From Brumimicrobium aurantiacum (GTDB lineage: Bacteria > Bacteroidota > Bacteroidia > Flavobacteriales_D > Crocinitomicaceae): a DNA stretch of 64,000 nucleotides. Below are positions 1 through 64,000 of the stretch, piece after piece. Below the pieces are notes generated by a model. It worked only from the letters and a program-made list of their open reading frames with translations, did not search any database and was not told the origin of the DNA. How positions within the stretch are numbered: the stretch's first letter is position 1; each line of letters starts with the position of its first letter. The DNA lies in assembly GCF_003402975.1 (NCBI RefSeq), contig NZ_QURB01000001.1, positions 558,001-622,000 of the forward strand, given 5' to 3'. Both the position numbers and the translations under genes were made by a program.

Positions 1-127
1 CAAGAGTTTTAAAAGCATCTTCGCTTTTTTCAATTGCAAAAGCACCCTTCCATCCTGCATTATGTAAACCAAGAGAAAGTCCTCCGCAACCCGAGAATAG
101 GTCTATATATGTTTTAGATTTGTTCAT
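1..127 (-). CDS. DNA cytosine-5 methyltransferase, N-terminal fragment (cut by window edge)
   Basis: Only the first 42 codons are inside the window. Translation of the minus strand from the ATG at 127 gives MNKSKTYIDLFSGCGG followed by LSLGL, the SAM-binding motif I (DLFSGCGG-x-SLGL) that is diagnostic of C5-cytosine methyltransferases. It also shows the acidic residue at the end of the next strand (AIEKSEDA). The ATG directly follows the TAA stop of the XRE-type regulator gene (128-343), so the two are almost certainly translationally coupled. Such pairs are usually part of a type II restriction-modification system. No endonuclease gene is visible on this side, so a partner would have to lie beyond the left edge or be missing. 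The family call is firm; the recognition sequence cannot be told. Confidence 0.9.
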   Translation of the reverse strand, partial: MNKSKTYIDLFSGCGGLSLGLHNAGWKGAFAIEKSEDAFKTL

Positions 128-343
128 TTAAGCACTTTCTTTTGTTGAGTATAATAATTCGCGTATGTCGATATCCAATACGCTCGCTATTCTCATTAAA
201 TTTTCAAGCGATGGTTGTCTCGCGTTAGTACACCATTGGGATATAGTAGATTCATCTTTTCCAATTTGTTCAGCTAACCATTTGTTTTTTCTTCTTGTTT
301 CAGCAAGAGCAACCTTAATTCTGTTGATTTCTACTTTAGCCAA
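128..343 (-). CDS. XRE-family helix-turn-helix regulator upstream of the methyltransferase
   Basis: A 71-residue protein that is essentially one HTH_3/XRE domain. It has the recognition-helix region WLAEQIGKDESTISQWCTN and a C-terminal helix pair ending DIDIRELL. It resembles the small controller or regulator proteins found directly upstream of cytosine methyltransferases in Bacteroidetes. The initiation codon is TTG (341-343); there is no usable ATG before the HTH. A -7 element TATATTTG lies only 17 nt upstream of the TTG, so the 5' leader would be about 10 nt. The stop codon abuts the methyltransferase ATG. It probably times expression of the modification gene, by inference from context. 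Confidence 0.82.
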   Translation of the reverse strand: MAKVEINRIKVALAETRRKNKWLAEQIGKDESTISQWCTNARQPSLENLMRIASVLDIDIRELLYSTKESA

Positions 344-360
344 TTTATTTGTGTTTTACG

Positions 361-368
361 CAAATATA
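361..368 (-). promoter_or_regulatory. -7 element of the XRE/methyltransferase promoter
   Basis: On the minus strand this reads TATATTTG, a perfect match to the Bacteroidetes sigma-ABfr -7 consensus TAnnTTTG. It sits 17 nt upstream of the TTG start of the regulator. No clear -33 TTTG is seen. Confidence 0.55.
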
Positions 369-474
369 TTAACTTATCTGGAATAAAATTTACTTTTAAA
401 TTTTTTCTTTTAGGGAGGTGGTGGAAAGTGAAAGCTCTTTTTATTTTGTGAGGTACGAGCAAAACAATATATGC

Positions 475-760
475 TTAACTGTGCGGTTGGCTTTTTCTGT
501 ATGAAACACAACAACAAACTATACACATTGCGCTATCGCCCGTATCTTTTCCATCAAATATAGCATTAATCTCCATACAAAACCTTGCCACATTATCTAT
601 TTTCAATAGCTTATCGCAAGAAGTTGAAAATAGGTTATTCGCGTAAGAATATAAATATTCGTATATTATTCGAATAATTATACAGCCAAAAAGAAGGAGT
701 AAACTTGAGGACGTAGTCGGAAATGGTGGCCTAGAAATAAAATTATATCATAAAAAGTTG
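475..760 (-). other. Unexplained open frame without start codon in a gene-free stretch
   Basis: The 751-bp gap 344-1094 holds no complete gene. A minus-strand frame is open from about 760 down to a TAA at 475-477. It includes the segment KIDNVARFCMEINAIFDG, which looks more protein-like than the Cys-rich and Ser/Leu-rich flanks. There is no plausible start or ribosome binding site and I do not recognise it. It could be a decayed gene fragment or chance. The G+C-rich segment 805-833 is described separately. Confidence 0.15.
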
Positions 761-804
761 CTTATTTGGATTAAAGATGAACTCAGAAATTGCATCTTTG
801 AAGT

Positions 805-833
805 CCTCCCCCTTGTCCCCCTCCAAAGGGGGA
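805..833. repeat. Short C/G-tract repeat remnant
   Basis: The run of C-rich sequence followed by CTCCAAAGGGGG forms an imperfect inverted repeat (CCCCTTG...CAAAGGGGG). I recall similar CCCCTTTGGAGGGGG-type sequences as dispersed intergenic repeats in Bacteroidetes genomes. Only one copy is seen in this window, so the repeat call rests on recollection and composition contrast with the AT-rich surroundings. Confidence 0.35.
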
Positions 834-907
834 AGAGCTTACCAACAAGTGTTTTAGAGCATTGAAAATGTATAAACCAACAAAATGTATCAGAGACCTA
901 AAAAAAC

Positions 908-1015
908 TTACCCCAATTCCAACAGGACCGAACAATGGTCTGATCCCATCACGTCGTTTAGAATGTCGGCATTTTTGATTTTAAAAACCGTATTGTCGCA
1001 TTTGTAAGTTGTAAT
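908..1015 (-). pseudogene. C-terminal remnant of exodeoxyribonuclease III (xth-like)
   Basis: The minus strand from 1000 to the TAA at 908-910 reads CDNTVFKIKNADILNDV then MGSDHCSVLLELG. The GSDHCPV motif close to the C-terminus is the catalytic Asp-His signature of the exonuclease III/AP endonuclease family, and the ending VLLEL is typical of that family. Upstream the frame hits a TAG at 1016-1018, and nothing resembling the other ExoIII motifs (NGLRA, QETK) is present. This is therefore a truncated remnant, about 30 codons of a gene normally near 255. Deletion left only the tail between the methyltransferase locus and the dCMP deaminase gene. Confidence 0.65.
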
Positions 1016-1068
1016 CTACTCATTTTACAATTGCTTTCCTCAATCGTTCATCAATTTAAAATTAACCC

Positions 1069-1076
1069 TATTTTTG
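1069..1076 (+). promoter_or_regulatory. -7 element for the dCMP deaminase operon
   Basis: TATTTTTG, a perfect TAnnTTTG match, 18 nt upstream of the ATG at 1095. The predicted leader is only about 12 nt. There is no convincing -33 element at the usual spacing. Confidence 0.5.
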
Positions 1077-1094
1077 TCACTATAATAATGGATT

Positions 1095-1529
1095 ATGAGC
1101 AAAGCAAAGCAACTTCGATATGACAAGGCCTATTTAAGAATGGCTAAAGAGTGGGCGCAACTCTCCCACTGTAACCGTAAACAAGTTGGTGCCTTAATTG
1201 TTAAAGATGATATGATCATTTCTGACGGTTACAACGGTACGCCATCTGGATTTGATAATTGTTGTGAAGATGAAAATCAAAAAACGCATTGGTATGTATT
1301 GCATGCGGAAGCCAACGCCATTTTAAAAGTTGCAAAATCAACAAACAATGCGAAAGGTGCCACATTATATTTGACAATGTCTCCATGTAAAGATTGTAGT
1401 AAATTGGTTTTACAAGCGGGAATTAAACGTGTTGTATATATCGATCACTATAAAGACGATTCTGGAGTACATTTTTTAAAAACCGCTGGAGTAAATATCG
1501 AGCAAATTAAAGACATAGAGAATGAATAA
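1095..1529 (+). CDS. dCMP deaminase (ComEB-type cytidine/deoxycytidylate deaminase)
   Basis: Zinc-dependent deaminase of 144 residues converting dCMP to dUMP, which feeds thymidylate synthesis. The catalytic zinc site is intact: His70 and Glu72 in the HAE motif, and Cys98 and Cys101 in the SPCKDC motif. The N-terminal half carries the family segment VGALIVKDD and the GYNGTPSGF nucleotide-binding loop typical of dCMP deaminases rather than cytidine deaminases. Length matches the family. Its last 8 nt overlap the start of the S41 protease gene, indicating a two-gene operon from the promoter near 1069. Allosteric regulation by dCTP/dTTP, known for some members, cannot be judged here. Confidence 0.9.
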   Translation: MSKAKQLRYDKAYLRMAKEWAQLSHCNRKQVGALIVKDDMIISDGYNGTPSGFDNCCEDENQKTHWYVLHAEANAILKVAKSTNNAKGATLYLTMSPCKDCSKLVLQAGIKRVVYIDHYKDDSGVHFLKTAGVNIEQIKDIENE

Positions 1530-3105
1530 TTCAAACAAGGCTATATATCCATTAATCGGAAGTTTACTTATTGCCATAGGTTTACTTTTAGGTGTTTCTC
1601 TAGGGAAGGGAAAAACTTCTGGATCTTCTATCGAAGGGAAATACGAACAAAAATTAACGGATATTATTCAGGTTTTGGATCGTGAATATGTTGATTCTAT
1701 TGATAAAAAAGAACTTTTCGAAAAGACAATTACTGATTTATTGCATGGACTTGATCCGCACTCAAACTATATTGCTGCAGAAGATCTTGCAGCCTTAAGT
1801 GAAGGAATTCAAGGGAAGTTTGGTGGTGTCGGAATTCGATTTACAATTTATGACGACACTTTGAGCGTTGTGAATGTTATTGACCAATCTCCTGCTTATA
1901 GAACTGGAGTTCAGAAATTTGATCAAATTATCAATGTAGATGGAGAAGACATTGCCAATGTTGGCTTGTCGAATGAACATGTTAGGGAATTACTCAAAGG
2001 TGAAGAAGGAACTCCGGTTAAAGTTACTTTGCTTCGAAAAGGACAGAAAATTGAGAAAGAAATCATTCGTGGCGCTGTTCCTATCGAGTCAGTTATGGCT
2101 TCTTATATGTTAACTGACGACATTGGTTATATTCGATTGAGTCAGTTCAGTATGCAATCTGCAAATGAGTTCTTAACTGCCGCAGTGAAATTGAAAAGCC
2201 AAGGAATGAAAGATCTCGTACTTGATTTAAGATTTAATGGTGGAGGAGTTCTCGGAAGTGCTGTTGCTATTTTAGATGCTATTTTAGATAAAGGGACACC
2301 AATTGTTTCTACAAAAGGAAAAAACAGTCCAGAACAAACACTTTTTGCAGAAAATGATCCGTTTTTAGGCGATGCTAATATTGCAGTTTTAATCAATAGT
2401 AGTTCTGCCTCAGCAAGTGAAATTGTTGCAGGTGCTATTCAAGACAATGATAGAGGAACAATCATTGGAAGACGTTCTTTTGGAAAAGGATTGGTGCAGC
2501 AAGACATTCAATTGAAAGATGGAAGTAACTTGAGGTTGACTGTTTCGCGTTATTACACACCAACCGGAAGAAGTATTCAAAAACCATACACGGAAGATTA
2601 CGACGAATATTTGATGGATGAGATCAATCGTTACGAAAACGGTGAATTGTATGAAGTCGACAGTTCTTTGTTAGTGGATTCATTAAAATACACCACACCA
2701 AAAGGTAAAGTTGTTTATGGTGGTGGTGGAATTATGCCCGATGTTTTTGTTCCATTAGACACTGCAGGAAATTCAACTTTCTTTAGAAGATTACAATATG
2801 CGAATGTCTTCAACGAATTTTCATATCACTATGCGCGTTTCCACAACCTTAATAAATTCAACACAGTTCAAGAATTTGATCACGAGTTTAAAGTAACAGA
2901 AAAGCTGTTGAAAGACTTCTTTGAATATGCAGAAGAGAAACATGATATCACATATAATGAAAAGGAGTTCAATCAATCATCACAGCGCATTAAAACAAGT
3001 ATAAAAGCAGAAATTGCGCGTCAAAGATGGTTGGAATTGGGTGCGTATTATATTTTCAATCAGAATGAAGAGGAAATAAAAGAGGCGATTGAAGTATTGC
3101 AGTAG
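1522..3105 (+). CDS. S41-family C-terminal processing protease (CtpA/Prc type)
   Basis: A 527-residue periplasmic protease with an N-terminal membrane anchor (about residues 9-27), a PDZ domain starting near GGVGIRF (about 100-180), and the S41 catalytic core. The SASASE motif places the nucleophile near Ser297 and the FGKGLVQ motif gives the general base Lys322, at the 25-residue spacing usual for CtpB/Prc. The GRSIQKPY segment and a C-terminal helical extension follow, as in other Bacteroidetes members. Such enzymes trim or degrade envelope proteins from their C-termini. The start overlaps the dCMP deaminase gene by 8 nt. The TAG stop (3103-3105) is contributed by a palindromic repeat that fills the whole gap to the next gene. 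Confidence 0.92.
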   Translation: MNNSNKAIYPLIGSLLIAIGLLLGVSLGKGKTSGSSIEGKYEQKLTDIIQVLDREYVDSIDKKELFEKTITDLLHGLDPHSNYIAAEDLAALSEGIQGKFGGVGIRFTIYDDTLSVVNVIDQSPAYRTGVQKFDQIINVDGEDIANVGLSNEHVRELLKGEEGTPVKVTLLRKGQKIEKEIIRGAVPIESVMASYMLTDDIGYIRLSQFSMQSANEFLTAAVKLKSQGMKDLVLDLRFNGGGVLGSAVAILDAILDKGTPIVSTKGKNSPEQTLFAENDPFLGDANIAVLINSSSASASEIVAGAIQDNDRGTIIGRRSFGKGLVQQDIQLKDGSNLRLTVSRYYTPTGRSIQKPYTEDYDEYLMDEINRYENGELYEVDSSLLVDSLKYTTPKGKVVYGGGGIMPDVFVPLDTAGNSTFFRRLQYANVFNEFSYHYARFHNLNKFNTVQEFDHEFKVTEKLLKDFFEYAEEKHDITYNEKEFNQSSQRIKTSIKAEIARQRWLELGAYYIFNQNEEEIKEAIEVLQ

Positions 3106-3160
3106 GGGCGTATTGCAATACGCCATACAGCAATACGTCTCTACTGCAATTCGTCCTTAC
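3102..3160. repeat. Palindromic GTAGGGGCGTATTG repeat, copy 1 (compound)
   Basis: Starts GTAGGGGCGTATTGCAATACGCC (3102-3124), an 18-nt perfect core palindrome, and continues through GCAATACGTCTCTAC and GCAATTCGTCCTTAC, diverged half-units in the same right-arm orientation. It fills the space between two convergent genes. The TAG at 3103-3105 ends the S41 protease frame, and the complement of TTA at 3157-3159 is the TAA that ends the sensor kinase frame. Related copies lie at 6789-6826, 15251-15311 and 46823-46866. It may act as a bidirectional terminator or mRNA 3' structure. Confidence 0.8.
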
Positions 3161-4713
3161 GCTGACAATATAATCCTAAAGGTTGTTCCTTTTCCTATTT
3201 CAGAATGAAGCACCTTTAAACGGCCTTTGTGGTATTCGTGTACAATTCTTTTGGCCAATGGTAGTCCAAGTCCCCAACCACGTTTTTTGGTGGTGAATCC
3301 AGGTTCAAAAACACTGCGTTGTTGTGCCACCGTCATTCCTTTTCCGTTGTCTTTGATATCGATAATAATTTGACCATTTACCCTTGAAATATCAATGTCT
3401 ATTTTACCTTTTCCTTCCATGGCATCGATGGCATTTTTACAAATGTTTTCGATCACCCATTCAAAAAGTGCAGCATTGTGAGGGATATTTATTTCCTCAT
3501 CTGAAGTAGTGAAAGTTAATTCTACTTTTTGAGGAAAACGCGTTTTAAAATAGTCTAGGAAATGGCGTGTAGTGTGTACAATATCCATGTCTTTTAACTG
3601 AGTTGTTGCGCCAATTTTTGAAAAACGGTCTGTCACTTGAGATAAGCGCTCCACATCTTTGTTCATTTCTAAAGCGATGTCCTTTGTATTGTCCATGCCT
3701 TCGAGCAACTGAACCCATGCCATTAACGAAGAAATAGGTGTTCCCAATTGATGCGCTGTTTCTTTGGCCATTCCTGCCCAAACTTTATTCTGTTCTGCCT
3801 TTCTGAAAGTACTGAAGATGATATATCCAATAAAAATAAACAATCCAATAATCAAAAATTGGATGTATGGGAAATACTGTAATTGCACCAATTCAGGACT
3901 ATTGGCATAGAAAACATACCTCACTTCGTCATCTGCAAACCTTATTTTTATCGGTTGATTTTCCGTAGCAAGTTCATTGAGTTTTTTACTTAATTGTAAG
4001 CTATCGATATCTCCTTCAATTAAATTTGAAGCGATAACCTCTTTCTTTAAGCTATCGGTTAAAACCACAGGAACCAATTCAGTATTTTCAATTAATTCTG
4101 TGTTAAAGGCCTGAAAAAGAGAATCACGTTCTTCCTCTAATCGTAAGATATTTCGTGAATCATTATAAAAATAAGACATAAATAAACCTTCGTAAACCTC
4201 AATGGTAAAGGACGGATTGATTTTCTCCCAACTATAAGCCAATTTCACTAAGGAATCTGTGAAAATTTGTTCTGCTTCCTTTTTAGAATTTCCAGGCAAT
4301 TCATTTTGAATATCTTCAACAGTAAAACTCAAATTAATGTATGTAGAAACACCATCATCTTGATCCAATACAATCACTGGAATATCATCATTTCTATTAA
4401 TGATTTTCAGTGGTAAATCATAGGATTGTTGACTTTCTAAAGAAGTATTTTTAGAAATTTCTTTCGTTGCGTCAATCCATAACTGCATATCGTTGAGCTC
4501 CTTTTTACGGAGTTCTTCAAATGAATTATTGGTGAGACGTACCAACTCAGCACGTTTTTTAATGGCATCCGCCCATTGCGTTACACGTTCTCGCTCACGC
4601 TTCGCAACTTCATTTACGATTTTACTGGAAACATATAATGAAGCTCCAACGAGAATTATCGCGATGAATAACAATCCAATTTTCCACTTCTGCTTATTCG
4701 AATAGAGTTTCAT
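3157..4713 (-). CDS. Membrane sensor histidine kinase with ETAHQLGTP H-box
   Basis: A 518-residue kinase. There is an N-terminal TM helix (about 10-30), a large extracytoplasmic region, a second TM helix (about 282-302), then the HisKA and HATPase_c domains. The H-box is KETAHQLGTPISSL with the phospho-acceptor at His321. The N-box is ENICKNAIDAM, and the G boxes are DNGKGM and GWGLGLPLAKRIV. The HQLGTP variant of the H-box defines a kinase subgroup I recall as common in Bacteroidetes. No response regulator lies beside it, so it is an orphan kinase or signals to a distant partner. It is the last gene on the minus strand here, 104 nt downstream of the omega-amidase. Its stop codon lies inside the palindromic repeat. 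Confidence 0.9.
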   Translation of the reverse strand: MKLYSNKQKWKIGLLFIAIILVGASLYVSSKIVNEVAKRERERVTQWADAIKKRAELVRLTNNSFEELRKKELNDMQLWIDATKEISKNTSLESQQSYDLPLKIINRNDDIPVIVLDQDDGVSTYINLSFTVEDIQNELPGNSKKEAEQIFTDSLVKLAYSWEKINPSFTIEVYEGLFMSYFYNDSRNILRLEEERDSLFQAFNTELIENTELVPVVLTDSLKKEVIASNLIEGDIDSLQLSKKLNELATENQPIKIRFADDEVRYVFYANSPELVQLQYFPYIQFLIIGLFIFIGYIIFSTFRKAEQNKVWAGMAKETAHQLGTPISSLMAWVQLLEGMDNTKDIALEMNKDVERLSQVTDRFSKIGATTQLKDMDIVHTTRHFLDYFKTRFPQKVELTFTTSDEEINIPHNAALFEWVIENICKNAIDAMEGKGKIDIDISRVNGQIIIDIKDNGKGMTVAQQRSVFEPGFTTKKRGWGLGLPLAKRIVHEYHKGRLKVLHSEIGKGTTFRIILSA

Positions 4714-4817
4714 TTATTGTTTATTTCTTTTGTAATAACGCACCAAAATCGCATTTCATATTTAATGGTAACAATTTTAAACAGAGACTACGACGAGATT
4801 GAATCTTGTGATAATAT

Positions 4818-5588
4818 TCATCTATCTTTCAAAAACGGCATTTTCTCTCTCACCAGCTTTAACGTTTCTGCCTCCAACTCTTCGTTTACAACGTATTCAT
4901 CGTAAGAAACATCAGCGACATCTATTCCCGAAGGAGCGATAATACAAGAGTCTCCCGAATAATTCAGGCCATTCTTATCTTCTCCAACACGGTTTACACC
5001 GATCACATACACTTGATTTTCGATGGCTCTAGCACGTAATAAGGTGCGCCAATGTAAACTTCTTTTTTCTGGCCAATTGGCTACATTAATCATCAAATCG
5101 TAGTCATAAACATCGTTTTCCACTTTGTTTCTCATGACTTCAGGAAAGCGTAAATCGTAACATACTTGCAATAGAATTTTCCATCCTTTGTATTCAAATA
5201 TGGTGTTTTCTTCACCAGAAGAGTAGGTATGGTCTTCTTTAGCTAAACCAAAAAGTTTACGCTTATTATATTGTTGTAGACTTCCATCCGCTTGTATAAA
5301 AACCATACGGTTAAAGAACTGGTCACCTTCTTGAATGATTAATGAAGCAGCAATTGCACATTCGTATTTAGCCGCCATTTTCTTCATCCATTGCACACTT
5401 TCTCCATTAATGGATTCTGCCATTTCTACAGCGTTCATTGTAAATCCAGTTTGAAACATTTCTGGGAAAACAACAATATCTGTAGGTAGTTGAACCTCTT
5501 CCAACATCGTTTCATAATGTGCTAAATTGGCTTTTTTATCCTCCCAAACTTGATTACATTGAATCAAGCTTACTTTTAAATCTTGCAT
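4818..5588 (-). CDS. Nitrilase-superfamily omega-amidase (Nit2/YafV-like)
   Basis: Carbon-nitrogen hydrolase that should hydrolyse 2-oxoglutaramate or 2-oxosuccinamate to 2-oxo acid plus ammonia. The catalytic triad is visible: Glu in VVFPEMF, Lys in YNKRKLFG and Cys in VCYDLRFPE. I start it at the ATG at 5588 (MQDLKVSLIQ), where the family fold begins. The longer frame back to 5636 would bury more of the neighbouring gene and begins with non-family sequence. That start overlaps the aminotransferase gene by 13 nt, indicating translational coupling. Pairing with a glutamine/methionine-type aminotransferase makes the glutamine transaminase-omega-amidase route the best functional reading, although substrate is inferred. 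Confidence 0.88.
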   Translation of the reverse strand: MQDLKVSLIQCNQVWEDKKANLAHYETMLEEVQLPTDIVVFPEMFQTGFTMNAVEMAESINGESVQWMKKMAAKYECAIAASLIIQEGDQFFNRMVFIQADGSLQQYNKRKLFGLAKEDHTYSSGEENTIFEYKGWKILLQVCYDLRFPEVMRNKVENDVYDYDLMINVANWPEKRSLHWRTLLRARAIENQVYVIGVNRVGEDKNGLNYSGDSCIIAPSGIDVADVSYDEYVVNEELEAETLKLVREKMPFLKDR

Positions 5589-6715
5589 AATATTTCTGTT
5601 GCTTTTAATATTGTTTCCTCGTCTTTGGCAAAGCAAAAACGAATCAAATGATCATCATGTTTGTCTTTATTGAATCCTGAAACTGGAATTACTGCCACAC
5701 CATGTTTCTGGGTGAGTTCCGTTGCAAAATCAACATCGCCTAAGTTACTAATTTCATTGTATCTTGCTGCTTGAAAATAAGTTCCCTGACAATCTAAGAG
5801 CTCAAACCTGCTGTTTTTCATCAATTCACGGAAAAAATCGCGTTTCTTTTGATAAAAAGAACTCAGTTGACTTAAATTAGCTTTCGGTAAATAATTGGCC
5901 AAAGTTTGTTGAGCTGTACTATTAACCGTAAAAACAATGTATTGATGAATCTTTTTCACCTCATCCATAATGTATTTTGGTGCAACTAAATATCCAACTT
6001 TCCAGCCTGTAACATGAAATGTTTTTCCAAAAGAGGAAACAATCATCGCGCGTTTGCGAATTGCTTTTCTTGTATTGATTGAGATATGTTTTTGCTCAAA
6101 ATGAATAAATTCATACACTTCATCAGACAGCAAGAAAATATGTGGATTTCGTTCCATGATTTGCTCAATCGCTTCAAGATCTTGTTCGGACAAAACCGTT
6201 CCGCCTGGATTGTGTGGATTATTGATGATCAGCAACTTTGTTTTTGCTGAAATAGCATCTTCTACCTTATCCCAATCAATTGAGAAATCCGCTTCCATAT
6301 TCACATGAATAGGTGTTCCTCCGGCGAGTTCCACAGTTGGTGCATAACAATCGTATGACGGATCTAAAACAATGGCTTCTTCTCCTTTATGGATTAGCGC
6401 TTGAATGGTTGCAAATATAGCTTCTGTAGCTCCTGCTGTAACAAGAATATCATTATCTGGATTAACTTTTCTATTGTAGTGCGTTTCCACTTTTTGACCG
6501 ATTTCAGTCAATAATTGAGGCGAACCCGGCATGGGCATATATTGATTATAATCTCCACGAATTACGCGTTCATAATTCTCAACCAATTTTGGAGCAACAG
6601 GAAAATTTGGAAAACCTTGTGATAAATTTATTGCCTTGTAATCTGCCGCCATTTTGGACATCACACTAAAAATAGTGGTTCCAACGTGAGGCAATTTTGA
6701 TTTGATTTCACTCAT
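5576..6715 (-). CDS. PLP-dependent aminotransferase, fold type I (YbdL/glutamine-methionine transaminase type)
   Basis: A 379-residue class I/II aminotransferase. Landmarks are the substrate-loop segment NLSQGFPNFPV, the AGATEAIFA phosphate-binding region, NNPHNPGG, SDEVYEF with the PLP-contacting Asp and Tyr, and SSFGKTFHVTGWKVGY with the Schiff-base Lys. The QGFPNFP N-terminus matches the methionine/kynurenine/glutamine transaminase branch (YbdL, KAT I). It is directly followed by and overlaps an omega-amidase gene, which would pull transamination of glutamine or of the methionine-salvage keto acid forward. The upstream 124 nt contain a perfect 38-nt palindrome, so it may be separated transcriptionally from the carboxylase gene. 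Confidence 0.9.
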   Translation of the reverse strand: MSEIKSKLPHVGTTIFSVMSKMAADYKAINLSQGFPNFPVAPKLVENYERVIRGDYNQYMPMPGSPQLLTEIGQKVETHYNRKVNPDNDILVTAGATEAIFATIQALIHKGEEAIVLDPSYDCYAPTVELAGGTPIHVNMEADFSIDWDKVEDAISAKTKLLIINNPHNPGGTVLSEQDLEAIEQIMERNPHIFLLSDEVYEFIHFEQKHISINTRKAIRKRAMIVSSFGKTFHVTGWKVGYLVAPKYIMDEVKKIHQYIVFTVNSTAQQTLANYLPKANLSQLSSFYQKKRDFFRELMKNSRFELLDCQGTYFQAARYNEISNLGDVDFATELTQKHGVAVIPVSGFNKDKHDDHLIRFCFAKDEETILKATEILCKI

Positions 6716-6788
6716 TTATGCTGTGTTTTTGTGGAGCATTAAATTAATGAAATCTTTTGGTTTGGTGGGTTAATTGATGTTTTATATT

Positions 6789-6826
6789 AATATGTAGGGG
6801 CGTATTGCAATACGCCCCTACATATT
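6789..6826. repeat. Palindromic GTAGGGGCGTATTG repeat, copy 2 (perfect 38-nt palindrome)
   Basis: All 19 base pairs around the centre TTG|CAA match, from AATATGTAGGGGCGTATTG to its exact complement. It lies between the stop of the carboxylase gene (6840) and the start of the aminotransferase gene (6715), both on the minus strand. It could attenuate or terminate transcription between them, or stabilise the carboxylase mRNA 3' end. Confidence 0.9.
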
Positions 6827-6839
6827 GGTAAAAATCATA

Positions 6840-8384
6840 TTACATCGGAATATTACCGTGTTTCTTACCTGGTAATTCCTCTTTTTTATTTTCTAATATT
6901 TTGAATGCGTTAATCAAACGGTTTCTTGTTTCAGATGGTTTGATCACATCATCAATAATTCCACGTTCTGCTGCTCTATATGGATTGGCAAACTTTTCAG
7001 CATATTCTGCTTCTTTCTCTGCCAGTTTAGCCGCTGGATCTTCTGCAGCTGCGATTTCTCTACGGAAAATGATTTCAGCAGCTCCTTTGGCTCCCATTAC
7101 CGCAATTTCTGCTGTTGGCCAAGCAAAGTTAAAGTCAGCACCAATGTTTTTAGAGTTCATTACGTCAAATGCTCCTCCGTAAGCTTTACGTGTAATTACA
7201 GTAACTCTTGGCACTGTAGCTTCACTAAATGCATACAATAGCTTTGCTCCGTGTGCGATAATTCCATTCCATTCTTGGTCTGTTCCTGGTAAGAATCCTG
7301 GTACATCCTCAAAAGTCAATAATGGAATGTTAAATGAATCACAGAAACGTACAAAACGCGCTCCTTTTCTCGAAGAATCGATATCCAAAACTCCTGCTAA
7401 TGACATTGGCTGATTCGCAACAACACCAATTGTTCTTCCTTCGATACGTGCAAAACCTACAACGATATTTGTTGCAAAATCTTTGTGTACCTCACGGAAT
7501 GTTTCGTCGTCAATTACGCTTTCTATCACCTCGCGAATATCGTAAGGCATGTTATTATTTGCTGGTAAAATTGAAGCAATATTCTCCAATTTTTTCTCAT
7601 CAAAATTAAATTTCTCTTTGTGTGGAGCTAATGATTGCCAGTTTTGAGGTAAGTAAGTCATTAAATCACGTACTTCTTTCAATACTGTAACATCGTTTGG
7701 ACTTGTAAAGTGATTTACACCAGATTTTTCAGCATGTGCTTTTGCACCACCTAGATCTTCCGAAGTTACCTCTTCGTGTGTTACCGTTTTTACAACGTTT
7801 GGTCCGGTTACAAACATATATGAAGTGTCTTCAACCATAAAAACGAAATCTGTTAAGGCTGGAGAATAAACTGCTCCACCCGCACAAGGTCCCATAATTA
7901 CACTCAACTGAGGAATTACACCAGAAGCTCTTGTGTTGCGGTAAAATATATCAGCATATCCAGCCAATGAAACAACTCCTTCTTGAATACGTGCTCCACC
8001 AGAATCGTTTAGTCCAATTACAGGTGTTTGACTTTTCAATGCCAAATCCATAATCTTACAAATCTTATCAGCATAAGTTTCAGAAAGCGATCCACCAAGT
8101 ACTGTAAAGTCTTGTGAAAACACATATACTGGTCGACCGTGAATAGTTCCATATCCTGTTACAACTCCATCACCTGGGTATTTTTGTTTATCTAAACCAA
8201 AATCTTGTGAACGGTGTTCAACGAACATTCCCATTTCTTGAAATGATCCTTCATCCAATAAAAGTGTAATACGTTCTCTTGCTGTTAGTTTTCCTTTCTT
8301 GTGTTGACTGTCAATTCGTGCTTGACCTCCTCCTAACTTTGCTTCTTCGCGTTTTTCGATTAACTTTTTATTGATATCTTCCAT
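6840..8384 (-). CDS. Acyl-CoA carboxylase carboxyltransferase beta subunit (propionyl-CoA/methylmalonyl-CoA type)
   Basis: A 514-residue biotin-dependent carboxyltransferase. The N-terminal half shows [20 protein letters not shown], the oxyanion-type [12 protein letters not shown] and [14 protein letters not shown] with the acyl-CoA-binding glycine turn. The C-terminal half shows [29 protein letters not shown] and [11 protein letters not shown], which bind biotin/CoA. Length and motifs match PccB and the alpha subunit of methylmalonyl-CoA decarboxylase. In aerobic Bacteroidetes propionyl-CoA carboxylation is the more likely reaction. No biotin carboxylase or biotin carrier gene is adjacent. 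The ATG at 8384 gives the normal N-terminus. Confidence 0.9.
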
Positions 8385-8570
8385 AATTTCTTCATTGAAT
8401 AGGGGTTAAATATCGGAATTTTCTTGAGAAGTTAACCATTTTTTGAGGATGAATCCTGTTGAATATAGAAGTAGCTTATGAACACCTATTTTTTATAAAA
8501 ATCAACACATGATAATTTGCGAAAATCAAAGGATTTAAATGTGTATTATTTTGAGTTTTCAATAAAAAAC

Positions 8571-8602
8571 TTGTTGAAATTCATGAATAAATTGTAATTA
8601 TG
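8571..8602 (+). promoter_or_regulatory. Putative promoter of the TonB-C gene
   Basis: TTG (8574-8576) and TAATTATG (8595-8602) are separated by 18 nt, close to the Bacteroidetes TTTG-N19-TAnnTTTG layout with one mismatch in the -7 element. The ATG follows 18 nt later. Confidence 0.4.
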
Positions 8603-8619
8603 CCCTAAAAAAACCAGTT

Positions 8620-9285
8620 ATGAAATTTAAATCAATCGTCCTCCTATTTATAATTACTCCTTTTTTTCTTTTCTCTCAAGAAACTGAACGAGAGGCATCC
8701 TTCCCTGGAGGAAAACAAGCAATGTTTGATTTCCTGAGTGAAAATATAGAGTATCCGGAAGAAGCGATGGAAATGGGTGATCATGGTAAAGTTTTTTTGG
8801 AATTTGTGGTAGATAAGGATGGTTCAATCACTAAGGTAGCTATTCTTAAATCCGTTAGTGAGGCAATTGATCGAGAAGCCATTAGAGTCATAAAATCAAT
8901 GCCTAAATGGATTCCGGGAATGCATGAAGGAGAATTGGTGAGGGTAAGGTGTAAAATCCCAATAAATTTTGAGTTTGAAAATACTGACCCGATTATTGAA
9001 TTTCCAGATATTGAAGCCAGACTTAAAGGAGGAAATAGAAGACTAAATAAAAACATAGAACATCCTGTCAAAATAGTAAAAGATGATCACAATGCTGATA
9101 TCATTATCTCTCTTGTCGTGAACAAGGATGGCTCAACAAGCAATGTTAAAATTGAAAAAGGAAGCTTGGACGACATTGAAGCTAAACTTTTTAATAATAT
9201 AAAAAACCTTGACAAATGGAGAATAGCGATTAATGATCGTAAAAAGGTAAGGTCAAGATATCGACTTTATCTGAAGCTTAAATAA
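8620..9285 (+). CDS. Secreted protein with TonB C-terminal domain
   Basis: A 221-residue protein with a signal peptide (MKFKSIVLLFIITPFFLFSQ, cleavage near residue 20). A TonB_C domain follows at about residues 28-117: FPGGKQAMFDFLSENIEYP, then GKVFLEFVVDKDGSI and MPKWIPGMHEGELVRVRCKIPINF. The second half (about 125-221) repeats the pattern more loosely, with IISLVVNKDGSTSNV and LDKWRIA, so it looks like two tandem TonB_C-type domains. It lacks the TM helix and proline-rich spacer of true TonB, so it is a soluble periplasmic relative rather than an energy transducer. It is transcribed alone and convergent with ispG. Confidence 0.8.
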   Translation: MKFKSIVLLFIITPFFLFSQETEREASFPGGKQAMFDFLSENIEYPEEAMEMGDHGKVFLEFVVDKDGSITKVAILKSVSEAIDREAIRVIKSMPKWIPGMHEGELVRVRCKIPINFEFENTDPIIEFPDIEARLKGGNRRLNKNIEHPVKIVKDDHNADIIISLVVNKDGSTSNVKIEKGSLDDIEAKLFNNIKNLDKWRIAINDRKKVRSRYRLYLKLK

Positions 9286-9331
9286 GACCTGTTTACTCTT
9301 GCTCTAAACTCTTGCTGACTTCACTCTCGTT

Positions 9332-9355
9332 GTAAAAATTGAAGACAATTTTTAC
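9332..9355. terminator. Hairpin between convergent TonB-C gene and ispG
   Basis: GTAAAAATTG / CAATTTTTAC, a perfect 10-bp stem with an AAGA loop. The ispG stop codon (complement of TTA at 9352-9354) lies inside the right arm. The AT-rich stem gives U-rich tails in both directions, so a bidirectional terminator is plausible but weak. Confidence 0.45.
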
Positions 9356-11262
9356 TTCGGTGCTATCCAGTCGCCATTTTCTTTGATCAAATCAATTAAA
9401 GCTTCCACAGCTTCTTCTTCAGGAACGTTTTTCTTCACGACTGTTTTTTCTTTGTACAAGTGAATTTTCCCTGGTCGGGTTCCAACATATCCGTAATCGG
9501 CATCTGCCATTTCTCCCGGACCATTCACAATACACCCCATAATTCCGATTTTTACTCCTTTTAAATGTGAAGTGCTTTTACGGATTTTTGCTGTTGTTTC
9601 TTGTAAGTCAAACAGTGTTCTACCACATGAAGGACAAGAAATATATTCTGTTTTTGAAATACGTGTTCGTGTGGCTTGTAAGATTCCAAAACTAGTGGTA
9701 TTCACCAATTGAGGTGCTACTTTTTCGGTGGATTCTATCCAAACACCATCTCCAAATCCATCGATTAAAACACTTCCTAATTTTGCAGAATGCCACAATT
9801 GGAATGCTTCCATATCTGTGGTTGAGGTCGTGTGCTTTAAAATAATAGGCAAATCTATATTGTGTAAAACCAAGGATCTGTAGAAATTTCGCATCACTTG
9901 CGTGAAGTTTTCCGATGGCGCCTCAACAATTAAAACAACATCTGTAAGGAATTGAATTTGATCTAAATCTTTGGTGTTTTTTGGATCCCATTGAAGAAAA
10001 TTCAAAGATTCATGCTGGAAACCACCTGCTGGGATTGTCTCATATAAAGGATAGAAATGCTTTTTATTACTGTATTTATCCTTCCATGTTTCAGCACTGG
10101 CTACAACTCCCAACATTCCTGGAATTTCAAAATCTACGGTTTTGTCTCCTATAAAAACAAAATCAGCGGCTAAATCTTGTGTTGACCATTTGTCGGTCAC
10201 TTTTGAATAATTATAACCAAATCCAAAGAAGTTCGCAGGACTGATTTCGTCCTTACCACTTAAATTAGCAAAGACAATTGGATGATTGCTCCCTCCAATA
10301 TTATGAACTTCCATAGAAGCTCTTCTTTGATATGCTAGAGGATTATAGGGCAATTGCAGATCTGTTGGAAATTCTTGTTTTCCATCTTCCTTATAATTGT
10401 ACGCTAATTTTTCGGCTACAGGAATTTCTGCTTCTGGCGCTTCAGTTAATGAAACACGAATCGTATCTCCTAACCCATCTTCCAACAATGCTCCGATTCC
10501 AACAGCAGATTTTATTCTACCATCTTCACCATCTCCTGCTTCTGTTACACCAAGATGTAAAGGATAAATTTTGCCTTCATCGAGCATTCTAGCCACCAAA
10601 AAACGATAAGCTTGAACCATCACCAAAGTGTTACTCGCTTTCATTGAAATCACAAAATCGTGGAAATCATTTTTTTGACAAATATGAATGAATTCCATCG
10701 CCGATTCAACCATTCCTTCTGGAGTATCTCCAAAACGACTCAAAATTCGATCTGATAAAGAACCATGATTCGTTCCAATTCGCATTGCCGTTCCGTTTTC
10801 CTTACAAAGCTTAACCAAAGGTGTAAACTTTTCCTCGATACGGTCCAATTCTGCTTTATAACTTTCGTCGGTATATTCTATTTCCTCGAATTTCTTTTTA
10901 TCGGCGTAATTTCCAGGATTGACACGTACTTTTTCAACAATTCCTGCTGCAATTTCAGCTGCATTTGGCGTGAAATGAATATCTGCTACCAATGGAGTGT
11001 CATAACCTCTTTCGATTAGACCTTTTTTGATCTCTGCTAAATTATGTGCTTCTTTTTTAGAAGGAGCTGTTAAACGTACCAATTCACAACCAACATCAAT
11101 CATACGAATAGATTCTTCAATAGAACCTTCAGTATCCATTGTGTCTTTTGTTGTCATCGATTGAATTCGAATAGGGTTTTCACCACCTATTCCAACTTTA
11201 CCAACCATAACTTCTTCTGTTTTTAATCTACTTCGATTAAAAGGATCATAGCAATACTTCAT
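9352..11262 (-). CDS. ispG: 4-hydroxy-3-methylbut-2-enyl-diphosphate synthase, long form
   Basis: Penultimate enzyme of the MEP isoprenoid pathway. The TIM-barrel part shows VMVGKVGIGG, PIRIQSMTTKDTMD, VADIHFTPNAA, RVNPGNYAD and RIGTNHGSLSDR. The C-terminal [4Fe-4S] ligands are CPSCGRTLFDL and GCIVNGPGEMADADYGYVG. Between barrel and cluster domain is a roughly 240-residue insertion, the large form known from Bacteroidetes, Chlamydiae and plants. I start it at the ATG at 11262 (MKYCYDPF). The longer frame begins at a TTG (11280) that would lie upstream of, or at, the transcription start expected from TATTTTTG at 11282-11289. IspG supplies precursors for quinones and for the carotenoid genes near 41 kb. 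Confidence 0.93.
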   Translation of the reverse strand: MKYCYDPFNRSRLKTEEVMVGKVGIGGENPIRIQSMTTKDTMDTEGSIEESIRMIDVGCELVRLTAPSKKEAHNLAEIKKGLIERGYDTPLVADIHFTPNAAEIAAGIVEKVRVNPGNYADKKKFEEIEYTDESYKAELDRIEEKFTPLVKLCKENGTAMRIGTNHGSLSDRILSRFGDTPEGMVESAMEFIHICQKNDFHDFVISMKASNTLVMVQAYRFLVARMLDEGKIYPLHLGVTEAGDGEDGRIKSAVGIGALLEDGLGDTIRVSLTEAPEAEIPVAEKLAYNYKEDGKQEFPTDLQLPYNPLAYQRRASMEVHNIGGSNHPIVFANLSGKDEISPANFFGFGYNYSKVTDKWSTQDLAADFVFIGDKTVDFEIPGMLGVVASAETWKDKYSNKKHFYPLYETIPAGGFQHESLNFLQWDPKNTKDLDQIQFLTDVVLIVEAPSENFTQVMRNFYRSLVLHNIDLPIILKHTTSTTDMEAFQLWHSAKLGSVLIDGFGDGVWIESTEKVAPQLVNTTSFGILQATRTRISKTEYISCPSCGRTLFDLQETTAKIRKSTSHLKGVKIGIMGCIVNGPGEMADADYGYVGTRPGKIHLYKEKTVVKKNVPEEEAVEALIDLIKENGDWIAPK

Positions 11263-11281
11263 TCTGGGTACGTTTGTCAAG

Positions 11282-11289
11282 CAAAAATA
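11282..11289 (-). promoter_or_regulatory. -7 element of ispG
   Basis: The minus strand reads TATTTTTG, a perfect TAnnTTTG. Expected transcription start is about 11275, leaving a leader of about 13 nt before the ATG at 11262. Confidence 0.55.
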
Positions 11290-11698
11290 CTATATCTTTT
11301 ATTGCTAGAAAGGTAAAATTTGCAAAGAATTAGTCTTTGATAAATTTAGAAGGATTCGATTTTTAAATTTCAATCACAAAATGGGAAGCTAAAAGTAGAA
11401 TTCTTAATCATAAAAAACATGAAAATATAGTTTTTGAAATCATTGAGCATCCCTTTAGAAAAAGCCATAGTTTTTAGTCAGAATTGCTCCTAAAATTTAT
11501 GTCCTCATTAAAATTTCAAAAGTTTATAACTGATCGTTTTTAATAAATATTAAAGACAAGCAGACCATCTCAGTCATAAGCATCTTTTCCACTGATTTAA
11601 AAGTCATTAAACCTTTTAAAACTTAAACAAGTTGCAATTCTCTTATCTAAATCAATTCTAAATAGATAAAAAAATAGTTAATAAATCAAACTAACCTT
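11290..11698. other. AT-rich intergenic region between ispG and sdhC
   Basis: The divergent gap 11281-11735 contains no open frame with family resemblance and no obvious structured RNA. It holds the two outward promoters at its ends (11282-11289 and 11699-11706). I see nothing else in it. Confidence 0.5.
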
Positions 11699-11706
11699 TA
11701 TTTTTG
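11699..11706 (+). promoter_or_regulatory. -7 element of the sdhCAB operon
   Basis: TATTTTTG, a perfect TAnnTTTG, 29 nt upstream of the sdhC ATG. No -33 TTG at the expected spacing, so the strength or an activator requirement is unknown. Confidence 0.5.
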
Positions 11707-11735
11707 CTTATTACAATAGAAATATAATTACAATT

Positions 11736-12422
11736 ATGAGCAAATCTGGTTTATTCAAATCATCAATAGGTAGGAAACTCGCAATGGCATTATCGGCATT
11801 GTTCCTTATGATTTTCCTGCTTCAACACCTTGTTATTAACTTAACAGCGGTTATTAGTCCTGACACATTTAATGAGCTATCCCACTTCATGGGAACAAGT
11901 CCTCTGGTGCAATTTATAGCACAGCCTATATTAATTTTTGCAGTAGTGTTTCACTTTGTAATGGGTTTTGTGCTAGAGTTAAAAAACAGATCAGCAAGAC
12001 CAGTTTCTTACACAAAATTTAACGGAGCTGCCAACTCAACTTGGATGTCAAGAAACATGATCCTTTCTGGGTTGGTAATTTTGGCTTTCTTAGTACTTCA
12101 CTTCATAGATTTTTGGATTCCTGAAATTAATACGAAATATATTGTTGGAGATATGTCAGGAATGCACCATGGAGAGTATAGATACTACCCAGAATTATTG
12201 GCAAAATTCGCTAGTCCTATTAGAGTAGTTGCTTACATCGTTGCTTTTGTATTGTTAGCACTACACCTGTTACACGGATTTGGTTCTGCTTTTCAATCAA
12301 TGGGACAGAACAACAAATATATTGATGGATTAAAAAAATTCGGAGTTATTTATTCAATTGCAGTTCCATTAGGATTTATCATTATCGCAATTGTACTTTA
12401 TGTAACGACATTAAACTCGTAG
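11736..12422 (+). CDS. sdhC: Succinate dehydrogenase cytochrome b558 subunit
   Basis: A 228-residue membrane anchor with five predicted TM helices (roughly 14-34, 62-84, 106-126, 162-186 and 203-224). Conserved histidines suited to axial haem ligation sit in the helices (LLQHLVIN, FHFVMGF, LVLHFIDFW and LHLLHGFGSAFQSM). This is the single-anchor, di-haem type B arrangement of succinate:quinone oxidoreductases found in Bacteroidetes and Bacillus. It is the first gene of a C-A-B operon; sdhA starts 3 nt after its stop. The complex oxidises succinate to fumarate and reduces menaquinone at the cytoplasmic membrane. Confidence 0.93.
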   Translation: MSKSGLFKSSIGRKLAMALSALFLMIFLLQHLVINLTAVISPDTFNELSHFMGTSPLVQFIAQPILIFAVVFHFVMGFVLELKNRSARPVSYTKFNGAANSTWMSRNMILSGLVILAFLVLHFIDFWIPEINTKYIVGDMSGMHHGEYRYYPELLAKFASPIRVVAYIVAFVLLALHLLHGFGSAFQSMGQNNKYIDGLKKFGVIYSIAVPLGFIIIAIVLYVTTLNS

Positions 12423-12425
12423 GTT

Positions 12426-14429
12426 ATGACAAAAATAGATGCAAAAATACCAAGTGGTGCGTTAAAGGATAAATGGACTAACCACAAGAACAATATTAAT
12501 TTAGTTAACCCTGCCAACAAGCGTTTAATTGACGTAATTGTTGTAGGAACTGGACTTGCAGGAGGATCTGCAGCAGCGACTTTAGCAGAATTAGGATATA
12601 ACGTTAAAGCATTTGCTTTTCAAGATTCACCAAGACGTGCGCACTCGATTGCGGCTCAAGGGGGAATCAACGCAGCAAAAAATTATCAAGGTGATGGTGA
12701 TTCTATCTACCGTTTATTTTACGATACTGTAAAAGGAGGTGATTACCGTTCAAGAGAAGCCAACGTTTACCGTTTGGCTGAAGTTTCGGCAAATATTATT
12801 GACCAGTGTGTTGCACAAGGTGTACCATTCGCACGTGAATATGGAGGATTATTAGACAACCGTTCATTTGGTGGTGTATTGGTATCTCGTACTTTCTACG
12901 CAAAAGGTCAAACAGGTCAGCAACTTTTATTGGGAGCTTACTCGGCGATGAACCGTCAAATCGGTCGTGGTAAAATCAAAATGTACAACCGTCACGAAAT
13001 GATGGATATAGTATTGATTGATGGAAAAGCACGTGGAATTATTGCGAAAGACTTAGTAACTGGTAAAATCGAACGTCACAGTGCTCACGCAGTAGTTGTA
13101 GGTTCGGGTGGATATGGAAACGTATTCTTCTTGTCAACAAATGCAATGGGAAGTAACGTTTCAGCAGCATGGAAAATCCACAAAAAAGGAGCGTATTTCG
13201 CAAATCCATGTTTTACACAAATTCACCCAACATGTATTCCAGTAGCTGGAGAAATTCAAGCGAAATTGACATTAATGTCTGAGTCATTGAGAAATGATGG
13301 TCGTATTTGGGTTCCTAAAAACATAGAAGATGTTAAAGCAATCAGAGCTGGTAAATTAAAGCCAACTCAAATTGCTGAAGAAAATAGAGATTATTATTTA
13401 GAGCGTCGTTATCCTGCGTTTGGTAACCTGGTTCCACGTGATGTGGCATCGAGAGCTGCAAAAGAACGTTGTGATGCCGGATATGGTGTAAACCAAACAG
13501 GTCAGGCTGTTTATTTAGATTTCGCATCAGCAATTGAGCGATACGGAAAAGAAGCAGCACACGTTAAAGGATTAAACGAAAACGATAAAGCGCTAATTAC
13601 AAAATTAGGTAAGGAGGTTGTTGCCAATAAATACGGTAACCTTTTCCAAATGTATGAAAAGATCGTTGATGAGAATCCATACGAAACTCCAATGATGATT
13701 TATCCAGCTGTACACTATACAATGGGTGGAATTTGGGTAGATTACAACTTAATGACAACAATTCCTGGATTGTATGCAATTGGAGAGGCGAACTTCTCTG
13801 ATCACGGAGCGAATAGATTAGGAGCTTCTGCATTGATGCAAGGATTGGCTGATGGTTATTTTGTTTTACCATACACAATTGGAGATTATTTATCAAACGA
13901 TATTAGAACCGGAGCAATTTCAACAGATCATCCAGCATTTGATGAAGCTGAGAAGAGTGTAAATGAAAGACTTGATCACTTAATCAATAATAAAGGAACA
14001 AAATCTGTTGACCATTTCCACAGAAGATTAGGACACATCATGTGGGAGAAATGTGGTATGGCAAGAAATAAAGAAGGATTAATCTCTGCAATTTCTGAAA
14101 TTAAAGCATTACGTGAAGAGTTTTGGAAAGAGGTTAAGGTTCCAGGAGGTAAAAATGAATATAACGAAGAATTAGCAAAAGCAGGAAGAGTTGCTGATTA
14201 TCTAGAGTTAGGTGAATTATTTGCAACTGATGCTTTACACAGAGATGAGTCTTGTGGAGGTCACTTCCGTGAAGAATCACAATCAGACGAAGGAGAAGCA
14301 AAACGTGACGATGAGAACTTCAAATATGTAGCCATGTGGGAATACACTGGAAATCCAGGAGAAGCAATTCTACACAAAGAGGACCTAGTTTATGAGAATA
14401 TTGAACTTAAAACTAGAAGCTACAAATAA
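12426..14429 (+). CDS. sdhA: Succinate dehydrogenase/fumarate reductase flavoprotein subunit
   Basis: A 667-residue FAD subunit. The dinucleotide fold reads [21 protein letters not shown], and [12 protein letters not shown] holds the His that carries FAD covalently. Substrate-site segments include [35 protein letters not shown] and [20 protein letters not shown]. The C-terminal [13 protein letters not shown] segment is also typical. It lies 3 nt after sdhC and 54 nt before sdhB, so all three are co-transcribed. The subunit receives electrons from succinate and passes them to the SdhB iron-sulphur clusters. Length matches the Bacteroidetes type B enzymes, which are longer than the E. coli protein. 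Confidence 0.96.
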
Positions 14430-14483
14430 ATGTAAATTGAGAGTTTGTGAACAACAACTTTCAAATCATAAAAAATTAGAGAT

Positions 14484-15236
14484 ATGAATTTGACATTAAA
14501 AATATGGAGACAGAAAAACGCCAACGATAAAGGAAAGATGGTGGAGTATCAAATCAGTGATGTCTCACCAGATATGTCTTTCCTTGAAATGCTTGACGTT
14601 TTAAATGAAGACCTTATTTCAAAGGATGAAGAACCTGTAGCATTTGATCACGATTGTAGAGAAGGTATTTGTGGTATGTGTTCATTACATATTAACGGAG
14701 AGCCTCATGGTCCAGATAAAGGAATTACAACTTGTCAGTTACACATGCGTAAGTTCAACGATGGAGACACAATTTACATTGAGCCATTTAGAGCTAAAGC
14801 ATTTCCAATCATTAAGGATTTAGTTGTGGATAGAGGTGCATTTGACCGTATTCAACAATCAGGTGCTTATGTTTCTGTTAATACTTCAGGTAACACTCAA
14901 GATGCCAACTCAATTCCTGTTCCTAAGGAAGATGCAGATATGGCATTTGACGCTGCAACATGTATTGGTTGTGGAGCTTGTGTTGCTGCTTGTAAAAACA
15001 GTTCTGCAATGTTATTCGTTTCTGCAAAAGTTTCACAGTATGCTTTACTTCCACAAGGTAAAGTTGAAGCGAAACAACGTGTTCAAGACATGGTTGCACA
15101 AATGGATGCTGAAGGATTTGGTAACTGTTCAAACACTGGAGCATGTGAGGCCGAATGTCCAAAAGGAATTTCTTTGGAAAATATCGCACGTATGAACCGT
15201 GAATTGATCAAAGCAAAAACTGCTGTTAAACACTAA
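14484..15236 (+). CDS. sdhB: Succinate dehydrogenase iron-sulphur subunit
   Basis: A 250-residue subunit carrying three clusters. The plant-ferredoxin [2Fe-2S] ligands are in [13 protein letters not shown] and the downstream TTCQL Cys. The [13 protein letters not shown] motif and the later [15 protein letters not shown] supply the [4Fe-4S] and [3Fe-4S] ligands. It closes the sdhCAB operon. The stop codon at 15234-15236 is followed after 14 nt by a 50-nt perfect palindrome (15251-15300) that probably ends the transcript. Confidence 0.96.
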
Positions 15237-15250
15237 AAATATATAATTAC

Positions 15251-15311
15251 AGGGGCGTATTGTAGGGGCGTATTGCAATACGCCCCTACAATACGCCCCT
15301 ACAATACGCCC
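15251..15311. repeat. Palindromic GTAGGGGCGTATTG repeat, copy 3 (nested 50-nt palindrome plus half unit)
   Basis: 15251-15300 is a perfect 50-nt palindrome made of two AGGGGCGTATTGT units facing two complementary units, followed by a third right-hand unit (15301-15311, ACAATACGCCC). The stem has 25 uninterrupted base pairs with many G-C. It separates the convergent sdhB and sensor-kinase genes and is a good candidate for a bidirectional terminator. The unit number differs from the other copies. Confidence 0.9.
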
Positions 15312-15317
15312 TAATCT

Positions 15318-18300
15318 TTACCCATTATACTTCGGTAAACGGATAAAGAATGTTGTTCCTTCCCCTAGCCTAGATGTAAACCAAACCTCTCCGTTATGGT
15401 TCATTATAATTTGTTTTACCATTGCCAATCCTAATCCAGATCCTGTTGTTTTTGTTGTAAAATTCGGTGAGAACATTTTCTTTTGAATTTCTATCGGAAT
15501 TCCTGTTCCTTGATCATGTACCGAAATTTCATAATCTGATCCGTCTTCTCGACAAGCAATCAAAACAGCTGTAATTTCTCCATCTGGAGTGGCTTGTATT
15601 GCGTTTTTAACAAGATTATTGAATACACGTAGCAGCAAGTTACGATCGGCAAATACAATCCATTCTGAGGCTTCATCTAAATCCAAAGTTATTCTCACAT
15701 CTTGCGAAGAATACAAATCAACAATATTGTGTAAGATTGGAACCAAGTTTAGTTCTTCCTCATTGGCCTTTGGCATTTTCGCAAAATTTGAAAACTCATT
15801 GGCTATTTTGGTTAAAGTATTGATTTGCTCAATCAAAGAATTGGCAATACGTTGCATTTTTTCTTTGGCATTGGGATCATTTACGTCAAATGAACGTTGG
15901 AAATGCTGAACACTTAACTTCATTGGCGTCAATGGATTTTTAATTTCATGCGCCACTTGTTTGGCCATTTCACGCCATGCAGTTTCCCTTTCGCTTTGTG
16001 CCAATTGCATCGCCTTTAGTTCTAACTCAACCAATTTATTATTGTAATCTTTAACTAAGGCACCAATTTCATCATCTCCTTCGTATTCTATCGGTGTATT
16101 TTCTTTTCCAAGCTCTACTTTACGGAAACTTTGCTGTATCAGTCTTAATGGAGCTGTTATCCATCCTGAAATAAAAATAGCGACCACTACAGTAAACACT
16201 AAGAGAAGAACCGCAATGTTGATTACCGCCACAATAAAATCATTCATCTGATTTTCAAAAGCGTTTTGCTTAGAGAAATGTTGTAAATTGATATATCCTA
16301 ATAATTTCCCTTCATGATTTTCGTAAGGCAAATAAGCGGATAGAAAAGACAGTTCACCAATGTCCTCTTTATGAATAAATTCGCTGCGCTGATTAAAATT
16401 CATTGCATAAAAGGCTTGACTATTCATTTGCTTTGCACTCAATCCCTTATTGTAAATCTTTGGTTGAGAAGTTGCAAATAGATTACCATCCAATGTGTAA
16501 AAGTTAATGTCAGTAATAAAAACATTAGAGAATTTACGTAAAATGTAATTCAGATAATCCCCATTAACCTCAGGATCAAGTTTATCTTTATCTCCAATCT
16601 TTTGATCAATTTCAATTTCAACAGAATATAATTTCTCTTTTAAATTATCATTGGTGTAAATACTGTACTGCTGTGACACATTTTGAATAGCCACAAAAGC
16701 AAAAACAATAAAAGATCCTACAACCATACCAATCAACACAACTTGCACTTTTAGAGACAGCTGAAGCGAAGTAAGAGGAAATATAGATCTCCAGTTGAAA
16801 AATAATAATACAATAAGGGCGAAAACACCGAAAAATAGCACCAAATAAGAAAAGGTACTTAATTTTTCAATGAGTCGTTTTTCTGGTTTCGAAATAACCA
16901 CTGCTTGACCACCATTTTGCTGATAAACTAAATGACTCATGCCTCCAGTAGTTAAGAAACCTGTTTTGACATTCATTTTACCAGTAAAATATTCAATGGT
17001 TGTTGGGAAGTTATAACTTCCAAACCTCATCACTAATTCGCCTTTAGAGTATCTAGCAATTGAATAATCTTCTAAATCTTGTAAGGCATAGGTTTTTTCA
17101 TTCATCAAAATACGAGGGAAACCAATTTGTTCGGGAATTTTTTTTGATTTGAAAAGAACATAGAAGTCCAGTTTAGCGCCATCTACGTTCGTGATTTCAC
17201 GATGCCCTATATAACTTAACTGATCATAATAATCAGTGATAAAGTACAAATCATCCGTGATAGAAGATGCAGTAGAGTGAAACTGAATGAGGTGTTTAAT
17301 CTCTTGAATCGTCTTAGATTGATTTGAAATATAATCGACCAAAGGAGTTCCATCTGGTTGGAAAAAGAAGAAACTCATTTCATACCTTTCCCAAAAGTCT
17401 CCAAAACAACAGCTTTCAATAGATGAAGATAAATTGGGAGCATTGAATAATTCTGCATCTCTAAGCAATTGATAAAATTCATCGTTCTCTATCAACTGAT
17501 CCATTGTTGAAGCATATTCCATCTCCATGTTAGGATCTTGATCTGAAATCAACTGATTGGCGTATAATTCGCGCTTTTGATGTTCATTGGATTCATTGTT
17601 TTCAAATAAAATAATCGCACCATAAAACCCTACAACAATTACAATAGCGATATGATATTTGAAGGTGTTTAAGCGTTGATTTTTGGTTGCCAAGTAAAAG
17701 AATAAGGCATTCAAAAGTACAGGCCAAAGTGCATTGAAGATATTTTTCTGTACAAAAGCAATTTCAATAAAGATAAAGACACTACCACTGATGAACCACA
17801 AAATCGCAAGGATATTTAATGGAATTGTTGAGGATATTAACTTCAAACTCACCAAACGAATCAATAAATAGTAGGCCAGAAATAGGAATGAAATAATTAC
17901 TAAAGCAATGACAGAATAAAGTGAAAGCGTAAAGACCTCATCAATTTTCATTGAAATGGAACTATTGATGATGAGAGATTCAAAAATATAACTGATAAAA
18001 CCAGAAAAACTTAACACGAATAAATAGGCAATTACTAAAACTGCAGCCCCTCGCCTATTATCTTCTTTTAAAGTATCAAGGAAATAAAGCACCCACCAAA
18101 CAATAATCGCCGCAAAAATCATGGTGAGAATTAAACTTCCTAAATTGGGAATCAAGCTGCTATTGGCATATAAAATTGGGTCGTATAATTCAAATTCACT
18201 AAATAGTTTTATCCAAGCATTTTTGATTGAAAAGTAGCGCAACACCACAATTGAAACAGGATAAACAACAATAAGCCATTTATACTTTTTAGCCAATGGA

Positions 18301-18971
18301 ATCATGCTTTTTGTTACCGCAATGAAAAAACAAAGGAAACCAAAAGCATAAAAACAGAAAATCAAAAATTGTTTTGAGGTACTCAATGATTTTTCTTGAT
18401 GTACAGTAAGATAAAAGAGTTCCTCACCATTCAAAGATTTAATGGCTACACTATTCTCATTTGCCTTAGAATGAATTGTTACATCATTAGTTGTGCTAAA
18501 TGCAGCTGTCAATTTATTCTTCAAGGCACTGTTCTCGAAAAAGAAATCATTTTTGATTTTACTTCCTAAAACAACCGTTAAATCATGCACATTGAACTGG
18601 TCAATTAAATAATGTCCATTTGAGAAAGCATCAACATAATGTGCATCATTTTCTTTTAGTTTATGCTCAAAGTTAATTTGATTTGAATTCCAATAAACCA
18701 GAGAATCATTACGAATAATTTGAATTACATAATCACTTTCTTGGAATTCTTCAATAGACCAGATATAGGATAAGGTATTCCTTCGAACAACGTTTTCTAG
18801 AGATTTTTTATAGTTCGTCTGACTTTTTTCGAGTGCAGAAAAATCTTCTTGAAATCTAATTTCTTCACTTTCAATTGCCGTATTGTAGAATACAGAATAA
18901 GTAGACCACGATAAAATGATACTAATTAAGGCCAGAATAAGCCACCTCGTTTTGTTTGAAATAGATTTCAT
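15318..18971 (-). CDS. Large multi-pass sensor histidine kinase (NtrY-like)
   Basis: About 1217 residues, more than twice the usual kinase length. The N-terminal two-thirds alternate extracytoplasmic segments with many TM helices (one at the N-terminus, a block of about eight around residues 200-450, another pair near 720-770, and one near 960). A HAMP domain (WITAPLRLIQQSF...GDDEIGALV) leads into HisKA with VAHEIKNPLTPMKLS, His about 1008, and HATPase_c with NNLVKNAIQATPDG, HDQGTGIP and GSGLGLAMVKQII. I start it at the ATG at 18971; the frame before it begins only with a TTG. The HEIKNPLTP box is NtrY-like. No response regulator is adjacent. The 23-nt gap to uridine kinase suggests co-transcription. 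Confidence 0.88.
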   Translation of the reverse strand: MKSISNKTRWLILALISIILSWSTYSVFYNTAIESEEIRFQEDFSALEKSQTNYKKSLENVVRRNTLSYIWSIEEFQESDYVIQIIRNDSLVYWNSNQINFEHKLKENDAHYVDAFSNGHYLIDQFNVHDLTVVLGSKIKNDFFFENSALKNKLTAAFSTTNDVTIHSKANENSVAIKSLNGEELFYLTVHQEKSLSTSKQFLIFCFYAFGFLCFFIAVTKSMIPLAKKYKWLIVVYPVSIVVLRYFSIKNAWIKLFSEFELYDPILYANSSLIPNLGSLILTMIFAAIIVWWVLYFLDTLKEDNRRGAAVLVIAYLFVLSFSGFISYIFESLIINSSISMKIDEVFTLSLYSVIALVIISFLFLAYYLLIRLVSLKLISSTIPLNILAILWFISGSVFIFIEIAFVQKNIFNALWPVLLNALFFYLATKNQRLNTFKYHIAIVIVVGFYGAIILFENNESNEHQKRELYANQLISDQDPNMEMEYASTMDQLIENDEFYQLLRDAELFNAPNLSSSIESCCFGDFWERYEMSFFFFQPDGTPLVDYISNQSKTIQEIKHLIQFHSTASSITDDLYFITDYYDQLSYIGHREITNVDGAKLDFYVLFKSKKIPEQIGFPRILMNEKTYALQDLEDYSIARYSKGELVMRFGSYNFPTTIEYFTGKMNVKTGFLTTGGMSHLVYQQNGGQAVVISKPEKRLIEKLSTFSYLVLFFGVFALIVLLFFNWRSIFPLTSLQLSLKVQVVLIGMVVGSFIVFAFVAIQNVSQQYSIYTNDNLKEKLYSVEIEIDQKIGDKDKLDPEVNGDYLNYILRKFSNVFITDINFYTLDGNLFATSQPKIYNKGLSAKQMNSQAFYAMNFNQRSEFIHKEDIGELSFLSAYLPYENHEGKLLGYINLQHFSKQNAFENQMNDFIVAVINIAVLLLVFTVVVAIFISGWITAPLRLIQQSFRKVELGKENTPIEYEGDDEIGALVKDYNNKLVELELKAMQLAQSERETAWREMAKQVAHEIKNPLTPMKLSVQHFQRSFDVNDPNAKEKMQRIANSLIEQINTLTKIANEFSNFAKMPKANEEELNLVPILHNIVDLYSSQDVRITLDLDEASEWIVFADRNLLLRVFNNLVKNAIQATPDGEITAVLIACREDGSDYEISVHDQGTGIPIEIQKKMFSPNFTTKTTGSGLGLAMVKQIIMNHNGEVWFTSRLGEGTTFFIRLPKYNG

Positions 18972-19003
18972 TACAAACAAAACTAACTATTTTAAAGCAA
19001 TAA

Positions 19004-19621
19004 TTACTTTAGTTTAGGAAGTACAGGGTCTAAAACACCTGTTAAACGTAAAAAATCATTTTCTGAACGACTGTCGTTATGATAAATGAAATCAGATTTT
19101 GTTTCGTGTGGTGCTAAGAAAGAATTATAGCAAGGAATCACATGGTTATCCCATTGATACATAATTTCTGAACGAGAATACCCTCTCGACTCTTGGTCAC
19201 GGTAAATTCTTCTATCTAACTGGATTGCAGGATCAACATCAACAAAAATGCTAAAATCTAACAATTCTCTCACCTCTTCATATTCGAATACAAAAAGTCC
19301 TTCGACAATGAGTAAAGGTGAAGGCTCAATAGTAATTAAGACATTTCTATTGTTTCCTGCGTTGAATTGATACTCAAAAACCTCGATGCTTTTTCCACTG
19401 GTTAAGTCCTTCAAGTCTTGAACCAATCTTTCTTTATCAAGTGCTGTTGGTAAGTCGAAATTCACTTTTCCGTTCGTATCAACAGACTGTTCCTCAATTG
19501 GTTTATAATAGTTGTCCATCGAGAAAACTGACGGGCTATAATCACTGTATGTTTCAGCTAATCGGTTTAACAATGTCGTTTTTCCTGATCCACTTCCTCC
19601 ACAAATTCCAATAACCTTCAT
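19004..19621 (-). CDS. udk: Uridine kinase
   Basis: A 205-residue P-loop kinase phosphorylating uridine/cytidine in pyrimidine salvage. Walker A is GICGGSGSGKTTL. FSMDNYYKP holds the catalytic Asp, NFDLPTALD the nucleoside site, and IVEGLFVFE the Walker B-like strand; the lid region includes RRIYRDQESRGYS. Length matches the bacterial family. It starts 5 nt after the stop of the secreted protein gene upstream and is followed by the large kinase gene, so it is the middle gene of an apparent three-gene operon. No functional link between the three is obvious. Confidence 0.92.
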   Translation of the reverse strand: MKVIGICGGSGSGKTTLLNRLAETYSDYSPSVFSMDNYYKPIEEQSVDTNGKVNFDLPTALDKERLVQDLKDLTSGKSIEVFEYQFNAGNNRNVLITIEPSPLLIVEGLFVFEYEEVRELLDFSIFVDVDPAIQLDRRIYRDQESRGYSRSEIMYQWDNHVIPCYNSFLAPHETKSDFIYHNDSRSENDFLRLTGVLDPVLPKLK

Positions 19622-19626
19622 ACCTT

Positions 19627-20850
19627 CTACTTAAAAATGATTTTTTCTTGCTTACTAATATTTTCCGTTGATGTTGAAACTGGAACTCCATTAATAAGGT
19701 GCACAAAATTAGAAGTTTTATTATTTGTTTTGAAAGAACTTGGATTAAATTGAACATTATCCAATGAATTAATTGAAAAATCACGTGTAATCACCTTACT
19801 TTCCTTGATTTGATAAGCACCTGAATTATCATCAATTTTATTCGTTACAAATAAATCACCATCTAATTCGAAATAAAAAACCGAAGCATCCGGATTTCTG
19901 TCTTCATTTGGATTTCCACTACATGAATTTAAAACATCAATTTTTCCTTTTTCATTTTCACCATAAATCTTCAAACAACTTGTTTTGGCATCATTTACCA
20001 TAAAGTAAAATTTTCCATGATTAAAAACGCCTTTTCCTCTCGCTGTATATCGATCTTCATCCTCAACATAAGTACTTCCATCAAGGTTCAAAGTGTTAAA
20101 TTCGGAAAATATAGGTTGAACATTATTCATTTTAAATGAAGATGCTATCAATTCATCTCCTTTTGGGGTAAAACCAATAAAGTTTGCGGATTGACTATTG
20201 CCATCTGTAGAATAATAACTGAAGTAAATAGACGAAAGATTTGAACCTGCGTATAAAATTGGATCAACCATTTCTTTCTTTTTCATCTTCATCTCTGTTG
20301 CAGGCGCTTTATAATGATAAACTCTGTTGTTATGATGCGTAATTGAAACGAATATATTTTCGATAATGTCTTCACTTTTGATTGGCAATTGGAAATAGAA
20401 AACAATTGATTCTGGCGTATTGACCACCTCTGTTAATTCCATTTCACTTGGAATTGTGTAGCCATAAGTACGTATCACCTTCAAAACATCAAACTTTGTA
20501 GATACAATATTCCCACTTTGGTTGATTTGGTGGTAATGAATGAAGTTTTTCTTTGGACTAAAGTTTTCAATTAAATAAACATAATCTGTTTCATCTGAAA
20601 CAATCAATTTAGCATCATCTACACTTGGATAAATAATCTTATCCCATATTGCTTCTCCATCATGATTCAGTAAATTAACTTCGATATCATTTTTAGCTCC
20701 TGATAAATCTTTTGATAATAAAAGTGTACCATGGTGAGGCCACTCTACCATTTTATAAAATGGATATTTCCCTTTGGGCACTTCAACTTGAGCATAAATA
20801 TTTGAAAAGGAGATCAAAAGAAAAATAAACAGACTAAGGAAATACTTCAT
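19627..20850 (-). CDS. Secreted protein of unknown function
   Basis: A 407-residue protein with a clear signal peptide (about residues 1-20, ending NIYAQ). The rest is rich in beta-strand-like segments (VYLIENFSPKKNFIHYH, GKFYFMVNDAKTSCLKIYGE) that could form a beta-propeller of about six repeats, but I recognise no named family. It has no lipobox, TM segment or type IX sorting tail, so it is probably periplasmic. It heads the operon with udk and the large sensor kinase, which would make a periplasmic sensory accessory conceivable. That is speculation. Confidence 0.7.
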   Translation of the reverse strand: MKYFLSLFIFLLISFSNIYAQVEVPKGKYPFYKMVEWPHHGTLLLSKDLSGAKNDIEVNLLNHDGEAIWDKIIYPSVDDAKLIVSDETDYVYLIENFSPKKNFIHYHQINQSGNIVSTKFDVLKVIRTYGYTIPSEMELTEVVNTPESIVFYFQLPIKSEDIIENIFVSITHHNNRVYHYKAPATEMKMKKKEMVDPILYAGSNLSSIYFSYYSTDGNSQSANFIGFTPKGDELIASSFKMNNVQPIFSEFNTLNLDGSTYVEDEDRYTARGKGVFNHGKFYFMVNDAKTSCLKIYGENEKGKIDVLNSCSGNPNEDRNPDASVFYFELDGDLFVTNKIDDNSGAYQIKESKVITRDFSINSLDNVQFNPSSFKTNNKTSNFVHLINGVPVSTSTENISKQEKIIFK

Positions 20851-21042
20851 TTTAATGGATTTTAATAATTAAAGCGTAAAAATACAGAATTATTCATTGG
20901 ATGAAGAAAACCAACCTCATGAACCTATCACTCGTTATTTATTAAGGTGTTTGTTTAGTTTATTCAAAGTGCCCCTTATTCTCAGTGAAATGTATTTACT
21001 TTGTATATTGATGTTCAACAATAATCAGGAATTCTTCGAAAT

Positions 21043-23331
21043 ATGAAATTTAGTTTATTTGCCCTTCTTTTTATCATTGTTCTTCCATTATTTGCTCAAC
21101 AAGGTGATGGTGGTGAACCACATGGTTATATCCAATTTTTAAAGTCTGGAGCTGAAATTCCAAGCTATGAATTTGACCAACCTAATATAGATGAATTGAG
21201 AGCCGAGGACGAAATCAACGATTCCCTTTTTAAAGGACCATGGCGATTTGGGTACAATCATGAAGTCAGTATAAATGTTGAGAACTCTGCAGCTTGGTTT
21301 ACCCAAGAAAATGGAGATCAACTGGGCTTTATTAAAATCACATCGGAAGAAGCTCAAACCATCAATTTGTCGTTTATCAATTCAAGAATACCAGAAGGCA
21401 ATGAACTGTATATTTATAATCCATCCAAAGACTTTATTTTAGGTAAATTCACTTCAAAGCATATTTACCAAGGTCAATTGGGTACAGAATTGGTGCCAGG
21501 AAGTACTGTTATTTTGGAGTATTTCGTCCCTCAATCAAATAGCAACAATATTGGAAATCTAGAAATCGCCAAAATAACTCATGGTTACCGAACAGCACAA
21601 GAATTTCGTACGCGTTCTTTCGGTTCTTCAGGAAGTTGTAATATGAATGTAAATTGTCCTGATGGAGCTCCTTTTGTAAACCAACGAAATAGCGCATTAA
21701 TGATCATCACAAGTGGAAACCTTTCTTGTTCTGGAGCATTAATCAACAACACAGAATTTGATGGAACACCTTATGTTTTAACAGCTAACCACTGTAATGA
21801 CAACAATCAAGCGAGTTGGGTTTTTAGATTCAATTGGCAGTCTGATGACTGTAACAACCCAACTTCTTCCCCATCGTTTGAATCTTTATCGGGTTCCGTT
21901 TTGCGTGCCAATCGATCTGAATCTGATTTTTTACTCGTCGAAATTACAGGAGGTCTTTCAAATGGAACAGTTCCTCAAAGTCATTCTCCTTATTTCGCAG
22001 GATGGAATAATGAAGATATTCCGCCTCTAATGTCGTTTAGCATTCATCATCCCTTGGGAGACATTAAGAAAATTTCATTTGATGACGATCCTTCAGTAGC
22101 TGTACAAGCGATGAATTCTACTGAAGCCAACAGTTCATGGAAAGTAATTTGGGATAGAAATACAACAACGCAAAGTGCTTCTTCAGGCGCGTCATTATTC
22201 AATCAAGAAGGGAAAATAATTGGACAGTTATGGGGCGGAAATGCAAGTTGTGATCCTACTTCACTAGATGAAGATTATTTTGGACGAATACACAATTCTT
22301 GGGAACCAACTGGAAGTACAAGCAGCAATCAGTTAAAACATTGGTTGGATCCAAATAATAGTGGTGTTGGTGAAATCATTGGTTTTGATCCTTACAATAC
22401 TCCACTCAACGACAATGTTTCTATCATTAGTTTGAAAGGGTATAACGATAATCTTTGCGCTGATTCATATACACCAGAACTTAAAATTTTAAATCTTGGT
22501 GCAAATACTTTGACTTCATTAAACATCATGTACTCCTATAACGGAACAGTTCAAACCATGAATTGGACAGGTAGTTTAAGTACTTATTCTTCAAGTGTTG
22601 TTCAATTGCCTTCCATGACTCAAGTGGATGGTCAGAACAATATTGAAATACAATTGCTTGACCCGAATGGAACAACAGATCAAGACCCTTCAGACAATCA
22701 AATCATTGAAAGTTATGATGCTAATCCTTCGGCTGTTTCTTTAGATTTTGATTTTTACCTTGGCTGTTATGGGGAAGAAGTTTCTTGGAAATTGATTGAT
22801 GAAAACAATGCGATCCTTTACGAAGGAGATGATTATTCAAATGGAAATACAAGCAATTTAGTTTCTGAAAACTTCTGTTTATTGGAAGGTTGTTATGAAC
22901 TTATTTTAGAAGATGATAATGGTGACGGTGTAGAAGGAGCTGCTTACAACGAATGCGATTATTCTGGAAGTATGACCCTAACACAAACTGATAACGGCAG
23001 TGTTTTAGCTGAATTACTAGAAGCAAATGCCAATTTCGGTTCAGAAATCTCTTTTAATTTTTGTGTAGAAGACGTTTCATTAGCAAAAGAAACACTCGAA
23101 AAAAATGTATTAATTTATCCTAATCCTTCAAATGGATATTTTACCATTGATATGAATTTCGCGGGACAAAAAACCATCGAAATACGCAGTATAGCAGGAC
23201 AAATAATCTCTATACACGATACTAATTCAGATCAATTGAAGGTTAACAATGCTCAGCTTTCATCAGGAATTTACTTGGTAAACATTTCGAGTTCATCAAA
23301 CAGCATCACTAGAAAAGTAATAATAGAATAA
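21043..23331 (+). CDS. Secreted trypsin-like serine protease with type IX sorting domain
   Basis: A 762-residue exoenzyme. Signal peptide 1-18 (ending LFAQ), a pro/N-terminal beta region, then a lysyl-endopeptidase-like S1 domain beginning GSCNMNVNCPDG. The triad reads His250 (LTANHC), Asp295 (SESDFLLVEI) and Ser381 (SASSGASLF). The oxyanion GTSGSP motif of Lys-C is altered to ASSGAS, but the Ser-Gly pair is kept. Paired Cys match the family. A CARDB-like beta domain and a second Cys-containing region follow. Residues about 688-762 are a type A T9SS C-terminal domain (IYPNPSNGYFTI, GQIISIHD, LSSGIYLVNI). The gene stands alone and is probably exported to the surface or released. Confidence 0.88.
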   Translation: MKFSLFALLFIIVLPLFAQQGDGGEPHGYIQFLKSGAEIPSYEFDQPNIDELRAEDEINDSLFKGPWRFGYNHEVSINVENSAAWFTQENGDQLGFIKITSEEAQTINLSFINSRIPEGNELYIYNPSKDFILGKFTSKHIYQGQLGTELVPGSTVILEYFVPQSNSNNIGNLEIAKITHGYRTAQEFRTRSFGSSGSCNMNVNCPDGAPFVNQRNSALMIITSGNLSCSGALINNTEFDGTPYVLTANHCNDNNQASWVFRFNWQSDDCNNPTSSPSFESLSGSVLRANRSESDFLLVEITGGLSNGTVPQSHSPYFAGWNNEDIPPLMSFSIHHPLGDIKKISFDDDPSVAVQAMNSTEANSSWKVIWDRNTTTQSASSGASLFNQEGKIIGQLWGGNASCDPTSLDEDYFGRIHNSWEPTGSTSSNQLKHWLDPNNSGVGEIIGFDPYNTPLNDNVSIISLKGYNDNLCADSYTPELKILNLGANTLTSLNIMYSYNGTVQTMNWTGSLSTYSSSVVQLPSMTQVDGQNNIEIQLLDPNGTTDQDPSDNQIIESYDANPSAVSLDFDFYLGCYGEEVSWKLIDENNAILYEGDDYSNGNTSNLVSENFCLLEGCYELILEDDNGDGVEGAAYNECDYSGSMTLTQTDNGSVLAELLEANANFGSEISFNFCVEDVSLAKETLEKNVLIYPNPSNGYFTIDMNFAGQKTIEIRSIAGQIISIHDTNSDQLKVNNAQLSSGIYLVNISSSSNSITRKVIIE

Positions 23332-23344
23332 TACCACTCTTCTT

Positions 23345-23379
23345 TTTGTAATACAGCGCATAAATTATATGTAACTTTG
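23345..23379 (+). promoter_or_regulatory. Promoter of hemW (predicted leaderless)
   Basis: -33 TTTG (23345-23348) and a perfect -7 TAACTTTG (23372-23379), spacer 23 nt. The ATG begins only 4 nt after the -7 element, so transcription should begin at or inside the start codon. Confidence 0.55.
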
Positions 23380-23383
23380 CGTT

Positions 23384-24508
23384 ATGGCAGGTATTTACAT
23401 CCACATTCCATTTTGTAAACAAAAGTGTACTTATTGCGATTTTCATTTTAGCACGAGCTTTAAGTCTTATCGTGAAAAGATGATTCAAGCCATTTGTTTG
23501 GAGTTAACACAACGTGTTGACTATCTTCAAAATCAAAGTATTTCTACGGTGTATTTTGGTGGAGGAACACCTTCTTTACTTACCAAAGAAGAACTGAAAA
23601 AGATCGTTGATACAGTAAGTAAAAACTACACCGTTGAGGAAGATTTTGAATTTACTTTAGAGGCTAATCCAGACGATATTACTGAAGCACAATTAGAAAT
23701 GTGGAAGGCAGCTGGAGTTAACCGTTTAAGTATTGGTTTACAATCTTTTCTACAAGAAGATTTGGATTGGATGAACAGGGCACATACTGCAATAGAATCA
23801 GAAAGTGCCGTTCGGTTAGCAAAAAAGTTTGGGTTTCAGCTCACCGTTGATTTGATTTATGGATTACCTAATCGAAGTTTAAACGATTGGAAAAACAACA
23901 TTCAAAAATTAACATCACTTGATCCTGAACATATTTCTGCCTACTGTTTAACCATAGAAAAAAGAACAGCCTTACATCACATGGTTGATAAAGGAGATTT
24001 ACCTCAGGTGAGTGAAGACGACCAATCGGAGCAATTTGAAATGCTCTTGCAGGAAATGAATAATGCCGGTTATCATCAATATGAGATTTCAAATTTTGCA
24101 AAAGGAGAAAATTATTCACGTCATAATTCAAATTATTGGAATGGCGTTGATTATTTAGGAATAGGACCTTCTGCACATTCTTTTGATGGTAAAAGTCGCC
24201 GTTGGAACATCGCCAACAATCCAAAATATATAAAAGGAATTTTTGAAGGTTTTAGCAACCACGAAGACGAAATATTGAGCTCAACTGATCAATTTAACGA
24301 ATTACTTTTAACTGGCTTGAGAACAAAATGGGGTGTTAATTATAAGAAACTCTCCGAACTTCATAAACCTTCAGAAGCATTTATAAAACAGCTTAATTCT
24401 TTTAGATCCTTTGGATTAATTCAAGAAGAAACAGATACAATTTTATTGACTCAAAAAGGGAAGTTACAAGCTGATTATATTGCCGCTATGTTGTTTTTGG
24501 AGGAGTAA
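23384..24508 (+). CDS. hemW: Radical SAM haem chaperone/coproporphyrinogen III oxidase-like protein
   Basis: A 374-residue radical SAM protein. The N-terminus IYIHIPFCKQKCTYCDFHF has the CxxxCxxC cluster site and the HemN/HemW-type Cys-x-Phe continuation. GGGTPSLL and the LEANPDDI and SIGLQSF strands belong to the SAM barrel, and a C-terminal HemN_C domain includes NELLLTGLRTKWGV. The absence of the long HemN N-terminal extension points to HemW, which inserts or carries haem, rather than the oxygen-independent oxidase. Its promoter leaves essentially no 5' leader. The neighbour on the other strand ends 7 nt away. Confidence 0.9.
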   Translation: MAGIYIHIPFCKQKCTYCDFHFSTSFKSYREKMIQAICLELTQRVDYLQNQSISTVYFGGGTPSLLTKEELKKIVDTVSKNYTVEEDFEFTLEANPDDITEAQLEMWKAAGVNRLSIGLQSFLQEDLDWMNRAHTAIESESAVRLAKKFGFQLTVDLIYGLPNRSLNDWKNNIQKLTSLDPEHISAYCLTIEKRTALHHMVDKGDLPQVSEDDQSEQFEMLLQEMNNAGYHQYEISNFAKGENYSRHNSNYWNGVDYLGIGPSAHSFDGKSRRWNIANNPKYIKGIFEGFSNHEDEILSSTDQFNELLLTGLRTKWGVNYKKLSELHKPSEAFIKQLNSFRSFGLIQEETDTILLTQKGKLQADYIAAMLFLEE

Positions 24509-24515
24509 TTTAAAA

Positions 24516-26678
24516 TTACTTGAGTAAAGAGAAATGTCCTTGATGCTCATGGAAAATCTCCCTATGATTTCTATATTTTATTCTCCAAATATATACACCG
24601 TCTTTGGCAATTTTTCCATTTACTCTACCATTCCAACCTTCTTTTGTATTGGTTGTTTCAAAGATTTTTGACCCCCAACGATCGTAAATTTCGAATTGAT
24701 AATCAGTAACATCATAAATAATGGGTAAAAACACCTCATTATAATCGTCGTTATCAGGAGTAAATGCTGTTGGAACATAAAATGTTGTTTGCGGCTCAAC
24801 GAAAATCGTTCTAATCGCAGTGTCTTTACATCCAAACTCATTAGTTACTACTTGATATGGATAATGATAACCACCTTCTATAAACTGAAAAGACAAATTA
24901 CGTTGGGTAGTATCTACTTCATCATTAAGTTGATAAAAATGTTCTTCACTATCAATACTATGATCACTAAGGAAAACTTCAGTTTCGAAAACATTTGTTA
25001 CTTCTGGTGTTACAGAAAAATCTGCAATTGGCGGAGGATAAACCTTAATGTACATTGGCTTCTCTAATTTAAGTGTATCTATACACCCATCCAAAGTAAT
25101 GATTTCGAGGCTCACATCGTATACACCTGCATGCTCGTATGTATGAATAGGATTGGCCAATATAGATGAAGCTCCATCACCAAAAGTCCATGTATATTCC
25201 ATTGGCGAAGTAGTTACACTCTCATCTAAGAATTGTACTTCAGCAGGAGCACAAAACAAGCCTGACTCAAAATCAAAATCAACTATAGGTTGAACATGAA
25301 CAGTTATCGAATCTTCAAAACTTTCCTCACATGTATTCCAAGTCACCGTATAGTTTATGGGATAAACTCCAGGAGCATTGAAAGTCACACCAGAAACATC
25401 CTCTGTAGAATCAATTTCAGGATTAGCATTTGGTCCAAACTCCCATAAAAAAGAAGCTCCATTTCCATAATCGCCTTCTCCTTCAAAGTCAAATGAGTTC
25501 CCATCAATACACTGATCCTCTGGAGGTTCAAAATTCACATTTAAACTTTCATAAACGTTGAAGTCTTGAACTGAAGAATCTGAACAGGGCCATCCTGGAT
25601 TCATATATAGCGTTACTTGATAAGTTCCTTCGGAAGGAAAAGTATACGATGGTTCAAATTGAGTACTTGTTGCATTAGGATCGGTCGGCACCCCAAAATC
25701 CCATAAATAATTCGTTCCTCCATAACTGTTATTTTCAAAGTTGATGGTTAATCCATCACAAAAACTATTAAATGAGGGTAGTTCATCTTGAGGAACGATT
25801 TCAGCCGCCGCAGAGATATCACAATTAAAAACAGTAAACAAGAAATCTCTTTTAGTTGTACTGATTAAATTCCCATTTCTGTATTCACTTACACATACTC
25901 CTACTACAAATTTCCCTACTAAATCTGGAGATGCAACCATTAATCCTGTATTTGGATCAATTGTAATGGGACCATTCACCCCAAAAGGAATTGTTTCATT
26001 AAATCCATTTTCCCAAACGACGTAGTTTGGAGGTGGGTAATTCGGAGGATTTGGTGCAGGATTAGCATTCGAACCACCATGGTAAGGAGTACATAATTCA
26101 TACACTAAAATGTCTCCATCAGGATCAGTTGCTGAATGATCAAAAATTAAATCATCATTATTACATAATAATAGCGGTGGATAATTATCAAAACTAGGAC
26201 TACTATTACAAGTAATTCCCGAAGCTGTTCCTGGAATCTCAGCTAATAAAGTTAACCCTTCACTATCAGGATTCATTAAATTGATGATTCCTGGACCACG
26301 ACAGCATCTTTCATAAGTTACGATATAACCATTTTGATTTGGAGGTAAAGTGATAACATGCGTATACTCTGCTCCTTGTACACAAATATCATCTGGTGGT
26401 GTAACACATGGATTACTAAATTCTACTGGTAAGTTGATACTTCCTGTAAACGGAACCGCTTCCGTTGATATTCTATTATTTGTTCCTTTTTCAAAAACAC
26501 CTAAATACAATGGTATATCAAACCCTGCTCCATTGCTATTGCAATCTCTGTAAACTTTGATTGTTATCTTGTATTGATCATTTCCCAAACACTCATAAGA
26601 AATCTCTCCTCCAACAATATGGGAAGCCATAATTTGAAAGCTAAAAAACATTAATATGATTGCAAGTAGGTGTTTCAT
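24516..26678 (-). CDS. PKD-domain surface protein with gliding-motility type B sorting domain
   Basis: About 720 residues from the ATG at 26678. The longer frame begins at a TTG, and the ATG is where the signal peptide MKHLLAIILMFFSFQIMA starts. Just after it comes SHIVGGEISYECLG, an N-terminal domain I know from many Bacteroidetes adhesins. The middle carries at least three PKD-like beta domains (YLWDFGVP, FLWEFGP, YTWTFGDGAS). The C-terminus is the gliding motility-associated domain: FYVPTAFTPDNDDYNEVFLP, YDRWGSKIFE and GVYIWRIKYR. That is a type B T9SS cargo signal, so the protein should be cell-surface exposed and perhaps part of an adhesion or motility structure. It starts about 31 nt downstream of the epimerase gene. 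Confidence 0.9.
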   Translation of the reverse strand: MKHLLAIILMFFSFQIMASHIVGGEISYECLGNDQYKITIKVYRDCNSNGAGFDIPLYLGVFEKGTNNRISTEAVPFTGSINLPVEFSNPCVTPPDDICVQGAEYTHVITLPPNQNGYIVTYERCCRGPGIINLMNPDSEGLTLLAEIPGTASGITCNSSPSFDNYPPLLLCNNDDLIFDHSATDPDGDILVYELCTPYHGGSNANPAPNPPNYPPPNYVVWENGFNETIPFGVNGPITIDPNTGLMVASPDLVGKFVVGVCVSEYRNGNLISTTKRDFLFTVFNCDISAAAEIVPQDELPSFNSFCDGLTINFENNSYGGTNYLWDFGVPTDPNATSTQFEPSYTFPSEGTYQVTLYMNPGWPCSDSSVQDFNVYESLNVNFEPPEDQCIDGNSFDFEGEGDYGNGASFLWEFGPNANPEIDSTEDVSGVTFNAPGVYPINYTVTWNTCEESFEDSITVHVQPIVDFDFESGLFCAPAEVQFLDESVTTSPMEYTWTFGDGASSILANPIHTYEHAGVYDVSLEIITLDGCIDTLKLEKPMYIKVYPPPIADFSVTPEVTNVFETEVFLSDHSIDSEEHFYQLNDEVDTTQRNLSFQFIEGGYHYPYQVVTNEFGCKDTAIRTIFVEPQTTFYVPTAFTPDNDDYNEVFLPIIYDVTDYQFEIYDRWGSKIFETTNTKEGWNGRVNGKIAKDGVYIWRIKYRNHREIFHEHQGHFSLLK

Positions 26679-26709
26679 TCCTACTAAATTACATAAAATA
26701 CTGTACAAT

Positions 26710-27510
26710 TCAATACTTGAATTCAGGAAAAGTATACGGATCTAAATACCTGAAATTGAACCCATAACAATTCGTTAGTTTATCATTTCCAATAATCTTA
26801 TATTCTTTTTCTTCTTCATCAAATAAAGGAAGTTCCATATTGAGTTGATTCGCTGCAAAACTGTAGTAATCCCTTTTTGTAGGATGTTTTGGTGCCGCAG
26901 CATTTAACTGTTCTCCCCAGATGGAATTTTCTAACACAAAGTTTATCAATCGAATACAGTCTTCTTGATGAATTAAATTAACAGGTTCATTACCTCCGCT
27001 TATTGTTCTTCCAGACATATACTTTACAGGATTTCTGTCTTCCCCCACTAATCCGGACATGCGTAATATTGTTAATCGATCACCCGAAAAATCACTCAGT
27101 ATTTTTTCGGCTTCAATTAAAAAAGCGGCGTTTCGCATTGTTCCATCTAAAGGATCATCTTCTGTTACAATTTGATTTTTATTGGCGTATACTGAAGTTG
27201 AACCAATGAAAATAATTTTAGCCGAAGAATTAAGTTGTTGCACTATTTTAAGCAAATAATTTCCGTAATTTTCTTTTAAACTTGAAGGTGGAATATTGAG
27301 CAAAAGCACATCACATTGATTGAGCCATTCCTGTTGCGTATAATTTTCTTTGGTGAGTAGATGCGTGTGAATTCCCTTCTTTTGAAGTTGTTCTATTTTT
27401 TCTGGTGATGTCGTTGTTCCGTGAACTATTTTTCCTTGGCTTATCCAGTCCTCAGCTACTGGTGTTCCTAACCAACCACAACCTACAACTCCGTATATCT
27501 CCTTTCTCAT
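26710..27510 (-). CDS. NAD(P)-binding epimerase-like protein (atypical SDR, YeeZ-like)
   Basis: A 266-residue atypical short-chain dehydrogenase. The N-terminal Rossmann motif is VVGCGWLGTPVA. IFIGSTSVYANKN resembles the S/T-containing strand of extended SDRs but without a clear YxxxK pair, as in the YeeZ/SDR_a5 group. A late segment (NLIHQEDCIRLINFV) is typical of nucleotide-sugar epimerase relatives. Substrate is unknown. It lies between recA and the PKD surface protein on the same strand, separated from recA by a strong terminator, so it begins a new unit. Confidence 0.78.
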   Translation of the reverse strand: MRKEIYGVVGCGWLGTPVAEDWISQGKIVHGTTTSPEKIEQLQKKGIHTHLLTKENYTQQEWLNQCDVLLLNIPPSSLKENYGNYLLKIVQQLNSSAKIIFIGSTSVYANKNQIVTEDDPLDGTMRNAAFLIEAEKILSDFSGDRLTILRMSGLVGEDRNPVKYMSGRTISGGNEPVNLIHQEDCIRLINFVLENSIWGEQLNAAAPKHPTKRDYYSFAANQLNMELPLFDEEEKEYKIIGNDKLTNCYGFNFRYLDPYTFPEFKY

Positions 27511-27543
27511 AAAGTTTCTAATTTAAAAATGTAAGGTAACAAA

Positions 27544-27569
27544 AAAAGGTGTGAACGAATCCACACCTT
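27544..27569 (-). terminator. Rho-independent terminator of recA
   Basis: On the minus strand AAAGGTGTG, an 8-nt loop and CACACCTTT form a 9-bp perfect stem followed by TTTT, 20 nt past the recA stop codon. Confidence 0.85.
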
Positions 27570-27589
27570 TCCACATAAACGATATGCAA

Positions 27590-28627
27590 TTACACTTCCT
27601 CCCCTTTGGAAGCAAGAGCGTCTTTAATCTTGTTTTCGAGTTCAACCATCATTTCTTCGTTATCCGCAATGATTTGTTTAACCGCATCTCGTCCTTGGCC
27701 CAAACGTGTTTCTCCGTAAGAGAACCATGAACCACTTTTCTTAATTACATTTAAGTCTACTCCTAAATCTAAAATTTCACCTACTTTAGAAATTCCAGCA
27801 CCATACATGATGTCAAATTCTGCTTTTCTAAATGGTGGAGCAACTTTATTTTTTACAATCTTTATTTTTGTTCTGTTACCAATCACTTCATCTCCGTCTT
27901 TAATTTGACTCGATCTACGGATGTCAACACGAACAGAAGAATAAAACTTCAAGGCATTACCACCAGTTGTCGTTTCAGGGTTTCCGAACATTACACCAAT
28001 TTTATCTCTCAATTGGTTAATGAAAATACAACATGTACCGGTTTTATTAATAGAACCAGTAAGCTTACGTAATGCTTTAGACATTAATCGTGCTTGAAGT
28101 CCCATTTGACTATCGCCCATTTCTCCTTCGATTTCCGCTTTTGGCGTTAATGCCGCAACAGAATCCACAACAAGTAAATCAATTGCACCTGAACGAATCA
28201 AGTTGTCTGCAATCTCCAATGCTTGCTCACCATTGTCAGGTTGAGAAATAATTAAGTTATCTGTATCAACGCCTAGTTTTTTTGCGTAGAACTGGTCAAA
28301 TGCGTGCTCTGCATCTACAAATGCTGCAATTCCACCTTTCTTTTGTGCCTCTGCAATTGCATGAATTGCTAAAGTCGTTTTACCAGATGATTCTGGTCCG
28401 TATATTTCAACAATTCTACCTTTTGGAAAACCGCCTACCCCTAATGCAATGTCTAAGGTTACAGATCCAGATGAAATGACCTCTACGTCTTCCACTGCTC
28501 CATCTCCTAATTTCATTACGGATCCTTTTCCATAAGTTTTGTCCATTTTGTCCATTGTAAGCTGAAGTGCCTTCAACTTATCTTCGTTTACTTTCGCTTT
28601 TGCGCTTGCTTTTTTCGTGTCTGCCAT
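27590..28627 (-). CDS. recA: Recombinase A
   Basis: About 345 residues from the ATG at 28627 (MADTKK). The frame before it opens with a TTG that lies inside the -7 element. Walker A is [10 protein letters not shown], with [30 protein letters not shown] and the L2-region [26 protein letters not shown]. RecA forms filaments on ssDNA and drives homologous recombination and the SOS response. The promoter region carries a 9+9 bp palindrome directly upstream of the -7 element (28658-28680), a candidate SOS operator. The gene is monocistronic, ending at a strong hairpin. Confidence 0.98.
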
Positions 28628-28642
28628 ATCGTTTATTTTTAG

Positions 28643-28650
28643 CAAATTTA
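28643..28650 (-). promoter_or_regulatory. -7 element of recA
   Basis: The minus strand reads TAAATTTG, a perfect TAnnTTTG. The predicted start is near 28636, leaving a leader of about 9 nt before the ATG at 28627. Confidence 0.6.
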
Positions 28651-28657
28651 GGTGTGT

Positions 28658-28680
28658 AGAACGTAATCTTTTTACGTTCT
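28658..28680. promoter_or_regulatory. Palindromic operator candidate on the recA promoter
   Basis: AGAACGTAA-N5-TTACGTTCT, two perfect 9-nt arms. It occupies the -33 to -16 side of the recA promoter, 7 nt upstream of TAAATTTG. The dyad contains GAAC/GTTC half-sites like those of LexA boxes but with wider spacing. Repressor identity is unknown. Confidence 0.55.
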
Positions 28681-28751
28681 GGTTAAATTATATTGATTTC
28701 GTTCTTTTACAAATGTTTCAACATTGATAATCAACTTGTTGAAAGCAAATA

Positions 28752-29216
28752 TTATTGATTAAATTTTTCAATGATTTCTTCAGCGTGGGCCTTAGTTTTA
28801 GGCTTTTTGATGATGTCGTGAATCTTCCCTTCTTCATTAATCAAAAAGGTTGTTCGGTGTAACCCATCATATTCTTTCCCCATAAATTTCTTCAATCCCC
28901 AAATTCCATAATCTTGAATTACTTTTTTCTCTGTATCTGCAATTAATGGAAATGGTAATTCGTGCTTGTCAATGAATTTTTGATGACGTGTTTCATCATC
29001 TGGACTTACACCTAAAATAACTATACCTTCTTTTTCTAATGCGGCATAATTATCACGTAAGTTACACGCTTGATTTGTGCATCCCGGTGTCATATCTTTT
29101 GGATAAAAATACAAGGCTACTTTTTTACCTTTGTAGTCTGAAAGTGAAATTTCTTTTCCATTTTGATCCTTCGATGTAAATTCTGGAGCCTTATCTCCTT
29201 TTTCTAAATGTGTCAT
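28752..29216 (-). CDS. bcp: Thiol peroxidase of the Bcp/PrxQ family
   Basis: A 154-residue peroxiredoxin reducing H2O2 and organic peroxides with thioredoxin. The active-site segment is YPKDMTPGCTNQACNLRD, with peroxidatic Cys46 and a resolving Cys51 five residues later, the atypical 2-Cys helix arrangement of BCP. GVSPDD, the HELPFPLIAD loop and RTTFLINEEGKI complete the family pattern. It sits between recA and a DUF1801 gene on the same strand, with its own promoter element (TATATTTG at 29257-29264). Confidence 0.93.
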   Translation of the reverse strand: MTHLEKGDKAPEFTSKDQNGKEISLSDYKGKKVALYFYPKDMTPGCTNQACNLRDNYAALEKEGIVILGVSPDDETRHQKFIDKHELPFPLIADTEKKVIQDYGIWGLKKFMGKEYDGLHRTTFLINEEGKIHDIIKKPKTKAHAEEIIEKFNQ

Positions 29217-29256
29217 TTTGATATTTATTTAAACATTTGTTTGACGAAATTATAAT

Positions 29257-29264
29257 CAAATATA
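29257..29264 (-). promoter_or_regulatory. -7 element of bcp
   Basis: TATATTTG on the minus strand, perfect TAnnTTTG, with about 34 nt of leader before the ATG at 29216. Confidence 0.45.
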
Positions 29265-29423
29265 AGAACAATATTTTAATTCTCGCCTATTTTGATAATT
29301 ATTTCAAATAAAACACAACAACCTTTGCTATGTTTATATTTAAGTTAGCGAAAAATATTAAATCAAAAATAAAGAAAGGGTAAAATCTTTAAAACGGTAT
29401 AAATAAAACTTACGAATGCACGA

Positions 29424-29768
29424 CTAGTAAAGACTTAAAGCGCTTTGAATTATTTCTTCCAATAGCCGAATAGGAATATCTTTTTCAGGATGAATAGGTA
29501 ACACTTTCATTTTTTTTCGGGTGCCTTGCTGCAAAGCTTCAAAATCTAATTCATTGCCTTTAACCATTAATAAATAAGGATGATCACTTTTCTTATCCAC
29601 CATCAAAAAACAAAGCATTTTATTTTTAAAACTATAACAAGGTGAACCCCATTTAATGGATTCAGAAATGCCTTCATTTTGTTCTAAAATGATTTCTCTA
29701 AGTGCCAAAAGACAACTTTTATTGGGTTCTTCTTTCGACAAAAAGAAATTGTGTGTTTTATTTTCCAT
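29424..29768 (-). CDS. DUF1801 domain protein
   Basis: A 114-residue cytoplasmic protein matching the DUF1801/YdhG-like fold: an N-terminal helix with LALREIILEQ, then ISESIKWGSPCYSFKNKMLCFLM and the C-terminal basic segment KKMKVLPIHPEKD. Some relatives are proposed iron chaperones, but function here is unknown. It is a single gene between bcp and the PepSY gene terminator, 207 nt upstream of bcp with nothing else visible in that gap. Confidence 0.75.
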   Translation of the reverse strand: MENKTHNFFLSKEEPNKSCLLALREIILEQNEGISESIKWGSPCYSFKNKMLCFLMVDKKSDHPYLLMVKGNELDFEALQQGTRKKMKVLPIHPEKDIPIRLLEEIIQSALSLY

Positions 29769-29811
29769 CGCTATTGATCAATGTGTAACAATCGGACTAA
29801 AGTAACAAAAA

Positions 29812-29839
29812 AACGGTTTGAGGAAATCCCCAAACCGTT
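29812..29839 (-). terminator. Rho-independent terminator of the PepSY operon
   Basis: AACGGTTTG and CAAACCGTT form a 9-bp stem around a 10-nt loop, followed on the minus strand by a T tract. It is 20 nt past the stop of the second PepSY-like gene. Confidence 0.85.
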
Positions 29840-29859
29840 CTAATAAATCTATTCAATGA

Positions 29860-30285
29860 CTAGTCATCAATGCTTAAAAAATCACCATCAGTTGTGAATT
29901 TTAATTCAACACCATTGTCTAGTTCAACATGTTGGTTATTATCATCCAACTCCCAATCAGTGATTACATTCGAAGGATAGTTTTCAGTAACGTAATGACT
30001 GATCTTCGCTGGAATTACACTACTCGGCAACTCAGTTTCACTTTCAACTTCAATAATTTCTTTTTTCCTATTGAACTCCAAAGAAACATTTCCATCGAGC
30101 TGAACATCATAAGTCTTCGTAAAAGCATCCTTGTCTTCAATACTTTGAAGAATAGTATGACTTGGGAAATGAGTTGAGATGTAATCATTAATTTCATCTG
30201 GTAAATCACCTGAGGAAATTATTGTCTCCTTATCACAACTAACTAAAAACATCATCATTGCAAGGAATATCATTAACTTTTTCAT
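29860..30285 (-). CDS. PepSY-like (DUF2874) lipoprotein
   Basis: A 141-residue protein with a lipoprotein signal (MKKLMIFLAMMMFLVSC, lipid-accepting Cys17). Two beta-lactamase-inhibitor-protein-like repeats of the PepSY-like/DUF2874 type follow. Each has the LPDEINDYISTHFPSHTI pattern of helix plus strand ending in an acidic beta-hairpin (VSLEFNRKKEIIEVE; VELKFTTDGDFLSID). It is probably outer- or inner-membrane attached in the periplasm. It starts 6 nt after the preceding PepSY-like gene and shares its promoter downstream of a two-component system, so it is likely part of an envelope-stress or metal response. Confidence 0.82.
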   Translation of the reverse strand: MKKLMIFLAMMMFLVSCDKETIISSGDLPDEINDYISTHFPSHTILQSIEDKDAFTKTYDVQLDGNVSLEFNRKKEIIEVESETELPSSVIPAKISHYVTENYPSNVITDWELDDNNQHVELDNGVELKFTTDGDFLSIDD

Positions 30286-30291
30286 AATTAT

Positions 30292-30735
30292 CTATTTAAA
30301 AGAAATAACACTTCCGTTTTCAGAAAAAATCACATCAACATCTTCACTTCCTTTTTCCAATTCAACTTCATAGGAAACCTCTTTTCCAGAGACTAGTTTT
30401 TCTACATCATCAATGCTATAACCTGGATAATTTTTGGTAATTGCTGATTTCACATCACTTGGCAATTCACTTTGGGAAATTTCCTCTGTATATCGAATTA
30501 TCGTTCCATCGGCACTAAACCAAGCTTCAAAATCTTTACTCCACCCTATTTCAAATTCAACATTGTATTGTTCTCCTTTCATTTCCCATTCGATATCTAC
30601 TGCTTTAGGAAATTCTTTTTTGAAATTATTAACGACTACAGATGGTACTTGATTTTGCGGAATATCTTGTGCAAATAAAGTTCCTGTTCCAATTAATAAC
30701 GCTGCTACGAGTTGTATTGCTTTTGTTTTCATCAT
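30292..30735 (-). CDS. Secreted PepSY-like (DUF2874) protein
   Basis: About 147 residues. I start it at the tandem ATG at 30735/30732, where a signal peptide begins (MKTKAIQLVAALLIGTGTLFAQ). The longer frame would run into the kinase gene upstream with non-family sequence. The mature part has two PepSY-like/BLIP repeats: VVVNNFKKEFPKAVDIEWEM with YNVEFEI and WFSADGTIIRY, then VKSAITKNYPGYSIDDVEK with VDVIFSENGSVISF. The promoter TATGTTTG (30758-30765) and an operator-like box (30772-30794) shared with the response regulator gene lie just upstream. It is the likely direct target of that regulator and the first gene of a PepSY pair. Confidence 0.83.
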   Translation of the reverse strand: MMKTKAIQLVAALLIGTGTLFAQDIPQNQVPSVVVNNFKKEFPKAVDIEWEMKGEQYNVEFEIGWSKDFEAWFSADGTIIRYTEEISQSELPSDVKSAITKNYPGYSIDDVEKLVSGKEVSYEVELEKGSEDVDVIFSENGSVISFK

Positions 30736-30757
30736 TCTTTGTTTTTTAATTATAGTA

Positions 30758-30765
30758 CAAACATA
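30758..30765 (-). promoter_or_regulatory. -7 element of the PepSY-like gene pair
   Basis: TATGTTTG on the minus strand, a perfect TAnnTTTG. It lies 6 nt downstream of the shared operator-like box, with a leader of about 16 nt. Confidence 0.6.
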
Positions 30766-30771
30766 GCCTAC

Positions 30772-30794
30772 GAATCTGGAAAGAGTTTGGAATC
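30772..30794 (-). promoter_or_regulatory. Operator-like box, PepSY promoter copy
   Basis: The minus strand reads GATTCCAAACTCTTTCCAGATTC. It shares ATTCCAAA and TTCCAGATTC with the box at 32784-32802 upstream of the response regulator gene. The TTCC half-sites are 11 nt apart. It overlaps the last base of the kinase gene. Confidence 0.6.
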
Positions 30795-32080
30795 TACTCT
30801 TCTGCAAGAATATTTTTGAAATCAACTTTGAAAGTATGGTAACTTTCATAAAAATCATAATCAATTTTTAGCCCATAAGAATCACAAACCGCTTGACTTA
30901 TCGAAAGACCTAACCCCGTATTATTTTGATTGGATTGGTCTTTTACAAAACGATTGAATATATTTTTTGAATTCAATTCGGCTTGATGACTCGTATTGCG
31001 AATAATGAACATTTCATCGGTAAATAAAATGCGTATGCTCCCTCCTTCAAAATTATGGAAAATAGCGTTCTTAATCAGGTTAGAAATTAATGCTTCTCCC
31101 AAGGCGGCGTTCATTTTCACTTTGAGTTCAGTACTTTGATCGACGGATATTTTTATCTTCTTAAAGGCCAACAACTCTTCATAATTGGCGATATAATTCT
31201 CAGTTATCTCATTTATGGAAACTGTTTCTGTATCAAGAAACTGCTTGTTTTCAATTTTTGACAATAACAATAAGGACTGATTCAAACGCTTCATTCTACC
31301 TGCAATGTCAATAACTTGTGCAATGGTCTCTGCGTCTTCATCTTGCAGTTTTTTAGACTCGAGTAATAATTCCAAACGTCCGATAATTATCGCAATCGGC
31401 GTTTGTAACTCATGAGATGCGTTTCCTGTAAATTCTTTCTGTGAAATATAAGCTTCTCTTGAATGACTGATCAAAGTGTTGGCTGCATGTTCTAGTTGAA
31501 CGAATTCAGAAACGGTAGAATTAATTTTTAACTCATCTTCATTACTGTCTAATCGATAAGTTTCTAATTGATTGAGTAGATTGTAAAAAGGATTCCAAAC
31601 TTTTTTCAGTACGTAATTATTCACAATTGCAATACTCACAATGAGGATTACAAATAGTGTTACCACACTCCAAAAAGAATCTTCTATTAAATCATCCTCT
31701 TCCACCAATGAAGAAATTACGGTAATGCGATAATATTTCTGCTTATGTTCAAAAGCAGAATGCAATAAACGCACAGGTTCAAGATCACTTTCATTAATGC
31801 GATACATCATCGTATCCTTGTAAATATCTCGAAATTCAAGGGCATCGCCTTTTTCTATTGGGCGAATTCGAAAGTTATTTCCTCCAAAATCATGATGTTC
31901 TAATAATGATGGATCATCATATACTTTCATCAAAAGCAAAATACGATTGTTGTCAATTCCATCATCAATGCTGTCTCTGATTTCATCTTTGAGGTTGAAA
32001 TAGAAAATGATAGACCAAATTCCAATAATGAGGAAGAAAACGCCTGTTAAATAAATTAATGACCGATTTAATAATTTCAT
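30794..32080 (-). CDS. Sensor histidine kinase of a two-component pair
   Basis: A 428-residue kinase with TM helices at about 9-30 and 135-158 enclosing a small periplasmic sensor. HisKA follows with TGNASHELQTPIAII and phospho-acceptor His223. HATPase_c shows EALISNLIKNAIFHNFEGG, and GLGLSISQAVCDSYG as the G2 box; the ATP lid is short. Its ATG overlaps the response regulator stop by 4 nt, a tight cognate pair. Gene order (regulator, kinase, then PepSY-like proteins) suggests the PepSY proteins are the output or modulate sensing. Confidence 0.92.
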   Translation of the reverse strand: MKLLNRSLIYLTGVFFLIIGIWSIIFYFNLKDEIRDSIDDGIDNNRILLLMKVYDDPSLLEHHDFGGNNFRIRPIEKGDALEFRDIYKDTMMYRINESDLEPVRLLHSAFEHKQKYYRITVISSLVEEDDLIEDSFWSVVTLFVILIVSIAIVNNYVLKKVWNPFYNLLNQLETYRLDSNEDELKINSTVSEFVQLEHAANTLISHSREAYISQKEFTGNASHELQTPIAIIIGRLELLLESKKLQDEDAETIAQVIDIAGRMKRLNQSLLLLSKIENKQFLDTETVSINEITENYIANYEELLAFKKIKISVDQSTELKVKMNAALGEALISNLIKNAIFHNFEGGSIRILFTDEMFIIRNTSHQAELNSKNIFNRFVKDQSNQNNTGLGLSISQAVCDSYGLKIDYDFYESYHTFKVDFKNILAEE

Positions 32081-32754
32081 TTTTCAACGAGTTTATATCC
32101 AACACCATAAACCGTCTCAATATTTATTTGCGCTTGATGTTCTTCTAATTTTTTCCTTAGATTCTTAATTTGATAATAAATGAAATCAAAATTATCTGCT
32201 TGATCGATATGGTCGCCCCAAACGTATTCGGCAAGTGCGGTTTTGGTTAAAAGTCGATTTTTATTGCTTAAAAAGTAGTTGAGAATGTCAAATTCCTTTT
32301 TGTTAAGGTGGACAAACTCATCATTGATTTTGAGGCTTCGTTCAAGTATTTCAAGGCTCACATTTCCAACTTCTATACAATCTTTTCCTTCTAGCTTTTT
32401 TCTACGTAATACGGCTTTAATTCTTGCATTGAGTTCTGCTATATGAAAAGGTTTTGCTAAATAATCGTCTGCTCCAAGCGCTAATCCGTTCACCTTATCA
32501 TCTAAGGCATCTTTAGCCGAAATGATAATTACATTTTCAGATTTATTCTGATTTTTTAATTCCTGCAAAAGGTCTAATCCGTTGCCATCGGGCAACATAA
32601 TATCCAATAAAATACAATCGTATTCGTAAATAGAAATCTTGTCGATAGCAGAATGATAATCAATTGCTGTCTCCACAATATATTTCTCTTTTAAGAGCGA
32701 CGTTTCAATCGTATCCCTTAAACCTTGCTCATCTTCAATGATTAAAATTTTCAT
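32077..32754 (-). CDS. OmpR-family response regulator
   Basis: A 225-residue regulator. The receiver domain has the acidic pocket IIEDEQG, phospho-acceptor Asp51 (ILLDIMLPDG), the switch Ser (VIIISAKD) and LAKPFHIAEL with the conserved Lys. The trans_reg_C winged helix follows (LNKKEFDILNYFLSNKNRLLTK, VYGVGYKLV). It is transcribed first, followed by the overlapping kinase. Its own upstream region carries the same operator-like box found before the PepSY genes, so autoregulation is expected. A TATTTTTG only 4 nt before the ATG would make the message leaderless. Confidence 0.93.
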   Translation of the reverse strand: MKILIIEDEQGLRDTIETSLLKEKYIVETAIDYHSAIDKISIYEYDCILLDIMLPDGNGLDLLQELKNQNKSENVIIISAKDALDDKVNGLALGADDYLAKPFHIAELNARIKAVLRRKKLEGKDCIEVGNVSLEILERSLKINDEFVHLNKKEFDILNYFLSNKNRLLTKTALAEYVWGDHIDQADNFDFIYYQIKNLRKKLEEHQAQINIETVYGVGYKLVEK

Positions 32755-32758
32755 ATTT

Positions 32759-32766
32759 CAAAAATA
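32759..32766 (-). promoter_or_regulatory. -7 element of the response regulator gene
   Basis: TATTTTTG on the minus strand, 4 nt before the ATG at 32754. The nearby TAAGTTTC is a weaker alternative that would give a normal leader. Confidence 0.4.
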
Positions 32767-32783
32767 CAACAGAAACTTAGAAA

Positions 32784-32802
32784 GAATCTGGAATTTTGGA
32801 AT
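32784..32802 (-). promoter_or_regulatory. Operator-like box, response regulator copy
   Basis: The minus strand reads ATTCCAAAATTCCAGATTC, nearly the same as the box at 30772-30794 but with 3 nt less between the TTCC half-sites. It is positioned to regulate the two-component operon itself. Confidence 0.6.
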
Positions 32803-32923
32803 AGGGTGAACTTTTATCTAACCGATGGTGTTAAAACCTAGATTTTCGAAGCTTTCTTCTGAGTGTGAACCTTCGACTTTTAAGCAGAATAACAATTAAA
32901 TAATATAGCAATTAAAAACTAAA

Positions 32924-32953
32924 TTGTTATAATACAATGTTCGATTAACTTTG
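32924..32953 (+). promoter_or_regulatory. Promoter of mfd
   Basis: TTG (32924-32926), a 19-nt spacer and TAACTTTG (32946-32953). This is the best full match to the Bacteroidetes TTTG-N19-TAnnTTTG promoter in the window. The ATG follows 17 nt later. Confidence 0.65.
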
Positions 32954-32970
32954 TACTCACAATTAAGCAT

Positions 32971-35900
32971 ATGAAAATAAAGTCGGTTAAAGCAGAATTT
33001 CACAAATCTACGGGAGTTATTTCTACGGTTGAAAAATTACAACAAAAGTCGGTAAACATTCAATGGAAGGGAGTTGTTGGTGCAAGTAAATCATTCAACG
33101 CAAGTGCTGTTGCAGAACAAGTCCCAGGACATCATTTATTTATTCTTCAAGACAAAGAAGAAGCCGCTTATTTTTTGAATGACTTACAAGGAATGTATCC
33201 CGATGATGACCGTGTGGTTTTTTATCCTGCCTCTTATAAAGTTCCTTACAAGTTAGAGGAAGTCGACAATGCTAATGTGGTAGGGAGAGCAGAGGCTTTA
33301 GACAAAATCACGAAGTCGCCAAACTCTTGGATTGTAACTTATCCAAAAGCACTTTTTGAACGTGTGCCAACCAAAAAGAAACTATCCACAAACACTTTTA
33401 AAGTTGAAAAAGGAAAGGACTACGATATTGAATTTTTGAATGAATTTCTACAAGAAAATGAATTCAATATTGTGGATTTTGTCTACGAACCAGGACAATT
33501 TTCAATTCGAGGAGGAATTTTAGATATTTTCTCTTATTCTAACGATCAACCCTTTCGATTAGAGTTTTTTGGAGATGAACTCGAGACCATTCGTACTTTT
33601 GATCCTGTTTCTCAATTGTCGATTAAAGAACATGCTTTTTTTCATATTGTACCGAATATTCAACTTTCATTAGACCATGAAGAAAATGGAAGTTTCTTGT
33701 CTTTCGTAGGCAATGACACGACCCTTTGGATGAGTTCATACAAAGAAATTAAAGGTCAACTGGATACTGAATATAAAAAAGCGACAAAGATTTTCAATGA
33801 TTTACCAGAAGACACTGTTTCGCACAGTAAGCCTTCAGAATTGTATTTTCACCCTACGGAATGGGAAAAAGAATCTCCATTGTTTTCACAAATTGAATGG
33901 GGACCAGATTATACCAATAAAGATGCAACGGTAATTTCTTTTAACGATAAGCCACAACCGGCGTTCAATAAGAACTTTGATTTACTTACGGAAGACCTTA
34001 AACAAAGGAAGAAGCTTGGTTATAAAAACCTCATCTTTTCTAATCAGCCAAAGCAAATTGAGCGTTTACTTGATATTTTTAAAGATATTAAAGCTGAAGT
34101 TGAATTTACGCCAATTAATAACGCAATTCACGAAGGTTTTATAAATGAAGAACTAAAACTTGTTTGCTATACTGATCATCAAATTTTTGAGCGTTATCAC
34201 CGATTCCGTTTGAAAGAAGGATTTAGACAAGCAAAGCAAGCTTTAACCTTAAAAGAATTACATAATCTTCAAAAAGGGGATTTTGTAACGCACATTGATC
34301 ATGGTGTTGGTCGATTTAGCGGTCTTGAAACCATTGATGTTAATGGAAAACCACAAGAAACGATTCGTTTGGTATATAAGGACAATGATGTTTTATATGT
34401 TTCCATTCACTCTTTACACCGTATTTCAAAATTCACGGGGAAAGATGGAACAGCGCCATCGATGAATAAATTGGGAACACAAACGTGGGCTAAACTGAAG
34501 AACAAAACCAAGAAGAAAATCAAGGAAATTGCCTTTGATTTGATTCAATTGTACGCTAAAAGAAAGAGTCAGCCCGGTTATGCATTTACGCCAGATACCT
34601 ATCTCCAAAACGAACTTGAAGCTTCTTTTATTTACGAAGATACTCCCGATCAATTAAAAGCGACGGAAGCGGTAAAAGAAGATATGGAAAAAGACACTCC
34701 GATGGACCGATTGATTTGTGGAGATGTAGGATTTGGAAAAACAGAAATTGCAGTCCGAGCAGCGTTTAAAGCCGCAACAGATGGTAAACAAGTAGCTATT
34801 TTAGTGCCAACGACGATTTTATCACTACAACATTATAGAAGCTTTAAAGAACGTTTAAAAGACTTTCCTGTACGTGTGGATTATGTTAATCGATTTAAGA
34901 CCACTAAGCAAACCAATGAAACTTTAAAAGACTTGGCAGATGGGAAAATCGACATTTTAATTGGAACGCATAAAATAGCCAGCAAAAACGTTAAGTTTAA
35001 AGACTTAGGCTTAATGATTATTGATGAGGAACAAAAATTTGGTGTTTCGGTAAAAGACAAATTAAAGACTTTAAAAGCGACAGTTGATACTTTAACTTTA
35101 ACCGCAACTCCGATTCCTAGAACTTTGCAATTCTCGTTGATGGGCGCACGAGATATGAGTATTATCAGCACACCTCCGCCCAATCGTCAACCTGTTTTAA
35201 CGGAAGTTATTGAATTCAATGAAGAAATAATTCGTGATGCCATTGCGTATGAAGTGAGTCGAGGTGGTCAGGTTTATTTTGTTCACAACAGACTAGAAAA
35301 TATCCAAGAAGTTTCTGGAATGATTCAGCGCCTTTGTCCGGGAGTTCGCGTAGGAATTGGTCATGGTCAGATGGACGGAAAGAAATTAGAAAAGATCATG
35401 ATGGGCTTCATTGAACACGAATATGATGTTTTGTTGGCCACCACAATTATAGAATCTGGAATCGACATTTCGAATGCCAACACGATGATAATCAATAATG
35501 CCAACAATTTCGGATTGAGTGATTTACATCAATTGAGAGGACGTGTTGGAAGGTCGACCAAAAAAGGATTCTGTTATTTAATAGCGCCACGTTACAACAT
35601 GTTGACATCAGAAGCACAGAAACGACTCAATGCCTTGGTTCAATTTTCTGATTTAGGTTCAGGATTTAGTATTGCGATGAAAGATTTAGATATTCGTGGA
35701 GCTGGAAATCTTTTAGGAGGAGAGCAAAGTGGGTTTATTGCGGATATTGGATTTGACATGTATCAGAAGATCTTAAACGAAGCCATAGATGAATTGCGTC
35801 AATCTGAATTTAAGGAATTATTCGAAAACAGAAACACCGATGATTATCAACAATACGTGCAAGAATGTGTGTTGGAAACGGATTTAGAGATTCGAATTCC

Positions 35901-36303
35901 AGATGATTATGTCAATAATGTTTCGGAGCGATTATCGCTGTATCAAGAACTAGATAGTTTAAATACAGAAGAGGAATTAAAATTGTTTGAACAGCAGTTG
36001 ACCGACCGATTTGGACCTATTCCTTTGGTGGTTGAAGATTTATTACAATCGATACGTTTACGTAGAAAATCGCAAGAAATAGGCTTTACGAAATTGGTGA
36101 TTAAATCCGAAAAAATGATTGGGTATTTCCATGAAAATCCAGAACACATTTATTATCAGAGTCCAATATTTACGAAAGTTCTAAACTACATTCAAACCAA
36201 TCCTAAGGGAGTTACGATGAATCAAAAGAACGATAAGTTACGACTTGTATTTATGAATGTAACTGGAATTGATGATGCTTTGGAGAAGGTGAGTAAGATT
36301 TAA
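32971..36303 (+). CDS. mfd: Transcription-repair coupling factor
   Basis: A 1110-residue SF2 translocase that removes RNA polymerase stalled at DNA lesions and recruits UvrA. The N-terminal UvrB-like region includes GQFSIRGGILDIFSY. The RNAP-interaction (CarD-like) domain includes KGDFVTHIDHGVGRFSGLE. The helicase motifs are ICGDVGFGKTE (I), PTTIL (Ia), DEEQKFGV (II), TATPIPRTL (III), TTIIESGIDI (V) and HQLRGRVGRS (VI). The C-terminal TRCF domain ends near residue 1100. Length fits Bacteroidetes Mfd. Transcribed alone from a consensus promoter. Confidence 0.97.
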   Translation: MKIKSVKAEFHKSTGVISTVEKLQQKSVNIQWKGVVGASKSFNASAVAEQVPGHHLFILQDKEEAAYFLNDLQGMYPDDDRVVFYPASYKVPYKLEEVDNANVVGRAEALDKITKSPNSWIVTYPKALFERVPTKKKLSTNTFKVEKGKDYDIEFLNEFLQENEFNIVDFVYEPGQFSIRGGILDIFSYSNDQPFRLEFFGDELETIRTFDPVSQLSIKEHAFFHIVPNIQLSLDHEENGSFLSFVGNDTTLWMSSYKEIKGQLDTEYKKATKIFNDLPEDTVSHSKPSELYFHPTEWEKESPLFSQIEWGPDYTNKDATVISFNDKPQPAFNKNFDLLTEDLKQRKKLGYKNLIFSNQPKQIERLLDIFKDIKAEVEFTPINNAIHEGFINEELKLVCYTDHQIFERYHRFRLKEGFRQAKQALTLKELHNLQKGDFVTHIDHGVGRFSGLETIDVNGKPQETIRLVYKDNDVLYVSIHSLHRISKFTGKDGTAPSMNKLGTQTWAKLKNKTKKKIKEIAFDLIQLYAKRKSQPGYAFTPDTYLQNELEASFIYEDTPDQLKATEAVKEDMEKDTPMDRLICGDVGFGKTEIAVRAAFKAATDGKQVAILVPTTILSLQHYRSFKERLKDFPVRVDYVNRFKTTKQTNETLKDLADGKIDILIGTHKIASKNVKFKDLGLMIIDEEQKFGVSVKDKLKTLKATVDTLTLTATPIPRTLQFSLMGARDMSIISTPPPNRQPVLTEVIEFNEEIIRDAIAYEVSRGGQVYFVHNRLENIQEVSGMIQRLCPGVRVGIGHGQMDGKKLEKIMMGFIEHEYDVLLATTIIESGIDISNANTMIINNANNFGLSDLHQLRGRVGRSTKKGFCYLIAPRYNMLTSEAQKRLNALVQFSDLGSGFSIAMKDLDIRGAGNLLGGEQSGFIADIGFDMYQKILNEAIDELRQSEFKELFENRNTDDYQQYVQECVLETDLEIRIPDDYVNNVSERLSLYQELDSLNTEEELKLFEQQLTDRFGPIPLVVEDLLQSIRLRRKSQEIGFTKLVIKSEKMIGYFHENPEHIYYQSPIFTKVLNYIQTNPKGVTMNQKNDKLRLVFMNVTGIDDALEKVSKI

Positions 36304-36414
36304 TTTAAGAATGAACGTGGTGAGTCTATAGTTCAACTTTTCTAACAAAACATTACTTGGACTATTTTGATGTCCAAATTATTATTACTCAAATTACAAC
36401 TGCTTATAAAGAAG

Positions 36415-36472
36415 ATGATGAATTAAGATGTTGGTAAAACTATACTAAGAAACCAATTACTTAATTCATCAT
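36415..36472. repeat. 13-bp inverted repeat between mfd and the secreted paralogue
   Basis: ATGATGAATTAAG (36415-36427) and its exact complement CTTAATTCATCAT (36460-36472) flank 32 nt. The right arm runs into further ATTCAT/AATTCATGA direct repeats. It lies in the convergent gap and may be a 3'-end structure or a simple-repeat remnant. Confidence 0.4.
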
Positions 36473-36501
36473 TCATAGTTGATAATTCATGATTATTTTA
36501 A

Positions 36502-37491
36502 CTATTTCTTCACCAACCTTAAGCTATTCTCTCCGGAGTGTACAAAGTATAATCCTTCAGTTAATTGTGTAATGTCTAATTTGGATATACTCCCTAATTT
36601 GGTAATTGAAACTTTAGAAGTTACTTCAGCTCCCATAGCATTAAAAATGCGAAGGTCACTATTTTCATCTAATCCACTTATTGTTGTAAATCCTGTTGAT
36701 GGATTAGGAAAAGCATTCATTTCAATTAGCGTATTGTTTTCAACAGCCAAGATATCAAATGTCTCAAATGCACCATCAAAATCTGTTTGTGTCAATCTGT
36801 AATATGAAATTCCAGAAACAGGTGAGTAATCTGTATAATTATAATCGATGACACGAGTACTGTTTCCCGCTCCTTCAATAGTTTGAATAGTTTCCCAAGT
36901 CATCCCATCTGCTGAACGTTCAATGGTGAAGTAATCGTTGTTTAATTCACTTGCTGTTGACCAGCTTAGATCAACCTGTTTTTGATTAAGATTAGCATCA
37001 AAAGACAGAAGTTCAATAGGAAGATTTGAAGTAGAACCGTTGACGTGAATCGTTTTGTTATGTCCTTGAAATTGAACTTTAAGCTTAATTTTTTCAAAAT
37101 CTGCTGTAAGCATACTGTATGTCGCACAAGCTGCTAATCCATTGATAGAATAAGTGGAAGATAATTTATTGTATTCTTGACCTACTGAATTTGTAATATT
37201 AAAAAATGATGATTTACCATCAACTTTAAAATCTCCTTGCAATGTCCAAATACTAGGATATCCACTATGCATTTCATTACCATTTTGATAAAACTTTACA
37301 TCCGTATCATATTGTACCTTTACTGTACACCCTCCATTATTCTGCGTAACAATAACATCTGTGGCAGTCACTTCAACTTGTAACTCTATTCCATTGTTCC
37401 CTTGAGCAGTAGTACTAAACATTACGCTTTGACCTTGCACTACGAAACTTAAAATTAAAAAGGATAGGGTAGTAGCTATTAAACTTTTCAT
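36502..37491 (-). CDS. Secreted protein with type IX sorting domain (tandem paralogue 1)
   Basis: About 329 residues from the ATG at 37491, where the signal peptide MKSLIATTLSFLILSFVVQGQ begins. The ATG at 37512 would precede the expected transcription start. The N-terminal domain (about 25-165) is a beta-rich region of unknown function. It is followed by LPIELLSFDAN, a FN3-like linker domain (VDLSWSTASELNNDYFTIERS...GISYYRLTQTDFDG) common in T9SS cargo, and a type A sorting domain (AFPNPSTGFTTI, GLYFVHSG, LRLVKK). It is a close relative of 37895-38878: the linker domains are near-identical and the N-terminal domains share a pattern around the NGKxxFFxxxN-like segment. Surface function unknown. 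Confidence 0.85.
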   Translation of the reverse strand: MKSLIATTLSFLILSFVVQGQSVMFSTTAQGNNGIELQVEVTATDVIVTQNNGGCTVKVQYDTDVKFYQNGNEMHSGYPSIWTLQGDFKVDGKSSFFNITNSVGQEYNKLSSTYSINGLAACATYSMLTADFEKIKLKVQFQGHNKTIHVNGSTSNLPIELLSFDANLNQKQVDLSWSTASELNNDYFTIERSADGMTWETIQTIEGAGNSTRVIDYNYTDYSPVSGISYYRLTQTDFDGAFETFDILAVENNTLIEMNAFPNPSTGFTTISGLDENSDLRIFNAMGAEVTSKVSITKLGSISKLDITQLTEGLYFVHSGENSLRLVKK

Positions 37492-37511
37492 CGATATATT
37501 ATTAGTATTCA

Positions 37512-37695
37512 TCGACAAATGTAAATCATTAATCTGTAATTTAACTATGTTTGCATAGTTTTATTTTCGATTAAACTAATTAATGATTAGACTAAACATC
37601 AAATTCAGTCGACGAATATATATCCGAAACATCAATAAAAACGATAGGTTCAAACCAAATAAAGTCTCGACAAACATAGTTATTTCTTCGACGAA
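37512..37695 (+). promoter_or_regulatory. Cluster of four TCGACRAA octamers with a nearby palindrome
   Basis: TCGACAAA or TCGACGAA occurs in the same orientation at 37512, 37609, 37667 and 37688. Within the same gap are AACTATG-TTTG-CATAGTT (37543-37560) and CAAACATAGTT (37671-37681), the exact complement of 37543-37553. The gap 37519-37894 otherwise holds no gene. This looks like a regulatory region for paralogue 1. Confidence 0.45.
37516..37523 (-). promoter_or_regulatory. -7 element of paralogue 1
   Basis: TACATTTG on the minus strand, a perfect TAnnTTTG. It overlaps one of four TCGACRAA octamers (37512-37519). Confidence 0.5.
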
Positions 37696-37850
37696 TGAAT
37701 AACATATTTATATTCAATCTAAATAACAAAACAAGAGATTCATCGTATTTATAAGTGAAATACGGATTAGATAATTTTTAAGGAAGCGGTATTAAGAACA
37801 TTTATTTGAAAAACATAAAGCGGAGTTTTACAAATATTCAAACAAAAAAA

Positions 37851-37871
37851 AGGTTGATTAAAAACCAACCT
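37851..37871 (-). terminator. Terminator of paralogue 2
   Basis: On the minus strand AGGTTG, a 9-nt loop and CAACCT, followed by a run of T. It lies 24 nt past the stop codon at 37895. Confidence 0.75.
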
Positions 37872-37894
37872 CTTTACTATATAAATGATTTAAG

Positions 37895-38878
37895 TTATTG
37901 CTTCACTATCTTCAAACTTTGATCACCACTACGAGCAAAGTATATTCCTCTTGGAAGATAACTCATGTCCAAAACAGTATGACCTCCATTCCTTGAAATA
38001 TTAACCTTACTAGAAACTTCAACGCCCATTGAGTTACAGATATGCAATTCAGTATTTTGATTTAAACCTGTTAATGTTGTTAATCCAGAAGTTGGATTTG
38101 GTGATGCTTGTAATTTTGTAAGTTCATTATTGACAACTGATAATACATCAAAAGTCTCAAATGCCCCATCAAAATCTGTTTGAGTCAATCTATAATATGA
38201 AATTCCACCATAAGGAGAATAGTCTGTCCAAGTATAGTTTAAAACTCTAGAACTATTTCCAGCTCCTTCAATAGTTTGAACAGTTTCCCAGTTCATTCCA
38301 TCGTTTGAACGTTCAATAGTAAAGTAGTCGTTGTTTAACTCACTAGCAGTTGACCAGTTTAAATCTACTTGTTGGTTCACTGTGTTAGCATCGAAAGAAA
38401 TGAGTTCGATTGGGAGAGTGGAGTTACCAGTTACATATACAAATTGTCCACCCTTATAACCTTGACCTCCAATTTCAAATTTAAGTGTATTACACATCAA
38501 ATCCTCAACTGATGCACTGTTAGGGTCAGAAAAATCAGACCACATATTACCACTCGAAACACCTGAACCTGAACCTGTACTATTTGAAAGAGGAAAATAA
38601 GCTTCTCGACCATCACAGTAAAAGTAACCTTGCATTGTCCAGAAACTATATGAATTCTCCTTACCGTTTTTGTTATAAGCTTTAATACTATAATCAAATT
38701 CAACATCAAAATTATACCCTTCTGAATTTTGTTGGTTAATTCGTATACCTGTTGTTACCAATTCTATAACAACTGTCTTATTTCCTTGTACCTTGAATGA
38801 GGTTGTAAAATGATATTGTCCAATTGAATGTGGAACAAAAACTAAAACTAGGAATAAAGTAAATAATAAACGTCTCAT
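37895..38878 (-). CDS. Secreted protein with type IX sorting domain (tandem paralogue 2)
   Basis: A 327-residue protein with signal peptide (about 1-20, MRRLLFTLFLVLVFVPHSIG). The N-terminal beta domain shares the pattern ...YNVDV/FDVEFDYSIKAY...SFWTMQGYFYCDGREAYF with the neighbouring paralogue. LPIELISFDANTVNQQVDLN then the FN3-like linker and a type A sorting tail follow (ASPNPTSGLTTL, PRGIYFARSGDQSLKIV). The two genes are tandem duplicates with the linker kept most strongly. Each has its own promoter and this one its own terminator, so they may be expressed under different conditions. Confidence 0.85.
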   Translation of the reverse strand: MRRLLFTLFLVLVFVPHSIGQYHFTTSFKVQGNKTVVIELVTTGIRINQQNSEGYNFDVEFDYSIKAYNKNGKENSYSFWTMQGYFYCDGREAYFPLSNSTGSGSGVSSGNMWSDFSDPNSASVEDLMCNTLKFEIGGQGYKGGQFVYVTGNSTLPIELISFDANTVNQQVDLNWSTASELNNDYFTIERSNDGMNWETVQTIEGAGNSSRVLNYTWTDYSPYGGISYYRLTQTDFDGAFETFDVLSVVNNELTKLQASPNPTSGLTTLTGLNQNTELHICNSMGVEVSSKVNISRNGGHTVLDMSYLPRGIYFARSGDQSLKIVKQ

Positions 38879-38904
38879 TGTGCGTGCATAATTTAAATTC
38901 GGTG

Positions 38905-38912
38905 CAAATATA
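38905..38912 (-). promoter_or_regulatory. -7 element of paralogue 2
   Basis: TATATTTG on the minus strand, a perfect TAnnTTTG, with a leader of about 20 nt. Just upstream on the minus strand is TTATGCATACATAA (plus strand TTATGTATGCATAA, 38925-38938), resembling the palindrome before paralogue 1. Confidence 0.5.
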
Positions 38913-38939
38913 CACTCTTTTTATTTATGTATGCATAAC

Positions 38940-39364
38940 TTTTGTTACATAAGACATATATTTTCTTAGATGAATATACATTATGACACGATTAATTATG
39001 AATTAACTTTATTCAATCACCTTATTTTATTGAGGTAAAGACAAAAACAATTTTAGACTAACACCGTAATTCATACGATATATAAATGTTTATTTATATC
39101 AATTCTAAATAACACGGTCCTAAAAAGCTGATTCTAACAATCTTTTCAAATAATTACATCGTAAAAAATTTAAACTTTTTATAAATCACCTATGGCATTT
39201 ATATCAGTCACATAAACGGTTTTAATTACTTACAAACGAAAATTAGTCGACAACAATTAATAAACAACCAGATAAAGCTCAGTCCTTACCCCAACTTTGC
39301 AGTGTCGACGACTGAAAGACAGTCTGATACATGTTCAAACCATTATTAATTAAAATTTACAGAC
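38940..39364 (+). promoter_or_regulatory. Leader and control region of the SSB cassette
   Basis: This gap has no gene. It contains the left 13-bp direct repeat (39208-39220), two GTCGAC sites (39246-39251 and 39304-39309), a -7-like CAACTTTG ending near 39299, and a leader hairpin GACTG-AAAGA-CAGTC (39310-39324). The conserved-looking block from 39279 to 39340 has a higher GC content than its surroundings. The regulator is unknown. Confidence 0.4.
39208..39220 (+). repeat. Left 13-bp direct repeat flanking the SSB cassette
   Basis: TCACATAAACGGT, an exact match to 40548-40560. The two copies bracket the three SSB genes at a distance of 1340 bp. It could be an attachment-site-like duplication or a shared regulatory motif. 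Confidence 0.45.
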
Positions 39365-39715
39365 ATGAACACATTAAGAAACACAGTTAGTTTAATCGGT
39401 AATTTAGGTGCAGATCCAGCAATCACACAATTTGGAGACAATAATTCACTTGCGAGATTTAGTGTAGCAACACACGAATCGTATAAAGACAAAAAAGGTG
39501 AATGGGTAAATAACACGACATGGCACAATGTTGTAGCATGGGGAAAAAATGCAGAACTATGTAACAAACTCTTAAAAAAAGGTACTGAAATCGCCTTAGA
39601 AGGAAAGCTTGTTAACGATTCATTTGAAACCAAAGAAGGTGAAAAAAGATACAAAACCGAAATTTCAATGCGAGAATTCATGGTTTTAGACCGCGATAAG
39701 AAGCAAGAAAAGTAA
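39365..39715 (+). CDS. Short single-stranded DNA-binding protein 1 of 3
   Basis: A 116-residue OB-fold SSB. It has the N-terminal strand VSLIGNLGADPAI, then LARFSVATHESY, TTWHNVVAWGK with the DNA-stacking Trp residues, KGTEIALEGKL and a basic tail. It lacks the long flexible linker and acidic DDDIPF-type tip of housekeeping SSB, so it should bind ssDNA without recruiting the usual SSB partners. First of three tandem paralogues on one strand with a structured leader. The array suggests a specialised role such as DNA uptake, recombination or element maintenance, which is inference. Confidence 0.9.
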   Translation: MNTLRNTVSLIGNLGADPAITQFGDNNSLARFSVATHESYKDKKGEWVNNTTWHNVVAWGKNAELCNKLLKKGTEIALEGKLVNDSFETKEGEKRYKTEISMREFMVLDRDKKQEK

Positions 39716-39725
39716 GCACTTAACC

Positions 39726-39761
39726 AGGTTTGGATATCCAACGAACCGGGTATCCAAGCCT
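39726..39761 (+). promoter_or_regulatory. Hairpin between SSB genes 1 and 2
   Basis: AGGTTTGGATA and TATCCAAGCCT form an 11-bp stem with one G-U pair around a 14-nt loop. There is no long T run, so it is more likely an attenuator or mRNA processing/stability element than a strong terminator. It could set the ratio of the SSB proteins. Confidence 0.5.
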
Positions 39762-39791
39762 ATTAAATTTTAACCTTTAAACACATATATC

Positions 39792-40118
39792 ATGAAAGTA
39801 CAACAAATGAATCACGTAAACTTAATCGGACAAATGTCATCAGCGCCAACCTTTGTAGAACTGGATGGTGGCAAAAGAATTGCACGATTTTCATTATCAA
39901 CTAAAGAATCATATCTAGATGATGAAGGAAACACGAAAAACGCCAAAAATTGGCATAAAGTAACTGCTTGGGGAAAATGGGTGCCTGTTCTTGAACAATT
40001 AGGAGCAAAAGGACAAGCCTTAGCGATAGAAGGGAGGTTAAGATCTCGTTTTTACAACGCCAATGGAAAACGCCAATCATTTACAGAAATAGAAATCAAT
40101 GATTTGGTAATTCTTTAA
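39792..40118 (+). CDS. Short single-stranded DNA-binding protein 2 of 3
   Basis: A 108-residue SSB-like OB fold. HVNLIGQMSSAPTFV, RIARFSLSTKESYLDDEGN, NWHKVTAWGKW and GQALAIEGRLRSRFYN follow the SSB strand pattern. It ends at EINDLVIL directly after the OB fold, with no C-terminal tail at all. It is the most diverged of the three (shorter loop before the central Trp). It lies 76 nt after SSB 1, across the hairpin, and 25 nt before SSB 3. Confidence 0.88.
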   Translation: MKVQQMNHVNLIGQMSSAPTFVELDGGKRIARFSLSTKESYLDDEGNTKNAKNWHKVTAWGKWVPVLEQLGAKGQALAIEGRLRSRFYNANGKRQSFTEIEINDLVIL

Positions 40119-40143
40119 AATATTCACTTAAAAACTAGAAATC

Positions 40144-40464
40144 ATGAGAAATCAAGTACAATTAATCGGAAATATAGGTATTGATCCAGAAATCACTAAC
40201 TTCGAAAGTGGTGCAAAAAAAGTACGCTTTACACTAGCCACAAACGAACGTTATGTAGATAAAAATGGTAAGCAACAAGATAAAACGTTTTGGCATAACA
40301 TTCATGCTTGGGGACCAACGGCAAATTATATTGCAAAATCGGGTAAAAAAGGTACACAACTTGCAATTACAGGAAAGTTAGTCACTAGAAACTATTTATC
40401 AAAAAAAGGTGAATCAAAATCTTTCACTTCAATCGAAGTAAAAAATGCTGTTGCTTTAAGTTAA
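40144..40464 (+). CDS. Short single-stranded DNA-binding protein 3 of 3
   Basis: A 106-residue SSB-like OB fold. VQLIGNIGIDPEITNFESG, VRFTLATNERYVDKNGKQQ, FWHNIHAWGPTANYIAK and GTQLAITGKLVTRNYLSKKG are visible, ending at SIEVKNAVALS with no acidic tail. It is closer to SSB 1 than to SSB 2 by eye (shared GN.G.DP.IT.F). The three proteins could form mixed oligomers. A 13-bp direct repeat and a bidirectional terminator follow. Confidence 0.88.
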   Translation: MRNQVQLIGNIGIDPEITNFESGAKKVRFTLATNERYVDKNGKQQDKTFWHNIHAWGPTANYIAKSGKKGTQLAITGKLVTRNYLSKKGESKSFTSIEVKNAVALS

Positions 40465-40547
40465 TACGAAACGAATAAAAACCTCTTACTATTCAATCAC
40501 GATTTTACTACAATATCTAATGGTAAAATTGCTGCTAACCTCCTAAA

Positions 40548-40560
40548 TCACATAAACGGT
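40548..40560 (+). repeat. Right 13-bp direct repeat flanking the SSB cassette
   Basis: TCACATAAACGGT, identical to 39208-39220. The sequence on either side of the two copies does not match, so the repeat ends sharply. Confidence 0.45.
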
Positions 40561-40590
40561 ATGCAGCCATCTTAATAGAATAGGTTACAG

Positions 40591-40621
40591 AAAAACACGT
40601 GGTATTTCGCTACGTGTTTTT
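40591..40621. terminator. Bidirectional terminator between SSB array and carotenoid operon
   Basis: AAAAACACGTGG and CTACGTGTTTTT form a 12-bp stem (one G-U) with a 7-nt loop, followed by T-rich sequence on both strands. The lycopene cyclase stop codon (complement of CTA at 40610-40612) lies in the stem. Confidence 0.82.
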
Positions 40622-41311
40622 TGTTTTTATATCCCATAAGCTTCTTAAATATTCATGGACAATAACTATGGAAAACAACATAAAGAAGTTATAAAAAACG
40701 TCTTCTATAGGAATAGATAGTATACGAAAATCTATTATTTCATTTTCATTGTACCACACCACTGGATGATCTGTTGCAACACCTGTAAGTATTCCATTAA
40801 CAATTAAGAACGGAATTTGAGTAATTAAAAAAGCGACAATAAAACTAGAATACCATTTAGGAGTAAATCCAAAATAAACAATCCAATTAAGGATTCCCGC
40901 GCCTAACAATGCAACAAAGGTATACCAATTTCCACTATACAGAATGGACATTACTATACAAAACACAGTAAATATTAATGAGAAATAATAACTGAATCGT
41001 ACAGGTTTAAAATTTGGAAAATAGGCTTTTACAACCTCATATATAAACACACAAGCATAAGGTATAGTAAAAAAGAACAAACATTCTTCAATGGGCAAGT
41101 TAAAAAAATAATAGCCAGAAAGATATTCTTCATTAAAGCCCCAAACCCCGATATCCGTAAAATAAATATCCCAAGCGATAAACAAACTTCCTATCACTAA
41201 AATGGAAGGGAAAAGCGTTTTCCAATGGGAATAAAAATGAACTTTTTTGTCAAAAGATAAAAGCAGTGGACCAGCAATACTCAAGATATTTATCCATAGG
41301 TATAAACTCAT
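40610..41311 (-). CDS. Lycopene cyclase domain protein (fused CrtYc-CrtYd type)
   Basis: A 233-residue integral membrane protein with about seven TM helices and two copies of the lycopene cyclase domain motif: NLPIEECLFFFTIPY in the first half and SIPIEDVFYNFFML in the second. The duplicated PIEE/PIED motif is the hallmark of the CrtYcd family from actinobacteria, archaea and fungi. It would cyclise lycopene ends to beta-ionone rings. It overlaps crtZ by 4 nt and is the last gene of the carotenoid operon. Confidence 0.88.
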   Translation of the reverse strand: MSLYLWINILSIAGPLLLSFDKKVHFYSHWKTLFPSILVIGSLFIAWDIYFTDIGVWGFNEEYLSGYYFFNLPIEECLFFFTIPYACVFIYEVVKAYFPNFKPVRFSYYFSLIFTVFCIVMSILYSGNWYTFVALLGAGILNWIVYFGFTPKWYSSFIVAFLITQIPFLIVNGILTGVATDHPVVWYNENEIIDFRILSIPIEDVFYNFFMLFSIVIVHEYLRSLWDIKTKNT

Positions 41312-41787
41312 ATTTTCTTGTTTTTGAGGTGATATGCTTTCTTTGCTTCTTTATAATACTTCATCGGCACAATCAGCATTCCAAAGCAGGAACCATGATG
41401 CTTACCTCTTTCTTTATGATGAACTTTATGTGCTTTTCTAATGGCCATAAAATAGGGACCATCTAAACCATCCATAAACTTAAACCTTCGGTGAATATAT
41501 ACATCATGGAAGAGAAAATAAGCTAAGCCATAAGCTGCTATTCCGAATCCGAACCAAACAAAGAAATATCCATCATACATAATTCCCAACATGATCAATA
41601 ACCAAGAAGGAATTGCATAAATTAGAAAGAATATGTCATTTTTCTCAAAAGGTCCAGGCTTTGGCTGATGATGATCTTTATGGAATTTCCACAGAAAACC
41701 ATGCATGATGTATTTATGATTAAACCATGCGCTAAACTCAGTTAATACAAATGCTAAAATGAATACAAGAGGTCCCCACCAATACAT
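41308..41787 (-). CDS. crtZ: Beta-carotene 3-hydroxylase
   Basis: A 159-residue membrane di-iron hydroxylase of the fatty acid hydroxylase superfamily. The histidine clusters HKYIMHG, HKDHH, HDVYIHRRF and HKVHH are all present. It converts beta-carotene to zeaxanthin, the yellow pigment typical of Flavobacteria. Its ATG shares one base with the stop of the CruF-like gene (TAATG) and its stop overlaps the cyclase start, so the three are translationally coupled. Confidence 0.92.
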   Translation of the reverse strand: MYWWGPLVFILAFVLTEFSAWFNHKYIMHGFLWKFHKDHHQPKPGPFEKNDIFFLIYAIPSWLLIMLGIMYDGYFFVWFGFGIAAYGLAYFLFHDVYIHRRFKFMDGLDGPYFMAIRKAHKVHHKERGKHHGSCFGMLIVPMKYYKEAKKAYHLKNKKI

Positions 41788-42440
41788 TACAAAACAATAT
41801 TTAATATGAGAAAAAACACAAATTGTAGAATATACAAAACAGTTGCTACTGTATTTTGTTCACCTAATTTCATAGAAAAATAGAGTAATTGAATAACGAA
41901 AGCAATCATAAACCATCCCACAAAATTTGAAAAGGGTATATCCCCACTCCACGTCCAATAATCACTAATAATTGCAATAGGCTCAATTAGTAAATCTAAA
42001 AACAGCATCAAAAAGGTGCCTAATACTGCTTTTAAAAACCAATGAATTTTGAATCTTTCGGCAATTGAACCCGAAATTATCGTGAGCATTACCCAATTAA
42101 TTCCAATAATTAAAGGAACTCCATACAATATTGGTCCAAGGTTATTTCCATAAATATAATTTCCAAAAAGTAATCCAGTATGGACACCTATCCATTCAGC
42201 TACCATACCGATTGAAAACCCAGCTACAACAAAAGTGTAAAAACGAAGCGAATGATTTTTTAAAGCCAATAATAGAACAATAAATGAAATCAATAAATTC
42301 ATGAAGGAAAGCGGCAAAAAATCTTCACGAAAGGAGGAAGTGAGCCCAACAATTCCCACCAAATAAAATATTACCAATATCAAAATTAGCACTAGTGATT
42401 TGTATTGATGATATTTTTGAGACAACTCGATTGACTTCAT
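41787..42440 (-). CDS. Carotenoid biosynthesis membrane protein (CruF-like, DUF422)
   Basis: About 217 residues from the ATG at 42440; the frame before it opens with a TTG. Seven or so TM helices carry the family segments GMVAEWIGVHTGLLFGNYIYG, GVPLIIGINW, DLLIEPIAI and WTWSGDIPFSNFVGWF. CruF enzymes hydrate the psi-end 1',2' double bond, a step toward myxol and saproxanthin, monocyclic carotenoids of marine Flavobacteria. Together with the cyclase and hydroxylase this predicts zeaxanthin and possibly a monocyclic product. Phytoene synthase and desaturase are not in the window. Confidence 0.82.
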   Translation of the reverse strand: MKSIELSQKYHQYKSLVLILILVIFYLVGIVGLTSSFREDFLPLSFMNLLISFIVLLLALKNHSLRFYTFVVAGFSIGMVAEWIGVHTGLLFGNYIYGNNLGPILYGVPLIIGINWVMLTIISGSIAERFKIHWFLKAVLGTFLMLFLDLLIEPIAIISDYWTWSGDIPFSNFVGWFMIAFVIQLLYFSMKLGEQNTVATVLYILQFVFFLILNIVL

Positions 42441-42482
42441 ATTACTTTGCAAAAAAGAAAAACAACATCCAACTAAAAATGT

Positions 42483-42857
42483 TTAAGGCCAATTTGATAA
42501 GCCAGTATCTAATTCAAGAACATAAGTAAAACCAAGTTCCTTCATTCTTGTTAAAGCGACTTTACTTCTTACTCCATTATTAGAAAAAATCAAATATTTC
42601 TGCGCTTTAGGCAAACGACTAAAAACGTGATCCAAATCTCCATTATTAAACTCAACTAACTTTGAACCTTCAATGGTGCTTTCTTGATACTCCTCAACCG
42701 ATCGAATGTCCAACAAAATAAAATCACCTGATTCTATAGCTTCTTTAAATTCAGTTTTGTCTACTCTTTCATGTCTTTCCGAAGCTATATCTTGACCAAA
42801 AACACTTGAAGCAAAGGTTAGTAATATTCCTAGAATTAATAGTAATGTAGTCTTCAT
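42483..42857 (-). CDS. Exported rhodanese-like protein with Ser in place of the active-site Cys
   Basis: A 124-residue protein with a signal peptide (about 1-22, ending SSVFGQ) and a single rhodanese domain: FILLDIRSVEEYQESTIEGSKLVEF, then KYLIFSNNGVRSKVALTRM. The catalytic loop normally reads C-x-x-G-x-R-S; here it is SNNGVRS, so the sulphur-accepting Cys is a Ser and sulphurtransferase activity should be lost. It may be a binding or regulatory variant. It lies 42 nt upstream of the carotenoid genes on the same strand. Confidence 0.82.
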   Translation of the reverse strand: MKTTLLLILGILLTFASSVFGQDIASERHERVDKTEFKEAIESGDFILLDIRSVEEYQESTIEGSKLVEFNNGDLDHVFSRLPKAQKYLIFSNNGVRSKVALTRMKELGFTYVLELDTGLSNWP

Positions 42858-42948
42858 GAATTGGGTTTTAGTTACTTCAAAAATAGATAAGAATTTGAAT
42901 AGAACCTATTCATTTGATAAATATTAATCAGAAACGAAATACTAATTG

Positions 42949-42956
42949 TAATTTTG
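42949..42956 (+). promoter_or_regulatory. -7 element upstream of the TIGR01777 epimerase gene
   Basis: TAATTTTG, a perfect TAnnTTTG, about 82 nt upstream of the ATG at 43039. Confidence 0.35.
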
Positions 42957-43038
42957 TAAAACCCTTTGGTTGGATCAAACAATATGTGTAGATTAATACC
43001 AAGTGTAAAAGAAGGAAAATAAAAAGGAGAAAATTATA

Positions 43039-43959
43039 ATGGGAAAGTCAATAGTAAAACGAACTGTATTGATTGCTGGTGGTTCAGGATTGATTGGAAA
43101 AGAGATTCAAAAGGAGCTCAAAAAATCCGGTCATGAGGTGCGTGTATTGACACGTAAAGAAAACCCAAAGCCTCCTTATTTCCACTGGAGTCCAAAAGAA
43201 AAAAAGATAGATAAAGCAGCAATCAAAGGTGTACATGTCATCATAAATGTTGCTGGAGCTGGAATTGCCGATAAAAGATGGACCGACAAAAGAAAGGAAG
43301 TAATCTTGAATTCAAGAATAAAACCAACACAATTTCTTCATGAAATTAGTCAGAATATTCCTTCTCTTATACAATACATTTCTGCTTCTGGTATCAATTG
43401 TTATTGTACTGATAACCCAATAAAAATCCACAAAGAAACAGATAAGTTTGGTTCAGACTTCCTCTCTACAGTTGTGAAAAGATGGGAAGAAGTTGCTGAT
43501 TTATTTTCACCTCAACAAAAAGTGGTTAAGGTAAGAACAGGAACCGTTTTAACAGAAAAAGGAGGTGCTTTAGATAAAATTTCTGCAACAATCAAAAACT
43601 ATATTGGAGCTCCATTAGGATCTGGTGAACAAAAAATGCCTTGGATTACTTTAAAAGATATCGCAAGGGTTTATGTACATGCTGTTAATCATCAATTAGA
43701 TGGTGCTTATAATGCATGTAGTACTAACATCAAAAATGCAAACTTAACAAAAGCTATTGCTAAGAAAATTGACAAGCCTTTATTCCTTCCAAATGTTCCA
43801 AGCTTTGCCCTAAAACTCGCTTTAGGAGAAATGGCAACTATTGTTTTGGACGGTTTACGAATCGATAATAGCAAGCTTTTAGAAACAGGCTTTCAGTTTA
43901 AGCACAAAACAATTGATGAGGCTTTAACATACATTTACGACGAAAAAGAGCAAGGTTAA
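43039..43959 (+). CDS. TIGR01777-family NAD(P)-dependent epimerase (YfcH-like)
   Basis: A 306-residue atypical SDR. The Rossmann motif is VLIAGGSGLIGKEIQ, then VRVLTRK and the family segment HVIINVAGAGIADKRWTDKRKEVILNSRI. The SASGINCY strand stands in for the usual catalytic region. A C-terminal DUF1731 domain includes FLPNVPSFALKLALGEMATIVLDGLRI. Physiological substrate is not established for the family. An AAGGAG-type purine run sits just before the ATG. Its stop overlaps the end of the convergent symporter gene by 4 nt. Confidence 0.9.
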   Translation: MGKSIVKRTVLIAGGSGLIGKEIQKELKKSGHEVRVLTRKENPKPPYFHWSPKEKKIDKAAIKGVHVIINVAGAGIADKRWTDKRKEVILNSRIKPTQFLHEISQNIPSLIQYISASGINCYCTDNPIKIHKETDKFGSDFLSTVVKRWEEVADLFSPQQKVVKVRTGTVLTEKGGALDKISATIKNYIGAPLGSGEQKMPWITLKDIARVYVHAVNHQLDGAYNACSTNIKNANLTKAIAKKIDKPLFLPNVPSFALKLALGEMATIVLDGLRIDNSKLLETGFQFKHKTIDEALTYIYDEKEQG

Positions 43960-45788
43960 AAAGCTTTTCCTTTCATTTTCTTCCAAATATAGAGTAGTGC
44001 GATACTCGAAGCTATGGTAATGGCCAAGAAAATCAGGGCATTGTTATACTCTCCATAAATGAGTTTTCCAACGGTAAACAAACATCCATAAATAGCTATC
44101 GTTGCTGATATAACAGCAAGTATTCCATTAGGAACAGACCATTTTTCATTGTTTTCTTCAAGATCTACATTTTCACTTTTGGCTTCTTCAATTACCGATT
44201 TCCATCCTGGACCACCAGGTTGCGTCGTTTTATAAAAATGATACAATACTCTTTTGGCTTCTCTTGGAGTTAAGAAAGTAACAGTCAACCAACAAATTGA
44301 AGTAAATAAAACAACAAAGGGATATTGCCACCAACTTTCAAAAACACCTTCTTGCAATTGACCATTTTCTAAAGTTTGACCAAACAAATAAGCACCCAAG
44401 GAAGTGAAGTTCAATAAAATGGATATGATTCCTGAAACAAACATTGCTGTAATTTCACTCCAAGCATTAATTCTAGACCAAAACCATCTTAAAATAAAAA
44501 CCATTCCTGTTCCGGCACCAAACATAATGATGATGTCAAATAATTGTAATGCGTTATTTAATAACAAAGCCAATCCTGTACTGATAAGCATCAATAAAAC
44601 CGTTGAAAGTCGGCCAACACGCACCAATTCCTTCTCTGAAGCATCTTTTTTGATATGCTGGGTGTAAAAATCATTTACAATGTAAGACGAACCCCAGTTC
44701 AAATGTGTAGAAATTGTTGACATATAGGCTGCACCTAAAGAAGCCAAGACTAAACCTAACAATCCAGAAGGTAGCATTGTTAACATCGCAGAGTAAGCTA
44801 AATCATGACCCAATTTACTTTCTTCAACATTTGGAAATGCAGCTTGAATACTCGCAATATCAGGAAAAACAACTAATGAAACCAAGGCTACGATAATCCA
44901 AGGCCATGGACGTAAAGCATAGTGCATTACATTAAAAAAGAAAGTTGCTCCAACCGCATGATTTTCGTTTTTGGCCGCCAACATTCGTTGCGCGATGTAA
45001 CCACCTCCTCCTGGTTCTCCTCCTGGAAACCAAGAACTCCACCATTGAACAGCAAGTGGAATAATCAATAAAGTGATGAATTTTTCTTTGTCGCTCCAAC
45101 TCGGTAAAAGCGCTATTTTATCTTGTACATTTTCGTGCGCGATAAGATTGGATAATCCTCCAACTTCAGGAAGATTCACCAAATAGTAAGCTGCTCCAAT
45201 AGATCCAGCCATAGCCACAAAAAAGAGAATAAAATCCGTATAAATTACACCACGAAACCCTCCAATAGCACTAAAAAGTACGGTTATTGTTCCAGCAATT
45301 CCTACAACTTCTAATGATGATAAGCCAAGCATTACTTGACCAATTTTAATTGCCGCAAGCGTTACACCTGCCATAGCTAAAACATTAAAAGCGAATCCTA
45401 AGTAAATAGACCTAAATCCACGTAAAAATCGGGCTGGTTTTCCACCATAACGCAGTTCGTAAAACTCCATATCGGTTTTGACATTAGACTTTCTCCAAAG
45501 CTTGGCGTAAACAAAAACCGTTAATAAACCTGTGAGTAGAAAAGCCCACCAAATCCAGTTTCCTGAAACGCCTTTATTTCGAACAACATCCGTTACAAAA
45601 TTTGGAGTATCTGTAGAAAAAGTAGTGGCCACCATTGAGAATCCAAGCAACCACCACGGCATATTTCTTCCCGAAAGAAAGAACTCTGAACTGTTTTTCC
45701 CCGACTTCTTTGAAACTATAATTCCGATGACAATCACCAGGGCAAAAAAGAAAAAAATAATTCCGTAATCGAAAGTAGATAGTGTCAT
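43956..45788 (-). CDS. Sodium/solute symporter (SSS family)
   Basis: A 610-residue transporter with about 15 TM helices. SSS landmarks are SEFFLSGRNMPWWLLGFSMVATTFSTDTPN near TM2 with the Na+-site serine/threonines, GVIYTDFILFFVAMAGS, and STISTHLNWGSSYIVNDFY around TM8. The ATTFSTDTP form resembles the Bacteroidetes branch that lacks a characterised substrate; sugars, amino acids or carboxylates are possible. Its last 4 nt overlap the convergent epimerase gene. No metabolic genes nearby reveal the substrate. Confidence 0.9.
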   Translation of the reverse strand: MTLSTFDYGIIFFFFALVIVIGIIVSKKSGKNSSEFFLSGRNMPWWLLGFSMVATTFSTDTPNFVTDVVRNKGVSGNWIWWAFLLTGLLTVFVYAKLWRKSNVKTDMEFYELRYGGKPARFLRGFRSIYLGFAFNVLAMAGVTLAAIKIGQVMLGLSSLEVVGIAGTITVLFSAIGGFRGVIYTDFILFFVAMAGSIGAAYYLVNLPEVGGLSNLIAHENVQDKIALLPSWSDKEKFITLLIIPLAVQWWSSWFPGGEPGGGGYIAQRMLAAKNENHAVGATFFFNVMHYALRPWPWIIVALVSLVVFPDIASIQAAFPNVEESKLGHDLAYSAMLTMLPSGLLGLVLASLGAAYMSTISTHLNWGSSYIVNDFYTQHIKKDASEKELVRVGRLSTVLLMLISTGLALLLNNALQLFDIIIMFGAGTGMVFILRWFWSRINAWSEITAMFVSGIISILLNFTSLGAYLFGQTLENGQLQEGVFESWWQYPFVVLFTSICWLTVTFLTPREAKRVLYHFYKTTQPGGPGWKSVIEEAKSENVDLEENNEKWSVPNGILAVISATIAIYGCLFTVGKLIYGEYNNALIFLAITIASSIALLYIWKKMKGKAF

Positions 45789-45847
45789 AATTTGGTTTGT
45801 TCTAAATAATAAAGCTTAAGCATGAAAGTTTAAAATTAAATAGATTT

Positions 45848-46645
45848 TCAATTACACCTATTTAATTTTCTATCAAATTTGCGTTGTCCTATTCTTTGTG
45901 AATAATTGTAACAATTCAGCCTTTTTATTAGTTTCTCTGCTTCTAACTTTGTGAAGTTACCATCAATAAAGACGGACCCTCCAACTACTTGGTTAAAAAT
46001 GAAAGGAGCGCTTAGTACTTTACTGTAGGATATCGTAGAAATACAATTATTTATGTTCTCCTTTGTGAGTTCACTAAATGCAACTGCTCCTTCTTCGTCA
46101 AAACTGATTGAAACACCGTAAAACTTGTCGTTAGGATGTTTTGATAAACGCGCAAAATCGATATTTTCATGGGTTATTTGATAACGACCTTTATTATTTA
46201 AAGCATAAAGCGAAAAATAATTATCGCCGTCATTAGTTAAGTTCTTAGGTTTTTGACTCCACATAAAATCTATGTTAGTCATGTTGTCAATCTTTTTTTC
46301 TTCTACAAATCTTTTAAAAATATGACTTACAATTGCTTTGTCATTCATTTTTGCATATCCAATAATTGGACTGTTTAAATATTCATTATTTGCTGAAATA
46401 TTGGAAATAAAAAAGGCCGAGAGACTATCAAATTTTGAGTTTTCCTTTATAAAAGTAGTGTCTTCACTTAAACGATTTATGGTATTAGAAAACGCTTTAT
46501 TGTTTAAATTACTTTTAAACTCTAAAAGAGGAGTCGAATTCTCTAATGCTGATTTTTGATACTCTTTACATTTACAAATGTACTTTTCATCATTAGTCGA
46601 CGAAGTCAATAAAAGAAGTGATATTATGAATAGTTTTTGAATCAA
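45848..46645 (-). CDS. Stand-alone SecDF P1-head-domain protein, exported
   Basis: A 265-residue protein starting at a TTG (46645); no ATG precedes the signal sequence (about 1-16). The C-terminal half fits the P1-head subdomain of SecD: GVSISFDEEGAVAFSELT, the ISTISYSKVLSAPFIF strand (SecD: vld.kvlsaP), GGSVFIDGNFTKLEAEKLIKRLN (SecD: isG.ft..eA..La..L). There are no TM helices of the translocase, so it is a periplasmic or anchored lone domain. The N-terminal half is unassigned. Whether it interacts with the Sec machinery or merely reuses the fold is open. Confidence 0.75.
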   Translation of the reverse strand: MIQKLFIISLLLLTSSTNDEKYICKCKEYQKSALENSTPLLEFKSNLNNKAFSNTINRLSEDTTFIKENSKFDSLSAFFISNISANNEYLNSPIIGYAKMNDKAIVSHIFKRFVEEKKIDNMTNIDFMWSQKPKNLTNDGDNYFSLYALNNKGRYQITHENIDFARLSKHPNDKFYGVSISFDEEGAVAFSELTKENINNCISTISYSKVLSAPFIFNQVVGGSVFIDGNFTKLEAEKLIKRLNCYNYSQRIGQRKFDRKLNRCN

Positions 46646-46738
46646 TTTTAGCTATTTATTAAATAATCAAAACGGTAAATATAGACTTTGTTTGTGTGAA
46701 TTAGATCAAAAATAAAAAAGCTTAAGGCAAATCATTTT

Positions 46739-46780
46739 ATGGATTGATAGTGATTGGCGCACCAACGAATTCCAATCCAT
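46739..46780. repeat. Long hairpin-forming inverted repeat
   Basis: ATGGATTG (46739-46746) and CAATCCAT (46773-46780) enclose an inner TTGG-CGCA-CCAA stem. It sits in the gap 46646-46862, which has no gene, just before repeat copy 4. It may be a further element of the same intergenic structure family. Confidence 0.4.
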
Positions 46781-46822
46781 TAAGAGCATTTCACACAATT
46801 AACCTCTATTCTGTTACAAAGA

Positions 46823-46866
46823 ATAGGGACGGTTTGCAATCCGTCCTTACACCAATCCGTCCCTAC
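46823..46866. repeat. Palindromic repeat, copy 4, with covarying arms
   Basis: TAGGGACGG-TTTGCAAT-CCGTCCTTA followed by a second right-hand unit CCAATCCGTCCCTAC. The architecture is that of copies 1-3, but GGGGCGTA/TACGCCCC is replaced by GGGACGG/CCGTCCT on both arms. The TAG stop of the SNF2 helicase gene (complement of CTA at 46863-46865) is the TAG of the element's terminal GTAGGG. Confidence 0.75.
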
Positions 46867-49800
46867 AACATCCCAAAAAATCTTTCCACATCATTACTAT
46901 CAAATGATTTTGATTCTTTATCAACGCGAATTACATCTGTTGCTACTGTTTTTTTCTTGTCTTGTAATTGTACAATTTTCTCTTCAATGGTGTCCTTACA
47001 AATCATGCGATAAGCCATTACTTTTTTGTCTTGTCCAATTCTATAACACCTATCAATCGCCTGACTTTCTACCGCAGGATTCCACCAAGGATCAATCAAA
47101 TAAACATAGTCTGCTTCGGTGAGATTTAAACCTGTTCCTCCTGCTTTTAAACTGATGAGAAATACACGTATTTTATCGTTATTTTGGAAATTATTGACTT
47201 TTTCTTCTCTGTTTTTCGATTGTCCGTCTAAATACTCAAATAGAATTCCTTCTTCTTCTAAACGGGCTTTTACCAAATGAAGCATTCCCACAAATTGAGA
47301 AAAAACCAAAATTTTATGTCCTCCAACTTTCTCTGTTAAGTGACGGACAAGTTCATCCAATTTTGCAGATTCATTTCCGTAGTCTTTCTCTTGGTCAGCT
47401 AGCGCGGTGGAATTACAAATCTGACGTAATTTAGTCAATCCTTGTAAAATGTACATTTGAGATTTATTAATCCCTTCGTCTTCTATTTGGTCGTTAATTT
47501 TCTGCTTGAAATAATCCTTAAATTCATTGTAAACCTGTCGTTGTCTTTGACCCATTTCACAATAAATCACGACTTCCGTTTTCGTGGGTAATTCCTTGGC
47601 CACTTGTGTTTTGGTTCTACGCAGCAAAAATGGATGAATCATGCGCGACAATAATTCTGAGGTATATTCATCCTGATTTTTATCTATTTCATCTGAGAAT
47701 GTTTGTTTAAAATGTTTCACGCTTCCAAAAATTCCTGGATTCAGAAAACTAAACTGACTGTATAAATCAAAAGTATTGTTTTCAATTGGCGTTCCTGTGA
47801 GTGCCAAAAGGTTAAATCCTTTCAGTAATCTTACGGCTTTAAAGCGTTGTGAGCTTGGATTTTTAATGGCTTGACTTTCATCCAAAATAATATAGTTGTA
47901 TTTGTTTTTTACATGAATTTCAATATCCTTAATTAAAGAACCGTAAGTCGTCAAAATAATATCAAAATCACCAAAACTCGAAGCGAAATCATGTCTTTTT
48001 GGTCCAATAAAACTCAAAACAGAAAGTTTTGGAGCAAATTTTTCAATTTCAGCAGCCCAATTAAAAATCAAAGAAGTTGGAGCAATCACCAAATGGGGGA
48101 GTGTTGTCGACTTCTGATTCTTTAAATATTGGAAAAAAGCAATTGTTTGGAGGGTTTTTCCTAATCCCATATCATCTGCTAAACAACCACCTAACTGATT
48201 TTCATGTAAGAAAACTAACCAGTTAAGACCTTCTTCTTGATAAGCTCTTAAAGTTGCGTTTAATCCTTTTGGATGAGGAATAGGTTTTAGCGATTTTAAA
48301 TTATTGATTCGCTTTTTCTTCTCATGTAATTCAGTTAAAAAATGAGGCACATTTGTTTCCTCTTCGTACAATTCATCTATGATATTGAATTGAAAATTTG
48401 AAATTTCTATTTTGTCTTTCTTGACATTTCCAAGCTTAAAGTACTTCTTGTATTTTTCAATCCATTCTTTCGGTAAAACTCCAATTGAACCATCATTTAA
48501 TTCAACGAAATTACTTTGTTTTATAATGGCTTTTTGAAGCTTTTTTAAATTCACCTTTTGGTTGCCAAATGCAATATCGACATTCATATCAAACCAATCA
48601 GTTCCCGAACTTAAACCCACTGAAAAAGTTGGTTTATTCAAGTTGTATTTAATTGATTTAAGATCATTTAAACCAAAAACACGCACATTTTCAGATTTCA
48701 ATTGGTCAATGACTTGCATTAGCCACATCGATTTGAGCGCTTCTTCTACAGACAGATAAAAGTAATTGGATTGATGTTCAAATTTTGGATGAAGTGCCTT
48801 AAAGTTTTTAAAGAAATCTTCTTCTAAAGTTTTATCACGTTTTTGAAAACTCAATGATTTTGAATTGGTCCAAACTTTTTCATTTCCTTCTGGAGAAACC
48901 AGTGTTTTTCCATATTGTACCAATGGTTGCAAGACCACAAATTTTCCTTCTTCATCAGAGAGGTAAACATGCTTTTCTATCGCAGGCTTTACTTTTGATT
49001 TTGAGGTTTTAATCCCTTTAAAATCAATTTCATAAACGCGCGACATTGGTTCAATTACTGTTGACTTTAGTTCATCAATTCCCTTATGAACAATATTCAT
49101 TTGCGCTTGATCAATAGAATTGACAACAGCAAAAGCACGTTCAGGATTCAAGAAGCGATAAAATTGATTATTGGCAATCACACCGAATGAAGTAATCAAC
49201 AATTTGGTTGAATTTACAGCAAAAAGCTCATCTTCAATTTTCAATTTAAAATCAAGTTGGTAAAAAGGCTTCTTATCTGTGATTTTCAACACAGGAATAA
49301 CTTCCTTATCACTAACCGTTATTTCTGTTGTATTGCGTTTTGTAAGTGAATCTTTTGCCTTATAACAATACAATTTGATGGAAGCTTTGCTCTTTACAAT
49401 TGAAGAGAACAAGTGAATTTGTTTTTTCGTTCTTTCAATCGTTATTCCACTGTACTTTTCTTTATCAAAGGTTTCAGATAATTGAATACCTTGAATGACA
49501 ACATCCTTATCATTTCTATCTTCGATTTTAGACAAGGCCTCAGAGAAGTTGATATCTGAAATTTCTCTAAACTTGGTTGACAAATTCTTCTTGGCCTTAT
49601 CAAGTTTACCATAAAAAACTTCTACATCGCTTATCTTATAATCTACTGTTGACAATGCGATTCCAACACCATAAGCAGCGGTTTCTTCATTTTCTGAAGG
49701 AAGGTAAAAGGCTTTTCTATCATTGGCGAAAAGGTTAAACATTTTGTTTCCCTCATCAACTACATTCTTAATTTTCTCTTTAACAGAAATTCCTTCCGTT

Positions 49801-50534
49801 GAAATTACCATTTCAAAAGCTTGATCAAACTCCAATAAACCTTTGAACTTTGAAGCTTCCATGGTTCTTTGTTTGAAGCGTTCGATAAAATCATCAGCAA
49901 AATAATCCTTCCCAAATTTCGCAAAGAATGTTTTTAAGAAGGTGAACTTATGTGTACAAATCATTTTACTGCCTTCGCAACTGCATTTTAAAAGTAAGTC
50001 ATTGGTTTTCCGTTTGATGTTAAAAGACAAAAAGAAATCTTCTCTAAAATCTTCATATACGGCATCAACTCTGTTTTTATTTACAGCAGTAAAATTCAAA
50101 GGAGTGTAGTAGTTATTTTGACGGGCAAACTCCATTTTATTGAGTTTTTCAGTATCAATAATGCCGTCCTTATGAGGAATTTCAGTGATTTTAGACAAAA
50201 ACTCATTTTTAACCACCTTATTCGTTAAATCAATAGTTTCATCTTCGATTTGTTGCATTAGATTTTTAAATGCAGCCACTAGGTGTTTACAAATGCCTAC
50301 ACCATGATATTTACAACTACAAGAAGTTTTGATGTTGTAGTAATCAGAAAGATCAATAAAAACGTCATAAGGTTCTATTTCTGATCCATTACATTCGTAT
50401 AAAAATGTATCGTTATTTTGCGTAACAAGTGTAGGGTAGTAGCTGTAAGCTCTTCCAACAATTACAAAATCAGCATTATCACTTAAATACTCCCGGAGTT
50501 TTGCAAGAACCAAATTCAGTTGACTCGATTTCAA
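46863..50534 (-). CDS. SWIM zinc-finger SNF2-family helicase (Swi2/Snf2, RapA-like)
   Basis: A 1223-residue ATPase. Near the N-terminus are two SWIM-type CxCx(n)CxH zinc fingers (CSCKYHGVGICKH and CSCEGSKMICTH). After a long middle region come the SNF2 motor motifs: ADDMGLGKTLQTIAF (I), IAPTSLIFNW (Ia), DESQAIKN (II), ALTGTPIENN (III), SLKAGGTGLNLTEAD (V) and DRCYRIGQ (VI). The start is a TTG at 50534; no ATG occurs before the first zinc finger. Such proteins remodel protein-DNA complexes in transcription or repair, but the bacterial SWIM class is little characterised. The stop codon is supplied by the palindromic repeat. Confidence 0.9.
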   Translation of the reverse strand: MKSSQLNLVLAKLREYLSDNADFVIVGRAYSYYPTLVTQNNDTFLYECNGSEIEPYDVFIDLSDYYNIKTSCSCKYHGVGICKHLVAAFKNLMQQIEDETIDLTNKVVKNEFLSKITEIPHKDGIIDTEKLNKMEFARQNNYYTPLNFTAVNKNRVDAVYEDFREDFFLSFNIKRKTNDLLLKCSCEGSKMICTHKFTFLKTFFAKFGKDYFADDFIERFKQRTMEASKFKGLLEFDQAFEMVISTEGISVKEKIKNVVDEGNKMFNLFANDRKAFYLPSENEETAAYGVGIALSTVDYKISDVEVFYGKLDKAKKNLSTKFREISDINFSEALSKIEDRNDKDVVIQGIQLSETFDKEKYSGITIERTKKQIHLFSSIVKSKASIKLYCYKAKDSLTKRNTTEITVSDKEVIPVLKITDKKPFYQLDFKLKIEDELFAVNSTKLLITSFGVIANNQFYRFLNPERAFAVVNSIDQAQMNIVHKGIDELKSTVIEPMSRVYEIDFKGIKTSKSKVKPAIEKHVYLSDEEGKFVVLQPLVQYGKTLVSPEGNEKVWTNSKSLSFQKRDKTLEEDFFKNFKALHPKFEHQSNYFYLSVEEALKSMWLMQVIDQLKSENVRVFGLNDLKSIKYNLNKPTFSVGLSSGTDWFDMNVDIAFGNQKVNLKKLQKAIIKQSNFVELNDGSIGVLPKEWIEKYKKYFKLGNVKKDKIEISNFQFNIIDELYEEETNVPHFLTELHEKKKRINNLKSLKPIPHPKGLNATLRAYQEEGLNWLVFLHENQLGGCLADDMGLGKTLQTIAFFQYLKNQKSTTLPHLVIAPTSLIFNWAAEIEKFAPKLSVLSFIGPKRHDFASSFGDFDIILTTYGSLIKDIEIHVKNKYNYIILDESQAIKNPSSQRFKAVRLLKGFNLLALTGTPIENNTFDLYSQFSFLNPGIFGSVKHFKQTFSDEIDKNQDEYTSELLSRMIHPFLLRRTKTQVAKELPTKTEVVIYCEMGQRQRQVYNEFKDYFKQKINDQIEDEGINKSQMYILQGLTKLRQICNSTALADQEKDYGNESAKLDELVRHLTEKVGGHKILVFSQFVGMLHLVKARLEEEGILFEYLDGQSKNREEKVNNFQNNDKIRVFLISLKAGGTGLNLTEADYVYLIDPWWNPAVESQAIDRCYRIGQDKKVMAYRMICKDTIEEKIVQLQDKKKTVATDVIRVDKESKSFDSNDVERFFGML

Positions 50535-50644
50535 TTCGCTTTTATTTAATTTCTAAAATTGTAAAGTTAGGAGAATACAAATTAGAATTAAAGCTTGAAA
50601 AACTAAAATTGAAGGAATAAATAGAAATTAGGTAAAGAAAAATA

Positions 50645-51490
50645 TTACAAATACTGTTTTATACGACTCAACAAAACATATTGTTCTTCTGACAGATTAT
50701 CAAATTTCACATCGAGGAACATTAAACTTCTATCATATTCATCAATCGTCCATGATTTAGGTTTTAGTTCTTTTTTACCTTCATAATCAATCGTACGCAA
50801 GACATAACGGATGCAATTAAGCTGGGCTATTAATTTATTGTTGGCGTTCATTATAACCCAAGGAGCACCGTCCCATGAAGTTTTTTCAAACATCTTTTCC
50901 TTATACTTGGTATAGGTTTCCCAATGATCAACAGATTCTAGGTCATTTTCAGATAGTTTCCAATATTTTAAATCATGATTTCGGCGTATTTCAAATCGCG
51001 TTGCTTGCGTTGAAATATTGATGGAGAGGTAAAACTTAATAATAATTACACCTTCTTTTACAAGTTCTTTTTCCCAATCAACAACACGTTTCATAAAGTA
51101 ATTATACTGATGATCTGTACAATAACCCATAGTAGGTTGTATCAAAGCTCGTGAATACCATGAACGATCAAAAAAAACAATTTCACCTTCTTTTGGTAAT
51201 TTGGCTTTGTAGGTATTTAACCAGTTTTTATGTTGCTTCTTTGTCGGAATACCCAATTCAACGACCCTAAAATGTCCTGTCATAAGGTGTTCAGAAATTC
51301 GACGAATTGCAGCTCCTTTTCCAGCGGCATCTCTTCCTTCAAAAATGATGGCTACCTTTTTATTATACTTCAGCATCCATTCTTGAAGTTTTAAAAGCTC
51401 CTTTTGCAAGCGAAATTTCTCCTTATGGAATTGATTGTTGGTGAGGGAAGTATAATCTGAGTTAAGATAAATACAATTTTTATTGTCCAT
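50645..51490 (-). CDS. ppk2: Polyphosphate kinase 2 (PPK2 family)
   Basis: About 281 residues from the ATG at 51490 (MDNKN); the frame before it opens with a TTG. Walker A is FEGRDAAGKGAAIRR, the lid/Walker B region FFDRSWYSRALIQPTMGYC, and RFEIRRNHDLKYWKLSENDL is the conserved basic segment. PPK2 transfers phosphate between polyphosphate and nucleoside mono- or diphosphates. The RDAAGKG one-domain form matches classes I/III; class cannot be settled by eye. The next gene upstream on the strand encodes an exopolyphosphatase, so polyphosphate turnover is clustered here. Confidence 0.92.
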   Translation of the reverse strand: MDNKNCIYLNSDYTSLTNNQFHKEKFRLQKELLKLQEWMLKYNKKVAIIFEGRDAAGKGAAIRRISEHLMTGHFRVVELGIPTKKQHKNWLNTYKAKLPKEGEIVFFDRSWYSRALIQPTMGYCTDHQYNYFMKRVVDWEKELVKEGVIIIKFYLSINISTQATRFEIRRNHDLKYWKLSENDLESVDHWETYTKYKEKMFEKTSWDGAPWVIMNANNKLIAQLNCIRYVLRTIDYEGKKELKPKSWTIDEYDRSLMFLDVKFDNLSEEQYVLLSRIKQYL

Positions 51491-51577
51491 CCTCAAATGT
51501 AAATCTGAGTCCTGAAAAGTATATTAAGCCAATATTATTTATTGAATAAATTTCTCGAAGCTTATAGAATCAAAACA

Positions 51578-52459
51578 TCAATTTTTTGAATTCTCTAAAA
51601 ACATACTGTAAATCATTCCATCTGAAAGACCAATCTTAGGGATTGCTACCTTTTTAATCTTCAGCAACTTAGCTATATAAATATAAATATCTAAAGCAGG
51701 AACAATTGTATCAGCACGATCTGGTTTTAGTTTATATTTATTCATTCGTTCATCAACATTCAATACTTCAAGTTCTTTATGCAGCGCTTTTAACTTCTTC
51801 AGTGAAACCGGTTTTACCGAATCACCATCAATGAGTTTTTGGGCTTTATTTATATTACCACCTGTTGCAAAGACTTTATAGTTATTTGTTTCACTGATAT
51901 TATTCGCGATCCATGTTTTAATTTCTTTACGACAATTTTTGGGTACTTTATTCTTTAGCACTCTCAATGTTCCAATCTTAAAAGACTTTGCTTCAACCCT
52001 TTTGCCATTTTCAAAAACACTAATTTCCGTTGAGCCACCACCAACGTCAATTACAATAAAAGAATTTTCTTCGTCTTTATTAATCAGTGAAAAAGTGGAA
52101 AAAATAAGTTCAGCTTCTTCTTGACCTGAAATAATTTCCATGGATATACCAACTTCTTCCTCAATATACTTTTTGACTTTCTCAGCATTTTTTGCTTCTC
52201 GCATTGCAGATGTAGCGCATATCCTGAGTTGTTTAACTTCAAATATTTCTGCAATTAACTTAAAGGCTTGCATTGATTTCTTAAACTCAATCAGTTTTTG
52301 ATCAGAAATAAAACCAGTATCGAAAACCTCAACACCCAATCGTAAAGGTATACGCACATATGAATGTTTACGGATAAAACCTTTTGGAGATGATAAATCA
52401 ACTTCACCGATTAAAAGTCGGGTAGCATTTGTTCCGATATCAATTGCTGCAAATTTCAT
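51578..52459 (-). CDS. ppx: Exopolyphosphatase / guanosine pentaphosphatase family protein
   Basis: About 293 residues from the ATG at 52459 (MKFAAIDIGTNATRLLI); the longer frame starts before the ASKHA fold. The phosphate loops are AAIDIGTNATR and VIDVGGGSTEISVF, with TSAMREAKN and EEAELIF between them. This is the short PPX/GppA form without the C-terminal HD-like domain. It would degrade polyphosphate from the ends or act on pppGpp. It is 88 nt upstream of ppk2 on the same strand. Confidence 0.9.
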   Translation of the reverse strand: MKFAAIDIGTNATRLLIGEVDLSSPKGFIRKHSYVRIPLRLGVEVFDTGFISDQKLIEFKKSMQAFKLIAEIFEVKQLRICATSAMREAKNAEKVKKYIEEEVGISMEIISGQEEAELIFSTFSLINKDEENSFIVIDVGGGSTEISVFENGKRVEAKSFKIGTLRVLKNKVPKNCRKEIKTWIANNISETNNYKVFATGGNINKAQKLIDGDSVKPVSLKKLKALHKELEVLNVDERMNKYKLKPDRADTIVPALDIYIYIAKLLKIKKVAIPKIGLSDGMIYSMFLENSKN

Positions 52460-52480
52460 AGTTACACCAAAAATAAACAA

Positions 52481-52797
52481 ATTGATGTTTCACGAAGAAA
52501 CAACCATGTTAATATAAAATGAAGAATAAGAAACTTTCAAATTTGTGTGAAAATTTATTTAGGTGACAAAAACGGAAAAAAATAAAATTATGGGTACAAA
52601 ATCAAAAATTTATAGAAAACTGCTCAAATTCATCGAAAAACACCCTCTTATAAATGGAAGATCTCGATTTTTTAGACCTACGATACCATAATAGATAAGA
52701 AACAGCTTAAATACCGTCTTAAAATCAAAATTCACTACTTTGAATAAATTTTAAACTTAAAAATTATGTCAAAAATAGGGGAGAGGTAGAAAACCAA
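52481..52797. other. Intergenic region between ppx and the methyltransferase gene
   Basis: A 317-bp AT-rich gap with no gene visible. At 52486-52502 it contains TGTTTCACGAAGAAACA, a parS-like sequence with a changed and lengthened centre. No promoter with a full -33/-7 match was found. Confidence 0.4.
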
Positions 52798-53670
52798 CTA
52801 TTTTTTCTCAAAAACGTAAACTTGACTTGAGTAACCATATTTTCTTGCTTTCATATTTGAAATAAATCCTCTTAATACTCCAAGCAATGAAAAACGGTTT
52901 TTATATTTTTCTGAAAGCATGGAAACATAATATGCATCATATGGCATTGGAATAACTTTTTTCAAGTCAAATCCAAAATCTAACATTAAGCGAGAAATAT
53001 CGTTTTTTTGAAAATGATAAAGGTGACGTGGAACATCATAGGCTGCCCAATCTTCTTTATAATGTCGCGCATCATGAGAATTCATATTTGGAACAGCGAT
53101 AAACAAACGACCATCACTTTTTAAAATTTCATCAATTCGTTTCAGGTCTTTTCTCAAATCATAAACATGTTCCAAAACATGCCACATGGTAATAACATCA
53201 AAAGAATTACTTTCTATATTATAAAGTTCTGCTTGATCACTACTTCTAACGTGATTGTTTTTATGAGCAAAATCACGTGCATCAGCATCAGGTTCCAAAC
53301 CTGTTCCTTTAAATCCATGATCATTTGCAACCTTCAAAAAGTGTCCTGTTCCAGATCCAATGTCCAACAAACATTTTCCGTCAGTTTCATTTTTAATCCA
53401 TTTCACCTTTTCTTTTAAAGTGATATTACGCACCCTATTGTAAAGAAAATTAATGACTCCTTTCTTGTTTGAACTATGAGAAATATATTCCTCAGACTTA
53501 TAATACTCACCAATTTTATCAATTTCAGGAATTGGATTTGTAAAGTGGAATCCACAATTATCACATTCTACAATCTTAAATTCCTCCCTAGTGATCATGT
53601 GATCTTTTACGCTTAGATAGTCTTTAAAATAGGACTCTTCACAAACAGGACAATTTCTAATGGATTTCAT
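52798..53670 (-). CDS. Class I SAM-dependent methyltransferase with N-terminal zinc ribbon
   Basis: A 290-residue methyltransferase. An N-terminal zinc-ribbon-like segment (CPVCEESYF...CDNCGFHFTNP) is followed by the SAM-binding motif CLLDIGSGTGHFLKVA, the acidic LEPDADA, and the FDVITMWHVLEHVYDL motif typical of the methyltransf_12/UbiE-like superfamily. A later segment is DGRLFIAVPNMNSHD. The zinc ribbon plus this fold occurs in sugar and lipid O-methyltransferases, so the substrate could be a cell-envelope glycan; that is uncertain. It is transcribed just after mnmG, with a parS site in the gap. Confidence 0.85.
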   Translation of the reverse strand: MKSIRNCPVCEESYFKDYLSVKDHMITREEFKIVECDNCGFHFTNPIPEIDKIGEYYKSEEYISHSSNKKGVINFLYNRVRNITLKEKVKWIKNETDGKCLLDIGSGTGHFLKVANDHGFKGTGLEPDADARDFAHKNNHVRSSDQAELYNIESNSFDVITMWHVLEHVYDLRKDLKRIDEILKSDGRLFIAVPNMNSHDARHYKEDWAAYDVPRHLYHFQKNDISRLMLDFGFDLKKVIPMPYDAYYVSMLSEKYKNRFSLLGVLRGFISNMKARKYGYSSQVYVFEKK

Positions 53671-53686
53671 TTCTTAATTTTAATAA

Positions 53687-53702
53687 TGTTTCACGTGAAA
53701 CT
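53687..53702. other. parS centromere site A
   Basis: TGTTTCACGTGAAACT, 15 of 16 matches to the ParB-binding consensus TGTTTCACGTGAAACA, with a perfect 14-nt palindromic core. It overlaps the mnmG stop codon (complement of CTA at 53701-53703). Confidence 0.85.
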
Positions 53703-55566
53703 AACGACCTAAATATATCAAAAGAACATTGATATCACTAGGAGACACTCCACTAATTCGAGAGGCTTGACCAATTGTTTTCGGTTGAATATCTGTTAGC
53801 TTGTTCACAGCTTCCGCACTTAAACTACTGAGTTTTTCGAATTCAATTCCTTCTGGAATAATAACGTCTTCTAACCTGTTTAATTTATTAGCCACCTCTT
53901 GTTCACGATTAATATAACCTTCATACTTTAATTGTATCTCAACTTGCTCTAGAACTTCAGTAGACAAATCTTTAGTGAAATCTCGTAATTCTTGACTCAT
54001 TTCTAGCATCTGTTTCATACCAATATTTGGTCGAGTAATCAACTGACTTAATTTAACCTGTTGTTTAATTGGAGAAGATTTTAATGATTCAAGGACAGGA
54101 TTGGCATCACCCGGAATTACACCAATTTTAGATAATTTCTTTTTTAATGCTTTTACATTTTCAATCTTTTGATTCACATGATCAAGGCGTTCATCTGAAA
54201 TCATTCCAATAGCATGAGCAATAGGAGAGAGTCTTAAATCAGCATTATCCTGTCTCAAAAGAATACGATATTCAGCACGTGAAGTAAACATTCTGTATGG
54301 CTCTTCAGTTCCTTTCGTGATTAAATCATCAATCAAAACAGCGATATAAGCGTCAGAACGATTCAAAATAAACTCTTCTTTTTCTTGAACTTTTCGAGCT
54401 GCATTTATACCCGCCATTAATCCTTGACAAGCCGCTTCTTCGTATCCTGTTGTACCATTAATTTGTCCAGCAAAATACAACCCTGAAATCAATTTAGTTT
54501 CTAAAGTATGTTTCAATTGAGTAGGAGGGAAGTAGTCGTATTCTATAGCATAACCAGGTCTAAACATTTTCACTTCCTCAAAACCAGGAATAGTTTTTAA
54601 TGCTTCTAATTGAACTTCCTCCGGTAAACTTGTGCTAAAACCATTAACATATATTTCTACAGTATTCCAACCTTCAGGTTCAACAAATAATTGATGACGA
54701 TCACGCTCAGCGAAACGATCTATTTTATCTTCAATACTCGGACAATACCTAGGACCTTTAGACTTAATCGCACCATTAAACATAGGACTACGATCAAATC
54801 CAGTTTTTAGTATTTCATGCGTTTTCGGATTTGTATAAGTTACATGGCAAGGACGCTGTTCTGTTAAAGCTTGAGTTTCATCTGTAAAACTAAATTTACT
54901 TGCAACTGTATCACCACCTTGAACTTCCATCTTAGAATAATCTAATGACCTACCATCAACACGAGGGGGAGTTCCAGTTTTCATTCTTCCGGCCTCAAAT
55001 CCAAGTGCAATTAAATCTTCAGTAATTCCCGTTGAAGCACCTTCTCCAGCACGTCCACCTCCGTAGTTTTTTTCACCTAAATGAATAGTACCATTTAAAA
55101 AAGTACCACTGGTTAACACAACAGACTTGGCGAATATCTCCATACCCATTCTCGTTTTAACCCCAGTAATCGCACCATCCTTAGTTATGATTCCAGTCAC
55201 CATATCCTGCCAAAAATCGACATTATGGTTACGCTCTAAAAGCAATCGCCATTCTTCAGCAAATCGCATACGGTCGTTTTGAGTACGAGGAGACCACATT
55301 GCAGGTCCTTTACTCATATTTAACATTCGAAATTGAATTGCTGTTTTATCTGAGACAATACCAGATCCGCCTCCTAAGGCATCTATTTCTCGCAAGATTT
55401 GTCCTTTAGCAACTCCACCCATGGCAGGATTGCAAGACATTTGCGCTATAGTATTCATATTCATTGTTACAACTAGGGTAGAAGCCCCAAGCTTGGCAGC
55501 TGAGTTTGCAGCTTCACAACCTGCATGTCCAGCACCAACAACGATAACATCATATTCTTTTAACAT
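53701..55566 (-). CDS. mnmG: tRNA uridine 5-carboxymethylaminomethyl modification enzyme
   Basis: About 621 residues from the ATG at 55566 ([20 protein letters not shown]); the frame continues to a GTG at 55572, which is less likely. FAD-binding GxGxxG at the N-terminus, then [30 protein letters not shown], the [13 protein letters not shown] motif, YCPSIEDKI and the C-terminal GidA helical domain with [16 protein letters not shown]. With MnmE it installs cmnm5U34. It is bracketed by parS sites A and B and close to ybeY, a classic origin-proximal context (gidA). Confidence 0.96.
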
Positions 55567-55574
55567 ATCCACTT

Positions 55575-55590
55575 TGTTTCACGTGGAACA
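55575..55590. other. parS centromere site B
   Basis: TGTTTCACGTGGAACA, the exact reverse complement of the Bacillus subtilis parS consensus TGTTCCACGTGAAACA. It lies between the ybeY stop and the mnmG start, so it also occupies the mnmG leader. Confidence 0.92.
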
Positions 55591-55593
55591 AAA

Positions 55594-55998
55594 TTACAAC
55601 AGTGATAGATAGTAGTCCTCTTTTTTTCTCATTATTTCAATTTCTTTTGAACTTTTATCACCATATCCACACAAATGAAGTAAACCATGAACCAAAACAC
55701 GATTCAATTCTGTTTCACGTGAAACATTAAATTCATTCGCATTATCGATTATGCGGTCTAAAGAAATTAATAAATCACCGCTTACAGTATCACCCACACA
55801 ATAGTCAAAAGTGATGATATCGGTGTAATAATCATGATCTAGAAATTCAATATTCTTTTCTAATAACCACTCATCAGAACCAATAACAATAGATAAATCT
55901 GCAAGTATTTTACCTTCGTTTTCGACTACTTGTTCAAACCATTCTTGAACATGGTTTAACTCAGTAGGAGTAACATCAACAAACTGAAAATTGATCAT
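55594..55998 (-). CDS. ybeY: Endoribonuclease YbeY (16S rRNA maturation)
   Basis: A 134-residue metalloprotein. The zinc motif LVHGLLHLCGYGD holds the His ligands of the family HxxxHLxGYxH signature; the third His is replaced by Asp (GYGD). SIVIGSDEWL and the D(H/Y)YTDIITFDY segment match the family. It processes the 3' end of 16S rRNA and takes part in ribosome quality control. Its ATG overlaps the RsbW-like gene stop (TAATG), and parS site C (55711-55726) lies inside its coding sequence. Confidence 0.9.
   Translation of the reverse strand: MINFQFVDVTPTELNHVQEWFEQVVENEGKILADLSIVIGSDEWLLEKNIEFLDHDYYTDIITFDYCVGDTVSGDLLISLDRIIDNANEFNVSRETELNRVLVHGLLHLCGYGDKSSKEIEIMRKKEDYYLSLL
55711..55726. other. 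parS centromere site C (inside ybeY)
   Basis: TGTTTCACGTGAAACA, a perfect 16-nt palindrome and full match to the parS consensus, embedded in the ybeY reading frame (encoding NVSRETE). A functional site inside a coding region is common for parS. Confidence 0.93.
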
Positions 55999-56414
55999 TA
56001 TAGGTTAGAAAAAGTTAAAACTACTCTTGAACCATTTTCTTCAAAAAGAACATCATCTGCTAATGATTTCATCAAGAAAATTCCACGTCCAGATTCTTTC
56101 TCAATATTTTCTGGCGCCGTAGGATCAGGTAAATTATCGAAAGCAAATCCAGCGCCTTCATCTTGAACTACGAAACTCAATTCTTTATCGTTTTGTCGTA
56201 CTGATAAAACTACATTTTTATTGACATCTTCTGAATTCCCGTGTTGAATTGCATTATTAACAGCTTCTGTAACGGCAATTAAAATATTACCATAATTATC
56301 TTCATGCACAGTATGATTTTTACAAATGGTATCAACCATTGATTCGGCAATACTAATATTGTTAACATCAGAGGCGAATGACACAGATTCAATTTCCTTA
56401 TAACTTGCTTTCAT
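55998..56414 (-). CDS. RsbW-like anti-sigma factor / serine-protein kinase ATPase
   Basis: A 138-residue HATPase_c2 (GHKL) protein. The N-box is ILIAVTEAVNNAIQHGN, the G1 region VQDEGAGFAFDNLPDP, the G2 region GRGIFLMKSLADDV. It is an isolated ATPase module without sensor or dimerisation domains, as in RsbW/SpoIIAB partner-switching proteins. No anti-anti-sigma (STAS) or sigma gene is adjacent, so its partners are elsewhere. It is the middle gene between the DUF4175 protein gene and ybeY and overlaps the latter by one base. Confidence 0.87.
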   Translation of the reverse strand: MKASYKEIESVSFASDVNNISIAESMVDTICKNHTVHEDNYGNILIAVTEAVNNAIQHGNSEDVNKNVVLSVRQNDKELSFVVQDEGAGFAFDNLPDPTAPENIEKESGRGIFLMKSLADDVLFEENGSRVVLTFSNL

Positions 56415-56440
56415 ATAATCTATATATCAAACAGAAGACA

Positions 56441-59400
56441 TCAATTAACATTCAAAAAATAAGCATTGGCTTTCTCCTTGTAATACTTGCTAAAAGAAGG
56501 ATCTAATGTTCTAAGTAACTCAATTTGTTTTTCTTTTTGTTTCTTATACTCCAAAAACTCAATTTGGTTACCATTCTCTACATTTTTTCCTGAATTACTT
56601 TCTCTTTTTTCATCTAAACCTCTTTCTTGCATCGCTTTCTCGCTCTCCAAAAGTCTTGTCATAATGCGTTGTTGACGTTCAATCAATTCAGCGTTCCACT
56701 CTTTATTTATTAGTTTATTTTCTTGCTCTTCTAGCTCTTTCATCAATTCATTCAACTTATTTCCATCTCCGCTACCATCTTTATTCATTTGGTCTTTCAA
56801 TTCCTGTAGTTTCTTTTGCATAGCATTTTGTTGGGCTGCCATTTTTGCTGCTTGTTGGGAATTCATTGGCAACATTCCTCCTTGCTTACCACCAGGTTTA
56901 TCGCCACCAGGATTTGATCCTTTCTTCATATTTTCTAATTGTTTTTTCAGCATTTCTTTCATGCCTTCAACATCATTAGGTGCACCTTGACCTGGCTTTC
57001 CTTTTCCAGGACTTCCTTCCCCTGGTTTATCGCAACTTTGGTTTCCTTGCATTTGAGCCATGCTTTTCTGTGCATTCTCCAACGATTCATTTAAAAACAA
57101 TGCCAAATTATTTAAGCTCGTCATAGCAAACTGTTGTTTAGTTTGAAGTTGAGAAGATTCTCTTTCACCAATATGAGTAGGTATATATTTGTATTGTTTT
57201 TCTAATGTAGAAAGCTCTTGTTCAATAAAGGATGACACTTTCGTTAAACGGTCAGCTAAACTTCGTAGACTATCTTTAATTGGATTCAGATTATCCATAA
57301 TGCTACGTTGTTCTTTTCCTAAAGCAACAAATTGTGGATCGTATTTACCAGTTTCTCTAAAGGATTGCATATTCTCTTCTTGGTCGAAACTTAATTGCAT
57401 GAGATTTTCTAATAATGCACGTAAAGCTTCTATATCTTCCTGTTTTTGTTTTTGCTGACTAGACTGCATTTGAGCAGACATTTGAGAAGCCATTTCCTCC
57501 ATCTTTTCGCTAGCATTTTCTTGTTTCTCTCCAGCAGAAGACTTCTTACCATTCTTTAAATCATCAGAAGCATCTTTCATTTCTTTCTGAACATCCTCAC
57601 CTGATTCTTCTAAATCTTCTAGTTGAAAAGGTCGCTTTAATTCCTCGTTTTTCTTCAACATTTCTTCTAAGTCCTTCTGAACATTCTCAAATTCTTTCTT
57701 TAAATCCTCTTGTTCTTTAGCACCTATATCTTCTTCCTTATTTCCGGATTCAAGATCATTTTTTAAATCCTCTTGTTTCTTGGCTAAATCTTCTAAAGAT
57801 TTTTGAAGATCTTCTACTCGTTCTTCTACATCCATCTTTTTCAACATTTCCATGGTACGATCTAACTGACGATCCATTTCTTCGGCAGACATTTCGCTTT
57901 CTTCCATTTTCTCTAGAAGATTTTTACTGTCGTTCTGCTTCATCATTTCTTCTAGTTCCTTCAATAATTCTTCAAGTTCTTCATCCATTACAGACTCCAT
58001 TAATTTTTCAAGCTCTTTTTGCTTCTCTATTAATTTTTCATCCATAGGACTCAACTTAGATTTCTCTTCAAAGGAAGACTTCATTTTATTCTTCAATTGC
58101 TCTAAACGTTCCTTTAATGACTTTTGATTTTCTTGAAGATTCTGCATTTGTTTTTGTTGTTGCCATGACGAACTTTTAGAATTAGACATTTCCTTTTTTA
58201 ATTGATTGATTTGATCTTTAAAATCTTTTGTTTCTCGAATCAATTCTTTTAATTCCTCTTTGGCATTGTCTGTTTCCTCATTACGTTTCTCTTGCAATTC
58301 ATTTAAAGAAGGTGTTTTATATTGATACACATTTGACTTTGTAGATTTAGGTCCATTAACTCCATCGTTATCAAAAACAGTGAAGAAATAAGAAACTTGA
58401 TCTTCTAAAGACAGATTTAATTGACCAATATCAAATGTCATAGAAAAAGGTGATTCCTTTCCACTTATTCCAGGAACAGATATAGATTCATTAATTTCTT
58501 TACCATCCTTCTTGCGAATAGTATAATTAAAAGTTACCCGTGATAAACCATGATCATCTTGAACATTACCTGAAAAATAAACTTTAGTTTTTTGAACTGA
58601 ATCATTTCTTGAATTCAATGAAATACGCGGAAATTCGTCCTTAACAACATTAATAAAAAATTCAGTGGTATCTAATGTTTCGATTTCTTTGTTTCGCAAA
58701 ATGAAAGATAAAACGGAAGTCTCTTTAGCAATCTGAGAAAATCTAAAACCAGCAGCATCACTAAAATTAAAAACTGTATCTCTTGCATGAACTGAAAGTG
58801 ATTTTGTATTTTTTGTAATTCCATTCCATGTAACTTGAGTACCTTCTGGTAAAATAAGATCACCAGGATTATCAATCGTTTCTTTTGCGCGATTTAAATA
58901 CGAAGGATAAGTTAGATCGACATTTAAATGTCCTAAAGAAGTTCTTTTTACAACATCAATGGAATAGTTTTCTGAAATAGCATTAATCGCTTTAAAACGA
59001 AAAGATAAATCGTTATTAAGATTTGAAAAGGTAAATGCAGCTTTATTTTTTGCCGTTTTTTCCATTAAAAAGGTTCCTTCCTCACTTTCAATATACACGC
59101 GATCAGGCAATGCTTTACCAGGATTAGGAGTCAACAAAACTTCAATCTGAATAGGATTTCCTTCTTCAACAATAAGTTCATCATTTACAATTTCGAAAGT
59201 ATAATCTGGAGCGACAGTAAATACTTGGTCATATTTTATTAAACGTTGAGTACTATCCGTCAGAAAATTTGGCGCTACGATTCCTATTAAAACAACAGTG
59301 GTTAGTACAGGAATAAAATACCTTAGAAATTTTTTATTCGCTGAATAATCTATTGCAGAAGTAAAAGTTAAAGTATTGAGTTGAGCTGAATTTTGAGCTA

Positions 59401-59794
59401 TACTTGCTTTAAGAAAATCAATATTCTTAGGATTAGCGGAAGTTGATTCTTTCAGTTGAAGTGTATTCAATAATTTATCATTTACGTCAGGAAAAAAATC
59501 ACCGATAATATGAGCAGCCTGAAATCGACTTATTCTTTTTCCGAAAGAAAATAATTTAGACAATGGAACTATAAAGTATTTGAAAAGAACAAAACCGTTC
59601 AATACGATAAAAGAAAAGAATAAAACACCTCGAATAAAAGAATTGAAACGACCTATATATTCTAAACCACTTATCAATAAAAAAGTAGATAGAAAAATAA
59701 TGGCAAAAAGGAATAATCCTTTAATCATTAAATTCTTGTAATACTTACGGATAAATGCATCCACTTGGTTTATTAAATCATCGAAAGCTCCCAT
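56441..59794 (-). CDS. DUF4175-family membrane protein with very long coiled coil
   Basis: About 1117 residues from the ATG at 59794 (MGAFDDLINQVDAFIRK). Three TM helices (roughly 27-47, 60-78, 155-175) are followed by a beta-rich extracytoplasmic region with Ig-like segments (about 180-490). Then comes a 400-residue highly charged coiled coil rich in E, K, Q and M (about 500-800), a Gly/Pro/Lys-rich linker (SPGKGKPGQGAPND), and more coiled coil. I know this architecture as DUF4175 in Bacteroidetes, function unproven. Position directly before the RsbW-like gene and ybeY suggests co-transcription. Confidence 0.83.
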   Translation of the reverse strand: MGAFDDLINQVDAFIRKYYKNLMIKGLFLFAIIFLSTFLLISGLEYIGRFNSFIRGVLFFSFIVLNGFVLFKYFIVPLSKLFSFGKRISRFQAAHIIGDFFPDVNDKLLNTLQLKESTSANPKNIDFLKASIAQNSAQLNTLTFTSAIDYSANKKFLRYFIPVLTTVVLIGIVAPNFLTDSTQRLIKYDQVFTVAPDYTFEIVNDELIVEEGNPIQIEVLLTPNPGKALPDRVYIESEEGTFLMEKTAKNKAAFTFSNLNNDLSFRFKAINAISENYSIDVVKRTSLGHLNVDLTYPSYLNRAKETIDNPGDLILPEGTQVTWNGITKNTKSLSVHARDTVFNFSDAAGFRFSQIAKETSVLSFILRNKEIETLDTTEFFINVVKDEFPRISLNSRNDSVQKTKVYFSGNVQDDHGLSRVTFNYTIRKKDGKEINESISVPGISGKESPFSMTFDIGQLNLSLEDQVSYFFTVFDNDGVNGPKSTKSNVYQYKTPSLNELQEKRNEETDNAKEELKELIRETKDFKDQINQLKKEMSNSKSSSWQQQKQMQNLQENQKSLKERLEQLKNKMKSSFEEKSKLSPMDEKLIEKQKELEKLMESVMDEELEELLKELEEMMKQNDSKNLLEKMEESEMSAEEMDRQLDRTMEMLKKMDVEERVEDLQKSLEDLAKKQEDLKNDLESGNKEEDIGAKEQEDLKKEFENVQKDLEEMLKKNEELKRPFQLEDLEESGEDVQKEMKDASDDLKNGKKSSAGEKQENASEKMEEMASQMSAQMQSSQQKQKQEDIEALRALLENLMQLSFDQEENMQSFRETGKYDPQFVALGKEQRSIMDNLNPIKDSLRSLADRLTKVSSFIEQELSTLEKQYKYIPTHIGERESSQLQTKQQFAMTSLNNLALFLNESLENAQKSMAQMQGNQSCDKPGEGSPGKGKPGQGAPNDVEGMKEMLKKQLENMKKGSNPGGDKPGGKQGGMLPMNSQQAAKMAAQQNAMQKKLQELKDQMNKDGSGDGNKLNELMKELEEQENKLINKEWNAELIERQQRIMTRLLESEKAMQERGLDEKRESNSGKNVENGNQIEFLEYKKQKEKQIELLRTLDPSFSKYYKEKANAYFLNVN

Positions 59795-60021
59795 TTTGAA
59801 TGTCAAATTGAATTTAAAGTAATTATAAGTAAAAAAAGCATTAACAGCATAAGAATACCTTGTAAGTCAACGAAAAAAACATCAATAAGTTTTCTATGAA
59901 GACAATGAAATCCGTGAAAAAATTAAAAAATCGAAAAGAAAGAACAAAAAGAGAAGGGGAGAAGTAAGAAAAATAAAATCAATTTTTAAAGAGAACTATG
60001 GATAAAGGCAATGTAATCAAT

Positions 60022-60029
60022 TATCTTTG
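60022..60029 (+). promoter_or_regulatory. -7 element of gltX
   Basis: TATCTTTG, a perfect TAnnTTTG, 18 nt upstream of the ATG at 60048. The predicted leader is about 12 nt. The rest of the gap 59795-60047 is AT-rich with no gene seen. Confidence 0.55.
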
Positions 60030-60047
60030 CATAAAAATTTAGAATTT

Positions 60048-61580
60048 ATGTCAGATAAATCAGTTCGCGTAAGGTTTGCGCCATCACCAACCGGTCCTCT
60101 ACACATGGGAGGAGTTCGTACTGCATTATATAATTATTTATTTGCAAAGAAACATAACGGTACATTTATATTAAGAGTAGAAGATACAGATCAAACAAGA
60201 TTTGTTGAAGGAGCAGAAGAGTATATTATGGAAGCTCTAAAATGGTGTGGAATTACTCCAGACGAAGGTCAAGGTATTGGAGGTGATTATGGACCTTACA
60301 AACAATCTGAACGTCAAGCAATTTATAAACCATATGCAGAGCAATTAATTGCAAATGGAAAAGCGTATTATGCATTTGATACTTCAGAGGATTTAGACAA
60401 AATGCGTAAGCAAGCGATACAAATGAAAATGCCGAACTGGCAATACAATTCAGTAACGCGAACTTCAATGCAAAATTCATTGACTTTACCAGAAGATGAA
60501 GTTCAAAAAAGATTGGCAAATGGAGATCCTTACGTTATTCGTTTCAAAATGCCACGCAATGAAGATGTAAGATTTGAGGATGAAATTAGAGGATGGGTTG
60601 TAGTAAACACAAACAATCTTGATGATAAAGTATTATTTAAGAGTGATGGAATGCCAACTTACCACTTAGCAAATATTGTAGATGACCATACAATGGAAAT
60701 TTCACATGTAATTAGAGGTGAAGAATGGTTGCCATCAGCACCGCTTCACGTTTTATTGTATGAAGCTTTTGAATGGGAAGCACCAAAATTTGCGCACTGT
60801 CCATTGCTTTTACGCCCAGATGGAAACGGAAAATTATCTAAAAGAGATGGAGATCGATTAGGTTTCCCTGTTTTCCCTATTGATTGGTTTACGGCAGACG
60901 GAGAGAAATATTCAGGTTATAGAGAACAAGGATATTTGGCTGGTGCGTTCACCAATATGTTAGCTTTCTTAGGGTGGAATCCTGGTACGACTCAAGAGAT
61001 TTTTTCATTAGAAGAAATGGTTGAAGCATTTTCTTTGGAAAGAGTAAGTAAGGCAGGAGCAAAATTTGATGCAGACAAAACGAAATGGTTCCAACAACAA
61101 TATTTACGAGCTGCTTCAGAAAAAGAATTAACAAACTTACTGCGTGAAGAAGTTGGAGATGAAATTAAGGACATCAGCGATGAGTATATTGCTCAAGCAT
61201 GTCATTTAATGAAAGAAAGAGCAACATTTGTTGAGGATATTTATTCAGAAGGAGAATATTTATTTAAAAACCCAACAGAGTTTGATGCAAAAACTGTGAG
61301 AAAAAAATGGAAAGATAACGCAGCTGAACTTATTACAGCATGGCGCGAAGCACTTTCTAAAATCGAAAACTTTGATGCAGTAACAATAGAAGAAACTTTC
61401 AAAGCATTCCTTGCAGAGAAAGAACTAGGTATTGGTAAAGTATTGCCATTATTTAGGCTTGTAATCACAGGAAAAGGAATGGGACCGAGTATGTTTGAAA
61501 TTACTGCATTATTAGGCAAAGAAGAAAGTTTACAAAGAATCGATGCCAATACACCAACAATTGTAAAATTGAAAGATTAG
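60048..61580 (+). CDS. gltX: Glutamyl-tRNA synthetase
   Basis: About 510 residues from the ATG at 60048 (MSDKSVRVRFAPSPTG). The frame can be pushed back only to a TTG that lies within the -7 element. HIGH-type motif PSPTGPLHMGGVRTALYN, LRVEDTDQTRF, and KMSKS-type motif KLSKRDGD. The ILPLFR-like C-terminal helical anticodon domain includes LPLFRLVITGKGMGPSMFE. Charges tRNA-Glu for translation and as the precursor for haem synthesis. folB follows after one base, so the two are co-transcribed. Confidence 0.96.
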   Translation: MSDKSVRVRFAPSPTGPLHMGGVRTALYNYLFAKKHNGTFILRVEDTDQTRFVEGAEEYIMEALKWCGITPDEGQGIGGDYGPYKQSERQAIYKPYAEQLIANGKAYYAFDTSEDLDKMRKQAIQMKMPNWQYNSVTRTSMQNSLTLPEDEVQKRLANGDPYVIRFKMPRNEDVRFEDEIRGWVVVNTNNLDDKVLFKSDGMPTYHLANIVDDHTMEISHVIRGEEWLPSAPLHVLLYEAFEWEAPKFAHCPLLLRPDGNGKLSKRDGDRLGFPVFPIDWFTADGEKYSGYREQGYLAGAFTNMLAFLGWNPGTTQEIFSLEEMVEAFSLERVSKAGAKFDADKTKWFQQQYLRAASEKELTNLLREEVGDEIKDISDEYIAQACHLMKERATFVEDIYSEGEYLFKNPTEFDAKTVRKKWKDNAAELITAWREALSKIENFDAVTIEETFKAFLAEKELGIGKVLPLFRLVITGKGMGPSMFEITALLGKEESLQRIDANTPTIVKLKD

Positions 61581-61581
61581 T

Positions 61582-61935
61582 ATGCAACATACAATTGAGG
61601 TTAACGGAATAAAGCGTTATGCTTATCACGGATGTTTGGAAGAAGAAGGTAAAATCGGTGGACATTACACGGTGGATGTGTCTATTGTTACTGATTTTAC
61701 AGCTTCCTTTGCTTCTGATGAATTATCAGATACAGTAGATTATGTAAAAATTAATCAAATTGTTGCAGAGGAGATGGACATCCGTTCTAAATTGATTGAA
61801 CATGTCGGATATAGAATTCTTCAAAGATTGCAGAAAGAAATTGATGGTGTAATTCATTCTAGAGTTAAAGTTATTAAACATTGTCCACCAATTGGAGGAG
61901 ATGTGAACGACGTTGCAATTATTATTGAACAATAA
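61582..61935 (+). CDS. folB: Dihydroneopterin aldolase
   Basis: A 117-residue enzyme of folate synthesis converting 7,8-dihydroneopterin to 6-hydroxymethyl-7,8-dihydropterin and glycolaldehyde. The N-terminus IEVNGIKRYAYHGCLEEEGKIGG and the catalytic segment DTVDYVKINQIV match the family; KLIEHVGYRIL and KHCPPIGGDVNDVAIIIE complete it. Starts one base after the gltX stop. Confidence 0.93.
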   Translation: MQHTIEVNGIKRYAYHGCLEEEGKIGGHYTVDVSIVTDFTASFASDELSDTVDYVKINQIVAEEMDIRSKLIEHVGYRILQRLQKEIDGVIHSRVKVIKHCPPIGGDVNDVAIIIEQ

Positions 61936-62001
61936 CCTATTCATTTAGAGCTGTGTAAGTAAAAACTCAAAATTTCTAATTCTAGAAACAAAAAATATTA
62001 T

Positions 62002-62009
62002 TATATTTG
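62002..62009 (+). promoter_or_regulatory. -7 element of the tRNA-Cys gene
   Basis: TATATTTG, a perfect TAnnTTTG, 13 nt upstream of the mature tRNA 5' end. Confidence 0.6.
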
Positions 62010-62022
62010 CAGTCCAATTAAT

Positions 62023-62093
62023 GGTCCTGTGGCCGAGTGGCTAGGCAGTGGTCTGCAAAACCATCTACAGCAGTTCGAATCTGCTCGGGACCT
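62023..62093 (+). tRNA. tRNA-Cys (anticodon GCA)
   Basis: A full cloverleaf is visible: acceptor GGTCCTG/CGGGACC (one G-U), D arm GCCGAGTGGCTAGGC, anticodon stem GTGGT/ACCAT around loop CTGCAAA, and T arm with GTTCGAATC. The discriminator base is T, as required for Cys identity. The CCA tail is not encoded. Confidence 0.95.
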
Positions 62094-62094
62094 C

Positions 62095-62128
62095 AAAAGC
62101 TCTTAACTTCAAAAGTTAGGAGCTTTTT
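62095..62128 (+). terminator. Rho-independent terminator after tRNA-Cys
   Basis: A 15-bp stem (AAAAGCTCTTAACTT / AAGTTAGGAGCTTTT, one G-U) around loop CAAA, followed by T residues, directly after the tRNA gene. Confidence 0.9.
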
Positions 62129-62217
62129 TTATTTAATTCCCTTTCAAATAATATAATTAGTCAGTTAAATTTAGTATATTAGAAGTGCTGAAAGCGTCAC
62201 AGGTAACAAACATTTGT

Positions 62218-62225
62218 TATTTTTG
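62218..62225 (+). promoter_or_regulatory. -7 element of the universal stress protein gene
   Basis: TATTTTTG, a perfect TAnnTTTG, 29 nt upstream of the ATG at 62255. Confidence 0.5.
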
Positions 62226-62254
62226 TTGTGAGCTATATAAACCATATACTAATT

Positions 62255-63076
62255 ATGTCCGACAAAAGTTTTATCGTTCCTCACGATTTTTCAGAGGTAG
62301 CAGATTGCGCTTTAAACCACGCAATTACGACAGCAAAAGTTGTTAATGCTAAGGTATACATCCTTCATGTTGTTTCTAAGAACAAAGAGATTTCTGGAGC
62401 AGAAAAAAAACTGAATGAAGTTATTGCATCACATGAAGCAGTAGAAGTAGAGTTAATCCCAAAAGTGAGGGTAGGAACGATCTTTGAAGATATCGGAGAT
62501 TTTGCTGCAGAACACCACGCTGAATTAATCTTTATGGGAACACACGGAGCTTCAGGATGGCAACACATTTCAGGTTCACATGCATTGAAAGTAATTACAC
62601 ATTCAACAGTTCCATTCATTATTGTTCAACAAAAACCATTAGGCGAAAATGGATACGATGATATTGTTGTTCCACTTGATTTACATAAAGAAACTAAACA
62701 AAAGTTAGCAATCGTTGCTTCAATGGCGAAATTCTTTGAATCAAGAGTTCATGTAATTACTCCAAATGAAACTGATGAATTCCTTAAGAACAAAGTAACA
62801 GCGAACATTCTATTCTCTAAGCGATTCTTCGAAGAAAGAGGAATTGAGATGACTGCTACTTTAGCGCCAAGTAATGGATTTGATAAGGAAGTTGTAAAAT
62901 TAGCCATTGAAAAAGATGCTGATTTAATTGCAATTATGAACCAAAATAAAAGTAACTATCTAGGTGCTTTTGGATCAAATTATGAACAGTACATGATTAC
63001 CAACGATGCTGAAATACCAACATTAGTGGTAAACCCAATAGAAACACCTTATGGAAGTAGTGTTTTGTTTTCATAG
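62255..63076 (+). CDS. Universal stress protein, two UspA domains in tandem
   Basis: About 273 residues from the ATG at 62255 (MSDKSFIVPHDFSEVADCAL); the earlier GTG start would add a leader not seen in the family. The first UspA domain ends in the ATP-binding signature MGTHGASGWQHISGSHALKVI with G-x2-G-x9-G-S pattern. The second (from about residue 145, YDDIVVPLDLH) has the fold but lacks that signature (IAIMNQNKSNYLG), so only one site should bind ATP. Such proteins aid survival in stress or stationary phase. A single gene with its own promoter and terminator. Confidence 0.88.
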   Translation: MSDKSFIVPHDFSEVADCALNHAITTAKVVNAKVYILHVVSKNKEISGAEKKLNEVIASHEAVEVELIPKVRVGTIFEDIGDFAAEHHAELIFMGTHGASGWQHISGSHALKVITHSTVPFIIVQQKPLGENGYDDIVVPLDLHKETKQKLAIVASMAKFFESRVHVITPNETDEFLKNKVTANILFSKRFFEERGIEMTATLAPSNGFDKEVVKLAIEKDADLIAIMNQNKSNYLGAFGSNYEQYMITNDAEIPTLVVNPIETPYGSSVLFS

Positions 63077-63094
63077 ACAGTAAAAAAATTAAAA

Positions 63095-63119
63095 AAAAGA
63101 CCGTTAATGACGGTCTTTT
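63095..63119. terminator. Bidirectional terminator between Usp and cyclase-HD genes
   Basis: AAAAGACCGT-TAATG-ACGGTCTTTT, a 10-bp perfect stem with A runs before and T runs after, working for both convergent transcripts. Confidence 0.88.
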
Positions 63120-63184
63120 TTTTGGTCTATACTTTCCTATCATTAAAATGATTAGCTCACTAAAAAAGCGATTTAAAGATAAAT

Positions 63185-64000
63185 CTAATCCTTGTAATTA
63201 TAGGTTTTCAATTTCTGTTTAATCTCTTCCAGATTTTTACGTTTTTTATCGAGTCTTGTTTCTATAGATGTTTTGGTGAAGTAGCGATGCTTCGTTAAAA
63301 ATTCAACTTGCATTTCATCCCATTTTCGGTCGCTATCTATTTTTCCATGCTCACGTAATTCTTTTCTCAAACGATCAGCAATTTCATGAAAATCGTCACG
63401 ACCTAAATAATCTAAATCAGCATCACAAATTATCTCCTCCAATTTGTCTTTTGGTTTATGCGGTACTTGTGTCACAAAAATCAATTCTTTTATGCGCTCA
63501 ATATGTACATCTGTATAACCAAATTTAGGCAATATTTCCGCGGCCAAACGTGCTCCAATAGGCTCATTTCTTTCATATTGTTCAATAAAACCAGCGTCAT
63601 GATAAGATGCAGCAGATTTTAATAGGAATAAATCTTCATCTGTAATTCCTTCACCAATAGCAATACGTTCAGCTTGACGGGTAACATCCTTAGAATGTTC
63701 AAAAGAATGGTAATGTAATTTATCACTTAATTCCCGACGTAACTTAGCCATTATAAAACGTTCGGCTTTATAATAATTGATTTTACTGAAATGATGTAAA
63801 TTAACAAGTTTATTGAAAGATTTATTAGGTTTGATTCCTAAACCGCCTATTGAAAGTTCTGGTTTAATTGAAATTACTTCATACATCATGATTTTAACAC
63901 CACTTTTGGTTGCTACCTTTCCAATCTGTTTACATTCAAAATAGGGTTCAATATGATCAAATGTGTCTTGTGAAACAGCTATGCGCTCAGGTTTACATAA
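63185..64000 (-). CDS. Class III nucleotidyl cyclase C-terminus fused to an HD phosphohydrolase domain (cut by window edge)
   Basis: The frame is open without a stop from the window edge, so the ATG at 63889 is internal. The visible part begins with the end of an adenylate/guanylate cyclase domain (PERIAVSQDTFDHIEPYF, ECKQIGKVATKSGVKIMMYEV, matching the family ending of is..ty..i...f.....G....Kg....MY.v). It then has a short linker and an HD-type domain: YHSFEHSKDV, AASYHDAGF with the HD pair, and CDADLDYLGR with the late Asp, ending with a basic helix. Making a cyclic nucleotide and hydrolysing a phosphoester are thus joined in one chain. The catalytic half of the cyclase lies beyond the edge, so nucleotide specificity cannot be read. 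Confidence 0.8.
   Translation of the reverse strand, partial: LCKPERIAVSQDTFDHIEPYFECKQIGKVATKSGVKIMMYEVISIKPELSIGGLGIKPNKSFNKLVNLHHFSKINYYKAERFIMAKLRRELSDKLHYHSFEHSKDVTRQAERIAIGEGITDEDLFLLKSAASYHDAGFIEQYERNEPIGARLAAEILPKFGYTDVHIERIKELIFVTQVPHKPKDKLEEIICDADLDYLGRDDFHEIADRLRKELREHGKIDSDRKWDEMQVEFLTKHRYFTKTSIETRLDKKRKNLEEIKQKLKTYNYKD

Follow-up and report, generated by a model that had tools for sequence, protein, structure and literature searches.

A probable parS centromere cluster around mnmG, close to the predicted replication origin of Brumimicrobium aurantiacum

Background

In the established model of chromosomal ParABS systems, ParB loads and spreads on DNA, ParA moves the region concerned and ParB recruits SMC (PMC7333895). 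Four parS sites lie close to oriC in Pseudomonas aeruginosa (PMC4368675), and in Caulobacter crescentus a parS cluster is found about 8 kb from the origin (PMC5815017). A Hi-C study of gut bacteria published in 2023 considered 12 strains with parS clusters, two of which, B. caecimuris and M. intestinale, are Bacteroidetes; according to its authors the origin does not always accompany dnaA among the 12 strains and, as far as the available text of that study goes, the two Bacteroidetes have no homologue of the known condensins (PMC10197239). The origins were taken there as the skew shift nearer to parS, so that nearness of parS and origin is, in that study, partly a matter of definition (PMC10197239).

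The locus described here, in the genome of Brumimicrobium aurantiacum, is like the chromosomal ParABS systems of ParB/Spo0J type (PMC7333895) in its clustered palindromes, its three-domain ParB, its ParA encoded beside ParB and its predicted origin proximity, and differs from them in two respects: parAB does not lie near parS, and Smc-ScpAB was not found in the B. aurantiacum genome, whereas ParB recruits SMC in those systems. Several sites stand together near oriC in P. aeruginosa (PMC4368675) and C. crescentus (PMC5815017), as they do by prediction here, and the parS clusters of the gut bacteria (PMC10197239) have the same consensus and a similar clustering in other families. In the accessible portions of a limited literature that included PMC10197239, PMC5771137, PMC7333895, PMC4368675 and PMC5815017, we found no account of parS at mnmG or of an origin at rpiB in Bacteroidota.

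Results

Three palindromes within two kilobases

The window is the whole stretch of DNA that was analysed, 64,000 nucleotides of contig C1, and positions given below are those of the window unless a contig name precedes them. An earlier note, made from the letters of this DNA alone, had pointed to three parS-type 16-mers at 53687, 55575 and 55711, placed at the mnmG stop, in the mnmG leader and in the ybeY frame. The coordinates of the sites and of the open reading frames bear out both the positions, with 1, 1 and 0 mismatches to TGTTTCACGTGAAACA, and the placement:

53687..53702, + strand: parS site 1, TGTTTCACGTGAAACT, one mismatch to TGTTTCACGTGAAACA, sharing two bases with the mnmG stop codon
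53701..55566, - strand: mnmG (gidA), a gene for tRNA modification, with the three sites grouped about it (Pfam GIDA, 3.5e-160; TIGR00136)
55575..55590, + strand: parS site 2, TGTTTCACGTGGAACA, one mismatch to the strict palindrome TGTTTCACGTGAAACA (the earlier note had described it as the exact reverse complement of the Bacillus consensus), just 5' of the mnmG start
55594..55998, - strand: ybeY, endoribonuclease gene with site 3 inside (Pfam YbeY, 1.3e-23)
55711..55726, + strand: parS site 3, TGTTTCACGTGAAACA, a perfect palindrome with 0 mismatches, within ybeY, where it encodes V-S-R-E-T

For mnmG, the start given by the ORF finder is the GTG at 55572, but a start at the ATG at 55566 seems to us more probable.

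The genome was scanned as a whole (3,423,338 bp, or 3.42 Mb, in 22 contigs), and apart from sites 1 to 3, all inside 2.04 kb, no site in it has fewer than two mismatches. Under an order-1 model the genome would be expected to hold 0.0023 exact sites, 0.11 sites when one mismatch is allowed and 2.4 sites with two mismatches, and 2,040 bp would hold 7e-5 sites with at most one mismatch; with 0.11 expected in the genome and three present in 2 kb, the cluster is therefore far beyond chance, and the judgement that three such 16-mers in 2 kb by chance are extremely unlikely proved right. There are four more sites with two mismatches, scattered on C1 (window position 20587), C16, C21 and C22, against the 2.4 expected, so outside the cluster sites are about as frequent as chance predicts; the genome-wide search for a similar site density elsewhere, which had been proposed as a way of refuting the cluster, thus leaves the claim standing. 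The regions of parAB and dnaA were considered as an alternative home for parS, and no site with up to three mismatches was found in 18 kb around parAB and 12 kb around dnaA.

Conservation at mnmG

The family Crocinitomicaceae was represented by 40 genomes, B. aurantiacum included, and 37 of them carry between one and four sites that depart from the palindrome by no more than one base. Two of the three genomes without such a site are incomplete assemblies (82 and 84%); the third, G010, looked like an exception in the family, which is resolved by TGTTCCACGTGGAACA-type sites around its mnmG. All 35 family genomes that have mnmG and listed site places possess a site no further than 1 kb from this gene, and 71 of the 75 sites listed for them are found within the same distance.

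A wider set of mnmG loci was formed by the best 80 of 584 confirmed stretches (L009-L088), among which the closest named isolates are Brumimicrobium glaciale and B. mesophilum, with 88% identity. Sites were counted as near when they lay between 500 bp before and 300 bp after mnmG with at most one mismatch to TGTTYCACGTGRAACA. Within these best 80 of 584 loci, 74 have a near site and 70 have at least two, and 167 sites are concentrated near mnmG in 63 kb, compared with 4 elsewhere in 1,502 kb. When the palindrome was shuffled 100 times, the average number of matches was 0.07 and the maximum 4, against 122 for parS. L065, L070, L076, L077, L078 and L084 have no near site, and none with up to three mismatches in the DNA of the locus. 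The place just before mnmG is kept closely: among the 54 loci L009-L062, 50 have a site with at most two mismatches 21-27 nt ahead of the start of the mnmG match. Several relatives also carry a site at the place of site 1, on the mnmG stop.

Across the phylum, exact TGTTYCACGTGRAACA is present in 144 of the 198 genomes sampled and absent from 54. Among the 41 phylum genomes listed, 34 carry a site no more than 1 kb from mnmG, and 11 of these have sites on both sides of the gene; the other seven have their sites on another contig (four genomes) or 25-118 kb off (three genomes).

Wherever ybeY is colinear with mnmG (75 loci), it contains a site in 47. At the ybeY spot that corresponds to 55711-55726, translation of the site gives VSRET in the window, in L009-L012 and in L059, and MFHVE, in another frame, in L013, L016, L017 and L019; the residues at this spot vary in the remaining loci. 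At the other end of mnmG, in the 80 loci, a site lies on the stop codon in 11 of 22 genes ending in TAG, 1 of 52 ending in TAA and 0 of 6 ending in TGA. It looks as though the parS DNA site shapes the proteins encoded over it, both in the frames of ybeY and in the TAG stops of mnmG.

Position relative to the predicted origin

GC skew was computed on 336 kb of C1 (418001-754028), as well as on 30 kb around parAB and dnaA. On C1, negative values prevail as far as the parS cluster and positive values beyond about 626 kb. Its cumulative minimum is at C1:625939 (window-equivalent 67.9 kb), 12 kb from site 3, and a second, near-equal minimum is at about 617 kb on C1 (window-equivalent about 59 kb), 3 kb from site 3; when the 336 kb was permuted 10,000 times in 8-kb blocks, no split of equal strength arose. 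A skew minimum far from the locus had been named in advance as an outcome that would speak against origin proximity; the two minima of the 336 kb examined lie 3 and 12 kb from site 3, and that claim stands.

The densest stretch of DnaA boxes in the 336 kb is at C1:628451, outside the window. Within the window itself, in the same scan, there is no DnaA-box cluster of note near the sites, in agreement with the earlier note, which had seen none, and the cluster sits 6.4 kb past the window end. Two gaps come into consideration:

C1:628443-629125 (window-equivalent 70443-71125, L097:6443-7125): candidate oriC, the rpiB gap, 683 bp, 81% AT, with six TTATNNACA boxes
59807..60026, no strand: purine-rich gap flanked by divergent ORFs, where the second skew minimum falls; a weaker oriC candidate than the rpiB gap

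The rpiB gap is flanked by rpiB and a LytTR response regulator, is 14.7 kb from site 3 and combines the marks of a DnaA-dependent oriC, namely AT-rich intergenic DNA, a cluster of DnaA boxes and a flip of the skew; it is the likely oriC of this chromosome. The ORFs on either side of the weaker candidate we take to be DUF4175-like and gltX, the gap lying before gltX. The skew flip and the nearby gap with DnaA boxes support the earlier statement that the window is origin-proximal, as a prediction from sequence.

The rpiB gap was compared in 22 family genomes (B. aurantiacum, the complete relative G004 and 20 others). In the gaps, 13.6 kb in all, there are 81 TTATNNACA boxes, whereas the 74.4 kb of flanking DNA has 41 and the shuffled gaps have a mean of 9.75 and a maximum of 21; a gap without any box occurs in one of the 22 genomes. 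Where both genes are on one contig, in 27 family genomes, rpiB and mnmG are separated by 4.8-27.1 kb (median 12.5); they are on different contigs in ten others, and rpiB was not found in three.

The genome of G004 is a single contig of 4,365,762 bp, with parS at 2.7207-2.7215 Mb, a skew minimum at 2,741,366 (2.7414 Mb; 320 kb examined) and, next to rpiB, an AT-rich gap at about 2.7429 Mb, in the same layout as in B. aurantiacum. Its dnaA is at 1.3 kb, 1.6 Mb from the predicted origin, and its parB is at 810 kb, 1.9 Mb from the predicted origin and 0.3-0.5 Mb away from the interval sampled for the terminus (0.29-0.51 Mb). By this layout the centromere and the predicted origin remain together, with the genes for the proteins that would act on them elsewhere.

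The skew gives a more varied picture in other genomes. In G172 it flips about 30-110 kb from mnmG, and in G133, where it is noisy, about 0.1-0.2 Mb from mnmG. In G156, a complete genome of another family in the same class, the best skew split is at 0.69-0.89 Mb and the parS sites at mnmG are at 1.376 Mb, a distance of 0.5-0.7 Mb, with an ambiguous, mixed skew from 0.8 to 1.3 Mb, which would fit either a rearrangement or an origin far away; no box cluster stood out around the flip of that best split, and rpiB is 33 kb from mnmG, with an AT-rich gap and two boxes. As the best split of G156 is 0.5-0.7 Mb away, the predicted proximity of parS and origin cannot be generalised to the whole phylum.

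Segregation proteins

A profile search for ParB_N gave one match in the B. aurantiacum genome, on contig C19, in a protein with the domains ParB_N, HTH_ParB and ParB_C whose closest solved relatives are ParB, Spo0J and Noc; a ParB_N match is found in all 40 family genomes. The gene of a ParA-type ATPase precedes parB, adjacent to it and on the same strand, and this is the single ParA-ParB pair of the genome. The remark of the earlier note that no dnaA, parA or parB is near the sites holds, all three genes being on other contigs (dnaA on C12, parAB on C19, the sites on C1). In the textbook arrangement, parA, parB and dnaA are near parS, whereas in B. aurantiacum and G004 parAB and dnaA are elsewhere. 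P. aeruginosa and C. crescentus also have parAB near the origin, unlike B. aurantiacum.

The search of the same genome with SMC_N gave 13 places, with open frames of at most 653 aa and no frame of Smc length; the two best matches are presumably RecF and RecN. ScpA gave no match in any of 12 genomes of the class (B. aurantiacum included) and one match in each of 5 out of 5 other members of the Bacteroidota, outside the class. Two window proteins of about 1,220 aa were considered as Smc candidates and rejected:

46863-50534: SNF2-type helicase, 1,223 aa
15318-18980: histidine kinase, 1,220 aa

Because Smc-ScpAB was not found in the SMC_N and ScpA searches, we do not assign the system to the Smc-loading sub-type known from Bacillus subtilis.

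Discussion

The three palindromes are very probably the parS cluster, that is, the chromosomal centromere, of a ParABS system, at which ParB and ParA would act close to the origin. The parts of such a centromere are present: a 16-bp parS palindrome, a small number of clustered sites, a three-domain ParB and a ParA encoded with parB; an origin-proximal position is predicted for B. aurantiacum and ambiguous in G156. ParB, encoded beside ParA on another contig, would load at the three sites and spread over the mnmG-ybeY region, and ParA would then carry this origin-proximal patch into the daughter cell together with the freshly replicated origin. By analogy with the described systems, such binding, spreading and ParA-driven movement at mnmG is the most likely course of events. 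The system is of a known kind, ParABS, with an unusually constant address at mnmG.

This constancy might have a cause at mnmG itself. The ParB-parS system may be real and bound ParB may in addition control the expression of mnmG and ybeY, with the consequence that the sites follow mnmG when the gene moves; this would be in keeping with the site within 1 kb of mnmG in 34 of the 41 phylum genomes listed (both sides in 11) and with G156, where the sites are with mnmG though the skew flip may be 0.5-0.7 Mb off. Linkage of mnmG to the origin could, however, suffice on its own, as rpiB and mnmG are 4.8-27.1 kb apart in 27 family genomes, and we consider such control quite unlikely. That the palindromes are operators of a local transcription factor for mnmG or ybeY, and no centromere, is very improbable: the one site just 5' of mnmG, whose place is shared by 50 of the 54 loci from L009 to L062, is where an operator might stand, but other sites lie past the mnmG stop and within ybeY at changing positions, the motif equals parS over 16 bp and is unique to the locus, and the ParB_N match occurs in 40 of 40 family genomes. 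Chance occurrence in AT-rich DNA, which does account for the level of the four two-mismatch sites elsewhere, can be dismissed here, with three sites of at most one mismatch in 2 kb against 0.11 expected genome-wide and with a conservation across genera that already refutes it.

Starting from the parS cluster as a centromere, we put forward a broader proposal that we ourselves hold to be doubtful: the centromere of the Bacteroidota may be anchored to mnmG itself, and not to the origin, dnaA or parAB, with sites that come and go within mnmG and ybeY and next to them, changing even the encoded protein, without leaving this gene. In the class of the window, without Smc-ScpAB, ParB would then either recruit some arm-aligning factor or act through ParA alone.

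Conclusions

What ParB-parS does without a condensin was left open by the Hi-C study of gut Bacteroidetes, as far as its available text indicates (PMC10197239), and the class to which B. aurantiacum belongs is a natural place to ask this question, because ScpA was not found in any of the 12 genomes of that class that were searched. parS is kept beside mnmG across much of the Bacteroidota while its partner genes sit elsewhere, which provides a testable map of chromosome segregation in a phylum where this process has received little study: one may locate mnmG, and the centromere will usually adjoin it.
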